Source of the DNA: an uncultured Thermoproteales archaeon
Lineage (GTDB): Archaea; Thermoproteota; Thermoprotei; Thermoproteales; Thermoproteaceae
Assembly: GCA_938027595.1 (NCBI GenBank)
Contig: CALJAK010000007.1
Coordinates: 203,982-267,981, forward strand
Direction: 5' to 3'
DNA length: 64,000 nt
Shown here one piece after another: positions 1 through 64,000 of this stretch. The notes beneath the pieces were generated by a model, which saw nothing but the letters and a program-made list of their open reading frames with translations, was not told the origin of the DNA and did no database searches. A program made the position numbers and the translations under genes. Position 1 is the first letter of the stretch. The number at the start of each line of letters is the position of its first letter.

Positions 1-340
1 CCAGTAGTAGTGAGACGTAACGCGACAGTTGCTGCTCCCCCCTGGAGTATATACGCTTCAAGAACTGTAAGTACTCAACCACGTCGGTCAGCGTTCCGTA
101 CACGCCGTATTGAGAAACGTATTTGTACATGTCCTCCGCGGTGTAGTGCAAGTGGAGGATAGATATGTACCTAACTCCCGCGTCTCTCAACTTGGCGATA
201 ATTCTCTCAGCCAGCTGCCTCGGTGGGGGAGACACAGACACGCGGATAGTGATGGGATTCACTTCTCTAGCCACCTCCATAAATCTCTCTACGTCTAGAC
301 TATCCCAGTGAGTGTGTAGAGTTAAAGACCGCAGCTTCAT
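1..340 (-). CDS. partial conserved protein, possibly DUF711-like
   Basis: The reading frame opens at an ATG whose first base is the last base of the upstream TGA (TGATG), so translation is probably coupled to the EndoIII-like gene. The 3' end lies outside the window. About 113 residues are visible, beginning MKLRSLTLHTHWDSLD, followed by predicted alternating strands and helices with no signal peptide or membrane segment. The opening (LTLHTHW, then ITIRVSVSPPPRQLAERI) recalls the DUF711/UPF0210 family, but this is recognition by eye of a fragment. Function is not assigned. Confidence 0.5.
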   Translation of the reverse strand, partial: MKLRSLTLHTHWDSLDVERFMEVAREVNPITIRVSVSPPPRQLAERIIAKLRDAGVRYISILHLHYTAEDMYKYVSQYGVYGTLTDVVEYLQFLKRIYSRGEQQLSRYVSLLL

Positions 341-1233
341 CAGTAATACCAAGTAGTTAGGTGTAGATGCTCCGGTGGATATCGAGAGAGCGCATGCGCT
401 TTGCAGACCTCTCTGAAGAGACACGCGCCACATTGAGGCTTCTCGCGGCTGCACGTCGATCTGCCAAACTTCCAGAGGTAGTCATCTAACTTGAAGGGGT
501 GTATGTCCCCAAAGCGACTCACAATGCGCCAAGCCGTCTTCACCACTTCTCTCAACTTGATGTCTTCTTCGCGGCTTACCTCAACGCCGGAGGTTAAGAA
601 ATCGTAATCCACTTCCACAATCCCCAGTCTATACGCCACTCTAGAGAGGTGGTTATCCACAGCCACTTCTGCTCTGTCTACATCTCTAAACTCCACCAAC
701 CGCCTCCCGTGGAGGAACTTAGCCAACAGCATCACCTTCTTGCCCACTGGGTCTTCGTAAGCTCTGGCTTTAGCCAACGCCCGCTGCAGACTCTCCAAAG
801 TGTCTGGCAACATCTTTTCAAACCCCCCACTAGCCACGGCCCTCCCGCCGAGATCTCTCAAGAGATACACTCTAGTGTAGAAATCCCACACTGTCTTGCC
901 GCCGATTGTGAACAACGGCGCTGCGTCTTTCGGCGTTAGTTGCGCCAGTCTCTCGGCAGTGAAAAACCCACTGTCGTACAGAATTCTGCCAAGTCTATAC
1001 AACGCGTCTGCTCCATGGTAGAAACGCCCCCCTATGTACCCCTCGAAAGACTCCCAAGGCGTTGAAGTTCTGTGGTCTATAGCCACCATTGCCGTGAAGT
1101 ACGCCAGTTGGCTCTCTCTAGAGTCTCCCGGCGGGGGATAAAACTCGGGGTTTAGGTAGTCGTCTTGTCTCAACTCCATCTTCTTCAGGAGGGCAGCCAC
1201 AGCTTCAGCCCTATCCACGTCTATGGCCGCCAC
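340..1233 (-). CDS. EndoIII-like Fe-S protein of the HhH-GPD type (putative DNA glycosylase/lyase)
   Basis: 297 residues from a GTG start. A TATA-like ATTTTTAAC lies about 20 bases upstream. The C-terminal part resembles endonuclease III. VDNHLSRVAYRLG matches the VDTHxxRV motif that carries the catalytic Asp. PVGKKVMLLAKF occupies the place of the helix-hairpin-helix with its catalytic Lys. A C-x6-C-x2-C-x5-C loop near residues 257-273 matches the EndoIII [4Fe-4S] loop. The N-terminal half (about 120 residues) is not typical of EndoIII, and the LPGVG hairpin is degenerate. A base-excision role is inferred from these motifs. It could instead belong to a specialised archaeal glycosylase family or have lost activity. 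Confidence 0.65.
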   Translation of the reverse strand: MAAIDVDRAEAVAALLKKMELRQDDYLNPEFYPPPGDSRESQLAYFTAMVAIDHRTSTPWESFEGYIGGRFYHGADALYRLGRILYDSGFFTAERLAQLTPKDAAPLFTIGGKTVWDFYTRVYLLRDLGGRAVASGGFEKMLPDTLESLQRALAKARAYEDPVGKKVMLLAKFLHGRRLVEFRDVDRAEVAVDNHLSRVAYRLGIVEVDYDFLTSGVEVSREEDIKLREVVKTAWRIVSRFGDIHPFKLDDYLWKFGRSTCSREKPQCGACLFREVCKAHALSRYPPEHLHLTTWYY

Positions 1234-1261
1234 GTATTAATTTACTTGTTAAAAATGTGTT

Positions 1262-1639
1262 GTGAAGACTTGCGTCGAGATTAGGGGCAGCATCTCAGTG
1301 GCGCACAACCCATCTTTTTCCCCCAACTGGGCTAGGGTACATGGACATGATTACGTGATTACAGTGGGGATATGTAGAGAGGGCTACAGCGATTTGGTGA
1401 TAGACGCAGACGCCGCGTCGGAGAAGTTGAGAGAATTACTAACCGAGATGGACGGCAAGTATTTAGCTTCGCCTCTAGAGAGAAACCCACCCGGGGGGGC
1501 GTACGTAGTGCCATGTGGCTTGCCGGGCGTTAGTGGCGAATGTATAGCGAAACACATCGCCGACTTGGTGGGCGCCACGTGGGTGAGAGTGTGCGAAAGC
1601 GGCTTTGCAGCTCCCTGTTTCTACTTCGAAAAGACTTAA
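1262..1639 (+). CDS. 6-pyruvoyl-tetrahydropterin synthase/QueD-like protein
   Basis: 125 residues from a GTG start that fits a TATA-like element (tattaattta) about 22 bases upstream. The tunnelling-fold signature is present: AHN near residue 15 and VHGHDYVITV near residue 28 supply the three zinc histidines, and CESGFAAPCFYFE near the end carries the pterin-binding Glu. The usual catalytic Cys four residues before HGH is Trp, and the DHxxLN catalytic His is replaced (MDGKYLAS). QueD makes the 7-deazaguanine precursor of archaeosine and related PTPS enzymes act in pterin synthesis. This copy may use another mechanism or substrate. It lies divergent to the EndoIII-like gene. Confidence 0.7.
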   Translation: MKTCVEIRGSISVAHNPSFSPNWARVHGHDYVITVGICREGYSDLVIDADAASEKLRELLTEMDGKYLASPLERNPPGGAYVVPCGLPGVSGECIAKHIADLVGATWVRVCESGFAAPCFYFEKT

Positions 1640-1660
1640 AAAAGAGATGTCGACATAGAC

Positions 1661-1954
1661 ATGAGGTTAATTGTCAAGTTTCTAGCCACACTTTACGACT
1701 TGACTGGAGTACTCAAGGCAGAAGTGGAGACCCCCGGGGAGACTACCGTTAGACAACTCATAGACGTGTTGGACGCCAAGTTTGCCGGCCTCAAGACAGA
1801 ACTGCTAGACCAAGAGGGGAAGTTGAAGCCGATGTACAACGTTTTGGTGAATGGGAGAGCCATAGAGTGGCTATCTGGATTGGAGACTCGACTCAAAGAC
1901 GGCGACGAGGTGGTTTTTATACCTCCAGCCGCCGGCGGCACGGGTCCCACATAG
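1661..1954 (+). CDS. MoaD/ubiquitin-like sulfur carrier with masked C-terminus
   Basis: 97 residues with the beta-grasp pattern of MoaD/SAMP proteins: MRLIVKFLATLYDLTG at the start, VRQLIDVL, and LKDGDEVVFIPPAAGG at the end. MoaD proteins normally end in the Gly-Gly that is adenylated and thiocarboxylated. Here four residues (TGPT) follow it, so the carrier would have to be trimmed before use. A TATA-like gacttaaaa lies about 22 bases upstream of the ATG, so it has its own promoter although it follows the PTPS-like gene by 21 bases. It may serve molybdopterin or tungstopterin synthesis, tRNA thiolation or protein modification. Its 3' end overlaps the convergent flavin reductase-like gene by 38 bases. 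Confidence 0.8.
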   Translation: MRLIVKFLATLYDLTGVLKAEVETPGETTVRQLIDVLDAKFAGLKTELLDQEGKLKPMYNVLVNGRAIEWLSGLETRLKDGDEVVFIPPAAGGTGPT

Positions 1955-2372
1955 CGAAATCGCCACAGCCGTAAGACGCCACCGCCCTACAGAACACCAA
2001 CAGGTGGTCGCCCAACTCCACCTCCCTATCGTATATACACTCCACTACCCGGCTGGCGTCGCCCAGCGCTTTACATGGCAGAAGTCTACAGTTAGTCACA
2101 TTTCCCCACTTGGCTAACTTATCCTCCCCCGGCTGTCCGAAAATCTCCATCGCTCTCTCTCCGTTAGTCACTAAATTCAACGTATAAGTCTTGGCTTCAC
2201 GTATCAAGTCTAGTGTTTTCCGACTCTTGTGCAGCGGCACGCCGACCAACGGCACGTCTCCCGGCACTACCGCCGGCCAGCCCACCACAGCGCCGTGGTT
2301 ACCCACTACGAGGACTACAATGGGTGTGGGCAACGGCGATTTTTCACAAGAGTTGGTACCGCCCGTCTGCAT
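1917..2372 (-). CDS. flavin reductase-like FMN-binding split-barrel protein
   Basis: Up to 151 residues. The core PTPIVVLVVGNHGAVVGWPA, then PLVGVPLHKSRKTLDLIREAKTYTLNLV, is typical of the flavin reductase/FMN-binding split barrel, in which a flavin sits at the dimer interface. The first ATG overlaps the end of the fumarase alpha gene by 29 bases. A TTG at 2333 would start just before the conserved core and may be the true start. It follows fumarase alpha on the same strand and is probably co-transcribed. The electron acceptor is unknown. The convergent overlap with the MoaD-like gene is unusual but both frames are well supported. Confidence 0.7.
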   Translation of the reverse strand: MQTGGTNSCEKSPLPTPIVVLVVGNHGAVVGWPAVVPGDVPLVGVPLHKSRKTLDLIREAKTYTLNLVTNGERAMEIFGQPGEDKLAKWGNVTNCRLLPCKALGDASRVVECIYDREVELGDHLLVFCRAVASYGCGDFAMWDPCRRRLEV

Positions 2373-3210
2373 AAACCCGCGCCCCCGCCCGGCGGGTGGC
2401 CCAGCAAGAGAAGACTATGCCCAGAGAGAAAGCCGCTGGATGTCTGTAGGCGTACTCGATGTGGACGTCGAGAGCTGTCACTCTCCCACCAACGCCGTGT
2501 GTGCCTATGCCGAGGGCGTTTATGGCTTTCAACAATCGGTCTTCCAACTCGGCGATCTCCCGCTCTGGATGTCTAGACCCCACTGGCCTCAAGACAGCCG
2601 CCTTCTTGGCTAGTCTGGCGGCTATGTCCACAGAGGGCCCGATGCCAATTCCAACTATCACTGGGGGGCAGGGCATGGGGCCTGCGTCTACTACAGTCTC
2701 CAGCACTAGCCGGGGCATTTCTCTCAAAGCCACGCCTGGGGGTAGAGTGAAGACGCGGCTGGGCAACTCAGTGCCGCCGCCCTTGGGTATGTAGTAAAAC
2801 TCTAGATAGTCACCATCGAACAACTCAATGTCAAACCAGGGGGCAAACACGCCCGTGTTGTCTCCGGGGTTTCTCTCGTGGATGGGGTGTACGGTGTTTG
2901 GCCTAAGTGGAAGCTCTCGCGTCACTGTGCTGACGGCTCTAGTCAATATGTCGAAGATTCTACTCCTAATTGGAAAGCCGTCGCCCAGTTTCACGTAGAA
3001 CGTGGGGAAGCCAGTGTCTTGACAGACAGCAGCTCTCTCTTCAACTGCCAGCTCTATGTTTTTCAAAATTGCGTCTAGTTGTATCTTGGCTGGTTCGCTC
3101 TCCTCAATTGACTTGGCGCGTTTTAGCGAAATTACGACGTCTGTAGTTGGAGATATGCTGGCGCGGGTAATTGCTTCCGTCGCGGCTTTGAAAACCACAT
3201 CCTCAAGCAT
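2344..3210 (-). CDS. class I fumarate hydratase, alpha subunit
   Basis: 288 residues from the ATG at 3210. Longer in-frame openings upstream would run antisense through the beta-subunit gene and were rejected. Class I fumarase interconverts fumarate and malate using a [4Fe-4S] cluster. Recognisable segments are AAVCQDTGFPTFYVKLGD with its cluster Cys, HERNPGDNTGVFAPW, and PCPPVIVGIGIG with a further Cys. The beta subunit is encoded divergently 46 bases away, so the enzyme is split into two polypeptides as in many archaea. The short gap is AT-rich (taatataatt) and must hold both promoters. The product acts in the cytoplasmic citric acid cycle. Confidence 0.88.
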   Translation of the reverse strand: MLEDVVFKAATEAITRASISPTTDVVISLKRAKSIEESEPAKIQLDAILKNIELAVEERAAVCQDTGFPTFYVKLGDGFPIRSRIFDILTRAVSTVTRELPLRPNTVHPIHERNPGDNTGVFAPWFDIELFDGDYLEFYYIPKGGGTELPSRVFTLPPGVALREMPRLVLETVVDAGPMPCPPVIVGIGIGPSVDIAARLAKKAAVLRPVGSRHPEREIAELEDRLLKAINALGIGTHGVGGRVTALDVHIEYAYRHPAAFSLGIVFSCWATRRAGARVYADGRYQLL

Positions 3211-3256
3211 ACATCCCACTGGAGATAACTTAATATAATTTCTTCTTTGTAGAGAT

Positions 3257-3820
3257 GTGTTTTCGCTAAAGACACCCATCTCTAGTGAAGAAATTGCGCG
3301 GCTTCGGGTGGGAGACACGATATACATATCCGGCATGTTGGTGAGCGCTCGCGACGCTGCGCACATGAGACTGTTGGAGTCCGTCCCGCCGGTGGACCTC
3401 AGAGGTGGAGTTATATACCACGCCGGGCCTGTGGCCAAGAAAACGGAGGGTGGGTGGAGAATCATCAGTATGGGTCCCACCACCAGCGCCAGGATGGAGG
3501 CATTCGAAGCGGAAGTCATTGAGAAATATGGCGTTAAGTTAGTGGTGGGCAAGGGCGGGATGGGTAGGCGGACTGCGGAAGCTATGAAGAAACACGTGGC
3601 GGCTTACGCTGTGTTCACTGGCGGCGCTGGGGTGTTGGCAGCCAAGGCGGTCAAGAGAGTTATAGACGTGCATTGGTTGGATTTGGGAATTGCCGAAGCC
3701 ATGTGGGTTTTGGAAGTGGAGAACTTCGGACCGTTGACGGTTATGATTGACTCCACGGGTAGGAATTACTACGAGGAGTTGAGAGAAGAGGCGCGTAGGA
3801 GGATTGGGGAGGTTTTGTAG
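3257..3820 (+). CDS. class I fumarate hydratase, beta subunit
   Basis: 187 residues from a GTG start. The sequence shows the beta-subunit hallmarks LRVGDTIYISGMLVSARDAAHMRL, GVIYHAGPV and SMGPTTSARM, and a late VFTGGAGVLAA. In two-subunit class I fumarases this chain completes the active site formed with the cluster-bearing alpha chain. Both chains are needed for hydration of fumarate to malate. Alpha is transcribed in the other direction from a shared 46-base region. The last base of the TAG stop is the first base of the next gene's GTG (TAGTG), so the helicase is probably translated from the same message. Confidence 0.88.
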   Translation: MFSLKTPISSEEIARLRVGDTIYISGMLVSARDAAHMRLLESVPPVDLRGGVIYHAGPVAKKTEGGWRIISMGPTTSARMEAFEAEVIEKYGVKLVVGKGGMGRRTAEAMKKHVAAYAVFTGGAGVLAAKAVKRVIDVHWLDLGIAEAMWVLEVENFGPLTVMIDSTGRNYYEELREEARRRIGEVL

Positions 3821-6549
3821 TGTTTCACCTCCTCCACCCAAAGTTGCGACTGGCGATTGAGGAGTTGGGATATGGAGACCCCACGCCGGCTCAAACCGCC
3901 GCCATACCCAAAATCCTATCTGGGAGACACACACTGTTGGTAGCGCCCACTGGCTTTGGAAAGACGGAGGCGGCGTTGTTTCCAGTAATGTCTAGACTGA
4001 TAGAGGGAGACAGAGCCGGCGTGGGGTGTCTCTACATTACGCCTCTCCGTTCTCTCAATAGAGATCTCTTGAGGCGTCTCTACACAATTGCCCAGCGGGT
4101 TGGTTTGACTATAGCAGTGAGACACGGCGATACTCCCGAAAGTGAGAGGAAGAAGCTTGCGCAGAGGCCCCCAGACATTTTGGTCACTACCCCGGAGACT
4201 CTCCAGATTTTGTTAGTGCAGAAATTCCGGCGTAATTTAGCGTCAGTCAAACACGTGATTGTGGACGAAGTGCACGAGTTGGCTGGTAGCAAACGTGGCG
4301 TTCAGCTGGCGCTCGGTCTCGAGAGGTTAGTGGAGTTGGCGGGGGAGTTTCAGAGAGTGGGTCTCTCCGCGACGGTGGGTAACGTAGAGCTAGTGGCTAA
4401 GTTCCTCGCTGGGGAGAGAAAAGTGGATGTGGTGGAGGTGTGGGGAGATAAGAAGCTCGAGATTGAGGTTGTCCTCCCAACGCCGACGGAGGAGGATTTT
4501 GTAGAGAGTGAGAAACTAGACGCCACGCCGGGGGCTGTGGCTAGAATTAAGAAAGTGGCGGAGTACATCGAGAGGGGGGGCAAGGTTTTGGTTTTTACAA
4601 ATACTAGAGACGGCGCTGAGTTCCTCACCACTAGATTGAGACAACTCGGCGTGGAGGTGGGGGTGCACCACTCTTCGCTGTCTAGAGAACACAGAGTGTC
4701 TATCGAAGAGCATTTCAAGAGTGGAGAATTGAAAGCGGTGGTGGCTACCTCCAGCCTGGAGTTAGGCATTGACGTGGGGGACGTGGAGTTGGTAGTGCAG
4801 TATGGATCGCCGAGGCAAGTTTCAAAACTAGTGCAACGAATTGGCAGGAGTGGACACAAACTGGGGCTCACTTCTAGAGGTGTTGTTATTGCTTCAGATT
4901 TTGAAGATTTTCTAGAGTCTAGCGAAATTGTGGATAGAGCCGTCGCCAAGAGGCTCGAGAGAGATGTAGTGTACCACGAGAATGCTCTTGACGTACTTCT
5001 ACACCAACTAATTGGCGCCGTGTTGGAGGCAAGGATAGACGGCAAAGAGATGAACTTCGATACTCTGTTGAAAATTTTCAAGAGAGCTCACCCATATCGA
5101 GATTTGACTGCAAGAGATTTGGAGATGGTGGTGAATTATGCAAATAATCACAAATTACTCTGGGGGTTGAGACCGAGGAGAGGATGCATTAGATATTATT
5201 TTGAAAACGTCTCCACTATCCCCGACGAGAAGAGCTACAGAGCGATAGACAAAACCACGGGGAGGGCGGTGGGAGAGTTAGACAGAGAGTTTGTCTACGC
5301 CATCGAGCCCGGGGTTAAGCTTATTCTCTCCGGCCGCGTTTGGACTTTTTCCAACAGAGAGGGAGACCGCGTCTTTCTCTATCCAGATTACGAAATTTCT
5401 GCAGCTCTGCCGGCTTGGGTGGGGGAAGAGATACCTGTATTGTACGAAGTGGCTAAAGCCACTTGCACGCGGCGTAGAGACATATTGACGAAGGCGCTGA
5501 GGGGCGAGTTAGACGTTGACCTAAACGGGGGTCTGTCGGAGGATTTAGTGCCGTCGCCCGACAGACTGCACATACACGTAGTTGGGGGTAAGTACATAGT
5601 GATTCACAGTTGCCTCGGCTCTAGGGGAAACGAAGCGTTGGGGCTTTACTTATCTCACGCTTTGTCTGGACACGTGGGGCCAGTGGGGTACAAGTCAGAC
5701 CCCTACAGAGTCCTCCTGATAACTAGAGAATTCGCCCCAGTGAAGGCAGTAGTGGAGCTTCTGGAAAGAGAGGAAGATTTTGTCTACAGAACTCTACGAA
5801 ACGCCGTGAGGAGTTCTAAAATGTTTCGCTATAGATTTCTACAAGTTGCTAGAAGAGTGGGGTTGATATCTAAAGACGCCGAGGACATCCCACACAGACT
5901 CGTGGAGGCATATCTCGACGACTTGCCCGGCGTAGAGGCACTGCGCGAGATTTTCATAGAGAAGTTAGATCTGCCCCCACTTTTCCAACTGTTGAACGGC
6001 GTTAGGAGTGGAGAAGTGGCGATAGTGATTCACAGACTAGCCAAACCCACAATCTTGGAGAGTCCAATTTTAGAGGAGGCTCTGAGAGTAGACTTCGCCT
6101 TTAGGGGACTCTCTAGAGAAGTGTTGGCTGACTTAGCCAGGAGGCGTATTTTGAATTACACAGCCACGTTGCTTTGTCTCAACTGTGGCTCGGTCTACAC
6201 ATCCCGCGCGGGGGCTCTGCCGGAGGAGCTTTCTTGTGGCAAATGTGGCATGAAGACTCTGGCAGTGGTGAAGAAGATAGACTTGACGAGAGCCAAGTTG
6301 GTCTTGGACAAATTCAAGCTGAGGCAGAAACTCACTTCTGAAGAGAGGAAAGTTGTGGAGAATCTCCAACAGAGCGCTTTAGTGGTGATGCAGTACGGCA
6401 AATTGGGCGTGTTGGCGCAATTGGCGCACGGCGTGGGGCCAAAAACTGCAGTTAAGATTCTCAACAGAGTGTTGGAGGGGGAAGATCTCTGGAGTGTGAT
6501 TCTAGACGCCGAGAGACAATACGCAGCTACTAGGGCGTTTTGGGACTAA
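3820..6549 (+). CDS. large DEVH-box superfamily 2 helicase, Lhr/Ski2-like
   Basis: 909 residues from a GTG that overlaps the fumarase beta stop. Q motif PTPAQ is at 21-25, Walker A APTGFGKTE at about 42-50, DEVH within VIVDEVHEL near 148, and SAT within GLSATVGN follows. The second RecA domain carries VFTNTRDGAEF, TSSLELGIDVGD and QRIGRSGH. A long C-terminal region of about 500 residues follows, with a Cys4 zinc site (CLNCG and CGKCG, near residues 785-815) and a late VGPKTAVKILN helix-hairpin-like segment. This order fits archaeal Lhr-type helicases, which unwind DNA or RNA-DNA in repair. Substrate preference cannot be read from sequence. The 3' end overlaps the SmAP3 gene by 20 bases. Confidence 0.87.
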   Translation: MFHLLHPKLRLAIEELGYGDPTPAQTAAIPKILSGRHTLLVAPTGFGKTEAALFPVMSRLIEGDRAGVGCLYITPLRSLNRDLLRRLYTIAQRVGLTIAVRHGDTPESERKKLAQRPPDILVTTPETLQILLVQKFRRNLASVKHVIVDEVHELAGSKRGVQLALGLERLVELAGEFQRVGLSATVGNVELVAKFLAGERKVDVVEVWGDKKLEIEVVLPTPTEEDFVESEKLDATPGAVARIKKVAEYIERGGKVLVFTNTRDGAEFLTTRLRQLGVEVGVHHSSLSREHRVSIEEHFKSGELKAVVATSSLELGIDVGDVELVVQYGSPRQVSKLVQRIGRSGHKLGLTSRGVVIASDFEDFLESSEIVDRAVAKRLERDVVYHENALDVLLHQLIGAVLEARIDGKEMNFDTLLKIFKRAHPYRDLTARDLEMVVNYANNHKLLWGLRPRRGCIRYYFENVSTIPDEKSYRAIDKTTGRAVGELDREFVYAIEPGVKLILSGRVWTFSNREGDRVFLYPDYEISAALPAWVGEEIPVLYEVAKATCTRRRDILTKALRGELDVDLNGGLSEDLVPSPDRLHIHVVGGKYIVIHSCLGSRGNEALGLYLSHALSGHVGPVGYKSDPYRVLLITREFAPVKAVVELLEREEDFVYRTLRNAVRSSKMFRYRFLQVARRVGLISKDAEDIPHRLVEAYLDDLPGVEALREIFIEKLDLPPLFQLLNGVRSGEVAIVIHRLAKPTILESPILEEALRVDFAFRGLSREVLADLARRRILNYTATLLCLNCGSVYTSRAGALPEELSCGKCGMKTLAVVKKIDLTRAKLVLDKFKLRQKLTSEERKVVENLQQSALVVMQYGKLGVLAQLAHGVGPKTAVKILNRVLEGEDLWSVILDAERQYAATRAFWD

Positions 6550-6967
6550 TTCTACTCAGAAATTCTTCGTAGAGTCTCTTAGCCCGCTCAGCCACGGGTC
6601 CAGCGCCCTCTACCCCCACTTCGCTGACTCTCACCTTATCGCCTATGAGGACCACGTTGGCTTCCTCGACGTACTTAACCATGCCGGGGAACACTTTCTC
6701 TGCGTATTTTGCGAATTCTCTAAGGTCTATGTATTTCTCTACGCTGTCTAAGTGTACCACATAGCGAGACATTATGAAAGTCCTCATGTATTTCTCTCCA
6801 GATTTGTTCACTGCGTCTGTTAGCACTAGGTTTAATTGGGTATCTACGGCGTGTAGTATGCCTCGATAAACCTCGCCGTTGGACAAAGTTACTTGCACTT
6901 CTCTCCCAACTAGATTCACCAATTCGGCTAAAAATCGCTTGCTCGACTCCGCGAGGGTGGTAGCCAT
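6530..6967 (-). CDS. Sm-like protein of the SmAP3 type
   Basis: 145 residues from the ATG at 6967. That start is chosen because TTTATATATC lies about 22 bases upstream, giving a leaderless message. Residues 1-75 form an Sm fold: LVGREVQVTLSNGEVYRGIL is the Sm1 motif and DTQLNLVLTDAV completes the core. The Sm2 region (YVVHLDSVEKYIDL) is degenerate, and a C-terminal domain of about 70 residues follows. The same augmented architecture is known for SmAP3 of Pyrobaculum aerophilum, which forms a 14-mer. An RNA-binding role is likely. It follows the Rpo8-like gene on the same strand, but the TATA box implies its own promoter. Confidence 0.83.
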   Translation of the reverse strand: MATTLAESSKRFLAELVNLVGREVQVTLSNGEVYRGILHAVDTQLNLVLTDAVNKSGEKYMRTFIMSRYVVHLDSVEKYIDLREFAKYAEKVFPGMVKYVEEANVVLIGDKVRVSEVGVEGAGPVAERAKRLYEEFLSRISPKTP

Positions 6968-6995
6968 GGCGATTTTTCTGTTTAGATATATAAAC

Positions 6996-7310
6996 TTATA
7001 GGAGTCCAATGTATACCTTATCGCCCACTTTGAGTGGTAGTTTTCGCTTTATGTCTAACTGCAATCCACCAATCGATATCCTAGTCACATCTTCGTCTAC
7101 GTGATATACGAGACCCCACATGTACACTTTATACTTTCGATAGTTTTCGTCTTTCTCTTTAGTTAACACAAGGCGTATCGGCGTGTTTTTCTCTAACTTT
7201 ATGCCGAGTTTCTCCAAGGGCAGTTCCAACGTGACATCCGCATCGCCCTTCAGCGTAATTACGTTAGGCATTTGGTTTGTGACGTCAACTACCGAAAGCT
7301 TAAACTCCAT
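6996..7310 (-). CDS. rpo8: probable RNA polymerase subunit Rpo8 (RpoG)
   Basis: 104 residues from the ATG at 7310, which sits about 25 bases after AATAATATTAAG. A longer TTG-started form to 7349 is possible but leaves no room for that promoter. The protein is all-beta in appearance, with PNVITLKGDADVTLELP, YKVYMWGLVYHVDED and the segment ISIGGLQLDI, which matches the SxGGL signature of crenarchaeal RpoG, the Rpb8 homologue. In that family the protein is a small OB-fold peripheral subunit of RNA polymerase. The call rests on pattern and length and is moderately secure. Confidence 0.62.
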   Translation of the reverse strand: MEFKLSVVDVTNQMPNVITLKGDADVTLELPLEKLGIKLEKNTPIRLVLTKEKDENYRKYKVYMWGLVYHVDEDVTRISIGGLQLDIKRKLPLKVGDKVYIGLL

Positions 7311-7409
7311 GGGGGCAGAGAGCCACTTCTTAATATTATTTTCGCTCAACTCCCCCTCAACAGAAAATTTTGTAAAGTACTACATTTAAATAAGTAAATT
7401 CACGACTAC

Positions 7410-7874
7410 ATGCGTTGTTCACATTGCCAATCTGAGAGAGTAATCTTGGTGTGGGGCGAGTACGTCTGTACAGACTGCGGTACAGTCTTGGGATACGAAA
7501 TGTTGCCCCCCATCTCCAAAACAATCCCACTGACCAAAAGAGATGTGAAAATAAGGCTAGAATTCAGAGAAGAAACTCCAATAGTCGTGAAGAAGAGATA
7601 CAGCGAATTGGTGTTGATGTACATTAGACAAATCTCGGAAAAATTAGGTGACGCCCAGCTTGAAAAAGACGCCACTAAACTATTCTACAACTTGGGGCGG
7701 AGGATTTGGCGGGGGAAAAACCCCAGAGTGGTAGCTGCGTCGCTGGTTTACCTAGCCGCCGAGAAGAGACAGAGATACTTACATAAAAACAGCGTTGCAG
7801 AAATTGTAAACATAAGTAAATTCACTGTGCGAGATACTGTCTCCAAACTGCGTAAGTATGTCACTGCTATATAA
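7410..7874 (+). CDS. miniature TFB-like transcription factor (zinc ribbon plus one cyclin repeat)
   Basis: 154 residues. The N-terminus is a zinc ribbon with CSHC at 3-6 and CTDCG near 27, like the B-ribbon of TFB. After a linker of about 40 residues (PISKTIPLTKRDVKI) comes one cyclin-like repeat, including NPRVVAASLVYLAAEK and ending in a helix-turn-helix (SVAEIVNISKFTVRDTVSKLRK). Normal TFB is about 300-330 residues with two repeats. ATG lies 27 bases after catttaaataag. The stop overlaps the secretion-type ATPase start by 17 bases, so the two are translated together. It may be a dedicated initiation factor or a competitor of normal TFB; the latter is inference. Confidence 0.75.
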   Translation: MRCSHCQSERVILVWGEYVCTDCGTVLGYEMLPPISKTIPLTKRDVKIRLEFREETPIVVKKRYSELVLMYIRQISEKLGDAQLEKDATKLFYNLGRRIWRGKNPRVVAASLVYLAAEKRQRYLHKNSVAEIVNISKFTVRDTVSKLRKYVTAI

Positions 7875-8862
7875 AATCCTAGATTGCGCCGCATGTCGCT
7901 ATTCATGCAGAGAGAAAGACATATGTAACTTCGGAAGCGAGTTGGGCGAAGCGGTGAAGTTGATCTCTAGAATGTTCAAGAGATCTATAGACGACACGTT
8001 GACGTTTAGATATGAACTCTTCAAGAAAATAAATGAAAAAATTGCCTTGAGAGCTACCTTAGCCACGGTGGGACTCGCGGTGATTGCACCCTATGTCGAG
8101 AACGCCGCAGAAGATATCTTGTTAATCCCAGGCAGACCCATATACATAACTAGAGGCGGCGTCAAGATAAAGACACAACAATGGGCTGAGGCTTCCCACA
8201 TCCACAGCCTCCTGCAGTTAGCTAACTTGAAGTATGTAGAAATCACTACGTCAAAACCATCCTTTAGATATGGACTCAGAATTGGAGACATCCGCCTGAG
8301 GATTTCTCTAGACATACCGCCAGTGGTGCCAACGCCACAAGCTTACATTAGGATACACGGGGGGAAAATCACAGTGAGACAATTACTGCGGGGGGGTTTT
8401 CTAAACGGGAGTCAACTCTCCACCATCTACAGAGCACTGACGGGGGGGCTACACATAGTGATCACCGGCCCGCCGGGCTCTGGGAAGACTACACTCCTGG
8501 CGGCGTTGGATGATCTAATCTCACCACACTTACAGCGAGTGTACATAGACGAAGCAGACGAGTTTGAAGAAGACCCAGAGAAAAACCAGATAAAGATTAG
8601 AAATAGCGACAAGACGAGGGAGGTTTACGCCTCTCTCAACAGAAACATAGACTTGGTCGTAATTGGCGAGTTGCAGTACGAAGAGCACTTCCACGCCTTT
8701 AAGACGGCGGTGGAGATCGGCGTCCAGACTTTGGCTACCATGCACTCAGCTAATGTAAACGACGCTGTTGATAGATTGGAGAGATACCTACCTCTGAGAA
8801 ACATTCTAATTGTACAACTCCAGAAGTCCCCGAGGAGAGTGACGGAGTTATATGTTAAGTGA
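7858..8862 (+). CDS. secretion/pilus-type ATPase (GspE/TadA/VirB11 superfamily)
   Basis: 334 residues. The N-terminal segment carries a cysteine cluster (CAACRYSC, then C). A variable N-terminal domain leads to Walker A GPPGSGKTT near residues 205-213. DLVVIGELQY holds the position of the Walker B/Glu region, and TLATMHSANVNDAVDRL is the His box typical of type II/IV secretion ATPases. Members power pilus assembly, DNA transfer or secretion. It is short compared with GspE-type proteins and nearer to VirB11/TadA size. It overlaps the mini-TFB gene upstream and the membrane protein gene downstream (11 bases), so the three form one unit. No pilin or prepilin peptidase is next to it. Confidence 0.8.
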   Translation: MSLLYKILDCAACRYSCREKDICNFGSELGEAVKLISRMFKRSIDDTLTFRYELFKKINEKIALRATLATVGLAVIAPYVENAAEDILLIPGRPIYITRGGVKIKTQQWAEASHIHSLLQLANLKYVEITTSKPSFRYGLRIGDIRLRISLDIPPVVPTPQAYIRIHGGKITVRQLLRGGFLNGSQLSTIYRALTGGLHIVITGPPGSGKTTLLAALDDLISPHLQRVYIDEADEFEEDPEKNQIKIRNSDKTREVYASLNRNIDLVVIGELQYEEHFHAFKTAVEIGVQTLATMHSANVNDAVDRLERYLPLRNILIVQLQKSPRRVTELYVK

Positions 8863-9391
8863 CTACATACTCCACAAAATAGTGACGCTGTACGAAAAGA
8901 CATACAACAGACTCGTCATTGCGTTGGCTTCCACAGCCATGGCGAGTGTCTTAACTAGCGGCGTGGCGCTCTTAACAATCCCAAACTTGAAGTATTTGTC
9001 TATAGCGCCCTTGGCGGTGGGTCTAGCCGCAGCGGAGAAGATAATGAGAAGTACAGAAATTAAAGTGAGGAAGCTACTAGAGGCGCCGGAGAGAGAAGTG
9101 GAGGTGGCGAACTACCTCACGCGATTGAAGGATTTATACATCGAGAGAGATTACTTAACGAGATATTCACAACAACCAAAAATAGAGGACCCCCTACTTA
9201 AGAAAGAAAAAAAACCCCTAGAGGCGTCCCGACGCTTCTTGAAGTCTAGATATACAGTGTTGAAGACTAGGAATAAGCTAGTAGTCACAGCCACGGCGCT
9301 GGCCGTGGCGCTGCCACATTTAATCATAGAAAAAGACGTGTTTATAGCTATGGCGGCGTTGGCTCTGGCGCTGTACGTAAAAAAACTCTAG
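8852..9391 (+). CDS. membrane protein, partner of the secretion-type ATPase
   Basis: 179 residues with two hydrophobic hairpins. The first, near residues 21-55, includes LVIALASTAMASVLTSGVAL and YLSIAPLAVGLAAAE. The second, near 145-176, includes LVVTATALAVALPHLI and VFIAMAALALALYV. A charged cytoplasmic-looking stretch of about 85 residues lies between. The layout recalls a reduced type II secretion/TadC platform protein, but no family signature was recognised. The start overlaps the ATPase end by 11 bases. The last residues overlap the convergent thermosome gene by 4 bases. Role as the membrane platform for the ATPase is inferred from context. Confidence 0.65.
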   Translation: MLSDYILHKIVTLYEKTYNRLVIALASTAMASVLTSGVALLTIPNLKYLSIAPLAVGLAAAEKIMRSTEIKVRKLLEAPEREVEVANYLTRLKDLYIERDYLTRYSQQPKIEDPLLKKEKKPLEASRRFLKSRYTVLKTRNKLVVTATALAVALPHLIIEKDVFIAMAALALALYVKKL

Positions 9392-11040
9392 TCAAACTCC
9401 TTCTCTCCCCCCTCCTTGCCCTCTTTCTTCTCTTCTTTCTCTAACTTAGAGGCGGCAATTATTTCGTCAATACGTAAAATCATGGAGGCGGCTTCTACAG
9501 CCACCTTCAACGCATTCAACTTCACGGAGAGTGGCTCTATGAGCCCAAGCGACATGGTGTCCACCACTTTGCCTTGGTAGACGTCCAGTCCGTACTTCAC
9601 ACCACCCTCGCTCTCGTGTTTGTGTGTGAGTTCTGTCAATATATCTATTGGGTCAAGTCCAGCGTTTTCAGCCAGCGCTTTGGGTATGCTCTCAAGCGCT
9701 CTGGCGAAAGCCTCTACTGCATATTGTTCTCTACCGCCTACCTTAGTGGCGTAAGCCCTCACGGCTTTTGCAGCCTCCACTTCCGCAGCACCGCCGGCCG
9801 GCAACACGTAGGGGTCTTCTACTACGTCTGCCACTACAGACAACGCATCGTCTAAGTTACGCTCAGCTTCGTCCACAAGCCGCTCGAAGCCACCTCTAAC
9901 CAATATGGAGACAGCTTTCGGATTCTTACACTGCTCCACAAAGACCATCTTCTCATCGCCTACCCGCCGCTCTTCCACCAAGCCAGCGAATCCCAAATCG
10001 GCCTCGGACAAGTCTTCAATGTTAGTCACCAACCTACCGCCGGTGGCTCTCACTAATTTCTCAATATCGCTACGCTTCACCCGCCGCACAGCCAATATCC
10101 CCGCTTTTGCTAAATAATACTGCGCAATGTCGTCAATGCCCTTAGTGGTGAACAACGCCGTCACGCCGAGAGATTTCAACTTCTCTACGTAATTCTTCAA
10201 TATCTTCTCTTCTTCTTCTAAAAACGCCCGCATTTGTGTCGGGTCGTTGATTCTAATCTCTGCATCTATCTCAAGTTTCTCTACCTCAAGCGGCGCGTCG
10301 AGGAGAGCTATCTTGGCGTTTATCACGCGCTTGGGCATCGCCGCGTGTACAACTTCTTTGTCAATCACAATGCCGTGCACAAGTTGAGTGTCTAACAACG
10401 ACCCACCGTGTTTCTTGACAATTTGGATATTGTCAAGGTCTACGTACCACCTGCCGTTTCGGTCCTCTGCCACTTGCAGCACTGCTTGTGCAGCCAAATT
10501 TGCGAAATACTCTTTTACAGTTTCAGAAATCTTGCCCCCCATGGCGGTTGTCGCAATTTTGACCAACGTCTCCCTATCAGTGCGGTTTACTGGAATTGCA
10601 ATCTTGCGCAAGTGGTCAGTAGCCACGTCCAACCCCTTCTTGAATCCAGACACTACCACTGTTGGGTGGATGTTTTTCTCTAGGAGCTTCTCGGCTTCCT
10701 CAAGCAACGCGCCGGCGAGTACAACGGCTGTGGTTGTGCCGTCTCCAGCCTCCTCTTCTTGCGATTTCGAAATCTCAACTAACAGTTTGGCTATGGGGTG
10801 TTGTACGTCCATCTCGTCGAGGATCGTAGCGCCGTCGTTAGTGATTGTGATGTCTCCAAGAGAGTCGATGAGCATTTTGTCCATCCCCTTGGGCCCCAAC
10901 GTAGATTTCATAACTTCTGAAATTGCTCTAGCTATCATGATGTTGAGTCTAAGCGCTTCTCTGCCGAACGCTCTCTGTGTGCCTTCTTTCAACACGAGTA
11001 CTGGCACGCCGCCTATTTGAGTTAACACAGCTTGACTCAT
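9388..11040 (-). CDS. thermosome subunit (group II chaperonin)
   Basis: 550 residues, full length for the family. Conserved motifs are LNIMIARAISEVMKSTLGP, DITITNDGATILDEM and GDGTTTAVVLAG in the ATPase domain, and VILRIDEIIA-like text near the C-terminus (MILRIDEIIAASKLE). The C-terminal tail is charged (KEEKKEGKEGGEKEFD) rather than the GGM repeat of bacterial GroEL. It assembles into a double ring that folds proteins with ATP. ATG at 11040 follows TTTTATATAC by about 20-25 bases, consistent with leaderless transcription. No second subunit gene is in the window. Confidence 0.96.
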   Translation of the reverse strand: MSQAVLTQIGGVPVLVLKEGTQRAFGREALRLNIMIARAISEVMKSTLGPKGMDKMLIDSLGDITITNDGATILDEMDVQHPIAKLLVEISKSQEEEAGDGTTTAVVLAGALLEEAEKLLEKNIHPTVVVSGFKKGLDVATDHLRKIAIPVNRTDRETLVKIATTAMGGKISETVKEYFANLAAQAVLQVAEDRNGRWYVDLDNIQIVKKHGGSLLDTQLVHGIVIDKEVVHAAMPKRVINAKIALLDAPLEVEKLEIDAEIRINDPTQMRAFLEEEEKILKNYVEKLKSLGVTALFTTKGIDDIAQYYLAKAGILAVRRVKRSDIEKLVRATGGRLVTNIEDLSEADLGFAGLVEERRVGDEKMVFVEQCKNPKAVSILVRGGFERLVDEAERNLDDALSVVADVVEDPYVLPAGGAAEVEAAKAVRAYATKVGGREQYAVEAFARALESIPKALAENAGLDPIDILTELTHKHESEGGVKYGLDVYQGKVVDTMSLGLIEPLSVKLNALKVAVEAASMILRIDEIIAASKLEKEEKKEGKEGGEKEFD

Positions 11041-11074
11041 GGATTTGACAAAATTCGTGTATATAAAAACTTTT

Positions 11075-11950
11075 CTATGTTAACTCAAGAGTATTAGCCA
11101 GCGACACTCCACCATCTTCAGTCACGTAGACAGTGTCTTCAAATTGGGCAACGAAACCCCCACTCTTCTCAATCAACACGCTGTAGCCGTAGAAAACTCC
11201 AGCGCGCACAGCCGCGTTGAACGCCGAAGCGTCCAGTTGGGGAAACCACCGGGGGGTAAACGGGAGAGTCCCCACTTCCGCCTTGACTACATCAATGACG
11301 TCTTGTAGAGGTTTATATCTCGTCTTCACAAGTCTAAATATAGTCACGTCTCTCCCATCCACCACGTACCCCCCGCCGTTTGTGACAAATGGCTCTATGG
11401 CGTACAAATCGCCAGGTGAAAACTGCTGCGAGGCAGATTTGTCTGGATAGTTAGGCACTACGTGCCCAGCGTGCAGGACGTAACGATCAATCTTGTGACC
11501 AGTCAAATTATATATGGGGTTAAATCCAAAGCTCTTCACAGTGTTCTCCACAACGGCGCCCACTTGCCACGCTCTCACTCCAGGCTTGACGGCGTTTATG
11601 GCTGCCTCAAGCGCCGACTTGGCGGCTTTCACCATACTCACAAACGCCGAACCGAGAGCTTTAGTGACAGCCGCATCCACTACGTAACCATCTAAGTGGG
11701 CACCTACGTCTATCTTCACCACGCCACTCTTTGGAATTGTCAACGAGTCACCCACTTTGGCTGTGTAGTGAGCACTAACGTCGTTTATGCCAATGTTGAG
11801 AGGGAAAGCTGGCTTGGCGCCGTTGGCTCTGATGTAAGACTCCACTTTTTCACAAATCTCCAAAATCGGCGCGCCGGGCTCCACCAAGTCGAGAGCGTAT
11901 TTCAACGCTTTGTGAACTACGTGCCCAACGTTGCGAAGAACGTCGTACAT
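11075..11950 (-). CDS. map: methionine aminopeptidase, type II archaeal
   Basis: 291 residues from the ATG at 11950. This start fits ATTTAAAC about 24 bases upstream better than the in-frame codon at 11998. The metalloprotease ligands are visible: Asp in VVKIDVGAHLDGYVVDAAV (two Asp), His in NLTGHKIDRYVLH, Glu in LYAIEPFVTNG and Glu in VAQFEDTVYV. An insertion between His and the first Glu marks the type II form. It removes N-terminal methionine from new proteins. It lies downstream of DnaG's divergent promoter region and 34 bases upstream of the thermosome start, on the same strand as the thermosome. Confidence 0.93.
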   Translation of the reverse strand: MYDVLRNVGHVVHKALKYALDLVEPGAPILEICEKVESYIRANGAKPAFPLNIGINDVSAHYTAKVGDSLTIPKSGVVKIDVGAHLDGYVVDAAVTKALGSAFVSMVKAAKSALEAAINAVKPGVRAWQVGAVVENTVKSFGFNPIYNLTGHKIDRYVLHAGHVVPNYPDKSASQQFSPGDLYAIEPFVTNGGGYVVDGRDVTIFRLVKTRYKPLQDVIDVVKAEVGTLPFTPRWFPQLDASAFNAAVRAGVFYGYSVLIEKSGGFVAQFEDTVYVTEDGGVSLANTLELT

Positions 11951-12012
11951 GTCCACAGCTATGGGATAGTTTAAATTTCTAAAATTTTTTAAACACATCT
12001 CTAGAGTGGTCC

Positions 12013-13233
12013 ATGGGAGCCTTGACTATAGTTGCGAAGTATATGATAGTGGCACAGATAGAAGTAAACGGAAGTGTAGACAAGTCAGACATAATAGGCG
12101 CACTCTTTTCACAAACTGAGGGACTCTTGGGGAAAGACATGGATCTCAGAGAGTTACAAATGATGGGGCGCATTGGGAGGATAGAAGTAGAAGTTTCTGA
12201 AAAAAACGGCAAGACAAAAGCCAAGATACTCATCCCCAGCAACCTCGACAGGTTTGAAACTGCGTTAGTGGCGGCGCTTATTGAGAGCATAGAGAGAGTG
12301 GGGCCCTACCTGGCGCAAGTGAAAGTACTCGAGATAAAAGATACGAGAGAGGAAAAGAGGAAAAAAATTATTGAAAAAGCAAAAGACTTAGTCAAATTGA
12401 TAGAAGAAGAAATACTGCCAGACACTAGAGAAATAATTGAAAAACTAAAGGAAGACGTAGCCAAGGCGGAGGTGGTGGAGTACGGCCCCGACAAACTGCC
12501 AGCCGGCCCCGACGTGGATAAATCAGATTCAATAATTGTGGTGGAGGGACGTGCAGACGTGGTGAATTTAGTAAAACACGGCTACCGGAACGTCATAGCG
12601 CTGGAGGGCATCAGTAGGGGGATATCGCCGACGGTGGTAGATTTGAGCAAGAAGAAGTCCATTACTGTGTTTATAGATGGAGACAAAGGCGGAGAGATGG
12701 TGTTGAGAGAGTTGTTGAAAGTGGCGCATGTAGATTACATCGCCAGAGCGCCCCCCGGCAAGGAGGTGGAACAATTAACCGCTAAAGAAATTTCCAAATC
12801 ACTTAGAAACAGAATAACACTAGAAGAGTGGTTAGCTCAACAGAAGAGCGAAAAACAAGAAGTCACGCCGCAGCAACAGCCGCAACAACAGCCGCAGCAT
12901 CAGCTGCAGCAAACGCCAGCGGCGTCTGTAACTCAGATCCAAATCCCCATAGACATAGGTAAGAAAATTGAGGAGATGTTTGGCACTCTAGAGGCTGAGC
13001 TTTATGACAAAGACTGGAGTTTGATAAAGAAAATCGCCGTGCGGGAGCTGCCGGACGTTTTGTCTAGTGAAGAAAATTCAATATACGCCCTGATTATGGA
13101 CGGCATTACAACTCAGCGGATTGTAGATCTGGCAGCTAAGAGGGGAGTCAAACTCATCATCACCGCGCGTGTGGGGCCTTTGACGAAAGTACCGGAGGAC
13201 ATGTCCATAATCCCCTTTGAGAAATTTAAATAA
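12013..13233 (+). CDS. dnaG: archaeal DnaG-type primase-like protein
   Basis: 406 residues. The N-terminal domain (MGALTIVAKYMIVAQIEVNG) is followed by a TOPRIM domain near 170-260: IIVVEGRADVVNL has the catalytic Glu and FIDGDKGG the DxD pair. A linker around 290-315 is unusually rich in glutamine (QQQPQQQPQHQLQQ), encoded by CAG/CAA repeats. Archaeal DnaG associates with the exosome and has been reported to have primase activity. The first in-frame ATG is used. The 3' end overlaps the convergent DNA polymerase gene by 8 bases. Confidence 0.93.
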   Translation: MGALTIVAKYMIVAQIEVNGSVDKSDIIGALFSQTEGLLGKDMDLRELQMMGRIGRIEVEVSEKNGKTKAKILIPSNLDRFETALVAALIESIERVGPYLAQVKVLEIKDTREEKRKKIIEKAKDLVKLIEEEILPDTREIIEKLKEDVAKAEVVEYGPDKLPAGPDVDKSDSIIVVEGRADVVNLVKHGYRNVIALEGISRGISPTVVDLSKKKSITVFIDGDKGGEMVLRELLKVAHVDYIARAPPGKEVEQLTAKEISKSLRNRITLEEWLAQQKSEKQEVTPQQQPQQQPQHQLQQTPAASVTQIQIPIDIGKKIEEMFGTLEAELYDKDWSLIKKIAVRELPDVLSSEENSIYALIMDGITTQRIVDLAAKRGVKLIITARVGPLTKVPEDMSIIPFEKFK

Positions 13234-15538
13234 AGTCTAGTAGTGATTTTTCGCCAGTTTTGAAATCACTTTCTCTAACGCCAACCACCTGCCCAATTCT
13301 CACCGCCGCTGGGATGATTTGGTGATTTATGTAATAATCTACGTCTATCTCTCTCGCATTTACAAATATGTACGGCATGGCTCTGTTGGATACTTTCTCC
13401 CCGCCCTTCACAATCACGTAGCCAATGGTGACTCCCCTCCCCACTCTGTAGCCTCTCTGCTTTAGGATTAAGGCCGCGTGGAGGTGGGGAGGGCGAGATT
13501 TGTACTCGCCCAACTCTTTGTCTAGAGTTTTCCAGATGATTAAGTTGTCCACTTCAAAGTTATAACTTCTAAGTTTTTCAATTTCTCTCTTTACATAGGT
13601 AATTACATTCCGTTTCGCCTCCTGGACGTCGCGGGAGTGTAGAATTATCTCCAATACCTTCAACTGGATTTCTTTCGCAAGTTCACACCAATCGCCTCTC
13701 ACTACTTCAAAACCGACGATGTCAACTCTGCCATCTTTCAAAAGACCGGCGTAGCGCTTCTTGGCTTCTGTGAAGAGTAGTTTTTTGTAGTCTTTGTCTA
13801 TCTTCACCTCAATGCCGTACTTCTCCTCTACATACCGCATGAGTCTCTCGACGTCTCCACCACTCTTCACAAAGAGGCTGTCTGTATCGCCGTAGATCAC
13901 GGAGATGTCGAGTTCTCTAGCTCTCTCGACTACATCTCTCATGATTGCTCTGCCGAAGGCGGTGACGGACTCAGCTACTTCTCTCTTGTACCACCGCGCG
14001 CCGACCCAACCTGTGTAGCCATATATGGCGTTGGCCATGATCTTCAACGCTTTCTGTCTCTCGTCGAGAATTCTATACTGTGGTGAAGTTACTGGATAAC
14101 GCTTCATCTCTTCTCTGACTGCCTTCCTAAGTTCAATCAAAGTCTTCAAAACTGTCGGAAAGAAACCGGGGGGACTCGCCCTAAACTTATGCCCCACCTC
14201 CGGCGCTATGTGAATTTCTCCCAACCACCCATCCCCCTGGACGTATGTGTCTGGAGACAAGTTGTACCTAATCATTATGTTTGGATACATAGAAGTGAAG
14301 TCCAGCACCAACACGTCTGAGTACAACCCCGGCTTAGGCGTCAATACAATTGCGCCTTTGTACGGCTCGTACTCCCGCTCCACTCTATTGGGAGCCACTT
14401 CGCCAAAGCGATGGGCATACCGCAGCAGCATCCACTCTACTCTATTGCCAACGCTGGCGGCCGCCACTTGATCCAGCGGAAGTCCAGACACAGAAGACAA
14501 CTCAATGAGAAACGGCAGCAGTCGCTCTCCAAGGCCATACGTCGACTTCACGTCGTCTAAGACGTACTGTCTCAATACCTCCCTCCGCTCCCTCCAGTAT
14601 TCATATATCTTGTGCCCCGGAATTAAAACTCGCTCTCCCCGCTTCATCACGCCGAAATACTCCGCAACTCTATCGAGAGTCTTCACTTTAATTTCGGAAA
14701 ACTCCTCCACGATGTTGTAGAGATCTACGTTCGCTCTGCCAATCACAGACCAGTGTCCATACACACCAGACTGCGGCTGGCCACCCAACCTATCCACCTT
14801 GAGAGACACCCCCACAGCCTTGGCTCTTTCAGTCAAATAAGGCCAGTCAAAACCGTTGTTGTTGTAGCCGACAATCACGTCGGGGTCGTACTCTCTGACG
14901 AAATTCGCGAAATTTCTCAAAACAGACTTGTCGTCTGTGCCGACTGCTTCAAACACCTCTTCGCCCCCATTGGAAGTCTTCACGGCAGCCATCACAACGG
15001 GATCTCTGGCGGGGTCCGGAGTCCCCCTCTCGTTGTATACTTCAATGTCGAAAGCCAACACTCTCAACTGCGGGGGGAAGCCACCGACTACCCCCAACCA
15101 CTTCTCCACTTCGTACACAAGCGTCGAGCCCAGCTTCCCCACTTCCCTCACTTCAGCCAAATTCCAACTACAGGGCAAGACGCCGGCGTCAATCAAATAC
15201 CGCATGTAGTACCTAATGTCAGCTTCATAAACGCCAACCACCCCCGGCATGGATGCAAACGTTTCTCTCAACGTCTTGACGTGCTCGGGTAATCTAGTCG
15301 ACACCTTCAGAAACTGCCTCGGCTGACCGAAGAACTTCCTCTCGACGACTTCCACTTTCTCCACTTCTCTGGGTAATTTCCCCACACAATCGGCACACTC
15401 TACGTAGAAATATGGCTTAAACGATCGGTCGGTCACCGTTACTCTCTCTCCCCCCTCGCCAATGGCAAAGATTCGCACTTCTGCCACGCCGCCGACAACG
15501 CCGTAAGTGATGTCTAGTGGCCAGAGTTTAAACTCCAC
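13226..15538 (-). CDS. polB: family B DNA polymerase
   Basis: About 770 residues from a GTG at 15538; the frame is open further to 15571. Exonuclease motifs are AFDIEVYNE (Exo I), YNNNGFDWPYL (Exo II) and YVLDDVKSTYG (Exo III). Polymerase motifs are DFTSMYPNIMI (A), KIMANAIYGYTGW (B) and YGDTDSLF (C). It is a proofreading replicative polymerase. The GTG start matches the family opening (EFKLWPLDITYGVV) and lies about 25 bases after GTTTTTATTG. A divergent set of tiny genes starts 33 bases away. Confidence 0.95.
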   Translation of the reverse strand: MEFKLWPLDITYGVVGGVAEVRIFAIGEGGERVTVTDRSFKPYFYVECADCVGKLPREVEKVEVVERKFFGQPRQFLKVSTRLPEHVKTLRETFASMPGVVGVYEADIRYYMRYLIDAGVLPCSWNLAEVREVGKLGSTLVYEVEKWLGVVGGFPPQLRVLAFDIEVYNERGTPDPARDPVVMAAVKTSNGGEEVFEAVGTDDKSVLRNFANFVREYDPDVIVGYNNNGFDWPYLTERAKAVGVSLKVDRLGGQPQSGVYGHWSVIGRANVDLYNIVEEFSEIKVKTLDRVAEYFGVMKRGERVLIPGHKIYEYWRERREVLRQYVLDDVKSTYGLGERLLPFLIELSSVSGLPLDQVAAASVGNRVEWMLLRYAHRFGEVAPNRVEREYEPYKGAIVLTPKPGLYSDVLVLDFTSMYPNIMIRYNLSPDTYVQGDGWLGEIHIAPEVGHKFRASPPGFFPTVLKTLIELRKAVREEMKRYPVTSPQYRILDERQKALKIMANAIYGYTGWVGARWYKREVAESVTAFGRAIMRDVVERARELDISVIYGDTDSLFVKSGGDVERLMRYVEEKYGIEVKIDKDYKKLLFTEAKKRYAGLLKDGRVDIVGFEVVRGDWCELAKEIQLKVLEIILHSRDVQEAKRNVITYVKREIEKLRSYNFEVDNLIIWKTLDKELGEYKSRPPHLHAALILKQRGYRVGRGVTIGYVIVKGGEKVSNRAMPYIFVNAREIDVDYYINHQIIPAAVRIGQVVGVRESDFKTGEKSLLDFI

Positions 15539-15571
15539 AAAAAACACATAAATAAACAATAAAAACGTCAC

Positions 15572-15661
15572 GTGGAGAAGTGCCTAGAGAAACTACCCAG
15601 GAAAACTGGGACTGCACACAGTCACATAGTCGATTGGTTACTAGAGAAAATTAGACAATGA
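15572..15661 (+). CDS. possible 29-residue microprotein
   Basis: A GTG-started frame of 29 codons reads MEKCLEKLPRKTG then AHSHIVDWLLEKIRQ. It begins about 21 bases after acataaataaac, and its TGA overlaps the ATG of the next membrane ORF (ATGA), the same coupling seen between real genes throughout this window. There is no recognisable domain. The length is so small that chance cannot be excluded. Confidence 0.35.
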   Translation: MEKCLEKLPRKTGTAHSHIVDWLLEKIRQ

Positions 15662-15867
15662 AACTATACATAACTCTCGCCGTAGTCACAGCGTCTTACA
15701 CCATGGCCGTCACTGGGGCACAGTTAACAAACCCAACCGAAGCGTTGTGGAACGGCGTAATTGGCGCCATGATGTCACTAGCGCTCGTCCTCTCCACAGT
15801 GCCACTAGCCGGACCGCAACGGTATCAAACGGCTTTGAGAATATTAACCACCTCACTCCCCCCATAG
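15658..15867 (+). CDS. small membrane protein, unknown
   Basis: 69 residues with two hydrophobic segments, LAVVTASYTMAVTGA near 7-21 and AMMSLALVLSTVPLAG near 37-52. The ATG overlaps the stop of a 29-codon frame. The frame ends in a run of six C (CTCCCCCCATAG). The reading frame displaced by one base continues with another transmembrane stretch, so the gene may be the first half of a three-segment protein split by a frameshift. No family was recognised. Confidence 0.4.
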   Translation: MKLYITLAVVTASYTMAVTGAQLTNPTEALWNGVIGAMMSLALVLSTVPLAGPQRYQTALRILTTSLPP

Positions 15868-16004
15868 ACGTCCAACTATTGACACAACTCCTAACCGCGG
15901 CTTCTTGGGTCGTGAACTTGACGTTTACAATTGTGTTATTGCTGTACGTACTCCAAGTGAAGAGATATCACGTGAGGCGGATAATCAAGACGTTGTTGTT
16001 CTAA
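15747..16004 (+). CDS. membrane segment in the displaced frame after the C6 run
   Basis: The useful part is the last 46 codons, from about 15867. IDVQLLTQLLTAASWVVN leads into FTIVLLLYVLQVK and a basic tail RYHVRRIIK. The upstream part of this frame overlaps the 69-residue ORF and looks like a shadow. No good start codon lies after the C6 run, which favours a frameshifted continuation of the previous ORF over a separate gene. The stop codon overlaps the discriminator base of the opposing tRNA-Thr. Confidence 0.3.
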   Translation: MERRNWRHDVTSARPLHSATSRTATVSNGFENINHLTPPIDVQLLTQLLTAASWVVNLTFTIVLLLYVLQVKRYHVRRIIKTLLF

Positions 16005-16109
16005 GCCCCGGCCGGGATTCGAACCCGGGACCTCCCGCTGTCTCGATCCATACAAGGCGTGCGCGGGGCTCCGCCCCAGGGCGCTCCGACCGGGCTGAGC
16101 TACCGGGGC
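16004..16109 (-). tRNA. tRNA-Thr(UGU) with two introns
   Basis: Acceptor stem GCCCCGG pairs with CCGGGGC, followed by U73, which suits archaeal threonine tRNA. The D-arm is GCTC/GAGC and the T-arm is CCGGG-TTCGAAT-CCCGG. The anticodon stem CCCGC/GCGGG and loop CTTGTAA only form after removal of two insertions: about 20 bases between positions 29 and 30 (TGGGGCGGAGCCCCGCGCAC) and 11 bases at the canonical 37/38 site (TGGATCGAGAC). The mature length is then 75 bases. CCA is not encoded. TATA-like TTTTTAAAATC lies about 25 bases upstream. Exact splice points could slide by a base or two. Confidence 0.9.
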
Positions 16110-16141
16110 GTCATACATTTTGTGAGATTTTAAAAATTTGA

Positions 16142-16993
16142 CTATACTCTCTCTTCTCTAACGTACGGCTTGGCTAACCACTTTGGCGGTTGGTACCTGG
16201 CGCTTTTTGCCAAGAGTCTAGCAGTTGTCAACGCAATGATTGGAGCTATGTAGGGAATTGTGTGGAGTAAGTGGGGAGAGATGGCTAAGTAATGTTGAAG
16301 TGTGTAAGACAGCGAGACGAACGTTGAGGGTATGAGTGCAGCCCCCACTGCAAGTGTGGGTGTCCACAGCGACACCATTGCCGTGATTACTGCCAGAGAG
16401 CCCCACCCCATGGGGAGGGAGTCAGCCCAACTGCCGTAGTAGAATAGAATTATGTACCCGCCAGCCGCAGAGGCCAACACGCCCTCTACGACGCCGGCGA
16501 GTTTTCTAACTGTGTAGACGTCTACACCCATCAAATCCAGCGACGGGGGGTCGTCGCCGGAGGCTTTCACGGCTATGCCTAGCCTCGTCTTGAAGAAGAA
16601 GTGCACTAACAGAGCGATTGCGATTGCCAGAGCGTAAGCCTCAACGCCGTGAATTATGTACTTCTCTATGGGTTGTCCAATTTTCCCCTGCGCAATTTGT
16701 GACCCCACGCCGTACCCCACCATCGTGAAAGCGAGGCCGAGGAGGATTTGGTTGAGGGCAAAGTCGTTAGCCAGCGTGTAGTAAGCAAGGTTGTAAACCA
16801 CGCCCACGACTATCGCCACTGGGAATCCCCAGGGGGGTCCCACCGCCGCGGCTACGGCGGCTGAGAGGTAAACCACACCCTCGAGACCGAGGTTCAACAC
16901 GCCGGCTCTCTGGCCGACGATTGCACCCAACGTGGCTAGTAAAATTGGCACACCACTCTTCAACGCTTCAGAAGCGATTGTCTCTAGCGCCAT
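16142..16993 (-). CDS. BMP-family ABC transporter permease (second permease)
   Basis: 283 residues, strongly hydrophobic with about eight membrane segments. The opening GVPILLATLGAIVGQRAGVLNLGLEGV is the signature of the COG1079-type permease found with BMP lipoprotein receptors. It is the fourth gene of a unit with the receptor, ATPase and first permease, overlapping the first permease by 10 bases. Such transporters import nucleosides in characterised bacteria. The substrate here is not established. The 3' end is 33 bases from the tRNA-Thr promoter. Confidence 0.88.
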   Translation of the reverse strand: MALETIASEALKSGVPILLATLGAIVGQRAGVLNLGLEGVVYLSAAVAAAVGPPWGFPVAIVVGVVYNLAYYTLANDFALNQILLGLAFTMVGYGVGSQIAQGKIGQPIEKYIIHGVEAYALAIAIALLVHFFFKTRLGIAVKASGDDPPSLDLMGVDVYTVRKLAGVVEGVLASAAGGYIILFYYGSWADSLPMGWGSLAVITAMVSLWTPTLAVGAALIPSTFVSLSYTLQHYLAISPHLLHTIPYIAPIIALTTARLLAKSARYQPPKWLAKPYVREERV

Positions 16994-17943
16994 ACCACTC
17001 TGTATCTATACAAGACGTAACCCACCAACCCCCAAACCATGGCTGAACCCACCAACGCGTTTGCCACTAGAGCGGGCATGCCCACGGTCTTGAGGTTTAT
17101 GCCCACTTCGTAGAGCCAAGCTATGTAGAGAGAGGCGGCTAGGACTCCGAGTGGGTTGAGTCCCCCCAGCCACGATGCGGAGATGCCAAACAGCCCAAAG
17201 CCAGTGTTTACTTGCTGTAGAGTCATGTATCTGCCGGCTTCTCTAGTCATGATCTCAAGCGCCCCACCCACGCCAGCTAGAGCTCCACTCAGCAAGAGAG
17301 CCAACGCAGTGTATAACTTTGGCGATTTTCCCGCGTATTTCACCACTTCTTCGCCAGAGGACAACAACCGTAGGTAAAGCCCAACTCTAGCTCTGTAGAG
17401 CGCCACTACGCCAACCGCAGCGAGTAGAGCAATCGCCAACGCGGCGTAAGTCTCCAAAAACGGCGCCTCCACGGAGACTATAAAACCCTTCTTTGTCAAA
17501 TCTCTAAGGGGATTCTCTACAAAATATCGAGCTATATACACAGCGATGAAAAACGTGAGGAAAGTCGTGACGGCTTCGTTTACCCCCAGCCACACTCTCA
17601 ACAACGCTGGCGTCGCGATCCAGCCAGTCGCCACGGCTGCCGAGAGCGCCAAGGCGGTAATTACGTCAGGCGCCGCAATTGCGGCCAAGGCCCCCATCAC
17701 GGCCTGCCCCTCCTGGCCAATATTCCAAACGCCAGACCGGTAGGAAAACACCGACGCCAAACCCATGACACACACCGCGGCGAAAACTCTCAAAAACATT
17801 TGTAGATTTATGTTAGTGAAGACCCTCACCGCGTCTGCGCCGCCCGTCAGTGCATATACTGCGGCAAGCACAGTGGCGAGTGAACTCAAGAAGGCAACGA
17901 CGTAATAAACAGACGCCGGCTTCGATCTCTGTATCAACCTCAT
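16984..17943 (-). CDS. BMP-family ABC transporter permease (first permease)
   Basis: 319 residues with multiple membrane segments. GLASVFSYRSGVWNIGQEGQAVMGA is the conserved loop of the COG4603 permease family, and GALAGVGGALEIM follows later. It overlaps the ATPase stop in an ATGA junction and the second permease by 10 bases, so the genes are translated as a unit. It pairs with the other permease to form the channel. Confidence 0.88.
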   Translation of the reverse strand: MRLIQRSKPASVYYVVAFLSSLATVLAAVYALTGGADAVRVFTNINLQMFLRVFAAVCVMGLASVFSYRSGVWNIGQEGQAVMGALAAIAAPDVITALALSAAVATGWIATPALLRVWLGVNEAVTTFLTFFIAVYIARYFVENPLRDLTKKGFIVSVEAPFLETYAALAIALLAAVGVVALYRARVGLYLRLLSSGEEVVKYAGKSPKLYTALALLLSGALAGVGGALEIMTREAGRYMTLQQVNTGFGLFGISASWLGGLNPLGVLAASLYIAWLYEVGINLKTVGMPALVANALVGSAMVWGLVGYVLYRYRVVWR

Positions 17944-19325
17944 GCCGCCATTGCCTCAGCTACTTGGTCAAAGTCATACGGCGGCGTGAAATGAGCCGTA
18001 ATGCGTCCGCGAGACATCACGTATATCTTGTCCACTTTCTCAATTGCCTCTTCCACGTCTTGTAAACTCAACACAACGGCGCCGCATCTCTCTCTCACAA
18101 TTTTGTAAAACTTCTCAGTGGTCTCCATGTCTAACCCCCGGGTGGGGTAGGAGGCCACCAACACAGTTGGCTTCTGCAGCAGAATTTCGCGAGCTAGTAG
18201 TAGTTTCTGTTGATTCCCCCCAGAGAGCGCCGCTGCTCTCTCGCGTACGTCCGGCACGTCGATGTCTAAGATTTCAATGACTTCTCTCAACTTCTCTCGA
18301 CAGTTTGTTGTACACCTCACTTTGAAGTTGTCTAAAACACTGAGTTCTCTCGCGAGTGCTCTACTGCGATCTTCGGGGAGGTAAACAACGCCCCGTTTGA
18401 GAAATTCTACATATGGCTTTCCAGACATGTCAAACCCCTGGAGATATATCTTTCCCCCCCGCACTCTCTTGAAGCCGGAAAGCAACTCCATCAACTCGTC
18501 TTGCCCATTGCCAGCCACGCCCAGCACAGCCACAACTTCGCCACTGCGGACAGTCACCGAGCTGTCGAACACTCTTTCGCCAACTAGATTTTCTGCTCGG
18601 TACACAGTGTCTCCCGCGACTGTCTTCTCTCTCCTACTCCTCACTACCGCCGTTTGGAACATAGCTTCTAGGAGTTCTCTCTCGTCAAAAGGTTTTCGGA
18701 ACTCTCCCACTTGCCTCCCCCGCCTGAGTACTGTGATTCTGTCCGCCACTCTCACCACCTCTCTGATTTTGTGTGTTACAAAAACCACAGCTTTCCCCAT
18801 GTCGGCTAGTTTCCTCACTAGAGTGAGGAAGGCGTCTACCTCTCTGGGGCTGAGGAGAGCCGTGGGTTCGTCCATGAGGAGAATTTCACTATTTTTAGCT
18901 AACGCTTTCAACACTTCCACTCTCTGCCTCTCCCCCATAGTCAATTGTGTGACGGCTCTATCTAGAGGTATCTCAATCTCAAGCAACTCGCTGTATCTCT
19001 CCACCTCCCCCAATTTGACGCCAGCTAGCTCCAAATTCTCTCTCACAGTTAACGTAGGCACTAGAGCGAATTGTTGAGATATGAGCGAGATGCCGAGTTT
19101 GTTGGCGTGTCGTGGAGATTTTATCTCAGTCTTGACGCCGTTGATGAAAACATCCCCACTGTCTGGCAAATATACGCCGTAGAGAATAGATATCAATGTA
19201 GACTTCCCAGCGCCGTTCTCACCCAAGAGACCGTGCACTTCTCCACTCTTCACTTGGAAATTTACCCCATCTAGCGAGACTACGCCGGGAAAAACTTTCC
19301 TTACGTTTTTAACTTCGAGAATCAT
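17940..19325 (-). CDS. BMP-family ABC transporter ATP-binding protein (two ABC domains)
   Basis: 461 residues from the ATG at 19325, which overlaps the receptor gene stop (TAATG). The first ABC domain has Walker A LLGENGAGKSTL near residue 33 and Walker B ILLMDEPTALL. The signature of this half is diverged (LTMGERQRVEVL). The second domain has a degenerate P-loop (VLGVAGNGQDEL) but a clear LSGGNQQKLLLA signature, as in RbsA-type proteins. It powers the BMP importer. An upstream in-frame opening to 19358 lies inside the receptor gene and was not used. Confidence 0.92.
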   Translation of the reverse strand: MILEVKNVRKVFPGVVSLDGVNFQVKSGEVHGLLGENGAGKSTLISILYGVYLPDSGDVFINGVKTEIKSPRHANKLGISLISQQFALVPTLTVRENLELAGVKLGEVERYSELLEIEIPLDRAVTQLTMGERQRVEVLKALAKNSEILLMDEPTALLSPREVDAFLTLVRKLADMGKAVVFVTHKIREVVRVADRITVLRRGRQVGEFRKPFDERELLEAMFQTAVVRSRREKTVAGDTVYRAENLVGERVFDSSVTVRSGEVVAVLGVAGNGQDELMELLSGFKRVRGGKIYLQGFDMSGKPYVEFLKRGVVYLPEDRSRALARELSVLDNFKVRCTTNCREKLREVIEILDIDVPDVRERAAALSGGNQQKLLLAREILLQKPTVLVASYPTRGLDMETTEKFYKIVRERCGAVVLSLQDVEEAIEKVDKIYVMSRGRITAHFTPPYDFDQVAEAMAA

Positions 19326-20602
19326 TAGGGGAGTTGTCCGTAGCCCTCCACGTACCAATCCATGTCGTACAACTGATCTTTACTCAATCTAAGCCTCTCC
19401 CCCACTCTCAACTCGCCTTTCATATCTCTCAGGGGGCCAGTGAAGGGGTCCCACACCCCCTCTATGACCTCCCGCCTCCTCTGCTCTACGCGAGTCCGCA
19501 CGTCGGCCGGCACGGCGGGGTTTATGGGCATAACTATATCTGTGGGGTTTTCTCTGTGGCTGTAGTGTACATATGCCTGCTTCATGCTCCACCAGTAGTC
19601 TCTAGGCCTCTCCGGCGGCCACTCGGCCCATATAGACATGTCGCCAGACACCCACGCCAAGTACGCTCTGACCACCATCTCTACGTATAGAGGCCCCCAG
19701 TTGACTATTTGCCCAGTGAGATGCGCCATGGGTCCATACTGAGACATGTCTGAGTAGTGAGAGAAAGACCAAACCGGCCGGCCGCGCTTCTGGAAATCCT
19801 CAGCCACTTGCAACACCGCGGGGCTGTCTTCTGTAAACGCCAACACGTCCGCTTTGTTAGTCTCCACTAACGTGGTGGCTGCCTTCTTAGCGCCCTCTGG
19901 GTTGTACCAACTGCCCAACTCAATTACGTCCATGGTGACTCTGGGGTTGACTTCCCTAGCGCCGAGCAGAAAGGCGTTCATGTGTCTAATGACTTCCGGC
20001 AGCTTCGCAAACGCCGCGACGTAACCCAATTTGTTTGTCTTAGTCATCCTCCCCGCCACGATGCCGTTTAGGTAGTAAGCCTCGTAGAGATCTATGAAAT
20101 ACTCGGCGAAGTTTTTCAAACGCTTCCACTCATCTATGTCTTTGAAGTAGCCAGAGCAATGGGCGAAGAACTTGTCTGGAAACTCCGCCGCGGCTCTCTT
20201 TGTGCCATCCATAAAGCCGTAAGACGTGGTGAACACCATGTGCGCGCCCCCATCGATAGCTTTCTTTACATATGTGTATGTCTCTCCCTCAGGTACGCTC
20301 TCCACGTACTTAGTCTCGACAATACACCACTTCTTGGGGTCTGGGCAGAGAGATCGCTCTAGATACCTCCTACCCAAGTCGTGGGCGTGTGTCCAGCCAT
20401 AATCGCCGATGGGTCCAACGTATAGGAAATGTATCCGCATTTTCGGGAGCCCAGTTGTCGTCTTCTCGGCGTCTGTCGGCGTGGTGGTTTTCTCCACCGC
20501 AGTTTTCGCACTTTGGAGAGCTAGATATGTAGTTCCAGACCCAACCACGGCGCCAGTTATGAAAGAAGCCACTGCTTTGAGCCAATCTCTCCTCGTCGCC
20601 AT
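19325..20602 (-). CDS. BMP-family substrate-binding protein with Tat-like signal
   Basis: 425 residues from the ATG at 20602, about 25 bases after TATATATTTC. The N-terminus MATRRDWLKAVASFITG has a twin-arginine-like motif followed by a hydrophobic stretch. A Thr/Lys-rich linker (KTTTPTDAEKTTT) may tether it outside the membrane. The mature part begins with MRIHFLYVGPIGDYGWTHAH, matching the BMP/PnrA fold (GPxxDxGW), and contains DVLAFTEDSPAVLQVAE. It captures the solute for the three downstream transporter genes. Members often bind nucleosides; the ligand here is inferred only. Confidence 0.9.
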   Translation of the reverse strand: MATRRDWLKAVASFITGAVVGSGTTYLALQSAKTAVEKTTTPTDAEKTTTGLPKMRIHFLYVGPIGDYGWTHAHDLGRRYLERSLCPDPKKWCIVETKYVESVPEGETYTYVKKAIDGGAHMVFTTSYGFMDGTKRAAAEFPDKFFAHCSGYFKDIDEWKRLKNFAEYFIDLYEAYYLNGIVAGRMTKTNKLGYVAAFAKLPEVIRHMNAFLLGAREVNPRVTMDVIELGSWYNPEGAKKAATTLVETNKADVLAFTEDSPAVLQVAEDFQKRGRPVWSFSHYSDMSQYGPMAHLTGQIVNWGPLYVEMVVRAYLAWVSGDMSIWAEWPPERPRDYWWSMKQAYVHYSHRENPTDIVMPINPAVPADVRTRVEQRRREVIEGVWDPFTGPLRDMKGELRVGERLRLSKDQLYDMDWYVEGYGQLP

Positions 20603-20667
20603 GACAATCACTTAAAATAGAAATATATACTCTTCACTTGTGAATAATGAGATTTAAACGTACACTT

Positions 20668-20724
20668 GAATCAGATACCCTAGGACCGGTCACATTTCAC
20701 ATGGGCATGACTCTCATCACGTTA
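20668..20724 (-). ncRNA. candidate C/D box sRNA
   Basis: On the minus strand a C box GTGATGA (20720-20714) and a D box CTGA (20674-20671) are 50 bases apart end to end, the usual size. TTTATTTATATG lies 15-27 bases upstream of the C box, at the end of the beta-CASP gene, and could promote it. The guide before the D box is GGTCCTAGGGTAT, which complements ATACCC as found in the 16S 790 loop, but only about six bases match well. Internal C' and D' boxes are weak. Confidence 0.4.
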
Positions 20725-20732
20725 CATCATGT

Positions 20733-21647
20733 TCATATAAATAAAGGTGGAGGTATTCGATACGCCCTAATCCCCATCTTTCTGAGACCCCCCGCCAATC
20801 TCTCGGCGAATCCATAGACGGTGTAAACCAATTTGGGGGAGGACTCTAGAGCGAATTCAAGCAAACCTCCGTAATCACTGTGGTCGCTGAGGGGAATTCC
20901 GTAGACGCCATTTCCAGCCCCCCCAACGGCGTGCCAACCACTCACTTCGATTTTGAAGTAACCCGCTGGCGCATGTCTAACGCTCGGCACTATCAACACG
21001 CCGTCGCCCCCACCGCTGGAGATGCCCAGTGCTGAGTTGTATCTCGCTATGGATTTGTGGACGCCAGCCCGCGCCCCCAGCAGTTTTGTCACTTCCTGAG
21101 CCTTGCCCAGTGGATATGCGGCTATGGCCACTCCCCCCTCTCTAGAGACCCTCTCCGTCACCTCTAACAATTGGTTGTACACCTCAGCTCGGTTTGGAAA
21201 ACGATAGGCCGGATCGCCGTAGGTGGCTTCCATCACTAACACATCTACTTTCCCCACGGGCTCCGCCGCCTCCGTCAATATAGACCCCACTGTATTGAAA
21301 TCGCCAGTGAACAACGTCTGCACTCCATCTACCTCCACTAGATACATCACACTGCCTAAGATGTGTCCAGCCTCGAATACGGCTATTTGCACTCCGTCTA
21401 GCTCCAACACTCTCCCCGGCGCCACTTCTACACGCCTCGGCGGCATCCCGCCGAATTTGACCGCCAGCGCGGAGAAAGTCTCTCTAGTCGCCACCACGGT
21501 GTGTCTATACATCTGTCTAGACACGTGGTCGCTGTGGCCGTGAGTGACGAGAACGAAATCCACGTCCCCCACGGACCCCGTGGGGTCCACAACGAATTTA
21601 ACTCTGTCACTCACTACATAAATGCCGCGGTTGTAGAAAATGTCCAC
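20733..21647 (-). CDS. metallo-beta-lactamase-fold RNA-processing exonuclease-like protein
   Basis: 304 residues from a GTG start. The HxHxDH metal motif is LVTHGHSDHVSR near residue 35. FEAGHILGSVMYLVE, LFTGDFN and VLVMEATYGDP are the beta-lactamase/beta-CASP features, and SDHSDYGGLLEF is a late His motif. It resembles predicted exonucleases related to mRNA 3'-end processing factors but lacks the KH domains of archaeal CPSF. A TATA-like CTATAAAAAC lies upstream. The end of the gene contains the AT-rich element proposed to promote the sRNA. Confidence 0.82.
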   Translation of the reverse strand: MDIFYNRGIYVVSDRVKFVVDPTGSVGDVDFVLVTHGHSDHVSRQMYRHTVVATRETFSALAVKFGGMPPRRVEVAPGRVLELDGVQIAVFEAGHILGSVMYLVEVDGVQTLFTGDFNTVGSILTEAAEPVGKVDVLVMEATYGDPAYRFPNRAEVYNQLLEVTERVSREGGVAIAAYPLGKAQEVTKLLGARAGVHKSIARYNSALGISSGGGDGVLIVPSVRHAPAGYFKIEVSGWHAVGGAGNGVYGIPLSDHSDYGGLLEFALESSPKLVYTVYGFAERLAGGLRKMGIRAYRIPPPLFI

Positions 21648-21724
21648 GTATAACTATAGACAGTTTTTATAGATAGATCCCGAGCTAGACGTGACGAGCT
21701 GTCCCTTGGCGGATTTGTGAAGAG

Positions 21725-23134
21725 TTACGCCACAGGCCGACGCATGGAGAAAGCTCTCACACCCAACTTCCTAAGTCCCTCAGCCACTTCTCTACTCAAC
21801 ACACCGCCGTGGCAGTAAAAGACGTAAGTCTTGTCAAAACCGCACTTCTCCACAAACTCCACTACTCGATCTACTTCAACTCTCACGGCGTTTGGAAAAT
21901 GCCACTTGCCATATGCCTCGGCGTCTCTGAGGTCTACCACCACGGCGTCTGGGGGCAGTTGTTCGATCTCAATGTCTAGAGGCGGCGAAAGTGAATCGAT
22001 GTAGTTAGACAATTGACTCTTCCTCACCACGACTACAGAGCGAGCTACTTCTCTAACCACGTCCACTATAGCCAAATCGATCTTCTCCACTTCAGACACA
22101 GTGGCCCACTTACGCGGCCGTCTGCCAAAAATTGCGCAGTGCTCAGGGACGCGGGTGGAGAGTTGGTAAGTGCCTATACGCCTCGCTAGCGTCACTATTT
22201 CGTCTTTGTCCATGCCCACCAGTGGGCGCAGTATGGGCATGTCTATCCCCCTCTCCACCGCCGCCATAGCTTGCAGAGTCTGCGAAGACACTTGCCCCAG
22301 CGATTCGCCAGTCACCAACGCAGTTGCCTTGACAACCGCCGCGATTTCAACCCCAAGGAGGTAGAGCGCTCTCTTGAAAGCTATTCCCCACAATTCTTCA
22401 CTCACATGTCGGCGTATTGCGCGAGCCACCGGACCACAGTCGGCAATCACCACTCTGGCGTTATAGCCATAAGACCAACTCAACAACTCTCTGACTACCT
22501 CTAGCGCCGACTTGGCGGTGGCCACGCCGCCGAGGTTGCAATACAAGACGTCTACGTGTGCCCCCCTCCTCATGGTTAGCCAAGCCGCCACTGGCGAATC
22601 CACCCCGCCGGACACAAGCGCGAGCGCCTTCCCCTCGGAGCCCAAGGGCAGTCCCCCAGGCCCCTCGAAGACTTCCGTGTATAGATACGCCCGGCCCCCC
22701 CTCACCTCTATGTACAACTCCACTTCTGGGTTTTCCAAATCCACCACTCCGCCGATCAATCTAGACCCCACAGCCGCCGCCACGTCTCTAGATGTGAAGG
22801 GGTGTTTCCCCACTCTGTGTACCCTCACGGCGAATTTCCGGCCAGACACGGCGCTAGACCACAAGCGAGCAGCTGCCTCTGCAAGTTCTTCCAAATCTCT
22901 GAAGTTAACGACGTGAGTTGGGCTGACGGATTTAACTCCAAAAACTCTAACTACTCTCTGCCTTAGACAATCTAAATCTCCACGTAGGTAAATACGTCCC
23001 GGTTCTTTCTCTATCTCCACCCCGCCGCACTCCCCCCCAGCTTCTCTAATGGCTTTGACTAGCAACCGCTCCATCTCTACCCGAGTCCAGCCGCGTTTTA
23101 CAGTGAGTTCCCCAACTCTCACTAAGAGAATCAC
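21725..23134 (-). CDS. thiI: ThiI-like tRNA 4-thiouridine synthetase with rhodanese domain
   Basis: 469 residues. The domains in order are N-terminal ferredoxin-like and THUMP (to about 160), PP-loop ATPase with LVSGGVDSPVAAW near 175, and a C-terminal rhodanese-like domain with YVFYCHGGVLSRE carrying the candidate persulfide Cys near 445. The full set is required for sulfur transfer to U8 of tRNA. In many archaea the rhodanese part is absent, so its presence is notable. It is followed by 77 bases without a gene before the MBL-fold gene promoter. It is 1 base from the phosphorylase stop and probably follows it in an operon. Confidence 0.9.
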   Translation of the reverse strand: MILLVRVGELTVKRGWTRVEMERLLVKAIREAGGECGGVEIEKEPGRIYLRGDLDCLRQRVVRVFGVKSVSPTHVVNFRDLEELAEAAARLWSSAVSGRKFAVRVHRVGKHPFTSRDVAAAVGSRLIGGVVDLENPEVELYIEVRGGRAYLYTEVFEGPGGLPLGSEGKALALVSGGVDSPVAAWLTMRRGAHVDVLYCNLGGVATAKSALEVVRELLSWSYGYNARVVIADCGPVARAIRRHVSEELWGIAFKRALYLLGVEIAAVVKATALVTGESLGQVSSQTLQAMAAVERGIDMPILRPLVGMDKDEIVTLARRIGTYQLSTRVPEHCAIFGRRPRKWATVSEVEKIDLAIVDVVREVARSVVVVRKSQLSNYIDSLSPPLDIEIEQLPPDAVVVDLRDAEAYGKWHFPNAVRVEVDRVVEFVEKCGFDKTYVFYCHGGVLSREVAEGLRKLGVRAFSMRRPVA

Positions 23135-23135
23135 G

Positions 23136-24572
23136 CTATATGTATCCGTAGTCTTTGAAAAGTCTTTCCATCGAGAATTTCTCTCGGAATGTCTTGTACG
23201 CGTTGTAAGCCACTTGCCAGTACCGCCCGTCTACGTAAGCCTCCACGGCGGCTTTCACTTTCTCCAGAAACTCGCCGTATTCCTGCCTATCTATTTCTTC
23301 ACTCTCTAGGGGGAGTAGTCTGTCTCTGTCTTCTCCAAAGAGCCACCCATTTACGCCGTCTTCCACCGCCTCCACCACAGCGCCGTCTCTAGAAGCCACC
23401 GACGGCACGCCGTTTATGCCGGCTTTCATGAAAGAAGTGCCGGAGGCTTCCCAACCGCTGAAAGGTGTGAAGAGCCAAATGTCAGAAGCCCAGATAATCC
23501 TCCTCATGGTCTCTACGTCTAAGTTGGGGAAGTAGTAGACGTTGCCGCCGGCCGCCTCTCTGAATTTGCGCATAGTCTCCACGCCGTAGTGATCTTCCAC
23601 ATGTGCACGGCCGCCGAGGATGTAAACCACGCCCCTATTCAAGTCCTGCATCAACTGGAGCGGAAAGTGCGGCCGTTTGTAGCGAGTAATACGGCGGGCC
23701 CAGGAGATCACCACGCCGTCTGTCTCTATGCCTAAAGCTCTCAACGCCTCTCTCTTTACCTCCATCCGCACTCTGCGGAATTCCTCCAAGTCGCCGATTT
23801 TATCCAGCCGTGGGTGAATCCACCGCGGTATCTCCACGGCGTTTGTCACTGGTTTTATCTTGTGGCAGTGGTGTGGAAACGTCCTACACGTCACCTTCAC
23901 CATTTTTCTCGACACCACCACCCCCTCTCTAGACATGGCCAATCCCAACTCAGTCAACACCACTGGCTCCATTGCCATTTCGAAATCCCACTCATCTCTG
24001 AAGTACCTCTTTGGAAACGTTGGGTGACCCCAGGGGGCTGGCGTGTGAATCACCAGTCTGGCATTGGGGTGTCTATTGATTAACAACACCAACGCCGCGT
24101 ACGCCTCTTGCAGATCTAAGTGAGTCACTCGGTCCCACCCCACGTACTTCTCTACATAATCCACCGCCGACTTGGCTAAAATCACGTACTTGTAAAACTT
24201 CTCCAACTCAGTCCGCTCGAGGTACAGTCTGCCGACAGTCTCCACAGCCCACTGCGGCGCCTCCACTTTGACAAAGACAACCGCGGCGTTTCCAACGGCG
24301 TATTTGTAGTAAGACACCGCCACCTCTCTCCCACCCACGACAATCCTCGACGTACCCACTTGAGTCAACTCTTCTAGAGTGTTCTGCTCGGCGTTTGGCT
24401 CGAGTTCGTCGCTGTAGTGAACATACCCACCTGGGTAGTGTAGAGTTATCACTGTGTACGGCAACCCCAACCTCGCCGCTGCGTAGAACTTGTCCCCCTC
24501 CAACACTCCAAGGCCACCCGCGTAGTTTTTATAACGCCCCACCGCAATTTCTGGAGTAATGGAAACAATCAC
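23136..24572 (-). CDS. short archaeal alpha-glucan (glycogen) phosphorylase, GT35-like
   Basis: 478 residues from a GTG at 24572. The sequence has ISWARRITRYKRPHFPL, equivalent to the phosphorylase motif before the PLP-binding core, and SGWEASGTSFMKAGINGVPS, matching the EASGTSNMK motif with the PLP lysine region. It is about half the length of bacterial phosphorylases, as known for crenarchaeal members. It should release glucose 1-phosphate from polyglucan. It sits beside GH57 and glycogen synthase genes. TTATATTG lies about 20 bases upstream. The next gene (ThiI) starts 1 base after its stop. Confidence 0.8.
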   Translation of the reverse strand: MIVSITPEIAVGRYKNYAGGLGVLEGDKFYAAARLGLPYTVITLHYPGGYVHYSDELEPNAEQNTLEELTQVGTSRIVVGGREVAVSYYKYAVGNAAVVFVKVEAPQWAVETVGRLYLERTELEKFYKYVILAKSAVDYVEKYVGWDRVTHLDLQEAYAALVLLINRHPNARLVIHTPAPWGHPTFPKRYFRDEWDFEMAMEPVVLTELGLAMSREGVVVSRKMVKVTCRTFPHHCHKIKPVTNAVEIPRWIHPRLDKIGDLEEFRRVRMEVKREALRALGIETDGVVISWARRITRYKRPHFPLQLMQDLNRGVVYILGGRAHVEDHYGVETMRKFREAAGGNVYYFPNLDVETMRRIIWASDIWLFTPFSGWEASGTSFMKAGINGVPSVASRDGAVVEAVEDGVNGWLFGEDRDRLLPLESEEIDRQEYGEFLEKVKAAVEAYVDGRYWQVAYNAYKTFREKFSMERLFKDYGYI

Positions 24573-24595
24573 GGCGGACCCACGCAATATAACTT

Positions 24596-26404
24596 TTACG
24601 TGTTAACTCTGGTTACATAACTCAACCCCAATTTCTCCAGAGTCTCCCTCGTGGGGACCCCCTCTCTGTCCCACCCCCTAATTTCGTAATAGTGGTCTAG
24701 CATTTTGTTGTAACTGTCGTAATCCAGATGTGCCCCCCTCAGCGGTCCACGTGTCAACGGACGTTTGAACCACTTCGCCGGCGGCATGTCCATTTGCCGA
24801 CTCCACCAGCCGTATTCTCTAATCCAGAAAGCTCTAATCAAAGCGTAGATGCGGTCACCCACTAGGTTGAAGTAATCGGCGGTGGCGGACAGCCCGGTGG
24901 CGGCTTGGAAGAGTTTGACATACCAATCTAGCGACAATCCCACCTCCACCCAGGGGAAGCGGCAGCCCACAAACGTCTCGAACCAACCACCCCTAACGCG
25001 TTGGAGCTCCACCACCTTGGCGGCTTTCTCCCGGCTGTATCCAAAGCGGTCGGTTTTCACTTCCCAAGCTATTACCCACGCGTCTTTGTGATGCGCCCCA
25101 ATGGGAGACGTGGCGTAAGAAAGCGCCATAGCCGGCGCTGCGTGACAATCGTACGCACTCACTTCAAGCCCCTTGACGTGGATGGCGAAGTCCTCTCCGC
25201 CAATTCTCTCGGCGACTCTCCTCACGCCGTCTGCAAGCACAGCGCCGACTCCCCGCCTGTGGGCAATGTCGCGAGTTAACTCAAGCGAAGTTTGGAAATC
25301 TCCCCACTCTAGATAGACCCCCAGCCGCTCCGCCAACCCCAACTCCGACGCCTCCATGACGTAACCAAGCACGTTGCCGAGAGAAATTGTGTCCATACCC
25401 ATGGCGTCGGCTAATCTATTCAACTCACCCACTTTCTGCAAATCCCCAATGCCGAGGTTAGAGCCCAACATGGCGAGATTTTCGTAATCCACCTCCACAG
25501 TCCCCTCCACAGCCGGCACCCAGTGTCCACACGCCATGAAGCAGAGGGGGCAGCTCTTGAGGTCTGTCTCGAATTTCTCCACCGCGCCGCCGCCAATTTT
25601 GTCAAAGTATTCAAACTGACCCTCGGAGAAGTTGTACACTGGCAACACCCCAGCCTCCTGCGCCCACTCTATGGTGGCTGTGGTGCCCTGCCTCATCCAA
25701 AAACCATAGCTAGGGCTAGAGGTCCCCTCTCTCACGGCTTGGTTCGCCAGCTTTAGATACGTCTCTCTGTCGGCTATGGGTATCTCGCCCTTGCCCTTCA
25801 CCACCACGGCCTTCAGCCTCTTGGACCCCATCACTGCCCCCATCCCCGGTCTGCCGCCCGAGCGGCCCCTCTGCGAGATGACTGTGGCGAATTTCACGAG
25901 ATTCTCGCCGGCGGGTCCAATGACGAGCACGCCGGCGTCTCTGCCGTGTATGCGCTGTAGTTTGTCTTCAACTGCCCAAGTGTTGAGTCCCCACAAGTCG
26001 CCGGCGTCTAGAAACTCCACTTTATCTCCCTCTATGTATAAATACGTCGGTTTGTCGGCGCGGCCTTCGACAACTAAAGCGTCGTAACCAGCTTTTCTGA
26101 GATTGACCGCGGCCCAACTGCCGACATTTCCATCGCCATATCCGCCAGTCAGTGGGCTTTTGGCTGCCACTACCAGCTTGCCGAAGTTTGGACCGGGTAG
26201 GCCAGTCAACGGGCCTGTGGCGAAGACTAGCTTGCTATGTGGAGAGAGGGGGTCCACACCTCGCGGCAGCTCGTCCCAGAGGATCTTCACGGCGAGTCCC
26301 CTACCGCCGATGAAATCTCTAGCCACAGAGGGGTCTAACTCTTGAGCTACCGCTTTGCGTCTAGTTAAATTGACTTTGAGAATTCTGCCAGTCCAACCAA
26401 CCAT
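24596..26404 (-). CDS. tungsten-dependent aldehyde:ferredoxin oxidoreductase family protein
   Basis: 602 residues, full length. The N-terminal domain MVGWTGRILKVNL and RDFIGGRGLAVKIL is typical. CPLCFMACG (C-x2-C-x3-C, near 287-295) with a later Cys in FVGCRFPW supplies the [4Fe-4S] cluster, and YDCHAAPAMALSYATSPIGA is the pterin/substrate region. The family oxidises aldehydes or glyceraldehyde 3-phosphate and reduces ferredoxin. Substrate cannot be told. The position next to polyglucan genes would suit a sugar-derived aldehyde. The ATG follows TGTATAAATAA, in an AT-rich element shared with the divergent GH57 gene. Confidence 0.9.
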   Translation of the reverse strand: MVGWTGRILKVNLTRRKAVAQELDPSVARDFIGGRGLAVKILWDELPRGVDPLSPHSKLVFATGPLTGLPGPNFGKLVVAAKSPLTGGYGDGNVGSWAAVNLRKAGYDALVVEGRADKPTYLYIEGDKVEFLDAGDLWGLNTWAVEDKLQRIHGRDAGVLVIGPAGENLVKFATVISQRGRSGGRPGMGAVMGSKRLKAVVVKGKGEIPIADRETYLKLANQAVREGTSSPSYGFWMRQGTTATIEWAQEAGVLPVYNFSEGQFEYFDKIGGGAVEKFETDLKSCPLCFMACGHWVPAVEGTVEVDYENLAMLGSNLGIGDLQKVGELNRLADAMGMDTISLGNVLGYVMEASELGLAERLGVYLEWGDFQTSLELTRDIAHRRGVGAVLADGVRRVAERIGGEDFAIHVKGLEVSAYDCHAAPAMALSYATSPIGAHHKDAWVIAWEVKTDRFGYSREKAAKVVELQRVRGGWFETFVGCRFPWVEVGLSLDWYVKLFQAATGLSATADYFNLVGDRIYALIRAFWIREYGWWSRQMDMPPAKWFKRPLTRGPLRGAHLDYDSYNKMLDHYYEIRGWDREGVPTRETLEKLGLSYVTRVNT

Positions 26405-26444
26405 GACTCAAATATCTCTATTATTTATACACCACATCTATACC
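26405..26444. promoter_or_regulatory. shared divergent promoter of the aldehyde oxidoreductase and GH57 genes
   Basis: Only 40 bases separate the two ATG codons. The central ctattatttatacacc reads as a TATA box in both directions: TGTATAAATAATAG is about 24 bases from the minus-strand ATG, and ATTATTTATACA is about 20 bases from the plus-strand ATG. Both messages would be leaderless, and TBP binding could be competitive. Confidence 0.6.
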
Positions 26445-27806
26445 ATGCATACCCAACTGTCAACTGACGTGGTGTTGTTTTTCGAAATTCACCAACCGAG
26501 GAGAGTGAGACCCGACTTGCACCGAGTGTTCCCCAGACTCCCCAGAGAAGACGAAATTTTCTACGACGAGTTGAACAACGCCATATTTACACGAGTTGTC
26601 GAGAAGTGTTACGCCAGAGCCACTGAGATAATCGCCGAGGCCTCCCGCGAGGTGCCTGTGAAAGTCACTTTCAGCATAAGCGGTTTGGCTTTGGAGCAAT
26701 TCAAGAAACACGCGCCGGGAGTGTTAGAGACGCTTCGCCAATTGGCCTCCAGCGGCGTCGCTGAGTTCACCGCCCAGACTTACTACCACAGCTTGGCGTG
26801 GTTTATAGACAGAGACGAATTCAGAGAACAAGTGGAGCAACAAGTAGAGGCTGTAAAGGAGCTGTTGGGCTACAGGCCGTGGGCTGTGGAAAACACTGAA
26901 TTCATCTACAACAACGACATTGCTTGTTTTCTACACTCCATGGGTTTCCGCACAATCCTCACCGAGGGTGTGGATTGGGTTTTGGGCTGGAGGTCCCCCA
27001 ATTACGTCTATAGAGCGTACAACTGCGACGCCAGAGTGTTAGTGAGAAACTACCGACTGAGCGACGACGTGGGGTTTAGATTTGGCGACAGGCGGTGGGA
27101 TCAGTGGCCGCTGACTGCAGACAAATACGCCGCTTGGCTAGAAGCCACGCCGGGAGACGTGATATTTATAGCTATGGATTACGAGACGTTCGGCGAGCAC
27201 CACTGGCCCGAGTCTGGCATACACCACTTTCTAAAGTGGCTCTTTCGAGAGGTGGCTAAGAGACCGAGACTTCGACTCTCTACAGTGTCTGAAGCCGCTT
27301 GGAGACACCCGCCGAGAGACATCTACGACGTGCCGCCTTGGGCTTCCATAAGTTGGGCAGACGACAGAACTCTCTCAGCTTGGCTGGGCAACGAAATGCA
27401 GCGCAACGCCTTTGCTCTATTGACTTGGCTCTATCCATACGCCAAGGCGCTCGGTGGAGAAGCATTGAGACTGTGGCGGCTGCTCTCCACCAGCGACCAT
27501 TTTTATTACCAAGCTACCAAAACTGGCCCAATGGGGGAAGTACATTCTTACTTCTCTCCCTACACCACGGCGTATAAAGCACACGACGTTTACATACATG
27601 CCTTAACGTCGCTAGTGATGTACATATCTAAGTCGTGGAGTAGAGAAGCCGCTTGGCGCTTGGTTTTCAACGACGAGAGGTGTTTCCACAGCGGTGGAGT
27701 TAGGATATGTTCACTAAAACAACTCGAGGAGATAGACGAGGAGTTCAAAAAGAGGCATAGGGAAGAACTTTCTCAATGGCTAAGTCTCTTCATGGCGCCG
27801 GCATGA
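26445..27806 (+). CDS. glycoside hydrolase family 57 alpha-glucanase
   Basis: 453 residues from the ATG at 26445. FFEIHQPRR near residue 12 is GH57 motif I. VENTEFIYNN near 145 contains the probable Glu nucleophile, and AMDYETFGEHHW near 245 has the Asp acid/base. No secretion signal is seen, so it is probably cytoplasmic. It should cleave or rearrange alpha-glucans (amylase, pullulanase or transferase; not separable here). An in-frame opening to 26355 would overlap the divergent oxidoreductase and was rejected. The stop overlaps the glycogen synthase ATG (ATGA). Confidence 0.88.
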   Translation: MHTQLSTDVVLFFEIHQPRRVRPDLHRVFPRLPREDEIFYDELNNAIFTRVVEKCYARATEIIAEASREVPVKVTFSISGLALEQFKKHAPGVLETLRQLASSGVAEFTAQTYYHSLAWFIDRDEFREQVEQQVEAVKELLGYRPWAVENTEFIYNNDIACFLHSMGFRTILTEGVDWVLGWRSPNYVYRAYNCDARVLVRNYRLSDDVGFRFGDRRWDQWPLTADKYAAWLEATPGDVIFIAMDYETFGEHHWPESGIHHFLKWLFREVAKRPRLRLSTVSEAAWRHPPRDIYDVPPWASISWADDRTLSAWLGNEMQRNAFALLTWLYPYAKALGGEALRLWRLLSTSDHFYYQATKTGPMGEVHSYFSPYTTAYKAHDVYIHALTSLVMYISKSWSREAAWRLVFNDERCFHSGGVRICSLKQLEEIDEEFKKRHREELSQWLSLFMAPA

Positions 27807-29242
27807 TTGCCCCCACGGCGGTGAGGAGTGTGTACATAATTACAATGGAGTTTGGGGGGTTGGTGGACGTGGGGGGGTTGGGGAAAGCGGTGAGGCAATA
27901 CGCAGTGGGGCTGGCGGAGAGGGGGTATGGAGTGACTGTCTTCATGCCCACTCACGGGCGTCACCTTGACCCAAACCGAGGTTTTACACTACGTCCGCTG
28001 GATTTCTCCACATGTGGCGAGAGACGTGGGTTAGACGGAGCGGCCTACCCCTACTGCCTGGGGGCCGAGGCGACGGAAGTGAGCGGCGTGAGAATTGTGA
28101 TGTTCAAGGGGCTTGACTACGCCACTGGTTCAGTTTTCGACAAGTGGGGTGTGTACGAAATGGTGGAGGAGAAAGCGGCGTTGCTCGCCAGGGGGGTTGT
28201 TGCATACGCCGAGAAGTTTGGACTCCCCGACCTCATACACGTCAACGACTGGCCCACGGTGCTGGCGGGTGTGGCTTTGAGAGACTTAGCAGAAAAGCGG
28301 GGGTTAGCCACGCCGCTGGTTTTCTCGATACACCTCTCTTGGGATTACTCCTTCCCTTGGCACTACGCCACGTGGGCTGGGTTAGAGGACGGACTTCACC
28401 CAGTGTGGCGCGTCTGTTGCCACCGCCGGGAGCTCCACAGCACTCTGTGGGATCAGTTAAGCGGCAACGTGGAGAAGTTCGGCGCGACTGTCGCCGATGT
28501 AGTCGCTACAGTTAGTTTTGGCTATCTAGAGGAGCTTTTGTCTAAACACGGCCAGTGGCTCCGAGACAAGAGTTGCGTAGTGTACAACTCGACAGACTGG
28601 TCTATAAACGACGTTGGGGATGTGGACGTATGGAGTCTCGTGGAGGAAGTGAAACGCCACGGCGTGGTTGGCGACATTCAGCGGGGTGGTGAGTTGTTTC
28701 TAGCGGTGGGTAGATTGACGTCACAGAAGGGGCTGGACATCGCGGTGAGAGCTCTAGACCACGCGCCGAGTGCTCGGTTGTTAGTCTTGGGTATCCCAGC
28801 CGGCGACTGGGGTTATGAACAGTATCTAAAGAATTTGGTAATGGAGAGGTGGGGGAGGGTGGCTCTCTCTACCGCTAGACTGAGCCAGAAGATGTTCAAA
28901 GCTCTGCACAAAGCGGCTGTGGCTCTAGTCATGCCCTCTAGGTGGGAGCCCTTCGGCATATCTGCAATTGAATCCATGGCTTTGGGCACGCCAGTTATCG
29001 CTACGCGAGTGGGTGGATTGCCGGAGGTAGTCGGCGGGGTGGGGTTGTTGGTAGAGCCGGAGGACCCGGTGGCTTTGGGTAGGGCAATGGAGGAGGTGGC
29101 CACTGGCGCACGTCGTTTGCCGCGTGGGGTGGAGCTGGCGGGGTATGTAGACAACAAATTCCGCATGTGGCATACGGTGGACATGCTGCTGGAGTGTTAC
29201 GAGCGGGCTAGGCAATTTGCGTACTACAGAGCTGTGAGTTAA
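27803..29242 (+). CDS. glgA: GT5-type glycogen/starch synthase
   Basis: 479 residues from an ATG overlapping the GH57 stop. FGGLVDVGGLGKAVRQYA near residue 17 is the synthase-specific glycosyl-donor loop. VGRLTSQKGLDIAVRAL begins the second Rossmann domain, and EPFGISAIESMALGTPVIA is the GT-B EX7E region. It extends alpha-1,4-glucan from a nucleotide-glucose. With the phosphorylase, GH57 enzyme and a downstream nucleotidyltransferase it forms a polyglucan synthesis and turnover block. Some crenarchaeal GT5 enzymes accept UDP-glucose; donor choice is unknown. Confidence 0.9.
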   Translation: MIAPTAVRSVYIITMEFGGLVDVGGLGKAVRQYAVGLAERGYGVTVFMPTHGRHLDPNRGFTLRPLDFSTCGERRGLDGAAYPYCLGAEATEVSGVRIVMFKGLDYATGSVFDKWGVYEMVEEKAALLARGVVAYAEKFGLPDLIHVNDWPTVLAGVALRDLAEKRGLATPLVFSIHLSWDYSFPWHYATWAGLEDGLHPVWRVCCHRRELHSTLWDQLSGNVEKFGATVADVVATVSFGYLEELLSKHGQWLRDKSCVVYNSTDWSINDVGDVDVWSLVEEVKRHGVVGDIQRGGELFLAVGRLTSQKGLDIAVRALDHAPSARLLVLGIPAGDWGYEQYLKNLVMERWGRVALSTARLSQKMFKALHKAAVALVMPSRWEPFGISAIESMALGTPVIATRVGGLPEVVGGVGLLVEPEDPVALGRAMEEVATGARRLPRGVELAGYVDNKFRMWHTVDMLLECYERARQFAYYRAVS

Positions 29243-29270
29243 AATTTATTTAGCGGTGTAATGTTTATAC

Positions 29271-30494
29271 GTGGTTAGAGTGGCAGTAATCCCAGTAGGC
29301 GGCGAGGCGGTACGTCTCAGGCCTTTGACTATAGAGACTTCTAAAGCCATGGTGAGGTTGCTCAATAGACCAATGGTAGAGTTGACTTTACTCTACCTAA
29401 GTCGCCAGGGGGTAGAGGAGTTTTACTTCGGCGTTAGGGGTTATTACAACTACCGCGACATCTATGACTACTTCCGGGAGGGGGGGTGGTTTTACCTTAA
29501 GTACGGCAGGAGGATTAGGATTAGGTACATGCCGCGGGTGGAGAGTAGGGGAAACGCCGAAGCTGTCTTCGCCACTTTGGATTACTACAACATAAGAGAA
29601 CCCGTGTTAGTGGTGCAGGGGGACAACGTGTTTAATTTCGACATTGGAGAGGTGTATAACTTCCACAACGCCAAGAAGGCGTTCATCACCATCGCACTCA
29701 AAGAGGAGAAGGGTGACCTCAGCGAGTTTGGAGTAGCTGCCGTGGATGAAGACTTCAGAATTTTGAAGTTCGTAGAGAAGCCCAAGAGGCGGGAGGAGGC
29801 CCCCAGCGATTTGATAAACACCGGCGTCTATCTCCTCTCGCAAGACTTCGTCGAGTTTTTCAAGGGGGAGGTGGGGGAGAAGCTCTACAGAGAGGGCAAA
29901 CTAGACTTCGGTAGCGACGTCATACCGGCGTTGATAGCTAGCGGTCTGCCGGTGTATGGATACCCCACTAAAGGCTTCTGGTTCGACGTGGGGACGCCAG
30001 AGCGTTATCTCAAGACGGTGCGGTACCTCTTGGCTAACCTCTCTTCTCACGAGTTGGAGGCAGACGAGATTGCCCCCGGCGTCTACGTACAGGGGGTGAG
30101 TAAACAATCGAGAATTTTGAAAGACAAGCTGTTGGGCAAGATTAGAGACAGTGTCATAAAGACAGAGGGGCACCTCTTGATAGGTCGCCATGTATACATA
30201 GGCAGCGACACTTATCTAAAGAACTCCGCCATTGACAACTATGTAGTTATAGAAGACAAAGCCGCAGTGGAGGACTCGGTAGTTATGGATAGGTCATACA
30301 TCGGCAGGGGTGCGGTGGTGAGAAACTCCATCATCGGCCGCCACACGTACATAGGCGAGGGGGCCGTGGTGGAGAACTCCGTAGTGGCTGACGACGTGTA
30401 CGTAGATAGAGACGCCTACCTAAACCGCGTGAAGGTGTGGCCACACAAACGGGTGGAGAGCGGCGTCAAGCTCGAGGGGTTTAACCTAATCTAA
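29271..30494 (+). CDS. sugar-phosphate nucleotidyltransferase with left-handed beta-helix
   Basis: 407 residues from a GTG 27 bases after aaaatttattt. The nucleotidyl domain starts AVIPVGGEAVRLRPLT, where the usual GGxGTRLRPLT is altered to GGEAVRLRPLT. VVQGDNVFNFDIGE has the metal Asp and LINTGVYLL and GFWFDVGTPERYL follow. From about 300 the hexapeptide-repeat pattern (AVVEDSVV, AVVRNSIIGRH, AVVENSVV) forms a beta-helix. It activates a sugar 1-phosphate; as the neighbour of glycogen synthase it may make the glucosyl donor. The 3' end overlaps a convergent methyltransferase by 4 bases. Confidence 0.87.
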   Translation: MVRVAVIPVGGEAVRLRPLTIETSKAMVRLLNRPMVELTLLYLSRQGVEEFYFGVRGYYNYRDIYDYFREGGWFYLKYGRRIRIRYMPRVESRGNAEAVFATLDYYNIREPVLVVQGDNVFNFDIGEVYNFHNAKKAFITIALKEEKGDLSEFGVAAVDEDFRILKFVEKPKRREEAPSDLINTGVYLLSQDFVEFFKGEVGEKLYREGKLDFGSDVIPALIASGLPVYGYPTKGFWFDVGTPERYLKTVRYLLANLSSHELEADEIAPGVYVQGVSKQSRILKDKLLGKIRDSVIKTEGHLLIGRHVYIGSDTYLKNSAIDNYVVIEDKAAVEDSVVMDRSYIGRGAVVRNSIIGRHTYIGEGAVVENSVVADDVYVDRDAYLNRVKVWPHKRVESGVKLEGFNLI

Positions 30495-31279
30495 CAACGG
30501 AGGTAGTTCAATACAGCCAACACAATAAACACCGCCTCCTCAGTGCGGACAGTCTCCACTCCCTGGTTAGTTATGAAGTTCACTAGGGGGCCGGGTTGGG
30601 GGAGCCCCTCAGATTTGAAAATCTCGTCAATGCCCCTCCGGGGACTTCCAAACACCACTAACGTATTTCCGCTCAGTTTAAGTCTCGAGTGGCATATGGA
30701 CTCCCCCTCTCTGCCAGTCAATATGACTGAGCCAAACCCATTAGTCAATTCGCTAATGTGTCTCACCTCCACTCTAAAACCCCAATATGTGGGGGGCCGC
30801 CCTCTGTACACGGAAGCTCTGTACGTGTCGCTCCTGGCGGTGGGGGCTTCTATCTTGACTAACATCCGAGTTCCCCTGGGGTACGGTTTGGGTACTTTGG
30901 CGTATTTGCCCCCACCTATGTACAATATGGAGTAGTAACCGTCCCAAGTCTCCACTACTCCCTCTCGTATCTCGCCGATTTGCGGCTCCGGCGGCGTTGT
31001 GTGGCTTGGAATTTTCAACGGCGGTAGTAAGCCGGCTAACTTAAGCCGTTTGTCTAACTTGTACAACCTCTTTCTGAGGTAGGGGGGTGTGGTCAAGTAC
31101 TCCAAGACAGTTTTGGCGAAGTCTATGTCTTCCCAAAGCGGCTGGCCGTAGTGGTAAATTACAAAAGTCTCGACTCTAAAAATCGCCGCCGCGCGGGCTA
31201 GGTAACCCAACTTCTTGACTTTAGAAACGTCGTCTGGAGTTTCTGAAAATATGTCGTGTGGGATGGCGATTGAAAACAC
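30491..31279 (-). CDS. SPOUT-fold RNA methyltransferase-like protein
   Basis: 262 residues from a GTG at 31279 that overlaps the microprotein stop (TAGTG). The opening FSIAIPHDIF, the domain order with an inserted OB-like stretch (GEIREGVVETWDGYYSI), and the end VNFITNQGVETVRTEEAV with FGSPRRGIDEIF fit the COG2106/DUF171 SPOUT family. These have a trefoil knot binding S-adenosylmethionine and are thought to act on RNA. A longer opening to 31462 runs out of phase through the microprotein and was rejected. Confidence 0.8.
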   Translation of the reverse strand: MFSIAIPHDIFSETPDDVSKVKKLGYLARAAAIFRVETFVIYHYGQPLWEDIDFAKTVLEYLTTPPYLRKRLYKLDKRLKLAGLLPPLKIPSHTTPPEPQIGEIREGVVETWDGYYSILYIGGGKYAKVPKPYPRGTRMLVKIEAPTARSDTYRASVYRGRPPTYWGFRVEVRHISELTNGFGSVILTGREGESICHSRLKLSGNTLVVFGSPRRGIDEIFKSEGLPQPGPLVNFITNQGVETVRTEEAVFIVLAVLNYLRC

Positions 31280-31410
31280 TACTTTTTCTTCTTCTCTTCT
31301 TTCTTCTTCTCTTCCTTCTTCTTTTCTTCTTTCTTCTCTTCGCTTATGCCTAGTTTTTTGGCTTCCTCCTCGCTCGTCATGAAGAGTGTTGTCCTCTGCC
31401 TTCCACCCAT
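31279..31410 (-). CDS. 43-residue Lys/Glu-rich microprotein
   Basis: The frame reads MGGRQRTTLFMTSEEEAKKLG, a short linker, then alternating KKEE blocks to a KKKK end. ATG at 31410 follows CTATTTAACC by about 25 bases, so a leaderless promoter supports it. The stop overlaps the methyltransferase GTG. Function is not recognised. The tail makes a 60-base homopurine stretch on this strand. The family could be a small ribonucleoprotein-associated protein, but nothing in the sequence proves that. Confidence 0.55.
   Translation of the reverse strand: MGGRQRTTLFMTSEEEAKKLGISEEKKEEKKKEEKKKEEKKKK
31282..31341. repeat. 60-base uninterrupted polypyrimidine/polypurine tract
   Basis: The plus strand from 31282 to 31341 consists only of C and T (repeats of cttcttt and cttctct). 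It encodes the KKEE tail of the microprotein on the minus strand. Such tracts can slip in replication or form triplex structures. Confidence 0.8.
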
Positions 31411-31451
31411 GTGTGGGGGTGGGGAGGTGGTTAAATAGTTTACGGCTCCGG

Positions 31452-32825
31452 TTACTCTCCAAGTACTGACTTGATGCCTGGGTACATCTCTAACACTTGT
31501 TCTCTCATCAATATGGCGTAGTACTGCAGTCCAATTTCTACAAGCAGTATCAACCCCACGCCGCCGCCCCACACGCCGAGCACGTTACCCAACGCCGCGA
31601 AAGAGCCGGCAATTACGCCGCTGAGTATAGTCAGAGCGTTTATGGGGCGCTCCAAGATTTTGGCTAAGACTTTCTCACTCTGGCGGAACCCCGGCACGGA
31701 TAGTTGAGACCGCGCGAATTGTCTCGCTTGGTCTTCGGCGCTTAAGCCAGCCAGCTGCACCCATATCCATGCGAATGCCGTCGCCAGCGCTATGTACAAG
31801 AACACATGCGCCAACAAGCCTGGGATGTCGAAGAAATACCTAGGGGGGAAGAATATCACGTGTACAACGGCGCCAATCGCTGGGTTTTGTGCAAAGGGGA
31901 GTAGCAACTGCCCTATCAACAAGAGAGAGTACGTGGTGAATATTATGGGCAACACAGAGACGTAGACAAATCTCAAAGGTATGGAGAAAGTAATGCCGCG
32001 GTATTGGCTAGACGTCACTGGAATATTCACCTTCATCATCTCTAGACGGAGTATTATGTAACCCAACAAGAGAGTGGCAAGCAGCCCGACGACGTCGGGC
32101 AGAAACTGCACGCCCCCCTCCTGCGTGTAGAACACTCTATTTACCAACGTCAAGAAGTTCACATTTACGCCTTTGAACAACTCGTAGAGAGCCACGCTTA
32201 GAGCTGGCACAAACCCAACTACGTGACTAACGCCGTCTGCGTCCACCACCACGTCCCAAGAGAAGAGGTTTAGAAATATTTGTCTAGCCACGCCGAGGAA
32301 TATGATCAAGCTTATGGCGCTGCCGAGCCCCCAACCCTTGGACAACATGTCGTCTAGCAAGATGATTATCAACGTGGCTAGCAACAACTGAATCACTATC
32401 AAGAAACCCACAGCGGGCGTCACGGCGCCGAATTGACCACCCAACACATACGCCACAGCCTCCACAGCCGCCACCCCCAGAGCCCCCCACTTCAACAAGA
32501 GGGTAAACTTGAGGCGGTCCTCTCTCTTGTTCAAATCTAGATTGAGAATGCCGGAGAAAGCCAACACCTCCAGCAGTATTCCAGATATCACAATGGGGCC
32601 GATGCCCAAATGCGCCAGAGTGCCGTAAGCCATACCGAAGATTATAGACAAAAGCTGCTGCGCCGCCCCCCCGGCGGTCTGCTGAGTGTGCACTACGCCA
32701 TAGAGCGGCGTGATGGTCATCAAGAGATAGACCGCAGCCACTACGCCAGTCCAGAACAACCGCCTAGAGAGGGGGAGGCGCCTCGCTGGGCGGGAAACCG
32801 TGGGGATTATTGTGAGAAAATTCAT
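31452..32825 (-). CDS. secY: preprotein translocase subunit SecY
   Basis: 457 residues with about ten membrane segments. The start overlaps the L15 stop (ATGA). Family features include the plug-region opening [37 protein letters not shown], and the cytoplasmic-loop segment [19 protein letters not shown] followed by the last transmembrane pair. It forms the protein-conducting channel with SecE and Sec61-beta, which are not in the window. The L15-SecY order is the ancestral end of the ribosomal protein operon. Confidence 0.95.
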
Positions 32826-33268
32826 CTGAGGACAATCCGCACTTCGCCGCCGGCTGCCGCCACTTTTTCAACAGCTCTCTTACTGGCAGCTTGCGTGTAT
32901 ACAACCAGCGGAATGTCCACATTGCCAGAGGCTAGAAGCTTGTCATAACCAAAAGCCGTCAAGTCCACCACAACTCTACCCTCGCCATCTCTCTCCACTT
33001 TCGCTTCTTTCACTATCTCCATTAACTTACTCAAGTTAATTGGATTCCACTGTTTGGCATGTGGACGTTTGAAGCCATGCTTGCCGTAGAAAGGCCAGCC
33101 CGAGCCCCCCTCGCCGTATTTCATCACGTAACTCCACTTGTGTTTATGGTACCCCACAAACCCCTTGCCGCCGGAGCTTCCACTCTTCCTGTGCTGCCCC
33201 ACTCTCCCCCAGCCGTGTACTCTACTACCTCGCCTATATTTGACAGAGGGTTTAAAACGCCTAACCAT
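32822..33268 (-). CDS. rpl15: 50S ribosomal protein L15
   Basis: 148 residues from the ATG at 33268, about 25 bases after GTTTAAATGTG. The basic N-terminus [19 protein letters not shown] with [18 protein letters not shown] is the L15/L27a signature. The C-terminal domain has [17 protein letters not shown] and ends [10 protein letters not shown]. It binds 23S rRNA and is co-translated with SecY. The extra upstream codons to 33289 lie over the promoter and were not used. Confidence 0.95.
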
Positions 33269-33301
33269 TAAGCCCAAACCCCCAAACACATTTAAACTTT
33301 T

Positions 33302-34171
33302 CTACCTTGGATATCCAAATTTCTTCAACGCCTCCGGCGTTTGGCGAACCAACGCCGCAGCCCCAATGGCCACCTCATCGTCGCCGAAAGAGGCAGTTTT
33401 GATCTCGGGCGGCCGTATCGCCAAATACTTCTCCAACCTACGCTCTAGCTCCGGCGCGATTATGTCCCAGTTGCTCAACGCAATCGAGCCGCCCACTATG
33501 AACACCTCTGGGTCGTACGCCGCGATGGCTGTAGCCACGCCGGCGGCTAAAGCGTCGAGCCACATGTCTATAAACTCCACTGCCTTTCTATCGTTCGCTC
33601 TGTACAGCCTAAACAATTCCGCCGGCTCTCTCCCGAAAGCCTTAGCCACATTGCCACCACCCACGTACGCCTCCAAGTGGCCCAACCCCCCACATCCACA
33701 GCGGCGTTGAGATTTGAAATCCACAACGGCGTGACCCAATTCGTGAGCATTGCCGTCTTTGCCTAACAAGAGAAAACCGTTTACCACAGCGCCGAACCCA
33801 ACGCCGGTAGATATCGTCATGTACACAAGATTATCCCGGCGGTGTTTATACAAATACTCCCCCCACACGGCGGCGACGCAATCGTTAGCCACCACTACCG
33901 GTTTCCCAAACTTCTTAAGCGGCTCCACTAGTGGAAATTGGCGAGTTGGAGAATTGGGCGAGTTGACGACCCACCCCCTCGCCAAGTCCAACGGGCCGAT
34001 AGACCCCACGCCAACCCCATCGAAAGTCCACCCGGTCAGCAGGCTAGAAATCTCGCCGAGGGGGTCTGCTCCAGTCCTAATTTTTGCCCTCTCCAAGACG
34101 TTCCCCCAGCCGTCTGTGAGAACTGCCCTAGTCCAAGTGGCTCCCACGTCTATACCTAGATACCTACCCAT
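33302..34171 (-). CDS. ROK-family sugar kinase (glucokinase-like)
   Basis: 289 residues from the ATG at 34171. MGRYLGIDVGATWTRAVL is the ATP-binding phosphate-1 motif. NDCVAAVWGE carries the catalytic Asp region, and HELGHAVVDF with CGCGGLGHLEAYVGG is the ROK zinc and sugar-binding segment, in which the third Cys of CxCGxxGCxE is His. Archaeal ROK members phosphorylate glucose with ATP. It could feed the glycolytic and polyglucan pathways. A TATA-like ACATAATTTTAAC is upstream. Substrate is inferred. Confidence 0.85.
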   Translation of the reverse strand: MGRYLGIDVGATWTRAVLTDGWGNVLERAKIRTGADPLGEISSLLTGWTFDGVGVGSIGPLDLARGWVVNSPNSPTRQFPLVEPLKKFGKPVVVANDCVAAVWGEYLYKHRRDNLVYMTISTGVGFGAVVNGFLLLGKDGNAHELGHAVVDFKSQRRCGCGGLGHLEAYVGGGNVAKAFGREPAELFRLYRANDRKAVEFIDMWLDALAAGVATAIAAYDPEVFIVGGSIALSNWDIIAPELERRLEKYLAIRPPEIKTASFGDDEVAIGAAALVRQTPEALKKFGYPR

Positions 34172-34277
34172 GTGATAGACAACTGTTAAAATTATGTGAT
34201 GGACGTTGGACATTGCCCGTCGCTCTCGACGCGTGTAAAACGCTGGCAAACGTCGTCTAACTGGGGCGGCGGGATTG

Positions 34278-34484
34278 TTAGTCTATCGTGGGGGCTATGA
34301 GTTCGATTAACTCTCTTGGGCAGTCTTTCTCTATTATCTTCTCTGCCGCTTCGCCAACCGCCTTAGTCACAAGTCCCTGTCTGTGCAATAAGTGTAGTTG
34401 GTACAACGTTCTGCACTTTAGCGTGGTGTCTATGCCGAATTTCTCAGCCGCCGCTTTGAGTCTGGGGTCTGCCAAGTGGTACAC
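34278..34484 (-). CDS. small protein, possible PIN-domain remnant
   Basis: 68 residues from a GTG at 34484, about 22 bases after TTTTATATACC; a longer ATG form to 34550 would cover that promoter. The sequence DPRLKAAAEKFGIDTTLKCR, then LYQLHLLHRQGLV, resembles the last third of VapC/DUF3368 PIN toxins (Asp, small strand, two helices), without the N-terminal catalytic residues. It may be a truncated toxin or an unrelated small protein. Confidence 0.45.
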   Translation of the reverse strand: MYHLADPRLKAAAEKFGIDTTLKCRTLYQLHLLHRQGLVTKAVGEAAEKIIEKDCPRELIELIAPTID

Positions 34485-34530
34485 GATTGAAGTTTTGTAG
34501 GGTATATAAAATACGTGTTTTGACTTGGCT
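34485..34530. promoter_or_regulatory. divergent promoter region of the PIN-like gene and the amino acid importer
   Basis: A single AT-rich element (ggtatataaaatacg at 34501-34515) lies about 22 bases from the minus-strand GTG and about 24 bases from the plus-strand ATG. It can act as TATA for both, leaving 46 bases in total. Confidence 0.55.
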
Positions 34531-35217
34531 ATGTTAGAGCAATACCTCAACGCGTTGATTTATGTAATACCCGGCGTCCAGACTACGGTGGCGTTAGCCG
34601 CGTTTGCTTTCTTCATAGGCTTAACGCTGGGGTCTTTCTTGCTCTTAGTGAGGTTTTTTCTACCTCCCCCACTCCCCTGGCTAGCTACCGGCTATGTGGA
34701 GGTGTTTCGAGGGACGCCGCTGTTGGTGCAGATATTTATCGTCTACTTTGGCGTGGGGTCTTACCTCAAGACGTACGGCGTGAACATTGACCCCTTCACT
34801 GCTGGGGTAATCGCTTTGGGTCTAAACAGCGCTGCGTATCAAGCTGAGATATTCCGCTCGGCGATTCAAGCAATACCGTTGGAGCAGTACCACGCCGCCG
34901 AGGCGTACGCCTTTAGAAAGAGTCAGACTTTCCGCTACATAATCCTCCCGCAAGCTCTACGCACGGCGCTGCCGGCACTGATGAACGAACTAGTGCTCTT
35001 GGTGAAAGACTCCTCTCTAGTGGCAGTCATTGGGTTGTTTCCCCCGGACATATTTAGACGGGCAGATTATTACGCGGCGTCTAAATTCACCTACCTAGAG
35101 GCATACCTAGCCGCCGCCACGATTTATTTTGTGTTATGTTACGCCATGGTGGCAGTCAGCCGCGTGATTGAGCAGAAATACGCCATACCTGGATACCTAC
35201 GGCGGGGGGCGATATGA
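34531..35217 (+). CDS. polar amino acid ABC transporter permease
   Basis: 228 residues from the ATG at 34531. It has about five membrane segments. GYVEVFRGTPLLVQIFIVYFG and the EAA loop HAAEAYAFRKSQTFRYIILPQALR are diagnostic of HisM/GlnP-type permeases. It overlaps the ATPase start (ATGA). No periplasmic-type binding protein gene is next to it, so the receptor must be elsewhere or shared. The substrate is one or more polar amino acids. Confidence 0.88.
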   Translation: MLEQYLNALIYVIPGVQTTVALAAFAFFIGLTLGSFLLLVRFFLPPPLPWLATGYVEVFRGTPLLVQIFIVYFGVGSYLKTYGVNIDPFTAGVIALGLNSAAYQAEIFRSAIQAIPLEQYHAAEAYAFRKSQTFRYIILPQALRTALPALMNELVLLVKDSSLVAVIGLFPPDIFRRADYYAASKFTYLEAYLAAATIYFVLCYAMVAVSRVIEQKYAIPGYLRRGAI

Positions 35218-35945
35218 CGCTGGCGGTGAGGGGGTTGGAGGTGGCGTACGGCAGTCTAGAGGTGGTGAGGGGGGTGGACTTAGATGTGGAGAGAGGCGAG
35301 AAGGTTGTAATTATGGGACCCTCGGGCTCTGGAAAATCAACATTTCTCAAGTCTTTGATATGGTTAGTCAAACCGCGGCGGGGGTCTGTGATTATAGACG
35401 GCGTGGAGGTTAGAGAAGACACCATACTACAAGTCCGGCGCCGCGTAGGTTTCGTCTTCCAACACTACAACCTCTTCCCCCACATGAGAGTAGTGGACAA
35501 CATAACTCTTCCATTGGTGAAAGTACACAAACTGTCCAAGGCCGAGGCTCTGTCTAGAGCTCGGGAGGCTCTGGAGTTAGTGGGTCTCTGGGACAAAGCG
35601 ACGGCGTATCCACTACAACTCTCCGGCGGTCAACAACAACGGGTGGCTATAGCGAGAGCGTTAGCCATAAGACCGGCGGTGCTCATGCTCGACGAACCCA
35701 CCTCAGCGCTAGATCCAGAGTTAGTGGAGGAGGTGTTAGACACTCTGAGAGAGGTGGCTAGAGGCGGCACCACTATGTTGATTGTGACACATGAGCTAGA
35801 CTTCGCCAGAGACGTGGCTGACAGAGTTGTCTTCTTTGACGGGGGGAAAATTCTAGAGGAGGGGCCAACTCGCGACGTATTAGAAAACCCCAAGACAGAA
35901 CGTCTCCGGCAGTTCTTGAAGAGAATTCATAAATACGGCAGTTAA
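35214..35945 (+). CDS. polar amino acid ABC transporter ATP-binding protein
   Basis: 243 residues. Walker A MGPSGSGKSTFLKS near 34, Q-loop VGFVFQHYNLFPHM, signature LSGGQQQRVAIARAL, Walker B VLMLDEPTSALDP and the H-loop IVTHE are intact. The whole matches GlnQ/HisP. It energises the permease with which it overlaps by 4 bases. Seven bases downstream begins the molybdopterin oxidoreductase gene. Confidence 0.92.
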   Translation: MTLAVRGLEVAYGSLEVVRGVDLDVERGEKVVIMGPSGSGKSTFLKSLIWLVKPRRGSVIIDGVEVREDTILQVRRRVGFVFQHYNLFPHMRVVDNITLPLVKVHKLSKAEALSRAREALELVGLWDKATAYPLQLSGGQQQRVAIARALAIRPAVLMLDEPTSALDPELVEEVLDTLREVARGGTTMLIVTHELDFARDVADRVVFFDGGKILEEGPTRDVLENPKTERLRQFLKRIHKYGS

Positions 35946-35952
35946 CCACTTC

Positions 35953-37773
35953 ATGATAGCGTGTACTCGCGATTGTTACGACACTTGTATCTTCACGCCT
36001 GTGTATAGAGACGGCGAGTTGATTAGACTAAAACCTCTGGAGGGGCCCCCCACCTTTGGCTTTACTTGCGCCAGGGGGGCCGGAGACGTCAAGCGGTTGA
36101 AAGCCCCCAACCGAGTCAAGACTCCCCTACTCAGGGGAGAGAGGCAAGTGGTGGAGGTCAGTTGGGAGAGGGTTTTGAGAGAAGTGGCGGAGAGAATGGC
36201 GAGCGAGGAACCCCACAGAGTGCTTCACATAGATTACGACGGCAACCAGGGGCTGTTGACTTGGTACTACCCAGCTAGACTCTTCAACGCCATGGGAGCC
36301 GCCTCCACTGACTACTCCATATGCAGCTCCGAGGGGAGAGAAGCGATAAAACTACACTGGGGGCGGGCCTACGGCGCCATGCCGGAGGATTTCTCCAAGA
36401 GACCGGTGATCTTCTGGGCGATAGACGCCGCGGTGTCGTTCATCCACGGCTGGACGCTGGCGAAGAAGAGCGGCAATCGCTTGGCGGCGGTGGACGTCTG
36501 GATGAGCACCACCATGAAGAACGTAGACCTCCCCATATTGATCAAGCCAGCCACTGACGTGGTGCTGGCGCTTGGGGTGGCTAGGGAGATAATCCAGCGA
36601 TACAACGTAGAGGGGGGGCGGGGGTTTAGAGAGTTTGTAAAACACGTGGAGAGATACACACCCACATACGTCTCGCGGGAGACCGGCGTCTCCCCCAGCC
36701 AGCTGGAGGAATTGGTGGAGTTCTACCTCGCCAAGCCACTCTCTGTAATTGGGATGGCACTCAGCCGCATAGAAAACGGCGGAGATGCGGCGAGGGCAAT
36801 CTCACTACTCCACGCCCTCCTGGGAGACCCTGGGGGCTTCTTTTACTCAAATTCCGAAGCTTGGGGTATAGACTTCCGCTACTTGCGGGGGCTCCACATG
36901 GCGTCCCCCAGCCGAGTGGTGCCCATGGGGCTCGTGGGGTCCGCCATAGGGGACTTCCGCTTTGTTTACGTGTGGAACGCCAACCCCGTCTTGACGCTCC
37001 CGCAGGGTGACCGCATAGCGACAGCCGCCGCTAGGGGAGACATAACGCTAGTGGTACATACGCCGTTTATGGATGAGACTGCCCAAGCGGCGCACTTAGT
37101 GCTGCCGGCCCCCACCTACCTAGAGAAGGAGGACGTGGTGTATAGCTACTGGCACAATTACCTCATATACAACACCCCGGTGGCGAATCCACCCGCCGGC
37201 TCGAGGCCAGAGGTGTGGGTAGTGGCGAAACTCGCCGAAGTGTTGGGGTTAGATCACCCCCTCCTCAGGGAAGACCCCTGGGTGGCGGTGGAGGTGGCTT
37301 TGCGGAATACAGGCATTACGCTGAGCGAGTTGAAGGCGAGGCGCGTAGTGCCGCTGTCTAAACCCAACGTTGGGGTGGGGGAGGTGGAGTTCTACAGCAC
37401 CGCCGCTCTGGAGAGGGGACTCCCACCTTTGCCTCAGTACAAACCGCCGGCGGGGCGCTTCGTCCTCACGTTTCCCCCATCGCCTCTATACACTAACTCT
37501 CAATTTAGAGAAGTGTACGGCGAACCCCCACCCAAAGTGAAAATGAACCCAGCCGACTACGTATCTCGCTGTGTGGTTCTCTACAACGAGTTTGGGCAAG
37601 TGGAGGTAGAGGCCGAGGCAGACCCCGACGTCCCCCCCGGGGTGGTTATATACGTCGGCGTCGGTAGAGACAAGTTGGGGCGCCCCATAAACGCCATAGT
37701 CAGGGGAGACCCGGGGCTCTACGGCGGCACGCCCAAGTTGTACACTACATACGTAGAGGTAGCGCCATGTTGA
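35953..37773 (+). CDS. DMSO reductase-family molybdopterin oxidoreductase
   Basis: 606 residues. Four Cys at 4, 8, 12 and 39 (CTRDCYDTC, then FTCARG) fit the N-terminal [4Fe-4S] cluster. STDYSICSSEGREAI near 125 is where a Cys or Ser metal ligand would sit. WNANPVLTLPQGDRI and VHTPFMDETAQAAHLVLPAPTYLEKED are the molybdopterin-binding stretches, and the C-terminal domain ends with VYVGVGRDKLGRPIN-like text (YVGVGRDKLGRPINAIV). No Tat signal is visible, so it is probably cytoplasmic. Substrate is unknown. It partly overlaps the TatD gene start. Confidence 0.87.
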   Translation: MIACTRDCYDTCIFTPVYRDGELIRLKPLEGPPTFGFTCARGAGDVKRLKAPNRVKTPLLRGERQVVEVSWERVLREVAERMASEEPHRVLHIDYDGNQGLLTWYYPARLFNAMGAASTDYSICSSEGREAIKLHWGRAYGAMPEDFSKRPVIFWAIDAAVSFIHGWTLAKKSGNRLAAVDVWMSTTMKNVDLPILIKPATDVVLALGVAREIIQRYNVEGGRGFREFVKHVERYTPTYVSRETGVSPSQLEELVEFYLAKPLSVIGMALSRIENGGDAARAISLLHALLGDPGGFFYSNSEAWGIDFRYLRGLHMASPSRVVPMGLVGSAIGDFRFVYVWNANPVLTLPQGDRIATAAARGDITLVVHTPFMDETAQAAHLVLPAPTYLEKEDVVYSYWHNYLIYNTPVANPPAGSRPEVWVVAKLAEVLGLDHPLLREDPWVAVEVALRNTGITLSELKARRVVPLSKPNVGVGEVEFYSTAALERGLPPLPQYKPPAGRFVLTFPPSPLYTNSQFREVYGEPPPKVKMNPADYVSRCVVLYNEFGQVEVEAEADPDVPPGVVIYVGVGRDKLGRPINAIVRGDPGLYGGTPKLYTTYVEVAPC

Positions 37774-38474
37774 TCGACAGCCACGTCCACTGTCACGAAT
37801 TTCCGCCGGAGGAGCTTGAGGAGTACAGGCGGGAGTGGAGGTTAGTCTGCGTCTCGGACGACTTGAACTCCTCCATGGCCACCCTACGGTTGGAGGGTGT
37901 AGTGAAATGCGTCGGCGTCCACCCGTGGCAAGTGGAGAGGGCGGACCCCACAACGCTGAGTCAGATAGCGAACGTCGTAAATAGGGGGGACGTCACGTGC
38001 TTAGGCGAAGTTGGGTTAGACAGGAAGTTCACTCCACATAGTTACGACAAGCAGCTTGAGTACTTCAGGCGTTTTCTACAGTTAGCTAGAGAATTCGGCC
38101 TGGCGTTGAACGTCCACGCCGCCGGCGCTTGGTTGGAGGTAGTGGAAGAACTGCGGCGGGTAGATGTAGACAAGGCGTTGATACATTGGTACACTGGCCC
38201 TCTGTCGTTGTTGGAAGAGTTGAGAGATTTGGGGTTCTACATATCTATAAATCCGGCGGTGGTAATTCAGAAAAAACACCAAGAGGTAGCCAAGTCTGTA
38301 GATAGGCGGATTGTGGTTGTGGAGAGCGACGGCCCCTATCTCTATAGAGAAATGCGGCTAACGCCGGCGGCGATACATAAAACTATAGAGAAATTAGCAG
38401 AACTTTGGGAAATGCCGCAAGTGGAGGTGGCGGAAGTGGTCCGGAGAAACGCCGTGAGGTTATGGAAGCTTTGA
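37767..38474 (+). CDS. TatD-family metal-dependent hydrolase
   Basis: 235 residues. MLIDSHVHCHEF supplies the HxH metal pair, CLGEVGLDRKF the Glu, ALNVHAAGAW and ALIHWYTGP two His, and VVESDGPYLY the Asp, a full TatD set. Characterised members are DNases or deoxyribonucleases acting on 3' ends. The start overlaps the oxidoreductase end by 7 bases. The 3' end overlaps the phosphatase start by 13 bases, so the three genes are linked in translation. Confidence 0.82.
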   Translation: MLIDSHVHCHEFPPEELEEYRREWRLVCVSDDLNSSMATLRLEGVVKCVGVHPWQVERADPTTLSQIANVVNRGDVTCLGEVGLDRKFTPHSYDKQLEYFRRFLQLAREFGLALNVHAAGAWLEVVEELRRVDVDKALIHWYTGPLSLLEELRDLGFYISINPAVVIQKKHQEVAKSVDRRIVVVESDGPYLYREMRLTPAAIHKTIEKLAELWEMPQVEVAEVVRRNAVRLWKL

Positions 38475-39280
38475 CAGACTTACTTTCGAAAGTGCGGGAG
38501 AAATCCACGGCGTTAGTGCCGAGACTCGAGGGGGTCTACACGGCCGTGGGGGATCTCCACGGCGATTTGAAAACACTAGAGTTAGTGCTTAAGGAGTGGC
38601 CACCCCCCTATCTCTTTCTGGGGGATTACGTGGATAGGGGTAGTTGGGGACTGGAGGTAATTACGCAAGTCTTCCAACTAACTGTCGAGGGTAAAGCCGT
38701 GGCGCTGAGGGGAAATCACGAATCGCCACTCATGAACATCGACGGGGGGTTCCTAGACGAGTTATGTAGGAAGGTGGCTAACTGCGGCGCTGTGTTTAGA
38801 GAATTTGAGAAAACCTACGCCCGCCTACCTCTAGCCGCGGTAGTCAACCAGCGAGTTGTAGCCATCCACGGGGGTGTGCCCCTTAGAGACGACATGACGC
38901 CGGCGGCGTTGAGCGATTTAGAGAAAGCAGAAGAACTCAGAATTCCAGAGGATCCGATAGCTTTCCAAGCGTTGTGGAACGATCCCTGTCTCTGTGACGA
39001 CTATCAACCGAGCCCCCGCGGCTGGGGAGCGTGGCTGTTCGGCAGGAGAGTTACCCATGCGTTCCATAGACAACACAAAACGCAGATCTTGCTGAGGGGA
39101 CACACATATCTACCGTCTGGCTGCGCAACCCATCACGACGGTGCGGTGGTCACAATCTTCACCTCCACGGTGGGTCCATACAGAAAGACAAAACCCAAAA
39201 TCGCCCTGGTGAAAAGCGGCGTGGAAGTGGTAGACTTAACTACCAGAGAGTTTGTCAACTGCTCTAACACTCACCTCTAA
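38462..39280 (+). CDS. PPP-family serine/threonine protein phosphatase
   Basis: 272 residues from the ATG at 38462, within the end of TatD. Motifs are VGDLHGDLKTL, FLGDYVDRGSWGLE, LRGNHESPL, and late VAIHGGVPL and LLRGHTYLPSG, giving the two-metal active site. It is a cytoplasmic protein phosphatase of the archaeal PP1 type. Its targets are unknown. The 3' end overlaps the convergent dCTP deaminase by 17 bases. Confidence 0.9.
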   Translation: MEALTDLLSKVREKSTALVPRLEGVYTAVGDLHGDLKTLELVLKEWPPPYLFLGDYVDRGSWGLEVITQVFQLTVEGKAVALRGNHESPLMNIDGGFLDELCRKVANCGAVFREFEKTYARLPLAAVVNQRVVAIHGGVPLRDDMTPAALSDLEKAEELRIPEDPIAFQALWNDPCLCDDYQPSPRGWGAWLFGRRVTHAFHRQHKTQILLRGHTYLPSGCATHHDGAVVTIFTSTVGPYRKTKPKIALVKSGVEVVDLTTREFVNCSNTHL

Positions 39281-39794
39281 GCCCCTTTGGCGGCGTCACG
39301 CCACGCTGTCCTTGGTACACGCCGCGGTATTCAGCAACGCCGGCAGTTTTGGCTAAGACTAAATGCAGAAAGCGCATGCCGCGCTTCAGCACTATGGTGT
39401 TTGGCGATTGATTTACTACCTCGATCGTTATATTCCCCTCAAAGCCCGCGTCTACAATCGTCGGCGGGATTACGAGACCGTATCTAGCCAGAGTAGAGCG
39501 GAGGTTTGCGAAACCCATGACGTCTCTGGGGAATTTGACATACTCCTCGGTGGTTAAAAGCACGAAATTCCTCGGCGGTATCACTACCTCTTCGGACTTA
39601 ACCACCCGGAAGTACGGCTTTGCGTCCTCTAGCTCGCAGGGCTTCACCACAACCCCCTCGTAGGCATATATGGCGTACTCGCCGCCAATACGTAAATCCA
39701 ACCCATTTTCTCTCACCACCTCCGGCAGATACGGCTTCACCGACAGCCTCCCCTCAGAAATCAACCGCTTCAATTCGTCGTTTGCCAAAATCAT
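39264..39794 (-). CDS. dcd: dCTP deaminase
   Basis: 176 residues. The core has VKFPRDVMGFANLRSTLARYGL with the conserved RSTLAR, and PTIVDAGFEGNITIEVVN with the catalytic Glu region. MILANDELKRLISEGRL starts the protein. It makes dUTP from dCTP for thymidylate synthesis and may also split dUTP as some archaeal enzymes do. The ATG follows TTTTTTTAACTG by about 25 bases. The gene is convergent with the phosphatase and divergent from the membrane protein gene at 39.9 kb. Confidence 0.92.
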   Translation of the reverse strand: MILANDELKRLISEGRLSVKPYLPEVVRENGLDLRIGGEYAIYAYEGVVVKPCELEDAKPYFRVVKSEEVVIPPRNFVLLTTEEYVKFPRDVMGFANLRSTLARYGLVIPPTIVDAGFEGNITIEVVNQSPNTIVLKRGMRFLHLVLAKTAGVAEYRGVYQGQRGVTPPKGLRGEC

Positions 39795-39840
39795 GGATAG
39801 ATCTATACACAGTTAAAAAAAGCTAGAGGGAAAATAACGT

Positions 39841-39890
39841 AATACACGATACATATATACACGACAATATACACGATACACATATATATC
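39841..39890. repeat. imperfect direct repeat in an AT-rich promoter region
   Basis: Two copies of an ATACACGATACA(CA)TATATA motif lie about 25 bases apart, separated by cgacaat, in the 113 bases between the divergent dCTP deaminase and membrane protein starts. The second copy contains the likely TATA box of the plus-strand gene (acatatatatc, about 24 bases before its ATG). It may be a duplicated promoter or operator. The rest of the gap holds the dCTP deaminase TATA box. Confidence 0.6.
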
Positions 39891-39907
39891 GATACGCATT
39901 AGTCCAT

Positions 39908-40480
39908 ATGGATGCCGTGTATAACTTTCTCGACGCCGCGGCGGGGGAACTAACCCGCGTCACTGGGTTGGCGCATCCGGTGGCTCTGGGGTGGTTGTGG
40001 TTGATGGCCATAGCTTTCATAATTGCGCTAGTGGCGTCTATGCCGGTGTCGAGGCCCCTATCCAGCTGGCTGGGCGATTTCTTCGTGCGGTGGGGCCTCG
40101 CCGGCATTTTGGTGTGGTTTGTGATTAACAGTTTTTGGGCTTTGAAAGAATTGCTAAACATGAGGCTAGTGGTGCCCTTCACGCCGCTGGAGGGCTATCT
40201 GGAGTACGCCACGGTTTGGGGGGCCGTGTTGACTGGCTTAGCCACCTTCGCGTTTTTCGGCACTGCGCTAATTACGAGAGCTATATTCGACAAGGGAGAG
40301 TTGCCCAAGGGCGTAATATACTACAAACGGGAAATTTTCATCGCAACTTCTCAACCCGTGGGTGTGAAAGAAGCCGAGAGTGGGAAAGAAGCCGAAAGAG
40401 AACCCCTAGCCGGGGTGGATGTAAGCCAACAGAAGCAGCAAATCGCGGTCGTCAACCGGCGTCTGCAAGCCAGAAAGTAG
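39908..40480 (+). CDS. membrane protein, unknown
   Basis: 190 residues. Hydrophobic segments are at about 24-44 (VALGWLWLMAIAFIIALVA), 62-80 (WGLAGILVWFVINSFW) and 105-125 (VWGAVLTGLATFAFFGTAL). The C-terminal third is charged and Gln-rich (REPLAGVDVSQQKQQ). No family was recognised. The ATG follows acatatatatc by about 24 bases. Its last 75 bases overlap the convergent MoaD-like gene, so the tail residues are also constrained on the other strand. Confidence 0.6.
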   Translation: MDAVYNFLDAAAGELTRVTGLAHPVALGWLWLMAIAFIIALVASMPVSRPLSSWLGDFFVRWGLAGILVWFVINSFWALKELLNMRLVVPFTPLEGYLEYATVWGAVLTGLATFAFFGTALITRAIFDKGELPKGVIYYKREIFIATSQPVGVKEAESGKEAEREPLAGVDVSQQKQQIAVVNRRLQARK

Positions 40481-40678
40481 TCTGACATCTACGTCGTTTA
40501 CAGCTATATATATGTCGGGCTTCAGCCGCCCGTCTGGAGACATAATCCTGTCGTGCAGCTTCCGCGACAGTTTAGCTAAGTTCTCCAACACCTCGCCTAC
40601 GGTCTTCCCCTCGACTTCGAGCTCAGTTCTGCCGCCAGCCAGCGGGATCAATACGCCGGCTAGTTTCACTCTAGCCAT
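40406..40678 (-). CDS. second MoaD/ubiquitin-like protein
   Basis: 90 residues with the beta-grasp outline: MARVKLAGVLIPLAGG, VGEVLENLAKL, and VNDVDVRLLSG. It ends YIHPG, so the terminal pair is Pro-Gly instead of Gly-Gly. It could be a MoaD-type carrier with an altered tail, or have lost carrier function. The ATG abuts the divergent MGMT ATG (CATATG), leaving no intergenic base for promoters. It overlaps the membrane protein gene by 75 bases. Confidence 0.72.
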   Translation of the reverse strand: MARVKLAGVLIPLAGGRTELEVEGKTVGEVLENLAKLSRKLHDRIMSPDGRLKPDIYIAVNDVDVRLLSGLQTPVDDRDLLLLLAYIHPG

Positions 40679-41089
40679 ATGCTCTGCAGTAGGTACGGCC
40701 CGGTAACTCTCGGCTGGTCTGGAGAGAGAGTAGTGGTAAACCCCAGAGACTGCACCGAGTGGACGCCGTTGCGAGATTTCGTCAAGTCGATATATATAGA
40801 CGTCGACAGGCGGTTGTGGCTTCTCTTAGACATACCTAGGGGGTATGTAACTACATATAAACTGTACGGGATGGCCATCGGCGCCACGCCGCGGCAAGTG
40901 GGGAGACTTCTAGCTACAAACAAACTCCCAGTGATCCTACCCTGCCACAGAGTGGTTATGTCAAACATGGAGTTGGGGGGCTACATCGCTGGGGTGAAAG
41001 TCAAACGTGATTTACTCGAGTACGAGGGGGCACTCTGCGGCGGGCGGCCTTGTAGAGTGTACATCCCTAGAGCCGTCGAGGAGGGGTAG
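40679..41089 (+). CDS. ogt: methylated-DNA-protein cysteine methyltransferase (MGMT/Ogt-like)
   Basis: 136 residues. The active-site motif PCHRVV is at 88-93 and is preceded by VTTYKLYGMAIGATPRQVGRLLATN, the DNA-binding helix-turn-helix. The N-terminal domain is very short compared with bacterial Ogt. It transfers alkyl groups from O6-alkylguanine to its Cys in a suicide reaction. The start directly abuts the divergent MoaD-like start, and no TATA box was found just upstream, so the promoter may lie in the MoaD-like gene. Confidence 0.9.
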   Translation: MLCSRYGPVTLGWSGERVVVNPRDCTEWTPLRDFVKSIYIDVDRRLWLLLDIPRGYVTTYKLYGMAIGATPRQVGRLLATNKLPVILPCHRVVMSNMELGGYIAGVKVKRDLLEYEGALCGGRPCRVYIPRAVEEG

Positions 41090-41124
41090 GAGTTTGAAAT
41101 TTAAATATAGAGTTAGCAAAATCC

Positions 41125-41346
41125 ATGCCAGTCCGAGTGAAAATTGACCAGAGTAGGTGTGTAGTTGCACACTTCTGTCTCTTCTACGCCCCGGCGGTGT
41201 TTGTCACTGGCGACGGGGGGAAACCCACAGTGGCGAGGGAGTATGCCGAATCTCCCGACGTTGGAGTTGTGCCAGACGAGCTCTACAACCAAGTGCGGGA
41301 GGCTGAGTTGCATTGTCCATCTAAAGCTATCAAAGTGTACAGATGA
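41125..41346 (+). CDS. [3Fe-4S]-type ferredoxin
   Basis: 73 residues. RCVVAHFCLFYAPAVF has C12-x5-C18, and the third Cys is C64 in HCPSKAI. This C-x5-C...CP pattern is that of single-cluster [3Fe-4S] ferredoxins, which lack the second Cys of the CxxCxxC motif. The ATG follows aaatttaaatatag by about 25 bases. It overlaps the HAD phosphatase start (ATGA), so the pair is co-translated. Partner enzyme is unknown. Confidence 0.8.
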   Translation: MPVRVKIDQSRCVVAHFCLFYAPAVFVTGDGGKPTVAREYAESPDVGVVPDELYNQVREAELHCPSKAIKVYR

Positions 41347-42020
41347 GAGTTGTAGTTCTAGACGTCGATGGAGTCATAACGCCGTTTAGGTCAGCTTGGC
41401 AGCGGCTGCACGCTATTTTAGACACAGACGGCTCGCTGAACCGCGAGTTGTACCGCAAAGCGCTTATTGATTACTACGAGTGGGCTCTCTACGACACTTT
41501 GTTGTGGCACGGAGTGCCCAGTGCGTTTGTAAATGCATACCTCCGCCCCCGCCCCGGCTTCCATGCGTTGTGTAACGTGTTGAGAGAGTCTGGCGTGTAT
41601 ACTGTAGCCATCTCGGCGGGGGTGGGATACACGCGCCGTTTGTCTCACTGTTTCCACTTCTACATTGTGAATGACTTGATCTACAGAGACGGCGCTGTGG
41701 AGACTGTGGCTGTGGCGGTGAGCGATAGTAACAAAGACGTAGTGTTAGACAGAGTTCTCAATCTGTTGGGAGTCGGCTGGGGAGAAGTCATAGCCATCGG
41801 CGACGGCGAGGCAGACTTGCCGATGTTAAAGAAGGCGGGTTACTCCATTGCGTTTAACCCAGCCAGCGAGGAGATTGCCAGAGCCGCCAAGTCGGTGATT
41901 AGGTCAGACACACTCCACCCACTGGCTAAATATTTAAAGGCAATATTGAACAGTGATGAACACTTCCGACCGGGACAAGTGACAGAGCCGTCCCAGTCTG
42001 ACCCGTGGAGCGCAAATTGA
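41343..42020 (+). CDS. HAD-superfamily phosphatase (SerB-like fold)
   Basis: 225 residues. Motif I is VLDVDGVIT, motif II is VAISAGVG, motif III Lys is in SDSNKDVVL and motif IV is IAIGDGEADLPML. The cap and spacing suit phosphoserine phosphatase-like members, but substrate is not clear. The last 50 codons are unusually hydrophilic (HFRPGQVTEPSQSDPWSAN). The final 68 bases also contain the C/D box RNA described below. The end overlaps the AbrB-PhoU gene by 16 bases. Confidence 0.82.
   Translation: MRVVVLDVDGVITPFRSAWQRLHAILDTDGSLNRELYRKALIDYYEWALYDTLLWHGVPSAFVNAYLRPRPGFHALCNVLRESGVYTVAISAGVGYTRRLSHCFHFYIVNDLIYRDGAVETVAVAVSDSNKDVVLDRVLNLLGVGWGEVIAIGDGEADLPMLKKAGYSIAFNPASEEIARAAKSVIRSDTLHPLAKYLKAILNSDEHFRPGQVTEPSQSDPWSAN
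41950..42004 (+). ncRNA. C/D box sRNA, predicted guide for the 23S P-loop (G2251 equivalent)
   Basis: C box GTGATGA at 41953-41959 and D box CTGA at 41998-42001 are 49 bases apart end to end. An own TATA box (aaatatttaaagg at 41926-41938) lies about 20 bases upstream. The 11 bases before the D box, GCCGTCCCAGT, pair with ACUGGGGCGGU of the 23S P-loop with G-U wobble pairs. The fifth base upstream of the D box then faces the position equivalent to E. coli G2251, which carries a 2'-O-methyl in E. coli. The RNA lies inside the end of the HAD gene and stops just before the next gene's GTG. The internal C' box is GTGACAG-like, and D' is unclear. Confidence 0.75.
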
Positions 42021-42868
42021 TAAAAATCGGTGGGAGGTCTCTAGGCGTCATTATCCCCAGCGAATGGACGCGGCGTCATGGTTTAACCGCCGGGTCGCAA
42101 GTGAGGTTGCTGGCAGAAAACGACATGTTGATCATATCGCTAGTGGACAGACCCAAGGAGCGGGTTAAAGTTTCTGGCGACGACGTGGAGAAATTGACGC
42201 GAGATATCATTGCGTATTACGTAGAGGGGGTAGATGAATTGGAAGTAGACACGCGCCACTTCTCTACAGTGGTGACTAGGATAGAGTCAAAGTTGCCGGG
42301 GGTGGTGGCTATGGACACTGGCGGAGTTTTGAAATTGAAAATCGTCACTAAGAGAGACATAGACGTGGAGGAGGTAATCAACAGCATGTACACCACCGTA
42401 GACGTCATGTTTACACTATTTCTAAAGTTGTTGAGAGAGAGCGACAGAGAAATTGCCGCCGAGATACTGAGGCTGGATGACCAGTTAGACAGACTTTACT
42501 TTCTGGCGCTGCGTACTGTTAAGAAGAGTTTCGCGAGCTACATATACACCATCACGGCGAAGAATTTAGAACACGTGGGAGACGCCATAGACAGAGCCAC
42601 CAGTTACTACCTACAGACGGAATCACGCTGTGGGGAAATACTAGACATATTCAACAAAGTTTATCAATATCTACAAGTCGCATTCGCCGCATTCCGCACC
42701 GGCGACCAGCGCCAAGCGCTACGGGCGTTGATAGAGCGGCCTAGACTAGAGCGGGAGGTGTTGAAGATACAGTGTCCACAAGCCACGGGGTTTGCACATG
42801 AAGCGGCCTCCATCGTGGGGTTTGCCGCAGACATAGCTGAAGCTGCCTACTCCAAAACAATAAAATGA
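42005..42868 (+). CDS. AbrB-PhoU domain protein (phosphate-type regulator)
   Basis: 287 residues from a GTG. Residues 1-45 form a SpoVT/AbrB-like swapped hairpin (LIKIGGRSLGVIIPSEWTRR), and a PhoU-like helical domain follows (EILRLDDQLDRLYFLALRTVKK, NLEHVGDAIDRA). Archaeal proteins of this type are thought to link DNA binding to phosphate or membrane-transporter control; this is known only by family similarity. It begins 4 bases after the C/D box RNA and overlaps the DUF1614 gene (ATGA). Confidence 0.83.
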   Translation: MERKLIKIGGRSLGVIIPSEWTRRHGLTAGSQVRLLAENDMLIISLVDRPKERVKVSGDDVEKLTRDIIAYYVEGVDELEVDTRHFSTVVTRIESKLPGVVAMDTGGVLKLKIVTKRDIDVEEVINSMYTTVDVMFTLFLKLLRESDREIAAEILRLDDQLDRLYFLALRTVKKSFASYIYTITAKNLEHVGDAIDRATSYYLQTESRCGEILDIFNKVYQYLQVAFAAFRTGDQRQALRALIERPRLEREVLKIQCPQATGFAHEAASIVGFAADIAEAAYSKTIK

Positions 42869-43641
42869 AGATAATTGTGTCGCTGCCGTTTTATGGACCC
42901 CTTGGACTTCTCTACGCCATATTGGCAGCTGCCTTAGTGCCAATCTTCACGTTAACTTTCATAGACGTCCTCAAGACAGTTGGAGTTCCGCCAGCCGCCG
43001 CCATGGCGACCGCGGCGGCGATTTCGTTGATGAGCTTAGTCACGAGTCCCCTCAATTTAGTGATATACAGCATGAGACGCAGGACTTACGTGCATGCGAT
43101 AGAGTACATAGTGGTTTTCGGAATTCCAATACCCCAGCCGAAGGTGGTAATGCGCGAGGAGAAGTCCTACCTAGCGATAAACGTGGGGGGAGCCATAGTG
43201 CCGACGGCGGTGGCTACTTACTTACTGCAATACACAGACGTGAAGATACTTCTCTCCATAGCGCTAGCGTCTGTCTTGACGTACTACAGCAGTCGAGTAG
43301 TGCCGGGGGTTGGGGTAGTGACGCCGGCGTTTGCCCCGCCACTCATAGCTCTGTTTTCCGCTCTGCTGTCCGGCGGGGGTCCCGTGGCTACTTACGTCAC
43401 TGCGGTCTATGGGACGATCATCGGCGCCGACCTCCTCAATCTTGGCAAGATAATGAGGCAGATGCCGCCGTTGGCGTCCATAGGGGGGGCTGGGGTATTT
43501 GACGGGATTTACTTAAGTGGAGTGAGTGCTGTGGTGTTGTCGAGTTTGTTAGGCGATACGGCAGCGGCGGGGGGTGGGGGCACGTTGCCGTATCGCCATA
43601 GTCACATTTCTCTAGATTTAAATACATTTCTATTGATATAG
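42865..43641 (+). CDS. DUF1614-like membrane protein
   Basis: 258 residues with about six or seven hydrophobic segments. GADLLNLGKI and ASIGGAGVFDGIYLSGVSAV match the DUF1614 membrane family. The end is not conserved (GGGGTLPYRHSHISLDL). The start overlaps the AbrB-PhoU stop in an ATGA junction, so it probably works with that regulator. Transported substance or role is unknown. A palindrome follows 1 base after the stop. Confidence 0.75.
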   Translation: MKIIVSLPFYGPLGLLYAILAAALVPIFTLTFIDVLKTVGVPPAAAMATAAAISLMSLVTSPLNLVIYSMRRRTYVHAIEYIVVFGIPIPQPKVVMREEKSYLAINVGGAIVPTAVATYLLQYTDVKILLSIALASVLTYYSSRVVPGVGVVTPAFAPPLIALFSALLSGGGPVATYVTAVYGTIIGADLLNLGKIMRQMPPLASIGGAGVFDGIYLSGVSAVVLSSLLGDTAAAGGGGTLPYRHSHISLDLNTFLLI

Positions 43642-43642
43642 A

Positions 43643-43663
43643 TAAACAATATCTTATTGTTTA
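43643..43663. terminator. AT-rich inverted repeat between convergent genes
   Basis: TAAACAATA-TCT-TATTGTTTA is a perfect 9-base palindrome with a 3-base spacer, directly after the DUF1614 stop. The 110-base gap to the convergent riboflavin synthase also has T-rich stretches (ccccctttctat, atactttataaaat). It may end transcription or bind a dimeric regulator. A hairpin of A-T pairs would be weak at high temperature. Confidence 0.45.
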
Positions 43664-43751
43664 AATATGGAAATTTAGTTGAATAACATAAAGGGTTACT
43701 GAACTCCCCCTTTCTATACAAATAAATACTTTATAAAATATGTAAATTGAG

Positions 43752-44204
43752 TCATATAATTTCGCCAACGTGAGGATAGCCTTGTCTCAACCCCTTGCCG
43801 GCGTAGCGACTGAGGTCTCCACGGAGTAACTGAGCTAAATTCCACACGTGTTTCTTCACTCGGTCTATAGCTATCTCTCTCAACTCTCTCCCCACCCCCT
43901 CCTCTTCATGTACAGTGACGTCTAGCACCAAAACGCCGGTGGTTATCTGTAGTTGCATTAATCCAATGGAGGTGGCTAGGTAGCTGTATTTATCCACGGC
44001 GGTGGGCCCCACCCAACCCAACACCAACACAGCTCCACATCCCTCTCTCGCTAGCTTTGCGGCGGCCCAGACTGTGTTTTTGATGCCGGGCACAGTGAGG
44101 CGCTTCACCGCGGCGTCTGGCAGTAGATTGCGCAATTCTTCTAAAGCCACCGCGCCCATGTCTACTCTTGCAAAAGTGGTGTCCACGACACCGACGCAAT
44201 CCAT
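43752..44204 (-). CDS. ribC: archaeal riboflavin synthase
   Basis: 150 residues. The opening MDCVGVVDTTFARVDMGAVA is the signature of the archaeal pentameric riboflavin synthase, which is related to lumazine synthase and unlike the bacterial trimer. VLVLGWVGPTAVDKYSYLATSIGLM follows, and DVTVHEEEG later. It converts two 6,7-dimethyl-8-ribityllumazine to riboflavin. The ATG lies about 20 bases after TAAATATATATC, in the region shared with the divergent NikR-like gene. Confidence 0.88.
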   Translation of the reverse strand: MDCVGVVDTTFARVDMGAVALEELRNLLPDAAVKRLTVPGIKNTVWAAAKLAREGCGAVLVLGWVGPTAVDKYSYLATSIGLMQLQITTGVLVLDVTVHEEEGVGRELREIAIDRVKKHVWNLAQLLRGDLSRYAGKGLRQGYPHVGEII

Positions 44205-44238
44205 GTACTAAACTACAGATATATATTTAGGTTAGAGC
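44205..44238. promoter_or_regulatory. divergent promoter of riboflavin synthase and NikR-like genes
   Basis: Thirty-four bases separate the two starts. A single agatatatatttag element is about 20 bases from the minus-strand ATG and 15 from the plus-strand ATG. The short plus-strand distance suggests that a GTG at 44245 may be the real NikR-like start. Confidence 0.4.
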
Positions 44239-44607
44239 ATGTCTGTGAAGCGGTTTGGCGTGTCGCTGCCTAGAGAAGTGGCGGAGGCTCTGGACAAAAT
44301 GGCGCACGACCTCGGCGTTACGAGAAGCGAAATTGTGACACACGCACTACAAGAATACATACAAGAAAAGACCGCACACCACAACTCGACTCATCAATGT
44401 ATCGGCGTAGTTCTGGCGCTGTCAGACAGCGGGGTAGATCTGTCGGATTTACTACACCGAGACGTAGTGTTGACTTACAGCCACATGCATCTAGAGCAGA
44501 CTTGCCTCACGGTGGCTGTAGTGAGGGGAGACGGCAGTCAGATAGCTCGCTACGTCCTCGAAATTTCTAGAAAGTCACATACCGTTAGATATGTCCCTCT
44601 ATATTGA
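44239..44607 (+). CDS. NikR-like ribbon-helix-helix regulator
   Basis: 122 residues. RFGVSLPREVAEALDKMA and TRSEIVTHALQEYI form an RHH DNA-binding domain, and the rest is an ACT-like metal domain with HMHLEQTCLTVAVVRG. This keeps the H-x-H-x5-C nickel ligand pattern of NikR. It probably represses nickel uptake or related genes when metal is bound. Target genes are not evident here. A start at GTG 44245 would remove two residues. The end overlaps the JAMM gene by 17 bases. Confidence 0.85.
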   Translation: MSVKRFGVSLPREVAEALDKMAHDLGVTRSEIVTHALQEYIQEKTAHHNSTHQCIGVVLALSDSGVDLSDLLHRDVVLTYSHMHLEQTCLTVAVVRGDGSQIARYVLEISRKSHTVRYVPLY

Positions 44608-45007
44608 GATACCCGCGGAGTTCTTCAGAGAGGCGAGAGAAAAATGCCACCCCGACGTGGAGTGCCCCGCGTTGCTCTTCGGCAGAGGCAACGCGGTAGA
44701 AACTTGGCGGTGGGTAGAGAACAAAACCGCCAGCGCTACACAATTCGCCATAGACCCAGAAGAGATGTACCGCCACCTTAGAGAAGCTGAAGAGAGGGGA
44801 CTACAACTACTAGCCATATTCCACACACACCCCGGCCCCCCAATCCCCAGCGCCGTAGACGTTAGACATATGAAACTCTGGCGGGTGGTGTGGGTAGTGA
44901 CAGACGTCTACAGTTGGCAGTCCGCAGCTTGGATTTGGGACAACCGGCCGAAACCCGTCGAGATTAAACAACGGCGGCAACCCGAAGCCGACGACGCCCC
45001 GGCGTGA
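44591..45007 (+). CDS. JAMM/MPN+ metallopeptidase
   Basis: 138 residues. FHTHPGPPIPSAVD at 77-90 supplies H78, H80, S87 and D90, with one residue fewer between H80 and S87 than the classical HxHx7Sx2D. A Glu in NAVETWRWVENK may be the catalytic acid. Prokaryotic JAMM enzymes release ubiquitin-like sulfur carriers or trim their C-termini. Two MoaD-like proteins are encoded in the window, one with residues after Gly-Gly. The end reaches or slightly overlaps the SRP RNA 3' end. Confidence 0.85.
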   Translation: MSLYIEIPAEFFREAREKCHPDVECPALLFGRGNAVETWRWVENKTASATQFAIDPEEMYRHLREAEERGLQLLAIFHTHPGPPIPSAVDVRHMKLWRVVWVVTDVYSWQSAAWIWDNRPKPVEIKQRRQPEADDAPA

Positions 45008-45282
45008 CGACCGCCCCGGCGTCTCTCCCCCCAGCGCCCCGCAGAACGCGCCAGCTGTGGGTTAGGCGTGCTCCCTCCCGGACCTCCGCCGTTTCCCCAC
45101 ATGCCCAAGTCCCCCCAGCCCTACGGCCGGAGTAGCTTGGGGACTGGCGCCCCTGCGGACTGGGGCTCCTCGGTAAGCCGGGACGCACCGCCACGCGAAA
45201 CGCCGCCCGGCTCCGGTTTCGGGTCCCCAGCCTAGGCCCGCATGTGCGGGGCGCGGCCGGCACGCCGCGCGACCCCCCGCCA
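45005..45282 (-). ncRNA. signal recognition particle 7S RNA
   Basis: On the minus strand the segment has the helix 8 hallmark: TGTGGG, then GAGGTCC-GGGA-GGGAGCA, then CCCACA, matching the conserved SRP54-binding loops. Helix 6 is formed by AGTCC...GGACT around GTAGG and GCTACT. The whole is strongly GC-rich while flanking DNA is not. TATA AAATTTAAATC lies about 25 bases upstream of the proposed start. Ends are approximate; the 3' end may overlap the JAMM gene. Long GC-rich reading frames here are by-products of the RNA. Confidence 0.85.
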
Positions 45283-45295
45283 TGGCTTGGTACAT

Positions 45296-45322
45296 GTGTA
45301 GATTTAAATTTTTAATTTCCAA
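45296..45322. promoter_or_regulatory. shared divergent promoter of SRP RNA and tRNA-Arg
   Basis: The only AT-rich stretch between the divergent genes is tagatttaaatttttaatttcc. It provides a TATA-like box about 25 bases from the SRP RNA start on the minus strand and about 20-28 bases from the tRNA start on the plus strand. Confidence 0.6.
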
Positions 45323-45329
45323 GTGGGTA

Positions 45330-45406
45330 GGGCCCGTGGCTCAGCCCGGCAGAGCGGCGGCCTTCGGAGCCGTAGGTCGTGGGTTCAAATCCCACCGGGC
45401 CCGCCA
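45330..45406 (+). tRNA. tRNA-Arg(UCG) with encoded CCA
   Basis: Acceptor GGGCCCG pairs with CGGGCCC, then discriminator G and an encoded CCA. D-arm GCTC/GAGC, anticodon stem GCGGC/GCCGT with loop CTTCGGA (anticodon TCG), variable AGGTC and T-arm GTGGG-TTCAAAT-CCCAC are all complete. No intron is needed. It is transcribed away from the SRP RNA. Confidence 0.95.
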
Positions 45407-45411
45407 GACAG

Positions 45412-46225
45412 CTAATCTATAACTAATATCGTAATAGATGTGGCTTCACTCCATTGGGCATATGGGAAAAACGCCTCTAGAAAATACGTGCCCACTTCTC
45501 CAAACATGTAGCTATACGAAACTTTAACCGATCCGCCGGCTTTCAAAACTCTCTCTTGAATCACTTGTATACACGGCCCCGTTGAGCCGTCGGGGCATAG
45601 TTCGATTTCCACACCCCGCGAACTGCGTAGATACATTCTGAAGTCTGGGCTACAGGGCGTTGGGGAGAAGTAGACAAAATCCGTCTCTGTGGGGTTCAGA
45701 ACCACCGCGGCAATTCTCAACGTCTCACCTCTCTTGATGACTAACTTATCTACCTCCACGTAGAAAATTACCCCAGAGCGCCTCGACGCGAAATTATTCA
45801 AACTCTTCAACAGAGAAGCGAGATAGTGAAGTTCTCTAGGCAACTCTCCGTCTGTCCAATAATATGTCACTGCCCTACCCCCGTCATAAACTGTGAGGTT
45901 GTAAACGAAATAATCCGCTCCCCCCTGAGCCTCGAGTCTCAAGCCATTGGGATACGCAGCGAGGAGAATTTTCACTCTCCTCTTCAGTTCGTCACTTACT
46001 AGAGCCAGCGTTACGGAAGAACTCTCTCCATAGCCGCTAAAGACAGCACTCCCGTCTGAATGATACACATATCTCTCCACCTTGCCTAAAAACCCCCCCC
46101 GAAATTGTCAACTCAACCACTTTCGTCTCTTGAAGCTCCACCTCTCTTGTCTGACTCACTTGAAGAAAGACTGTTATCACTATTGCCACAACTAGCGCAA
46201 TGAAGACGACAAACAAAAACTTCAC
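45412..46225 (-). pseudogene. membrane-anchored exported protein split by a G8 frameshift
   Basis: A GTG at 46225, about 22 bases after ATATATATACGG, opens a frame with an N-terminal anchor (KFLFVVFIALVVAIVITVF, residues 2-20). It ends after 62 codons beyond a run of eight G (46093-46100). Loss of one G joins TISGG to FLGKVERYVYHSDGS and extends it to a 222-residue frame ending at 45412. That part looks like a beta-rich extracytoplasmic domain (ETLRIAAVVLNPTETDFVYF, and several Cys). No family was recognised. The break could be a real mutation, slippage-based variation, programmed frameshifting or a sequence error. Confidence 0.6.
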
Positions 46226-46404
46226 AATCTCTCTACGCCGTATATATATGTTTATAACTGGCGTCGGCGGATTTCACGCTGTCTCTCTACTGCGATGTGT
46301 CGAACGACGTGGTTTTGCCCACGGCGCGCGCGTCTTCAGTGCTTCACGCGAGTGTGCTGCGACGTGTTGGTCGACAAGTTTTTAAAAGTGTGTAGAATTT
46401 CGGC
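46226..46404. other. non-coding region with possible RNA
   Basis: The region carries a TATA box for the minus-strand exported protein (46241-46250) and gtttttaaaag about 25 bases before the FAD oxidase GTG. Between them, 46265-46375 is GC-rich and has short inverted repeats such as CGCGT/ACGCG around cttcagtgcttc. I see no convincing gene, C/D box set or RNase P signature. Confidence 0.4.
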
Positions 46405-47727
46405 GTGTCTTCATATCTAAAGAGGGAGTTTGGAGATAGATTTGTAGAAGACAAGTACGCAGCTGCGCTGTATGCTAGAGATGCGTTAATTTCGGGAGCT
46501 GCCGCTCGCATCCTCGGCGTGGTGTTCCCCATAGACGAGAGTGAAGTTGTGAAGTTAGTGAAGTGGGCTATAGAGACGAAAACTCCCCTCTTTCCCCAGG
46601 GGAGTGCCACAAGTCTCTCGGGCAACGCCGCCGCCACGGCGCCGGGTGTAGTGGTTAGTTTTGAAAAAATGACTAAGCTGGAGATACATCCCACAGACGC
46701 AATAGCCATAGCGCAGCCGGGCGTTAGGATTGAAGAAATGAATGCAGAATTGTCTAGATACGGTCTACTCTTCCCAGTAGACCCCGGCTCTGCCAAATCT
46801 GCTACAATAGGCGGCGCGATTGCAAACGGCGCTGGCGGCATGCGTGGAGTAAAATACGGCACAATTCGCGATTGGGTACTCGGGTTGAGAGTAGTCACCG
46901 GCAGGGGGGACCTCTTGAGACTGGGGTGTAGAACACACAAGTGTAGAAATGGATACGACCTCGTGAAGTTGTTTATAGGGAGCGAGGGTACGTTGGGTTT
47001 GATTACAGAAGCCACAGTCAAACTCGCCCCCACCCCGGCGTCTGTGATAGCCATATTGGCGTATTACGACGACATAGAGACGTTGGTGGAGGATGTGGCG
47101 GCGGTTAGAACTTCCGGCGTCTGGCCGCTTTTTGCGGAATTTGTAGACGCCCCCACGGCTGGGTTGATTGGGTTGGAGGAGAGAAACGCGTTGTTTCTAG
47201 GCGTTGACGTGGTCCAGGGCGCCGAGGAGTGGGTGTTGGAGAAACTATCCAAAATCAGGGGGGACATAGCGCAGACTGCACGCGGTTTCCAAAACGCCAT
47301 GAAGTTGTTAGAACCCAGGCGGAAGTTGTTCTATGGCCAAATCGCCGCAGCTCGTAGAGATGGGGGGATTTTAGTAATTGAAGACGTGGCTGTACCCGTG
47401 TCTAAACTCCCCACGGCGGTCAAGAAATTGAAAGAAGCAGCCACACGCCGTGGATTACCTCTACTGCTAGGCGGACACGTCGGCGATGGTAATTTACACC
47501 CAGCCACTTGGCACAGAGGCGATTTTGACAGGGTGAAGAAATTTTTGGAAGACATGGCTGAGATAGTTCTAGAACTGGGGGGCACGATTTCTGCAGAACA
47601 CGGCGTTGGGTTGTTGAAGAGAGAACTCCTAGCCAGAGAGGTGGGGGAGGGGGTGTTGAGATACATGGCTGAAGTTAAGAAGTTGTTTGACCCACACAAC
47701 GTACTAAACCCGGGCAAAGTGTTGTGA
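46405..47727 (+). CDS. FAD-linked oxidase, GlcD/D-lactate dehydrogenase type
   Basis: 440 residues from a GTG. The PCMH FAD domain shows PLFPQGSATSLSGNAAA and ATIGGAIANGAGGMRGVKYGT. The C-terminal domain has GGHVGDGNLHP, with metal or substrate-binding His, and ends EVKKLFDPHNVLNPGKVL. It oxidises a 2-hydroxy acid such as D-lactate or glycolate. An Fe-S partner is often needed. DsrK at 51 kb is a similar Fe-S/CCG protein but is better explained by the sulfur pathway. The stop overlaps the next gene (GTGA). Confidence 0.9.
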   Translation: MSSYLKREFGDRFVEDKYAAALYARDALISGAAARILGVVFPIDESEVVKLVKWAIETKTPLFPQGSATSLSGNAAATAPGVVVSFEKMTKLEIHPTDAIAIAQPGVRIEEMNAELSRYGLLFPVDPGSAKSATIGGAIANGAGGMRGVKYGTIRDWVLGLRVVTGRGDLLRLGCRTHKCRNGYDLVKLFIGSEGTLGLITEATVKLAPTPASVIAILAYYDDIETLVEDVAAVRTSGVWPLFAEFVDAPTAGLIGLEERNALFLGVDVVQGAEEWVLEKLSKIRGDIAQTARGFQNAMKLLEPRRKLFYGQIAAARRDGGILVIEDVAVPVSKLPTAVKKLKEAATRRGLPLLLGGHVGDGNLHPATWHRGDFDRVKKFLEDMAEIVLELGGTISAEHGVGLLKRELLAREVGEGVLRYMAEVKKLFDPHNVLNPGKVL

Positions 47728-48593
47728 CTCTCTTTATTTTCGACAACCACGCACACGCCAACGAGGTGACTGGCTTGGGGGCTCTGGAGGTAGTTAAGCG
47801 CTTCAAGGCGGCGGGCGGCGGTGGGATAATCTTCGTCTCTCTCTTGACGTGGTCAATTGGCGGCGTGCCTGGAGACAGAGAGTGGGTTAGACGTCTCTAT
47901 GACCACACTGTGAAAAACGCCAAGGTGGCGGTGGCGAGTGGCCTCGTCTCTGGGGCGGTGGTGGGTTTACATCCGGCGGAGTGTTTCCACCTCCTGCAGT
48001 CCGGCTGGGGGGTTAGAGAAGTGGAGGAATTCATGAATTGGGCTGTGGATCTGGCTGTTAGCTACGTCGAGGAGGGGAGTGCGGTGGGACTCGGCGAGTT
48101 TGGCCGTCCCCACTGGCCGGTGGACGTGGGGGTAGTGGAGCTCTGCGACCGAGTTGTGCATTACGCACTCCAGCGGGCTAGAGACGTAGACGCCGTGGTG
48201 CACCTCCACTTAGAGCGTGGGGGCGCCGCCACGGTAGATTCAGTGGTGAGATTGGTGAAGAAATCCGGCGTGAGGCCGGAGAGAGTAATAATGCACCACG
48301 TCGAGGGCGCGTATGCTGGCTACGCCAGCTCTGTGGGACTCACGCCGTCGGTGCCCGTGGGGCGCCGCGGCGAGTTGGAGTCCGCCCTCGAGTCCGGGTT
48401 GGGTTTCGTCGTAGAGAGTGACTACATAGACGACAAATCTAGACCGGGCGCTGTAATTCCGCCTTGGACACTAGCCGCCAAGGTAAAGAAGTACGTTGAG
48501 TCCGGAGTCTTTACAGAGAGAGATGTGTATAGAATCTGCGTGGAGAACGTGAAGCGGGCTTACGGCTGGCGGCTACCTCTTGAGAGCGTTTAG
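47724..48593 (+). CDS. TatD-related metal-dependent hydrolase (COG1831-like)
   Basis: 289 residues from a GTG within the FAD oxidase stop. IFDNHAHANEVTG gives an HxH pair, VGLGEFGRPHWPV the Glu, DAVVHLHLERGG and RVIMHHVEGAYA two His, and VVESDYIDD the Asp. The metal set resembles TatD but the length and surroundings fit the archaeal COG1831 group. Substrate unknown. Its last 21 bases overlap the convergent aminotransferase. Confidence 0.75.
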   Translation: MTLFIFDNHAHANEVTGLGALEVVKRFKAAGGGGIIFVSLLTWSIGGVPGDREWVRRLYDHTVKNAKVAVASGLVSGAVVGLHPAECFHLLQSGWGVREVEEFMNWAVDLAVSYVEEGSAVGLGEFGRPHWPVDVGVVELCDRVVHYALQRARDVDAVVHLHLERGGAATVDSVVRLVKKSGVRPERVIMHHVEGAYAGYASSVGLTPSVPVGRRGELESALESGLGFVVESDYIDDKSRPGAVIPPWTLAAKVKKYVESGVFTERDVYRICVENVKRAYGWRLPLESV

Positions 48594-49790
48594 CACTTTC
48601 CCAAACGCCGCGGCGGTGTCCACTGCGTCTTGCTCAGTGAGGTTGGGCATCACTAACAACGTCACTACCCTCTCGGAGGCCCACTCGGCGTTGGGGAGCG
48701 GTTTGTACTCCACCCCCCTCTTGTAATAGGGGCAACTCCAGGGGCAGCCCAACCCGTGGCCCTCACGCCTCTGGAATAGAGGCGTTTTGTAGAGAGGCGT
48801 TGGGTAAGCCACAAAGACGTTGTGTATGCCCTCGGCTCTCAACGCCTCCACTACGTAATTTCTGGGCTTCCGCAATTTCTCTATAGACAGTAGTATCTGG
48901 ACCAAGTGCCAACTGTGTCTCACGTGTGGCTTTGGCTTAGGCACGGTCAAAAAGTCGTCTAACTTCTCCAACTCTTCTAACAAAGTCTTTACGTAAGTCT
49001 CCCGCCGCTTTTGCATCTCGGGCAGCAGCCTCAGTTGGTGATACGCCAAGACTCCCTGTAGCTCAGTCATTCTATAGTTGTAACCCAACACTTCATAGCT
49101 GTATTTATCCACTTCCCCATGTGACCTGAGTAGTCTAACTCTCTCGCCGTATCCAGCTACGTCGGTAGCCACGGCGCCCCCCTCGCCGGAGGTTATGTTT
49201 TTCGTGGCGTATAGACTGAAAGCCGCCACGTGGCCGAAACTGCCGACACGCCTCCCCCGGAATTCAGCTCCCAGCGCTTGAGCTACGTCCTCCACGATCT
49301 TCACGCCGTGTCGATCAGCCAACTTGGCGAATTGATCCATGTCAGCCGGCATGCCGGCTAGGTGGACAACCACCACTGCTTTGGTCCTCTCTGTGAGTGT
49401 CTCCTCCACCGAGGCTGGGTCTAGGTTGAGTGTCTCTCTGTCAATGTCGGCGAAGATTGGGACTGCGTTTGCGTGCAACACGGCGGTGGCGCTTGCGGCA
49501 AACGTAAACGGCGTTGTCACTACCTCGTCCCCCGGACCAACGCCGATGGCTTTGAGAGCCACGTGTAGAGCTACAGTGCCATTCGAAACTGCGTAGGCAT
49601 AACGCACTCCCAGCAAAGCGGCTAACTCTCTCTCGAACTCCCTAACCCACTTGCCGTGTTGAGCAGTCAAGACGCCGGATTTCAACACTTCCTCTATGTG
49701 CCGCATGACTTCCTCGCTGTACACCACCGGCCGAGCCACAATTGGATTCGCGCGGATTGGCTTCCCACCCTCAATCGCAAGCATAGACAT
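48573..49790 (-). CDS. DegT/DnrJ/EryC1 aminotransferase
   Basis: 405 residues from ATG 49790; a second ATG at 49784 is about 23 bases from the TATA box CGTATATATATTTG and may be used. The PLP lysine is in FSLYATKNITSGEGGA near residue 190. AVSNGTVALHVALKA, PFTFAASATAVLHANAVP and VKIVEDVAQALGA are other fold-type I motifs. Members transfer amino groups to nucleotide-linked keto sugars for cell-surface glycans. No sugar-nucleotide gene set is adjacent, so the substrate is not known. An unusual CPWSCPYYKRG lies near residue 345. Confidence 0.87.
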   Translation of the reverse strand: MSMLAIEGGKPIRANPIVARPVVYSEEVMRHIEEVLKSGVLTAQHGKWVREFERELAALLGVRYAYAVSNGTVALHVALKAIGVGPGDEVVTTPFTFAASATAVLHANAVPIFADIDRETLNLDPASVEETLTERTKAVVVVHLAGMPADMDQFAKLADRHGVKIVEDVAQALGAEFRGRRVGSFGHVAAFSLYATKNITSGEGGAVATDVAGYGERVRLLRSHGEVDKYSYEVLGYNYRMTELQGVLAYHQLRLLPEMQKRRETYVKTLLEELEKLDDFLTVPKPKPHVRHSWHLVQILLSIEKLRKPRNYVVEALRAEGIHNVFVAYPTPLYKTPLFQRREGHGLGCPWSCPYYKRGVEYKPLPNAEWASERVVTLLVMPNLTEQDAVDTAAAFGKVLNALKR

Positions 49791-49812
49791 AAAAAACTCA
49801 AATATATATACG

Positions 49813-51003
49813 CTAGAGGCGCCAGTTGCCGGGCGCCGTGAGTCTAAACACTCTCACGCCAGCCGGCGGTTTGCGGTCGCCCACTAGAACTACCGTGACG
49901 TTTTTGAAATGCCGCCCGGCGTTTTTAACCACCGCCGGGTGGAAGTGGTCGTCTTCGCAGTCTGTAACAATCTGCAGCGCGTAATTCCCCAACCCCCTGG
50001 AGTCAGCCTCCTCCACAGCTCTCTCCACAGCTTTCGTGATGTCCGTGCCCCCACTCGCCGTCACTCTCGTCAAGACTTCCACTAAATTATCTAAATTCTC
50101 CACGCTGTATGTGTCTGTGTCGAAGAAGCGCAGTATTGTATTCCTAACTCGCCTCAGGGTGGCTAGCGCATAGGCGGTTGCTAGCACTATCTTCTGCACA
50201 CCGCCGACGGAGCTGTACATAGAGCCCGACTTGTCTACCAGCAGATACACCCCCCGCTCCCCAGCCGACACGTCTCTCTTTGCGGTTAGAGTGGCGGTGG
50301 CTAGACGCTGTAGGAAGAAATGGGGCGCCCCCGAGTACAGAAGTTTCGTAGACAACGTAACTCGCTTCAGTCTCTCCACAGAGCTGTGTACAAATTCCCA
50401 ATCGCTACGCCCCGGCGACACGTTCCCCACTCCCCCAAACGCGCCCAGTTTTGTAGCTAGACGTATAGACTTAGCCAAAACCTCCGCTAGCCTCAACCTG
50501 GCGGGGTCAGAAGCCACAGACAGCGCTAGAGCAGCCGGGTCCCCCCGCCTCCCCTTACCCAACGCCTCGCCCAATTTTCTAAAGATGTGGTAGTACCTCT
50601 CCACGTCTGCGGGACTGCCGAACGTCTTGTACAACTGCCGCATTGCCTCAACCCAAGCCAACTGCCTCCCCCCACCCCACCACGCCCACCTCCGGCTGTC
50701 TAACGACTCTACATACTTCACAAACGCCCTCAGTAGTCTGACTGCCGCCTCTCTAGACCCCCTGTGGTTCAGTCGGGTGATGGGAGCTACGGTTTGGTAA
50801 TATGGAGAATTGACGTAGTGAAGTAAAAACTTCCCCCAGACGTCGTTTGTAGACCTACCGCCGAAGATGGGGCGCCGGTAGTGAACGTAGTAAGACTCCA
50901 CAGCCTCCTCCAGTCCCACATCCACGGCGGCGAGTCGCAAAACTTCACGCCCCCTAACTCTAGCTAGGTAATCGCCATAGTCAACATTTAACAAAAGACC
51001 CAC
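49813..51003 (-). CDS. von Willebrand factor A domain protein (CoxE-like)
   Basis: 396 residues from a GTG. The C-terminal VWA domain contains LLVDKSGSMYSSVGG (DxSxS) near residue 260 and ASGGTDITKAVE, with the MIDAS threonine. The N-terminal 250 residues are mainly helical and lack a known domain. Such proteins often work with a MoxR AAA ATPase in metal insertion or complex assembly; no MoxR gene is in the window. It begins 8 bases after the dsrK stop and is probably in the same transcript, so it may help assemble that complex (inference). Confidence 0.82.
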   Translation of the reverse strand: MGLLLNVDYGDYLARVRGREVLRLAAVDVGLEEAVESYYVHYRRPIFGGRSTNDVWGKFLLHYVNSPYYQTVAPITRLNHRGSREAAVRLLRAFVKYVESLDSRRWAWWGGGRQLAWVEAMRQLYKTFGSPADVERYYHIFRKLGEALGKGRRGDPAALALSVASDPARLRLAEVLAKSIRLATKLGAFGGVGNVSPGRSDWEFVHSSVERLKRVTLSTKLLYSGAPHFFLQRLATATLTAKRDVSAGERGVYLLVDKSGSMYSSVGGVQKIVLATAYALATLRRVRNTILRFFDTDTYSVENLDNLVEVLTRVTASGGTDITKAVERAVEEADSRGLGNYALQIVTDCEDDHFHPAVVKNAGRHFKNVTVVLVGDRKPPAGVRVFRLTAPGNWRL

Positions 51004-51011
51004 GTGGGGAG

Positions 51012-52475
51012 TTAGAGAACTATCGCTCTATACACTAAATCCATCAAACCGGAGTATTTGACGTCTCTGCCATATTCTTTATTCAAATGCGGCAGTGTGT
51101 GATTCAATTGCGCTTTACATATCGCACACGCTCTCACTACGTGACCCGCCCCCACTTTCAACGCGTCTTGATACCAATTCTTGGCGTATTGTATCCTCAA
51201 CGGCAGTAGTTCTTCTGTCAACAACCCGCCACCCCCACCGCAGCACCAACTCTTCTCCCGGTTGTTGGGACTATCTGCATACTTCTTCACCACGTGCCGT
51301 ATTATGAAACGCGGTTCTTCAGTGAGGTCGCCGCCGCGTGCGTAATTGCAAGAGTCTTGAAACGTGTAGACAACATCGCCGTTAGCCTCCGGCTTTAGTT
51401 TCAACTTGCCGTTCTTAATGGCGTCTTTCACTAAATGGAATATGTGCATTGTCTTTATGCCACGTTTCTCCAACTCGGGGCCCGTGTAGTTCTTAAACGC
51501 ACGCCAACCGTGGCCACACTCGCCGGCGATTACGTACTTAACGCCCAGCCTAGTGGCGGCGTTTACTAACATCTGGCCTATGTACTTCATGTGTCTCTCT
51601 GAGGCGAACAAGCCGAAGTTAGCTAACTCCGCCACTTCAGTAGAGAAGGCGTACTTAACCCCCATCAAATGGAGAAACAACATATAACCCTTCAACGTAT
51701 CTATGTTTGTAAAGAAGTCTGCAGAGGGAGGTACCAAAAGCGCTTCTGGCCACTCGCCGGATTCTCTAGTCACCTCGCCGATTTGTTTATCTCCCTTGTA
51801 TTTGTACATCTTACCCTGGTCACTGCGGTATATTAAGTACTCCACTTCCACTTTCTTCTCTTCTAGGATTTCGCTCGCCGCGAAAGTGATAGACTTAACC
51901 ACAGCCAGCGGCTTCATGCCGAGGTTAGTGCCAGTGCGCTCCATGGCGTCGATGACTGTAGCTATGTAACGAGAGAAAATGCCAGCTTCGTACATCACAT
52001 TTCTCACAGCTCTAGTCAAATCCGCTTGGTCAATGCCGAAGGGACAAGCGTAAGCGCACTTCCGGCACTCTAGACACTGGTAGTAGTAAGTGTATACCGT
52101 CTCCAACTGCTCCTCGTCCAGACGTTTGGCTCCCACCAAACCGCCCAGCAGCTTGCCGCTGAGACTCTCGGCTTTGAGCACAGACCTGACCAACTCGGCG
52201 CGGCCCACGGGGGAGTTGTAAATGTCTTTAGTAGACACGTACGTGGGGCAGTTGTCTAGACAAACGCCACAGTGTACACACACCTCCACAGCCATCTTGA
52301 CGTTTCTGTTCTTCTCCACCTCCTCCTTTAGTCTCTTCTTCACGTGGAGGAGTGGGTCTTTGGGGAGCTCCAGCCCCACTCGGGCGTGGAGTGTCTTTAT
52401 TGCATCTTCCTTCGCTTTGAAAGTTTTGAAATTGGAAGTGTCACCTAACTTAAATACAACCTCCCCATGACTCAT
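51012..52475 (-). CDS. dsrK: DsrK-like heterodisulfide reductase-type Fe-S protein
   Basis: 487 residues from the ATG at 52475. Two ferredoxin-type clusters are CVHCGVCLDNCP and CLECRKCAYACPFG. The CCG domain has SWCCGGGGGLL, CAICKAQLNH and GECGHGWRAF, as in DsrK/HdrD. DsrK passes electrons from the membrane quinol oxidase DsrM to the DsrC disulfide or sulfite reductase. DsrJ, O and P are absent here, as in other archaea that keep only DsrMK. A cytochrome b gene at 60.3 kb could be the membrane partner. The TATA-like TTATTAACC is upstream. Confidence 0.85.
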   Translation of the reverse strand: MSHGEVVFKLGDTSNFKTFKAKEDAIKTLHARVGLELPKDPLLHVKKRLKEEVEKNRNVKMAVEVCVHCGVCLDNCPTYVSTKDIYNSPVGRAELVRSVLKAESLSGKLLGGLVGAKRLDEEQLETVYTYYYQCLECRKCAYACPFGIDQADLTRAVRNVMYEAGIFSRYIATVIDAMERTGTNLGMKPLAVVKSITFAASEILEEKKVEVEYLIYRSDQGKMYKYKGDKQIGEVTRESGEWPEALLVPPSADFFTNIDTLKGYMLFLHLMGVKYAFSTEVAELANFGLFASERHMKYIGQMLVNAATRLGVKYVIAGECGHGWRAFKNYTGPELEKRGIKTMHIFHLVKDAIKNGKLKLKPEANGDVVYTFQDSCNYARGGDLTEEPRFIIRHVVKKYADSPNNREKSWCCGGGGGLLTEELLPLRIQYAKNWYQDALKVGAGHVVRACAICKAQLNHTLPHLNKEYGRDVKYSGLMDLVYRAIVL

Positions 52476-52556
52476 AGACAAGAATGACTCTAGGTTAATA
52501 AGGATTATTATAGTACATCAAGTAATATACATATATATACCAAACGCACCACACTC
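52476..52556. promoter_or_regulatory. divergent promoter of dsrK and the cbiA/dsrN-like gene
   Basis: The 81-base gap contains TTATTAACC about 25 bases from the dsrK ATG on the minus strand. On the plus strand acatatatatacc (52529-52541) lies about 22 bases before the amidase GTG. Common control of electron transfer and siroheme-modification genes is possible. Confidence 0.5.
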
Positions 52557-53897
52557 GTGGTACCCCGCTTGGTGATGTCTTCCTTCAAGGGCATGTCTGG
52601 AAAGACTTTGATAACTCTCGCCGTTCTCTACGGGTTGCAGAAGAGGGGGTTTAAGACAGCGCCGTTTAAAGCCGGCCCAGACTACATCGACCCCACTTAC
52701 CACAGAGCCGCCGCCGGCGTCCCCAGCCGCAATCTCGACGTGGTGTTGATGGGAGAAGACGGCGTGTTGAAGAGATTCGCCAAATACGCCAGAGGCGCAG
52801 ACGTCGCCATAGTGGAAGGCGTCTTGGGGCTCTACGACTCTGTGGACGGGGTTTCGGAATTGGGCTCTACGGCTCAGTTGGCTAAACTACTGAAAGCGCC
52901 GGTGGTTCTAGTGCTAAACGGCGAGCGGATAAACCGCACTATGAGGGCAATAGTGCGGGGCTTGCGGCACTTCGATAGTGAGGTACAAATACCGGCGGTG
53001 ATTTTGACAAACGTCACAGAGAGACAGAGAGAGAAGTTAGCCAAATCTCTACCTGAAGAGGGGGTGGAGGTAATTGGCGCCGTGCCACGCTCAAAAGCAG
53101 TGGAGGAAGCCTTCCGATATAGACACTTGGGGTTGGTGCCCACAGACGAGAGAGGGGACGTAGACACCGTGCTGAGGGTGGTGGAGAGCTACGTACTACC
53201 CCACATAGACATAGATCGATTGGTGGAGATTGCGAAAACCGCCGGCGAGTTGGACGTCTCCCCAGACGCCGAGGCGTCGGCCGGCGGCAGTTGTAGAGTA
53301 GGCATCGTGATGGACAACGCCTTCACATTCTACTACCCAGAGTTGATTGAGGAGGCCTCGCGAGTGGGGCAGCCGGTCTTCATAAGTGCGTTGAGAGACG
53401 GCAGTTTGCCTCAGCTAGACGCGTTGATAATCGGCGGGGGTTTCCCGGAGGTCTTCGCCGAGGGGTTAGAGAAGAACAAACCATTTAGAAAGTCCGTCTT
53501 TAACTACGTCGAGAGTGGGGGATTCCTCTACGCCGAGTGCGGTGGACTTATGTATCTGACGTCTACTATCGTGATTGACAGGTTTGAGTACCAAATGGTC
53601 GGCGCCATAGATGCAGTTACAGTCATGTTGAACAAGCCGGTGGGCAAGGGCTACGCGTGGGGCGTGGTGACGGGCGAGACGCCCATAGCCCCCAGGGGGG
53701 CCACAGTCAAGGGCCATGAATTTCACTACTCAAAGTTAATACTGCGGGAGGGGGTTCAGCTCTCCATAAAGCTAGATAGAGGTGTCGGCGTCGGTGGGGG
53801 GTGGGACGGCATTGTGAAGAAAAACATGCATGCGCAATATCTCCACATACATCCATACACATACAGCGTGTTGCGGCAGTTATGTCGATCTACGTAG
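52557..53897 (+). CDS. CbiA/DsrN-like cobyrinate or siroheme amidase
   Basis: 446 residues from a GTG. The N-terminal ATP domain has SSFKGMSGKTL and AGPDYIDPTYHRAAAG, and the C-terminal glutamine amidotransferase-like domain has AECGGLMYL (Cys nucleophile) and KGHEFHYSKL. CbiA amidates cobyrinic acid; the same family as DsrN amidates siroheme to siroamide for dissimilatory sulfite reductase. The latter is favoured by the neighbouring siroheme methyltransferase and dsr genes and by lack of other cobalamin genes. It overlaps the next gene by 16 bases. Confidence 0.87.
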   Translation: MVPRLVMSSFKGMSGKTLITLAVLYGLQKRGFKTAPFKAGPDYIDPTYHRAAAGVPSRNLDVVLMGEDGVLKRFAKYARGADVAIVEGVLGLYDSVDGVSELGSTAQLAKLLKAPVVLVLNGERINRTMRAIVRGLRHFDSEVQIPAVILTNVTERQREKLAKSLPEEGVEVIGAVPRSKAVEEAFRYRHLGLVPTDERGDVDTVLRVVESYVLPHIDIDRLVEIAKTAGELDVSPDAEASAGGSCRVGIVMDNAFTFYYPELIEEASRVGQPVFISALRDGSLPQLDALIIGGGFPEVFAEGLEKNKPFRKSVFNYVESGGFLYAECGGLMYLTSTIVIDRFEYQMVGAIDAVTVMLNKPVGKGYAWGVVTGETPIAPRGATVKGHEFHYSKLILREGVQLSIKLDRGVGVGGGWDGIVKKNMHAQYLHIHPYTYSVLRQLCRST

Positions 53898-54535
53898 TGG
53901 GCGCGGGGCCCGGAAACCCCAAGCTACTGACAGTGTGGGCGGTGGAGGTGTTGAGAGAGGTGGACGTGGTGGCACACGGCGATTTGGTGCCGGAGGAGGT
54001 GGTAGAGTTATACGCCCCAAACGCCAAGCGGGTGAAGATAGGCAGCAAGAGGAGCGAACACGACGCGGCGGTGGAGGCATTGATAGAGGAAGCCAAATCT
54101 GGAAAGAAAGTAGCAATATTGAAAAACGGCGACCCCACACTCTTCGGCCGGGGGATGCAGATCTGTAGAAAAGCCAAAGCGGCGGGAGTGCCGTGTTACA
54201 TAATTCCCGGCGTCTCTGCCTTCACCGCGGCGGCCGCTCTCCACGAGGTAGAGTTGACAAATGGCGTGGACCTCAGACACGTGGCGCTGTTGGCATATCC
54301 ACACGTAGACGCAGACACTGTGAAGTCCATCGCCGCAGACACGCTAGTGATATACATGATGGGCAGCCACTTTGCGCAATTGGGCGAAGTGTTGAGAGAC
54401 TGTGTAGAGATATACCTCTGCCACGCCGTGAGTATGGGCGGCGGCTGCATCCCCACAAAACCCAGCCAGCTTTGGGAGTACACAAACTTGAGGCCAGCCA
54501 TAGTTATCGCTAGGTGTGGGAAAAAAGAGGATTGA
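53882..54535 (+). CDS. cobA: uroporphyrinogen-III C-methyltransferase (siroheme pathway)
   Basis: 217 residues from the ATG at 53882. YVVGAGPGNPKLLTV is the SAM-binding start, ILKNGDPTLFGRG and IIPGVSAFTAAAA are typical of SUMT/CobA-type methylases. It makes precorrin-2, the precursor of siroheme (and cobalamin). The gene overlaps the amidase gene, linking siroheme production and amidation. A longer opening to 53801 lies inside the amidase and was not used. Related precorrin methylases share the fold, so exact position of methylation is inferred. Confidence 0.85.
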   Translation: MSIYVVGAGPGNPKLLTVWAVEVLREVDVVAHGDLVPEEVVELYAPNAKRVKIGSKRSEHDAAVEALIEEAKSGKKVAILKNGDPTLFGRGMQICRKAKAAGVPCYIIPGVSAFTAAAALHEVELTNGVDLRHVALLAYPHVDADTVKSIAADTLVIYMMGSHFAQLGEVLRDCVEIYLCHAVSMGGGCIPTKPSQLWEYTNLRPAIVIARCGKKED

Positions 54536-54540
54536 CGGAC

Positions 54541-54792
54541 TTAGCCAAGCCTGTGGGCTAAAGTCGGCGCCGCTGCGGCTAGTTTTAGATATGCCGAAGT
54601 CTTCACTACAAACACGTGTTGGACGCCGGCTTTTTCAGTAGATAGCACCACGCCCTTGGCGTTCTTTACGGCTTCCTCTACCTTCATCCCCCGGTACTTC
54701 TCGGGGAACGTCACTACGCCGGCTTTCGCCTTGAGGTACATAACTACGTCGCATAGGCATATCTTCTCCACAATCTGGTCGTACGTCAACAT
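54541..54792 (-). CDS. small protein of the sulfur island, unknown
   Basis: 83 residues. MLTYDQIVEKICLCDVVMYLKAK, VTFPEKYRGMKVEEAVKNAKG and an end rich in Ala give a mixed alpha/beta outline with a CLC pair near residue 12. ATG follows GTATTTTAAC by about 25 bases. It sits convergent to the methyltransferase and 44 bases beyond the end of the 115-residue gene. No family recognised. Confidence 0.55.
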   Translation of the reverse strand: MLTYDQIVEKICLCDVVMYLKAKAGVVTFPEKYRGMKVEEAVKNAKGVVLSTEKAGVQHVFVVKTSAYLKLAAAAPTLAHRLG

Positions 54793-54836
54793 AAGAAAAT
54801 GGTGATGTGAGTTAAAATACTTTGCGGGAAAAAGCG

Positions 54837-55184
54837 TTAGGTTGGGGGAGGTACGTACTCCTTCTCCTTCGCCGCCGCTTGTTTAATTTCGTCTATCTTT
54901 GCAAAAACTTTCTCGAAAGCCTCCCGGCCGACGCTGCCGGTGGACACCACTGCGTTGAACAACTCCCGCTTGAACGCCACCGGCAGATCCTCCAGAAAGC
55001 CGCGGGCGTCTACTCTAGCCGCTGGAAACTCCGCCAATATGCGGCGGGAGGTCTCTTCATCAACTTCTATTTCCAACACTCTAATATCGCCGCCGAACAT
55101 AGACTTAAGCGTCGTGGCGAAGGGGAGGTTTTTAATCGCCTCGTACCTCTTCTCGTCTATTAACAAACCAATTTTGTACGTCAT
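54837..55184 (-). CDS. unknown protein co-translated with ATP sulfurylase
   Basis: 115 residues, no Cys. MTYKIGLLIDEKRYEAI, IRVLEIEVDEETSRRIL and a helical C-terminal part make a small alpha/beta fold. Its ATG overlaps the sat stop (ATGA), which ties it to sulfate activation. It is not DsrC, since it lacks the conserved C-terminal Cys pair. Function not recognised. Confidence 0.65.
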   Translation of the reverse strand: MTYKIGLLIDEKRYEAIKNLPFATTLKSMFGGDIRVLEIEVDEETSRRILAEFPAARVDARGFLEDLPVAFKRELFNAVVSTGSVGREAFEKVFAKIDEIKQAAAKEKEYVPPPT

Positions 55185-56545
55185 AACTCCACCTCCAGCT
55201 CTTGTTCTTTAATTTTTAGGTATCTATCAGTGACGTAGGGGTATCCATACACTTTCCACCATTTGACAATCACGTCATACACCTCCGGCCGCATGACTAC
55301 CTTCGGCGGTCTGAGACCCTCTATAATTACCCCACGCAAAAACGACCCAGACACTCTCTCCGGCGGGTGGCCACAGAGAGGCGGCTCTTTATAATCGCCG
55401 TAAGCCATGCCGAGATATGTGTACTCGCCGCATTTTGGACAGTAGGCGAATTCGCCCAAGTTGACGGGCCGCACTTTGACTCCCTTGTCCACTTGATACG
55501 GCGGCGCTTCTATGCCGTAGCTGGGGAGTCCCCTAGTCCAGAGATACTGCGTGGCGTAGGGGTCGTAGTAATCGCCGGTAGCTGCGTGATCACGGCCGAA
55601 CATGTGGTGAGTCACGCCCAGATTCTGCCTAATCACTGCGTGGAAGAGACTCTCCAGCGGGTTGCCGTAGCGCATGTCCCACAGAGTCATAGTCACTACG
55701 TGCCTATTGGCGTGGAAGTAACCGGCTTTATTCAACGCCTCATGTCCCTCCAGAATAGCCTCGTCCACGTAGTCGCCGGGTCTCTTCGCGCCAATTATGG
55801 CGTTGACGAAAACCGCGTCCGCCGGCCTCTCCGCGCCAGCGACGAACATAGCCCGCTTCATGAGCATTTCGTGACCAATGTGTGGCACGTTGCGAGTTTG
55901 GTGAGCCACCACGATCTTCCATCCCCTGGACTTGATGTACTCCCGGCTGACGTGAGGCGGCATCCAGAACCGGGCGTACGGCTCTTTGAACTTGGGCGGG
56001 TTCACTAACGTCAATTTCCCAGCCAGAGCCATGGGCCGCATCATGCGATACATGAGCCAACCTGGGTGCTTCTCGTCAAACCGCTTCTTTACAACTTCTC
56101 CGTTCCTCTCCGGCGTGCCGAAGACCGCGTCCGCCAGTTCTTTCCTATCGCCAAGTTTGTAAATCTCTTCGATATTCATTACCGCAAGCGGTTTGCCCTT
56201 CAACGTGAGCAAAACACTGTCCCCCTCCTTGAGGCCGAGGCTTTTTACAGTTTCTTCATCTATGTCGTATATGAGTGGGAATGGGAATAACCAACCTCGA
56301 TACCTCCTCTCTCTTAAAATAGAATCAACGTCGTTTCGAGTCATAAAGCCCTCTATGGGACTCACAAATCCGTACGTAATCGTCATGATTTCTCTATAGG
56401 GATTCCTAATGGGGGCGCCGTCTGGTCCATAAGTCGGCTCAATCTCCACTTTAGTCAAACCAGCCGACATTGAAGCGGCTCTGTCTCTATCTTCAACTAC
56501 GTTGTAGACAAGTCTCCCACCGTGTGGCTCTAGTGGAGCGTACAT
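55181..56545 (-). CDS. sat: ATP sulfurylase (sulfate adenylyltransferase)
   Basis: 454 residues. The active-site motifs are HQTRNVPHIGHEML (QxRN...HxxH), GAKRPGDYV and MFGRDHAATGDYY. A zinc-like pair CPKCGEY and CGH appears near residue 375. It makes APS from sulfate and ATP in the dissimilatory pathway, or runs backward in sulfite oxidation. AAAATTTTAGAA lies about 25 bases upstream of the ATG. The 66-base gap before it also holds the end of the upstream operon. A gene of unknown role follows with ATGA overlap. Confidence 0.95.
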   Translation of the reverse strand: MYAPLEPHGGRLVYNVVEDRDRAASMSAGLTKVEIEPTYGPDGAPIRNPYREIMTITYGFVSPIEGFMTRNDVDSILRERRYRGWLFPFPLIYDIDEETVKSLGLKEGDSVLLTLKGKPLAVMNIEEIYKLGDRKELADAVFGTPERNGEVVKKRFDEKHPGWLMYRMMRPMALAGKLTLVNPPKFKEPYARFWMPPHVSREYIKSRGWKIVVAHQTRNVPHIGHEMLMKRAMFVAGAERPADAVFVNAIIGAKRPGDYVDEAILEGHEALNKAGYFHANRHVVTMTLWDMRYGNPLESLFHAVIRQNLGVTHHMFGRDHAATGDYYDPYATQYLWTRGLPSYGIEAPPYQVDKGVKVRPVNLGEFAYCPKCGEYTYLGMAYGDYKEPPLCGHPPERVSGSFLRGVIIEGLRPPKVVMRPEVYDVIVKWWKVYGYPYVTDRYLKIKEQELEVEL

Positions 56546-56611
56546 GGAGTATCGTTATTCTAAAATTTTCAACCTTATTGCCGCTAGATAGAAATACACT
56601 CTATATATACT

Positions 56612-56941
56612 CTATATGTGTACTTTCACAAATCCAGTTAACGCAAGCACAATAATTATCAAGATAATTACTGCCTTAACTAACATTATTGTTTCCCTCC
56701 GAGAGATAGACCACGAAATTACATACAACAATCCAAAGAGGGGCGCAATGGCGAATATGTAAACGCCTATCCGCGCCTGTGTGTGATCTTCTTTTATGGT
56801 ACCATTGAATATCCCCCTGACTTTCTCCGCGAAGTCTTCGGGATGGGCTAAAGCTTCTGCCACTGTGATCGCCGCTATAGTGAATATACCTATCAAAGCA
56901 ATCGTGAATACAATATCTGCATATCTGTGTTCTAAAGTCAT
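56612..56941 (-). CDS. small membrane protein beside the TauE/SafE transporter
   Basis: 109 residues with three hydrophobic segments: IVFTIALIGIFTIAAITVAEA, IYIFAIAPLFGLLYVIS-like text (VYIFAIAPLFGLLYVIS) and LVKAVIILIIIVLALTG. A short extramembrane loop EDFAEKVRGIFNGTIKEDH is between the first and second. The ATG overlaps the TauE/SafE stop (ATGA), and the pair ends the aprBA operon. It may assist sulfur anion transport. No family recognised. Confidence 0.6.
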   Translation of the reverse strand: MTLEHRYADIVFTIALIGIFTIAAITVAEALAHPEDFAEKVRGIFNGTIKEDHTQARIGVYIFAIAPLFGLLYVISWSISRRETIMLVKAVIILIIIVLALTGFVKVHI

Positions 56942-57813
56942 ATAACGCCGAGTTGTTGAAGTCCCCTAATTATTAGGTTTACGCTAGCGATAGCCATAAC
57001 TGTGAGCACTGCAGTTCTTATGACGTGAGTCTTTACTCTCAGAGCCAACTTAGAACCTATCGTCGCTCCAATTAGAGGACCCAACATCACTGGAGCCAAA
57101 AGAGTGGGGGCAACTACCCCCTCGTTTACGTATATCCAGAATCCGGGCATGTCGCCAACTACAAACGAAGCCACTGAAGATCCCACAGAAACTTTCAACG
57201 GGAGACCCATCACGATGTGTAAAGTCGGCACGATAGCCCAGCCGCCGCCCACGCCGAACATGCCAGCTATGAAACCCACGCCGAAGAAACACAAGAAGCC
57301 ATATCCCACATTTCTGGCGTGGTATTTCACTTCCTTCCCCAGAGCGGGGTCGTGAAATATGCCAAACAACCCCAATCGCCGCCCCCACTCGCTCCCGGAC
57401 GATTTAGCTATTTCCCCCTCTTTACGTCTAAATTTCCACATGACATATATTACAAACATGATTAACAAACCTAGGGCAATTCTCACAATCGCTTCACCCA
57501 CAACTCCAAACCACTTGACAATTCCCACTCCCAACACAGCTCCCACCGACGAGCCGACTGCGAGCGCTACACTGCCGAAAAGTACAATGTTGAGCTTAGT
57601 GGCACCCGCCTTGAGATAACGACGTCCGCCCACTACTGAATCAGTCATCGCCAAGGCGAGCCCGGCAGCCCTCACGAAATTTACGTCTAACCCAGTGAAC
57701 GCCAACATCAACGGCGTGAAGAGGACGCCGCCGCCAACTCCAGCCATGACAGCCACAGTAGCGATACCTACCGTGAGTAGGAATAGGAGGGGGAGGAAAA
57801 AAAGTTCGACCAT
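56938..57813 (-). CDS. TauE/SafE-family sulfite or sulfur-anion transporter
   Basis: 291 residues with about eight membrane segments. The repeated GVGGGVLFTPLMLAF and FGVGGGWAIVPTLHIVMG glycine-rich loops mark the TauE/SafE family. A large polar insertion (residues about 125-165) separates halves. Members move sulfite, sulfoacetate or other sulfur anions. It starts 1 base after the aprA stop, so uptake or efflux of the pathway's anions is likely. Direction is unknown. Confidence 0.85.
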   Translation of the reverse strand: MVELFFLPLLFLLTVGIATVAVMAGVGGGVLFTPLMLAFTGLDVNFVRAAGLALAMTDSVVGGRRYLKAGATKLNIVLFGSVALAVGSSVGAVLGVGIVKWFGVVGEAIVRIALGLLIMFVIYVMWKFRRKEGEIAKSSGSEWGRRLGLFGIFHDPALGKEVKYHARNVGYGFLCFFGVGFIAGMFGVGGGWAIVPTLHIVMGLPLKVSVGSSVASFVVGDMPGFWIYVNEGVVAPTLLAPVMLGPLIGATIGSKLALRVKTHVIRTAVLTVMAIASVNLIIRGLQQLGVI

Positions 57814-57814
57814 T

Positions 57815-59692
57815 TTACGGGAGTATGTGTATCAATGGCACAGTTCTTACAGACCACTGGCCAGTCTTGGGGTCCCGCCTGGCGTTGACGAAGACGTGCC
57901 AATTCGTTTCGTCTATATAGGGATAGTCGGCGTTGAAGTAGTACCCACGGCTCTCCTTCCTGTGTAGCATGGACACCGTCACGCCCTGCCCAACCAACAA
58001 GCGGTGGTAAACCTCCCAAACGCGCAGTAGCTCGTGGTAGCTGGCGGCCGCGGCGAAGCGGAAGTCCTCCTCCAACATCCTCAACAGCTCAACAGCTCTG
58101 TTCAACAAATACTCGTTAGTCACGTAGAACATCCCCCAGCCAGCTACGTACTCGTCCATAATCTTCTGCAGCCGCAGCAGCAGCTGGTGCCAGTTTAGGT
58201 AGTTGGGGTGAATCTCGTACCAATTAGTGTGAGGAGTCTCCGGCGTGGTTGTAAGCGGTTTGTTCATGTGGTACCACACTAACGGTCTGTACACAATTTC
58301 CTTATACCGCTCGATCGTGTCTGAACTCACTGTCGGTTTGTAATCCTTTGCTTGAGTCAAGACGTATCTCACGGCAGATTTACCAGCAATACGCCCCTCG
58401 GTGAAGCTGCCAGAGGAGAACTTGTGCCCACTGCCGCCGACTGTGTCGCCGGCGCCGAACAACCCCTCTACAGTCAACATGCGGTTGGGTCCCCACTTGT
58501 ACTCCGGCGGCGCGATGTCGGCAGGTCCCGAAGCCCACATGGCGCCGGGAGAGGCGTGACTGGCTTGTATGTAAGGCTCGGTGGGCAGCAGCTCCGACGG
58601 CGTTTTCTCTGGGTGGATATTGTTGGCGGCCCAGTAGAAAGCTTGAGTGGGAGTCATGTCCAAATAGTCCTCGAAGAGGACGTGGAGAGACTCGTGGTCC
58701 GGCAGACGCTCTTGTGTTTGCATAATGTCTGGACCGCGGCCCTGCTTGAGGTTAGTCACAGTAACCCAAGTCCTTATGGGCGTGGGGGTGGGTTTAGCCC
58801 AAGCATAATCAAAGAATATCTTCGACAACTCCGCCTTTGCCTCATCCGGCAGAGGCTCCCACTGTTTGCCCTTGACGTCTGTAGACCTCATCTTTAACAA
58901 CAGATAGGGGAACCCCACTGGTCCATATGCGTCTTTGAACCTCACCACAATGAGGCGGAACTCTAAGCTAGTGGCCTCCGCGCCGGCGAGTATCGGTATA
59001 GCCAACGCGCTGCCAGACGCCCAAGTGGGGTACCAAGTGCGGCCCATGCCCTCGCCCACGCTCCTGGGGCGGTACAACAGAGAAGTGCCACCGGCAGCCA
59101 CAATTACCGCCTTAGCTTTGAAGACGTAGAAAGTGCCGTCTCTCACGTGGAAACCCACCACGCCGGCGATTCTGTTGGGCACCCGTTCGTCCATAAGCGG
59201 GTGTGTGACAGCCACCCTCTCATACACCTCGTCTGCGGATTTGTAACAAGCCTCGGCAATTATGGCTTTGTAAGACTCGCCGTGTATGGGGTGTTGCCAA
59301 CGGCCGGTGCGCATGTACTTGCCAGTCTTGGGGTCGCGCCAAATGGGCAACCCCCACTCGTCGAATAGCTTGATGGTGGAGGTCATGTGTCTCGCAATGT
59401 CGTACACCAAGTCCTCTCTCACAATGCCAAGGAAGTCATTTCTGACGTAGTAGACGAAATCCTCCGGCTTGGGGTCGTCTGGGTCTGTGGTAAACACGCC
59501 GAGGTTACAAGCGGAGAGACCCATCCCCACAGCGCCGGATTTCTCTACCTTCGCCTTATCCACAAGCGTTACTTTGCACTTGCCACCGCACCAGTACTTA
59601 GCTTCAAACACAGCGCCGCAGCCAGCCATCCCACCGCCAACTACCAAAATGTCGGTTTCTACAATTTTAGTAGGTGGGTTAGGCAGCGACAT
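57815..59692 (-). CDS. aprA: adenylylsulfate reductase subunit alpha
   Basis: 625 residues from the ATG at 59692, directly preceded by GGGAGGTAAT, a Shine-Dalgarno that decides the start. The FAD domain shows VETDILVVGGGMAGCGAVFEA. SACNLGVFTTDPDDPKPEDFV, GRWQHPIHGESYK and FSSGSFTEGRIAGKSAVR match AprA. It reduces APS to AMP and sulfite with AprB, or works in reverse. Its length is typical. Operon order is aprB, aprA, TauE/SafE, small membrane protein. Confidence 0.95.
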   Translation of the reverse strand: MSLPNPPTKIVETDILVVGGGMAGCGAVFEAKYWCGGKCKVTLVDKAKVEKSGAVGMGLSACNLGVFTTDPDDPKPEDFVYYVRNDFLGIVREDLVYDIARHMTSTIKLFDEWGLPIWRDPKTGKYMRTGRWQHPIHGESYKAIIAEACYKSADEVYERVAVTHPLMDERVPNRIAGVVGFHVRDGTFYVFKAKAVIVAAGGTSLLYRPRSVGEGMGRTWYPTWASGSALAIPILAGAEATSLEFRLIVVRFKDAYGPVGFPYLLLKMRSTDVKGKQWEPLPDEAKAELSKIFFDYAWAKPTPTPIRTWVTVTNLKQGRGPDIMQTQERLPDHESLHVLFEDYLDMTPTQAFYWAANNIHPEKTPSELLPTEPYIQASHASPGAMWASGPADIAPPEYKWGPNRMLTVEGLFGAGDTVGGSGHKFSSGSFTEGRIAGKSAVRYVLTQAKDYKPTVSSDTIERYKEIVYRPLVWYHMNKPLTTTPETPHTNWYEIHPNYLNWHQLLLRLQKIMDEYVAGWGMFYVTNEYLLNRAVELLRMLEEDFRFAAAASYHELLRVWEVYHRLLVGQGVTVSMLHRKESRGYYFNADYPYIDETNWHVFVNARRDPKTGQWSVRTVPLIHILP

Positions 59693-59693
59693 A

Positions 59694-60182
59694 TTACCTC
59701 CCACCTCCCGCAGTTTGTTTTAGTGGAGAACCCACAATTCTAACCAACTGCTTAGGCCGCGGCAGCTCTGGGAAGCCGAGGTACTCCGGCTTGTCCTCTA
59801 GAGCCAACAACTCACTCTCTAGGTCCGTCCTTGGGGGTATGTCTTTCGCGGACCTAGCCGAGCCCCATGGGGTTGTCCTAATGGGAGAGGCGAAGTCGTG
59901 TACAGTGCCGTCGCGGAAGACAATACGCCAGTAGATCATGTTTTTCTTTGTGTCTCTAATGACGCCAACTCTTGCGCCGAGGGGAGCGAAGTCACTATAT
60001 GTCCTCACGTCCACTGCGTGTTCTGGACAGTACTTGACACAGTTTAGACACTCGGCACAGGAGACTGGGTCTGTGTTGTAGGCTCTCCTGACCTTCAGAT
60101 TGTAGTGCATATTGTCGGCGGGACATATGTCAACACATTTGCCACAGCCTTTACATAGAGACGAATACACAAACGTGGGCAT
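59694..60182 (-). CDS. aprB: adenylylsulfate reductase subunit beta
   Basis: 162 residues from the ATG at 60182, about 25 bases after AATATTTAAG; an ATG at 60194 is too near that box. Two [4Fe-4S] motifs are CKGCGKCVDICPADNM and CAECLNCVKYCPEHAVDV. AprB relays electrons to the FAD in AprA. The C-terminal tail (LPRPKQLVRIVGSPLKQ) clasps AprA in known structures. It is the first gene of the apr operon. Confidence 0.93.
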   Translation of the reverse strand: MPTFVYSSLCKGCGKCVDICPADNMHYNLKVRRAYNTDPVSCAECLNCVKYCPEHAVDVRTYSDFAPLGARVGVIRDTKKNMIYWRIVFRDGTVHDFASPIRTTPWGSARSAKDIPPRTDLESELLALEDKPEYLGFPELPRPKQLVRIVGSPLKQTAGGGR

Positions 60183-60264
60183 GCACCTTAACATGTGTAC
60201 TTAAATATTGTTTATTAACTTGCCATGGGAATAATCTTATTAAGACTTCTAATGGAGTTGTGCC

Positions 60265-61179
60265 ATGGCGGATTGTGTACCCACTGGCGTGGGGCATGTG
60301 TTAACTTGTAACACACCTCTCGGCACATATAATGCAGTACACAGCCCCGTCTCGTGGTTCGCGATAGATGTACTTGCAGTTGCTACAATTTTGTGGATAC
60401 TATTTACATTTTACTACAAGGGAGTTAGGCAATTCAATGTATTACGCTATCCACAAATACAGACATTGATTAAATATCAAGATTGGGAGAGGAGACTTAT
60501 AAAAGAGAAACAAGGCATAGGCGGAAAAGCCATACCACTCTTCTTTAAGGTGTTATTTTCAGACGTGTTAGCCATGAATATACTGAAGTGTGAACATGGC
60601 AAGTCATATGCCGAGGTTGTACACACTAGGACAAGCAAGAGGTGGGCGAAATTGTTGATGGTCTGGGGTTTTGTCTTTGCGGGGGCCTCTACCGCCTTGG
60701 CTTACTTCACGTTCCCGCACGACACCATAGTGCTGGACGTGACGCATCCAGCTCGCGTCTTGGGCATGATCAGCGGTGTTCTGTTGATAGTGGGTTCACT
60801 CATGTGGCTCAATGTGAGGAATAAAGAAGTGCAATACAAAGGCAGATGGGACCTCTTCGGCGCTGACTATCTACCTATAATTGTGTTACTGTTGGGAGTT
60901 TCGGGTTTTGCCCTCCAGGCGGCAATATGGGCGTGGGCATATTCGCCGAACGTCGTTACTGAGGCGTTTTTAGCATTTTCGACACACTTCCACGCAATTC
61001 CCATCGCTGCGTTTTTCTGGCTCTTCTTCTGGACTAAGGCAGATCACATAATCTATAGAATATTCTGGCGTATATACGAATATGCAGACAAAGACTTCGC
61101 CGGCCCCAACACCAGACTACCGCCCACAACGCTACACCCACTCAACAAGACCGGAAAAGAGATCCAACCAGGTTATTAA
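60265..61179 (+). CDS. cytochrome b-like membrane protein (NarI/DsrM/AprM type)
   Basis: 304 residues with about five or six membrane segments, starting near residue 30 (SWFAIDVLAVATILWILF). Histidines at VVHTRTSKRW, VTHPARVLG and STHFHAIPIAAFFWLFFW could bind haem b as in NarI. The N-terminus has two Cys. It lies between divergent aprB and dsrA and probably delivers quinol electrons to AprBA or, with DsrK, to sulfite reduction. Choice between DsrM, QmoC-like and AprM cannot be made by eye. GGAG is 8 bases upstream of the ATG. Confidence 0.7.
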   Translation: MADCVPTGVGHVLTCNTPLGTYNAVHSPVSWFAIDVLAVATILWILFTFYYKGVRQFNVLRYPQIQTLIKYQDWERRLIKEKQGIGGKAIPLFFKVLFSDVLAMNILKCEHGKSYAEVVHTRTSKRWAKLLMVWGFVFAGASTALAYFTFPHDTIVLDVTHPARVLGMISGVLLIVGSLMWLNVRNKEVQYKGRWDLFGADYLPIIVLLLGVSGFALQAAIWAWAYSPNVVTEAFLAFSTHFHAIPIAAFFWLFFWTKADHIIYRIFWRIYEYADKDFAGPNTRLPPTTLHPLNKTGKEIQPGY

Positions 61180-61319
61180 CTTCACAATTTTTTCACATAC
61201 ATATATACACCAATATATATATAAATACACTTATCAATTTTTAGACATAATAAAAAGACAATAATTATTACATTAAATCTGTTAATATCTTTTAAAAAAT
61301 GGAGAATGCATGAAATGTC
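61180..61319. promoter_or_regulatory. AT-rich region with dsrA promoter
   Basis: After the cytochrome b stop, caattttttcac could end transcription. The region is very AT-rich with repeats of atatat. tcttttaaaaaatgg (61290-61304) is about 25 bases before the dsrA ATG and is the probable TATA box. GGAG is 16-19 bases before the start. No other gene is visible. Confidence 0.55.
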
Positions 61320-62567
61320 ATGTCTGCACCAAAGAACTTACCGCCGCCAGAGGTGTTACTCAAACGTTCGGAAGAAATTCTAGCCGAGCTAGAGCGCGGC
61401 CCATGGCCGAGTCACGTCACTGAACTCAAGAAGACTAACTACGCCACTAGAGTATACGGCGTGGGATTAGCGGCTAGAAAATCGCCATGGGGCCCCGCAG
61501 CTGTCAAAGTAGAGTACGTAACCACCGGCGTGTTGTCCAGGTGGGCTAGAGATTGGGTGCCCGGCGGCGGCAGCGAGTTACACTTCAGAGTATTCCACAC
61601 ACCCGGCAAATTCCTCAAGACAGACTGGCTAAGGCAAGTGACGAAAATATCTAAAGAACTTGGAGTGGGGCTGATTGAGCTAGTGGGACAAACCGGCGCG
61701 TTAGTCCTCAACCTCACCCCAGAGAAGGCGGAAGAGATGGTTGACGCTCTGCGGTCCATCGGCACAGACGTCGGCGGCAGCGGCGACGCCATAAGAGCGC
61801 TAAACGCCTGCGTGGGGCCGGCATTGTGTGAATACGCGCTCTACGACACACTCAAGTGGTACGCCGAGTTTTACAAAGACAAGAGAGTAAACGACGCCAT
61901 AATTTCCCCGAGCTACCCATACAAATTCAAGATAAAAATGTCCGGCTGCCCCATGGATTGCGCCAGAGCCAACAGAGGCGACATAGGCTTCATTGGTGTT
62001 TGGGTTGGTGCTCCTGAGGTGGATTTGGAGTTGTTTAGGAAAAAAGTGGAATCCGGCGAGTTGGATCCGGAGAAGATTGTGGCTCGTTGTCCGAGTGGCG
62101 CCATCAGTTGGGACAAGGAGAAGAAAGAGTTGAAAATCGACGGGAGCCGCTGCAAGAAATCCATGGAATGCATCAGAACGGCATTCCCAGCAATAAAACC
62201 AGGTAGAGAAAGGAAAATAGCCGTAGTGGTAGGCGGACATGTCAAGGGTAGATTCGGCGGTAAGATGGGGAAGCCTCTGGCTGTGGTGAATTCGGTGGAT
62301 GAAGCTATGGATTGGGTTATCAAAACTATAGAGAGTTGGATGGAACACATGGAGAAGGGTGTGGTGAAACACAAAGACAGAATTGGGGATTTCATTACGA
62401 AGATAGGTTATAAGAACTACTTGAAAGACGTCGTGAACGTGCCGGAGGTTGGCAAACCAACGCTGCATACCTCTCTGAGAGCCGGCGCGGTGCTCGACGA
62501 AGAGGAGAGAGCCATGTGGAGCAAGTGGGTGTCTGAAATTGTGGAAGAGTACAAATCCCGGCTATGA
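61320..62567 (+). CDS. dsrA: dissimilatory sulfite reductase subunit alpha
   Basis: 415 residues. The sirohaem-[4Fe-4S] Cys pairs are ACVGPALCEY (C-x5-C) and GCPMDCARANRGD (C-x3-C). A ferredoxin-like domain near 255-300 has RCPSGAISWD and RCKKSMECIRTAFPAI. The usual CxxCxxC of DsrA reads CxxSxxC, so one cluster ligand is changed. It reduces sulfite with DsrB. It overlaps dsrB by 4 bases (ATGA). Confidence 0.95.
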   Translation: MSAPKNLPPPEVLLKRSEEILAELERGPWPSHVTELKKTNYATRVYGVGLAARKSPWGPAAVKVEYVTTGVLSRWARDWVPGGGSELHFRVFHTPGKFLKTDWLRQVTKISKELGVGLIELVGQTGALVLNLTPEKAEEMVDALRSIGTDVGGSGDAIRALNACVGPALCEYALYDTLKWYAEFYKDKRVNDAIISPSYPYKFKIKMSGCPMDCARANRGDIGFIGVWVGAPEVDLELFRKKVESGELDPEKIVARCPSGAISWDKEKKELKIDGSRCKKSMECIRTAFPAIKPGRERKIAVVVGGHVKGRFGGKMGKPLAVVNSVDEAMDWVIKTIESWMEHMEKGVVKHKDRIGDFITKIGYKNYLKDVVNVPEVGKPTLHTSLRAGAVLDEEERAMWSKWVSEIVEEYKSRL

Positions 62568-63667
62568 GCGAGGCCGAGAGGCTAAAGAAAAAACTGCCGG
62601 TGCCCTACACGGATTGGCTGCCGGAGGTTGTCAAGCGTAATTTAGGCAAGTGGGTTGACCGGAAGTACCACGGCTATGGCGTTATTGAACACATTTCTGA
62701 AACTGGCGACAGGATATTCACAGTGAAAGTGGGCACCCCGCCCAATTTCAGAGTCAGTACTGACACTCTGAGGAAATTTATAGACGTAGCCGATAGACTT
62801 GGCGTTGGGGGCATAAAGATGACGAGAAATGGCAATTTGGAGATTTTGACTGATTCTCTTGACAAGGCGTTGAAGATTAAGGAAGAGGTGGAGAGAATGG
62901 GCTTCCCGGTGGGCGGCTGGGGTCCCACACTTTGGTCGATAAATTCCTGTACTGCTTACCTCACGTGCACCACCGCCGTGTTGGACGCCCCCTCTATAAC
63001 TAAAGTGTTGTATGACTATTTGAAGCCTTATTTTACTGGCGAAATTACGCTGCCGGCTAAACTCAGGATAAACGTCTCTGGCTGCCCTAGTGCATGTGGC
63101 GGGTTCACCACTGACATAAACTTAGTGGGGCACTATGGAGATGCCCCCACTTACGACCCAGATAAGATAAAGCTGTGTCTGCCTAAGTCTGCCAAAGCCA
63201 TAGAAGCGGGGCACGTCCCGGAGGTAGCGGAGGTGTGTCCCACTAGAGCTATAAGAGTGTACGGCAAGCCGGACGGCTCTGTGGGTTTGGACATAATCCG
63301 CGAGAAGTGTATCGCATGTGGTAGGTGTAGAGATGTGTGTGACTGGATTGATTTCGACGAGTCTAAAGCCGGCGTAGCTGTGTTGGTGGGGGGTAAGGCT
63401 AGCAACACCGGCAGGGGACCCATGCCGTCTTACCAAGTCATCCCCTGGGTGCCAGCCATCCCGCCGGATTATGTGGAGATTGTGGCTGTGGTGAAGAAAA
63501 TTATTGACGTGTGGCGGACTAACGCCAGTGAGGGGGAGAGAATTGGCGATTGGATCGGCAGAGTTGGCATGAAGAAATTCTACCAATTGATGAAAATTCC
63601 GGAGGGCAAGTGGAACAGAGCTGTGGAAAGCCAGGGAGAGTTTGGAGTTAGACAATTCCGAATTTAG
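62564..63667 (+). CDS. dsrB: dissimilatory sulfite reductase subunit beta
   Basis: 367 residues. Cys pairs SCTAYLTC (C-x5-C) and SGCPSACGG (C-x3-C) form the sirohaem-cluster site, and KCIACGRCRDVCDW with CPTRAI forms a complete [4Fe-4S] ferredoxin domain near 240-275. It completes the alpha2beta2 sulfite reductase with DsrA. T-rich gcttttgttttc follows the stop and may end transcription. The next gene is a regulator on the same strand. Confidence 0.95.
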   Translation: MSEAERLKKKLPVPYTDWLPEVVKRNLGKWVDRKYHGYGVIEHISETGDRIFTVKVGTPPNFRVSTDTLRKFIDVADRLGVGGIKMTRNGNLEILTDSLDKALKIKEEVERMGFPVGGWGPTLWSINSCTAYLTCTTAVLDAPSITKVLYDYLKPYFTGEITLPAKLRINVSGCPSACGGFTTDINLVGHYGDAPTYDPDKIKLCLPKSAKAIEAGHVPEVAEVCPTRAIRVYGKPDGSVGLDIIREKCIACGRCRDVCDWIDFDESKAGVAVLVGGKASNTGRGPMPSYQVIPWVPAIPPDYVEIVAVVKKIIDVWRTNASEGERIGDWIGRVGMKKFYQLMKIPEGKWNRAVESQGEFGVRQFRI

Positions 63668-63787
63668 ACCGCTTTTGTTTTCAATGTTGTAGACTTAAAT
63701 CAAAAATATACGTATGTTCAGCGCGTTTTTATATTCGGTAAACAGATGATGTCTGAAAGACATAAATATCTATTTTTGGATGTGTAC

Positions 63788-64000
63788 ATGTTGTATTGTC
63801 CACAACCTGAGCTTGAAGATAATGCCCGTTTAATTCTCTGTTTTGTCTCTGTCCACGGCCCCGTAACTATGTACAGAGTCGCTAGGGAACTCTCTCTCCA
63901 TTTTTCATATGCCTATAGGAAAGCGAGTATGTTGGAGCACATGGGGCTTTTGAAGAAAGTGTCTGAGTCCCGCGCCAATCTGTACGACTCCACCATGCGG
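63788..64000 (+). CDS. partial winged-helix regulator next to dsrAB
   Basis: 71 residues are visible before the window ends. ILCFVSVHGPVTMYRVARELS, then HFSYAYRKASMLEHMGLLKKV, is a winged helix-turn-helix. The ATG at 63788 is about 22 bases after cataaatatc; in-frame ATGs at 63746 and 63749 are alternative starts with a less good TATA distance. It may control the dsr operon. The C-terminal part is not available. Confidence 0.65.
   Translation, partial: MLYCPQPELEDNARLILCFVSVHGPVTMYRVARELSLHFSYAYRKASMLEHMGLLKKVSESRANLYDSTMR

Follow-up and report, generated by a model that had tools for sequence, protein, structure and literature searches.

The 49-nt element on the + strand at 41953-42001 of the window, as we call the whole 64-kb stretch of archaeal DNA analysed here, is very probably a genuine dual-guide C/D box sRNA gene, whose D guide is predicted to address the 23S rRNA P-loop nucleotide equivalent to E. 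coli G2251 and whose D′ guide probably addresses the equivalent of G2276. The window was taken from a 1.24-Mb draft genome that is 96.5% complete and that, by inference, belongs to a heat-loving archaeon of the Pyrobaculum group. On the + strand, the 49 nt are parsed as GTGATGA / ACACTTCCGACC / GGGA / CAA / GTGACAG / AGCCGTCCCAGT / CTGA, and the element with its two flanking genes comprises the following features.

41343..42020, + strand: ORF of a HAD-family hydrolase, 225 aa (Pfam PF08282, PF00702, PF12710)
41931..41938, + strand: TATA-like TATTTAAA, inside HAD codons, a possible promoter, unproven
41953-42001, + strand: complete C/D box sRNA with the box order C, D′, C′, D, by direct reading
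41953..41959, + strand: C box GTGATGA, by direct reading, invariant in 10 of 10 genus sRNA sequences
41960..41971, + strand: D′ guide ACACTTCCGACC, pairing with UAUCGGGGGUGC of its own 23S through 9 bp, including 2 G-U; D′+5 corresponds to E. coli G2276
41972..41975, + strand: D′ box GGGA, which is TTGA, TCGA or CTGA in relatives, with only the GA half conserved
41979..41985, + strand: C′ box GTGACAG, its TGA invariant
41986..41997, + strand: D guide AGCCGTCCCAGT, pairing with its own 23S P-loop; D+5 corresponds to E. coli G2251
41998..42001, + strand: D box CTGA, by direct reading, invariant
42005..42868, + strand: PhoU / MazE-like domain protein with a GTG start (Pfam PF01895, PF04014)

RUGAUGA and CUGA boxes near the two ends are characteristic of archaeal C/D box sRNAs, and direct reading confirmed both the GTGATGA and CTGA boxes and the 49-nt C-to-D span of the original prediction, which had recognised the D guide and missed the second, D′ guide. 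Both guides are 12 nt long, in agreement with the archaeal pattern of ~12-nt guides that place the fifth base opposite the modified base, with the fit of the D′ guide to G2276 being the weaker of the two. The GGGA D′ box of the window sRNA is degenerate, and it is separated from the C′ box by 3 nt, an internal box pair of the kind that archaeal C/D box sRNAs carry. A loose pattern of C/D architecture had two matches in the 64 kb and none in 40 first-order Markov simulations of the window; a family-specific pattern had one match, versus 0 in 100 dinucleotide shuffles.

To place the guides on their target, the 23S genes of the window genome and eight relatives were located by an Rfam 23S search, and the P-loop reads GCUGGGGCGGCA in all nine. 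The D guide forms 11 bp with its own P-loop, including two wobbles at D+1 and D+7; the ten-base core accounts for ten pairs with one G-U, and the D+1 wobble is an extra pair of the window species. The target originally quoted, ACUGGGGCGGU, is the P-loop of E. coli; the window genome's own 23S reads GCUGGGGCGGC. The D+5 rule selects the equivalent of E. coli G2251, as had been predicted, both when the numbering is anchored on the sarcin-ricin loop in E. coli 23S and when the two sequences are aligned directly. We scored D+5-anchored pairing against the genome's own 23S, 16S and 30 tRNA loci, one of which (L053) was left untrimmed, making the background slightly larger, and the best match of the D guide among these rRNAs and tRNAs was its own P-loop. 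A match as good was reached by 53 of 400 shuffled guides (~13%) against the same RNAs, and by 41 of 266 window 12-mers standing directly 5′ of a CTGA (~15%). Complementarity of the D guide by itself is thus weak evidence, short of significance, and the case for the sRNA rests on conservation together with covariation. Among the relatives, the 23S genes at L044, L046, L047 and L048 are 3.6-4.3 kb long versus 3.0 kb, suggesting that they contain introns.

To examine conservation, the HAD orthologue was located in the genus genomes and the DNA 3′ of it was compared, and a wide scan was run with the pattern TGATGA-N20..38-RCCGYCCCRGNCTGA, using the reversed pattern as a control. Of 81 class genomes, 22, spread over five genera, contained the P-loop sRNA, and the reversed control had 0 matches. 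These 22 comprise 10 of the 11 genus genomes, the member lacking a match being a 130-contig draft (G005), and 12 further genomes of the order. Scanning 398 phylum genomes with the core pattern gave no match outside the order, in a search whose exact core would miss P-loop guides with another core elsewhere in the phylum. The ten-base core GCCGTCCCAG is identical in all 22 genomes. In a MAFFT alignment of the loci, with all sequences oriented alike, the ten genus copies share an invariant C box, D box and core, whereas the flanking guide bases, the spacer and much of the C′ and D′ boxes vary. An alignment in related genomes had been proposed as a check on the original prediction, and the retention of C/D boxes and guide core in 22 genomes, along with the D+5 mapping, supports its central claim, a C/D box RNA located where two genes meet and predicted to guide methylation of the G2251 equivalent.

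Window position 41991, at D+7, is T in 22 of 22 genomes and forms a U-G pair with the G2253 equivalent in the P-loop; a C at this position was allowed by the search pattern and would pair better, but it is absent from all 22. A wobble kept in this way would suit a genuine C/D box RNA with a main role other than G2251 methylation, acting instead as a folding chaperone of the P-loop helix or on another RNA that contains CUGGGACGGC. The invariant U at D+7 would be explained because the true target would carry CUGGGACGGC, whereas for a chaperone the two guides, 26 nt apart on the target, could bridge the rRNA, and a chaperone role is discussed in PMC7994747. However, the perfect-match target CUGGGACGGC was not found in the genome's own rRNA or in the 30 scanned tRNA loci and was rejected as an alternative target on that ground, the best match is the P-loop with the classic G2251 site at D+5, and chaperoning and methylation are not mutually exclusive. 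We consider a main role other than methylation improbable and retain G2251 methylation as the predicted function of the D guide.

The target site of the D′ guide, at the G2276 equivalent, lies 26 nt downstream of the D target and is the best match within 100 nt of the P-loop for all nine genus D′ guides tested. Shuffle support for single D′ guides is weak to absent, with 44 to 1613 of 2000 shuffles as good across these nine, and the window-species guide is a borderline case (107 of 2000). The 23S of family f2 reads AUCAGGGG (G026, G021, G023 and G024) in place of AUCGGGGG, the 2276-equivalent target base is A in these four genomes, and all six f2 D′ guides contain CTGAT, not CCGAT. Judged from guide and target sequences, the C-to-T change in the guide and the G-to-A change in the target are compensatory; they fall on precisely the base predicted to receive the methyl group, and they represent one evolutionary event, with both partners found together only in G026. 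Taking these observations together, the window sRNA is probably a dual guide with its D′ guide aimed at the G2276 equivalent.

A second C/D box sRNA candidate lies elsewhere in the window, at 20671-20720 on the − strand, between the − strand ORFs 20733-21647 and 19325-20611. Its D guide forms 10 Watson-Crick pairs with the genome's own 23S, with D+5 at the equivalent of E. coli 2441, and its D′ guide forms 9 pairs 17 nt upstream, at the 2424 equivalent. The candidate thus resembles a dual guide aimed at the peptidyl transferase region.

The sRNA was placed by the original prediction within the end of the HAD gene and 4 bases before the next GTG. The HAD frame does read through the whole sRNA in the window genome, where the TGA of the C box falls in another frame and translation would continue as AGT GAT GAA ... 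AAT TGA, but only 3 nt (42002-42004) separate the D box from the PhoU-like GTG, which the HAD ORF end overlaps by 16 nt. By contrast, the HAD frame in eight relatives goes no further than the C box, ending at the C-box TGA in five and at a TAG immediately upstream of the box in three; in G003 the sRNA follows the HAD gene at a distance of about 170 nt. The D box is about 28-43 nt from the PhoU-like GTG in relatives, and a PhoU-like orthologue is found 3′ of the sRNA across the genus; no named relative of the PhoU-like gene emerged from a protein scan. Similarity to the HAD proteins of relatives ends at about residue 203, leaving the last 22 residues of the window protein outside the conserved part. 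The view that the segment is constrained as both coding and guide sequence thus applies to the read-through seen here and not to an ancestral dual constraint, since the relatives' HAD frames end at or before the C box. On this comparison, the coding overlap appears as a local derived accident, and the HAD extension would be dictated by the RNA, not the reverse, because the conserved part of the protein ends near residue 203. One missing base in the assembly would give the same picture of HAD read-through, since an additional base within 41935-41960 would put the HAD stop back into the C box, where relatives have it.

The TATA-like stretch that had been noted upstream is present but closer to the C box than in relatives. 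It starts 20-22 nt before the C box versus 25-29 nt in relatives with the same layout, in which the identical 8-mer stands 27-29 nt before the C box versus 22 nt here, and the stretch from TATA-like element to C box is 5-7 nt shorter in the window.

In genus g8 and in G014, a calcineurin-like phosphatase gene carries the same sRNA at its 3′ end, usually with the stop in the C box, and among the phosphatase-adjoining P-loop sRNA loci L080, L081, L083 and L096 the stop codon lies in the C box in three of four. A homologue of this phosphatase is encoded in the window at 38405-39280, about 2.7 kb before the sRNA, and G014 has the HAD gene on the same contig as its phosphatase-adjoining sRNA. From this arrangement, the sRNA appears to have moved from one host gene's 3′ end to another without leaving the neighbourhood.

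Since the element stands at the junction of two same-strand genes, and translational regulation by L7Ae in archaea is suggested in PMC5539422, it might instead be an L7Ae-binding kink-turn of the HAD/PhoU mRNA that regulates both genes, not a trans-acting guide. We regard this as very improbable, given that the guide core is conserved beyond the needs of a kink-turn and that the sRNA adjoins other genes in other genera, such as a metallophosphatase gene, so that gene-specific regulation would not be conserved. Least credible of all is an ordinary HAD coding end with C/D-like words and a P-loop match by chance: that the segment is an open reading frame in the window and that ~15% of 12-mers before CTGA match as well would allow it, but the segment is conserved where it is non-coding, in relatives whose HAD frame stops before or in the C box, and its boxes and guide core are invariant with 0 control matches, and we reject it.

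The window genome encodes fibrillarin (E = 1.5e-101). A search for a SpoU-family (RlmB-type) enzyme gave no match in the window genome and was positive in all 14 control genomes, an absence that is not absolute in a genome 96.5% complete. In E. coli, Gm2251 is made by RlmB, a SpoU-family protein enzyme. RlmB thus modifies the same site as that predicted for the window sRNA, but it is a protein-only enzyme of a family unmatched in the window genome.

From the observed architecture, conservation, complementarity, D+5 mapping and fibrillarin gene, we infer how transcription, RNP assembly and methylation might proceed for this dual-guide sRNA. The sRNA would most likely be trimmed out of the HAD-containing transcript, and binding of L7Ae, Nop5 and fibrillarin, expected for this RNA, would protect it; such trimming and protection have been described for other archaeal sRNAs (PMC7994747). 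Transcription from its own promoter, through the TATA-like element in the HAD codons, would also be possible, though with that element closer than in relatives. The D guide would then direct a 2′-O-methyl group onto the G of the P-loop that corresponds to E. coli G2251, and the D′ guide would probably direct one to the G2276 equivalent, 26 nt downstream. Genome compaction would have shifted the HAD frame into the sRNA and drawn the PhoU-like start to 3 nt from the D box.

Beyond this, we raise an extension that we think unlikely, in which, in this compacted genome, each transcript would have to serve either as the HAD mRNA 3′ end, whose sole stop lies beyond the sRNA, or as the guide. Excision would then leave a non-stop HAD message and a severed PhoU-like message, coupling guide supply to both proteins; separately, the invariant D+7 G-U may have been selected for release of the guide from the P-loop.

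For the dual-guide sRNA itself, the sequence comparisons indicate that a site modified by a protein enzyme in bacteria, G2251, is very probably RNA-guided across one archaeal order, to which Pyrobaculum belongs. Within that order the guide core stays fixed, whereas its genomic location, its flanks and its partner guide have drifted. The window also offers a case in which a protein end apparently arose when the frame ran on into an RNA gene already in place. The value of the finding lies mainly in a well-supported annotation.

An Rfam search at the gathering threshold returned one tRNA alone in the window and no C/D model. Two C/D box sRNA models matched the segment below threshold, sR15 (RF01146) with 13.7 bits against a gathering cut-off of 40 and sR17 (RF01144) with 11.3 against 36, and the segment is a member of neither.

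The closest known counterparts are the C/D box sRNAs of Pyrobaculum, of which 110 families have been described in six species (Lui et al. 2018, as cited in PMC7994747). The window sRNA shares with them the box order, the guide lengths, dual guides aimed at sites within 100 nt of each other and the overlap with an ORF 3′ end, and we see no difference in kind. Pyrobaculum dual guides often target sites within 100 nt of each other (PMC7994747), a spacing that the layout of the window sRNA fits, and it is common for sRNAs to overlap an ORF 3′ end whose stop codon falls in the C box (PMC7994747). The family is probably among the 110 of Lui et al. 2018, because it has homologues in several complete genomes of the genus. 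Guides for 23S G2251 were predicted in three archaea in 2015 (Dennis et al. 2015, PMC4644070), and they address the same target nucleotide as the window sRNA. Both the kind of RNA and its overlap with a gene end are therefore already known, and the window sRNA is a well-supported new example of them.

Follow-up and report, generated by a model that had tools for sequence, protein, structure and literature searches.

The right-hand part of the analysed DNA probably combines a Pyrobaculum-type sulfite-respiration locus with a separate, quinone-linked AprBA branch that has its own QmoC/NarI-like membrane partner instead of QmoABC. This DNA, hereafter the window, is a stretch of 64,000 nucleotides (C7:203982-267981) from genome G000 (1.24 Mb in 24 contigs, 96.5% complete). 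The model is built on gene content, linkage, co-occurrence, residue changes and purifying selection, all of which were observed directly; from these we infer physical contact between AprB and the partner, quinone binding by the partner and the direction of the second branch.

Gene content of the locus

Open frames for dsrK, an amidase, a methyltransferase, sat, a TauE permease, aprA, aprB, the QmoC-like protein, dsrA and dsrB lie within positions 51012-63667 (Table 1). In family profile scans, all genes named in a preliminary description of the locus matched their families, and the compact island that it outlined was confirmed, with its units divergent as described. AprA, AprB, Sat, CobB/DsrN and DsrB scored above the curated cut-offs, and DsrA, DsrK and the methyltransferase below theirs.

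Two small genes had been overlooked, one for a DUF6955 protein beside sat and one for a 109-aa membrane protein beside the TauE gene. The former directly adjoins sat in every relative locus in which both flanks were read, including that of G002, which has sat without aprBA; its predicted structure (pLDDT 87) gave no PDB match at E<=0.001 in Foldseek. No family above cut-off was found for the 109-aa frame in curated-family and Pfam scans, and no Pfam match for the 232-aa HTH-like protein at the window edge. Elsewhere in the window, a 606-aa formate-dehydrogenase-alpha-like molybdoprotein is encoded at 35953-37773 beside amino-acid ABC transporter genes. Genomes >90% complete from elsewhere in the genus measure 1.6-2.5 Mb, and the small size of G000 suggests either a reduced genome or a collapsed assembly.

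Table 1. Features of the sulfur locus, in window coordinates.
Feature	Position	Strand	Evidence
dsrK	51012..52481	-	NF045796 E 9.6e-94, 314.5 bits (cut-off 400); CCG and Fer4 domains
cobB/cbiA-type amidase, dsrN candidate	52557..53897	+	TIGR00379 413.9 bits (cut-off 261.4)
SUMT/tetrapyrrole methyltransferase, siroheme branch	53885..54535	+	PF00590 E 2.8e-42; TIGR01469 122 bits, below cut-off
DUF6955, sat-linked small protein	54837..55184	-	PF22271 E 1.2e-28
sat, ATP sulfurylase	55181..56545	-	NF003166 456 bits (cut-off 387)
109-aa membrane ORF adjoining TauE	56612..56941	-	weak homologue beside TauE in G010
TauE/SafE permease	56938..57813	-	PF01925 E 1.5e-33
aprA	57815..59704	-	TIGR02061 711.5 bits (cut-off 641.75); active-site motifs retained
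aprB	59694..60194	-	TIGR02060 145.8 bits (cut-off 135.65); no Qmo-type loop
Ala codon in place of the electron-transfer Trp of AprB (Trp-B48, A. fulgidus numbering)	60054..60056	-	
QmoC/NarI-like membrane protein (cytB), proposed APS-reductase partner	60265..61179	+	
Lys129 codon at a haem-ligand His position of the partner	60649..60651	+	
His243 codon, retained TM5 histidine of the partner	60991..60993	+	
His261 codon, second retained TM5 histidine of the partner	61045..61047	+	
dsrA1, hybrid (N part b-type, C part c-type)	61320..62567	+	388.2 bits (cut-off 392.85)
Ferredoxin-domain block homogenised with the second dsrA	61974..62213	+	nt identity 94% between the two copies and 44-56% in the flanks
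dsrB1 (c-type)	62564..63667	+	TIGR02066 349.6 bits (cut-off 341.5); tree
Start of 232-aa HTH-like protein, continuing beyond the window	63746..64000	+	weak HTH match

Distribution of the membrane protein

The partner protein was detected at E<=1e-8 in 34 of the 398 genomes of the phylum (27 strong and seven weak matches), and aprB is present in 30 of the 398. The weak matches comprise G029 and G030 (group g8) and five genomes outside the order, all five without aprB. In 27 of 27 genomes with a strong match, the partner gene directly adjoins aprB at a distance of 6 to 122 bp by match coordinates, the two being divergent in family f1 (12 genomes) and co-directional in family f2 (15 genomes). The remaining three genomes with aprB (G029, G030 and G032, all of group g8) have HdrA-like/Qmo-like genes, and in G032 these accompany a gene for a 297-aa QmoC-like protein beside and following aprA. 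No HdrA-like match was obtained in 16 of the 27 strong-partner genomes among the best candidates scored (up to 14 per genome).

Within family f1 (19 genomes), the partner and aprA above its cut-off are jointly present in 12 genomes and jointly absent from seven. The distribution of dsrA disagrees with theirs in six genomes: G002, G003 and G009 have dsrA and neither aprA nor the partner, and G012, G014 and G015 have aprA and the partner without dsrA. An RpoB tree was built from 18 family members, leaving out G017, for which no RpoB was obtained; on it, the genomes lacking both genes fall at two to four places, the number varying with branches of weak support. Since the species are related, the co-occurrence counts are not independent. 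In G006, aprA and aprB are broken and the partner is intact, and the partner gene is broken in the draft genome G014.

In genus g4, a 103-aa HdrC-like 4Fe-4S protein (L109:8337-8645, and likewise in L117 and L124) precedes a four-histidine partner and aprBA, and the two proteins would together resemble a split QmoC. One member of this genus, G019, gave no HdrA-like match among its best candidates (up to 14), i.e. no QmoAB.

Fold and haem ligands of the partner

The partner has no Pfam match, including none to PF02665. In profile comparisons (hhalign), it matched the QmoC-like protein of G032 (94%, E 1.1e-7) and DsrM (70%, E 4e-5), and its match to the curated QmoC family covers the membrane part only (40 bits, compared with a cut-off of 300), with no HdrC part. 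Against PDB chains, the profile reached E 0.06-0.17 to NarI, in addition to chance matches. The predicted structure (pLDDT 77) gave no Foldseek match at E<=0.001; in VIA-align it resembled Mycobacterium smegmatis EtfD (Z 10.4, rmsd 4.9, 227 aligned residues) and NarI (Z 9.9, rmsd 6.1, 183 aligned), scores that lie above the next match (Z 7.4), yet in a range where helical bundles can match by chance. Neither a QmoC nor a DsrM structure was among the VIA-align matches listed.

The alignment with QmoC-like proteins places position 129 on a QmoC histidine that would be a haem ligand, judging from the fold. This position is Lys in 11 of 11 sequences of family f1 and His in nine of nine of its sister family f2, and all 11 f1 sequences also lack three further histidines that the nine f2 sequences have. 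His243 and His261, which are 18 residues apart in TM5, are invariant in all 20 partner sequences. With its haem-ligand histidines partly lost, the partner may not function as an electron-carrying dihaem cytochrome.

The partner shares with QmoABC its position beside aprBA and a QmoC-like membrane domain; it differs in that its locus lacks QmoA and QmoB, the HdrC domain is missing and a presumed haem-ligand histidine of TM2 is replaced by lysine. With DsrM and NarI it has in common the TM5 histidine pair and possibly a NarI-like quinone-interacting fold, but it lacks the TM2 histidines and tracks aprBA rather than dsrK. AprM, described from lineage-I sulfur oxidisers in the available text of PMC2211403, is likewise a Qmo-independent membrane protein encoded with aprBA, the comparison being one of descriptions.

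Residues of and selection on the APS reductase

In AprB, Trp-B48 is situated between FeS cluster I and FAD. Among 19 aligned AprB sequences, this residue is Ala in eight of nine from genera g1 and g3 (Pyrobaculum/Thermoproteus), Ser in the ninth (G005) and Trp in the 10 others. A longer loop of the type found in sulfate-reducing bacteria is present in the two g8 sequences aligned (G029 and G032) and missing from the other 17. As far as the accessible text of Meyer and Kuever (PMC2211403) goes, this insertion was proposed as a docking loop for Qmo; the AprB of the window thus differs from Qmo-linked AprB in lacking it.

The same source read the loss of the Trp, together with a missing Asn in AprA, as loss of function. 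That Asn is present in all 19 AprA sequences that we aligned. The dN/dS of AprA between G000 and seven relatives is about 0.06-0.09 (an eighth pair had undefined dS), and values for AprA and AprB are near 0.1 or below, all of them rough owing to high dS. AprBA is under purifying selection, and a plain relic was rejected on this ground. The presence of the Asn and the low dN/dS of AprA indicate that the enzyme most likely still works, by an altered electron path.

Dsr genes beyond the window edge

The 8 kb that follow the window encode DsrM (C7:269407-270156, ~1.4 kb beyond its end), DsrC (C7:270212-270547, ~2.2 kb beyond), a DsrE-like protein, a second dsrB-dsrA pair in inverse orientation that begins ~3.5 kb beyond the end, and several small ORFs without a Pfam match. 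A 167-aa ORF without a Pfam match, at L002:2413-2916, is found near sat or aprBA in most of the Pyrobaculum/Thermoproteus loci read. DsrC (PF04358, E 2e-34) ends in C-x10-C-V and has the two C-terminal cysteines. DsrM is the only PF02665 protein of G000 and is distinct from the product of 60265-61179; of its haem histidines, H82, H92 and H225 are invariant in 15 of 15 sequences and H207 in 14, the remaining one reading X. DsrA1 contains CVGPALC and SGCPMDC, and DsrB1 a matching pair, which we take to be the siroheme/4Fe-4S motifs of the two subunits.

DsrC, DsrJOP and Qmo had been reported as unseen, which is true of the window; in the case of DsrC, this is an edge effect, because the window ends ~2.2 kb short of the gene. 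The earlier suggestion that partners lie elsewhere, with a genome-wide search for dsrC, dsrM and qmoABC as the proposed check, is borne out for DsrC and DsrM and fails for Qmo. No HdrA-like match for QmoA or QmoB was found in G000 at E<=1e-20 among the best candidates (up to 14 per genome) scored in this search, and Qmo elsewhere in the genome was rejected as an explanation. No DsrP was found in G000; DsrOP at another site was likewise rejected, since the sole NrfD gene lies on C11 in a tetrathionate-reductase-like operon with TtrB-like and TtrA-like genes. A complete Qmo plus DsrMKJOP set, named at the outset as evidence against a minimal electron route, was therefore not recovered from G000.

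With neither QmoAB nor DsrP found, the core corresponds to DsrABCMKN, the sulfite-reducing set known from archaea, which the accessible part of PMC10504309 gives as that of archaeal sulfite reducers without Qmo. The earlier label of an archaeal minimal Dsr set was accordingly correct and refers to a set already known. DsrAB, DsrC, DsrM, DsrK and a DsrN candidate are shared with that set, as is the lack of a detected DsrOP; the present locus differs in additionally having Sat-AprBA together with a membrane partner of its own, a hybrid DsrA1 and a second dsrAB whose dsrA is broken.

Gene conversion between dsrA copies

According to the consulted portion of PMC3512248, most Pyrobaculum and Thermoproteus have three dsrAB copies per genome. 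In our trees, the DsrB of the window is of type c and its DsrA of type b, and the second copy is reversed. This conflict arises because DsrA1 and DsrA2 are mirror-image hybrids: by windowed identity, DsrA1 follows type b as far as residue ~218 and type c beyond residue ~298, DsrA2 shows the opposite arrangement, and a common block of ~80 codons, including the ferredoxin cluster motif, lies between. In the six Pyrobaculum/Thermoproteus genomes in which b and c copies were compared, the block is 88 to 100% identical between them at the DNA level. At third positions, the two copies agree at 72 to 100%, compared with 44 to 65% between orthologues. Identity falls to 44 to 61% in the flanks; the exception is G006, in which it continues to the end. 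The block is weaker (70%) in G011, a member of a third genus. The ferredoxin domain of DsrA is thus homogenised by gene conversion between two divergent dsrAB copies in all six genomes, a concerted evolution confined to one domain.

In G000, the exchange between the copies is reciprocal and the longest exact repeat is 135 nt; the hybrid DsrA1 reflects either a mis-joined assembly or a true inversion at inverted repeats. The second dsrA (L002:6604-8467) lacks the usual start region, abuts a methylase-like ORF and has a frameshift near L002:7702, so that the pair in the window is the intact one; the second gene is either a pseudogene or an assembly error. At the middle Cys of the CxxCxxC motif in the DsrA ferredoxin domain, b and c types all have Ser and genus g6 has Ala, and g4, g7 and some a types have Cys.

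Two electron routes and their alternatives

In the known branch, electrons would pass from menaquinol through DsrM and DsrK to the DsrC trisulfide and DsrAB, and the amidase and methyltransferase would supply siroheme amide. In the other, Sat and AprBA would interconvert sulfate, APS and sulfite, with AprB exchanging electrons with the quinone pool via the 60265-61179 protein, which would replace QmoABC. The preliminary description had offered, as one of two alternatives, that one cytochrome b, with DsrK, serves both APS and sulfite reduction. In favour of the membrane protein working for DsrAB, or for both routes, is the position of its gene, co-directional with dsrA and 140 bp upstream. We consider this highly improbable: two different NarI/QmoC-like proteins exist, of which DsrM is one, and that of the window adjoins aprB in 27 of 27 genomes, occurs even where dsrAB is lacking and is missing where dsrAB occurs without aprBA. 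A shared cytochrome b was rejected on this distribution. A module in decay, in which a Pyrobaculum APS reductase deprived of the Trp and haem histidines is being lost and adjacency is mere inertia, would account for the Trp to Ala and His to Lys changes, the broken aprBA of G006 and the loss of function proposed in the part of PMC2211403 consulted. It is nevertheless very unlikely in view of the dN/dS of AprA and AprB, the invariance of the replacement Lys (11 of 11), the frames open in most genomes and the AprA Asn retained in all sequences aligned.

The direction of the AprBA branch bears on the term sulfate respiration in the preliminary description, a label that is not supported here. Ordinary sulfate respiration, with Sat-AprBA-Dsr working reductively and the membrane protein passing menaquinol electrons to APS, is an unlikely though credible alternative, as every catalytic enzyme is present and the text available from PMC3189178 mentions growth of Thermoproteus tenax on sulfate as unpublished data. 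Against it, sulfate reduction or growth has been cited as shown for Ca. V., Pyrobaculum is cited in the portion of PMC7174415 seen as a reducer of sulfite and not sulfate, and for comparable archaea that lack Qmo, the accessible parts of PMC10504309 and PMC8539903 report reduction of sulfite but not of sulfate. The single-contig genomes G012 and G015 lack dsrAB and yet retain sat, aprBA and the partner, a pattern more in line with sulfite oxidation or a reversible function; we consider that the AprBA branch more likely works in one of these ways than in sulfate respiration. A broader reading for the Thermoproteaceae joins these elements: a protein of QmoC fold, its haem ligated by His and Lys or its haems fewer in number, would link APS reductase to the quinone pool for sulfite oxidation with ATP formed via Sat, DsrAB would extend this to sulfite disproportionation, and conversion would keep both DsrA ferredoxin domains alike because both sulfite reductases must dock one electron donor. 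As a whole, this reading is decidedly unlikely.

Implications

The Dsr core is already known, and as far as our literature searches showed, the apr-linked partner with its fixed His to Lys change and the homogenised DsrA block are previously undescribed variants. These searches, which covered Chernyh et al. 2020 through citing papers and sections of the text of PMC10504309, turned up no description of the partner or of gene conversion in dsrA; the supplements of PMC10504309 may already include the f2 homologue among type II QmoC proteins. The electron donor of this crenarchaeal APS reductase group was stated to be unknown in the accessible text of PMC2211403, and a single, perfectly linked gene offers a direct test of its redox partner. 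Archaea that have sat-aprBA and yet have not been found to grow on sulfate are likewise a puzzle. Within one order, a QmoC-like protein without QmoAB contrasts with Qmo, and AprB lacking the loop with AprB carrying it; this natural comparison suggests the surface at which each partner docks. That conversion in DsrA is restricted to a domain suggests that the duplicated sulfite reductases share a donor, and it is also a warning that dsrA trees of Pyrobaculum mix histories.
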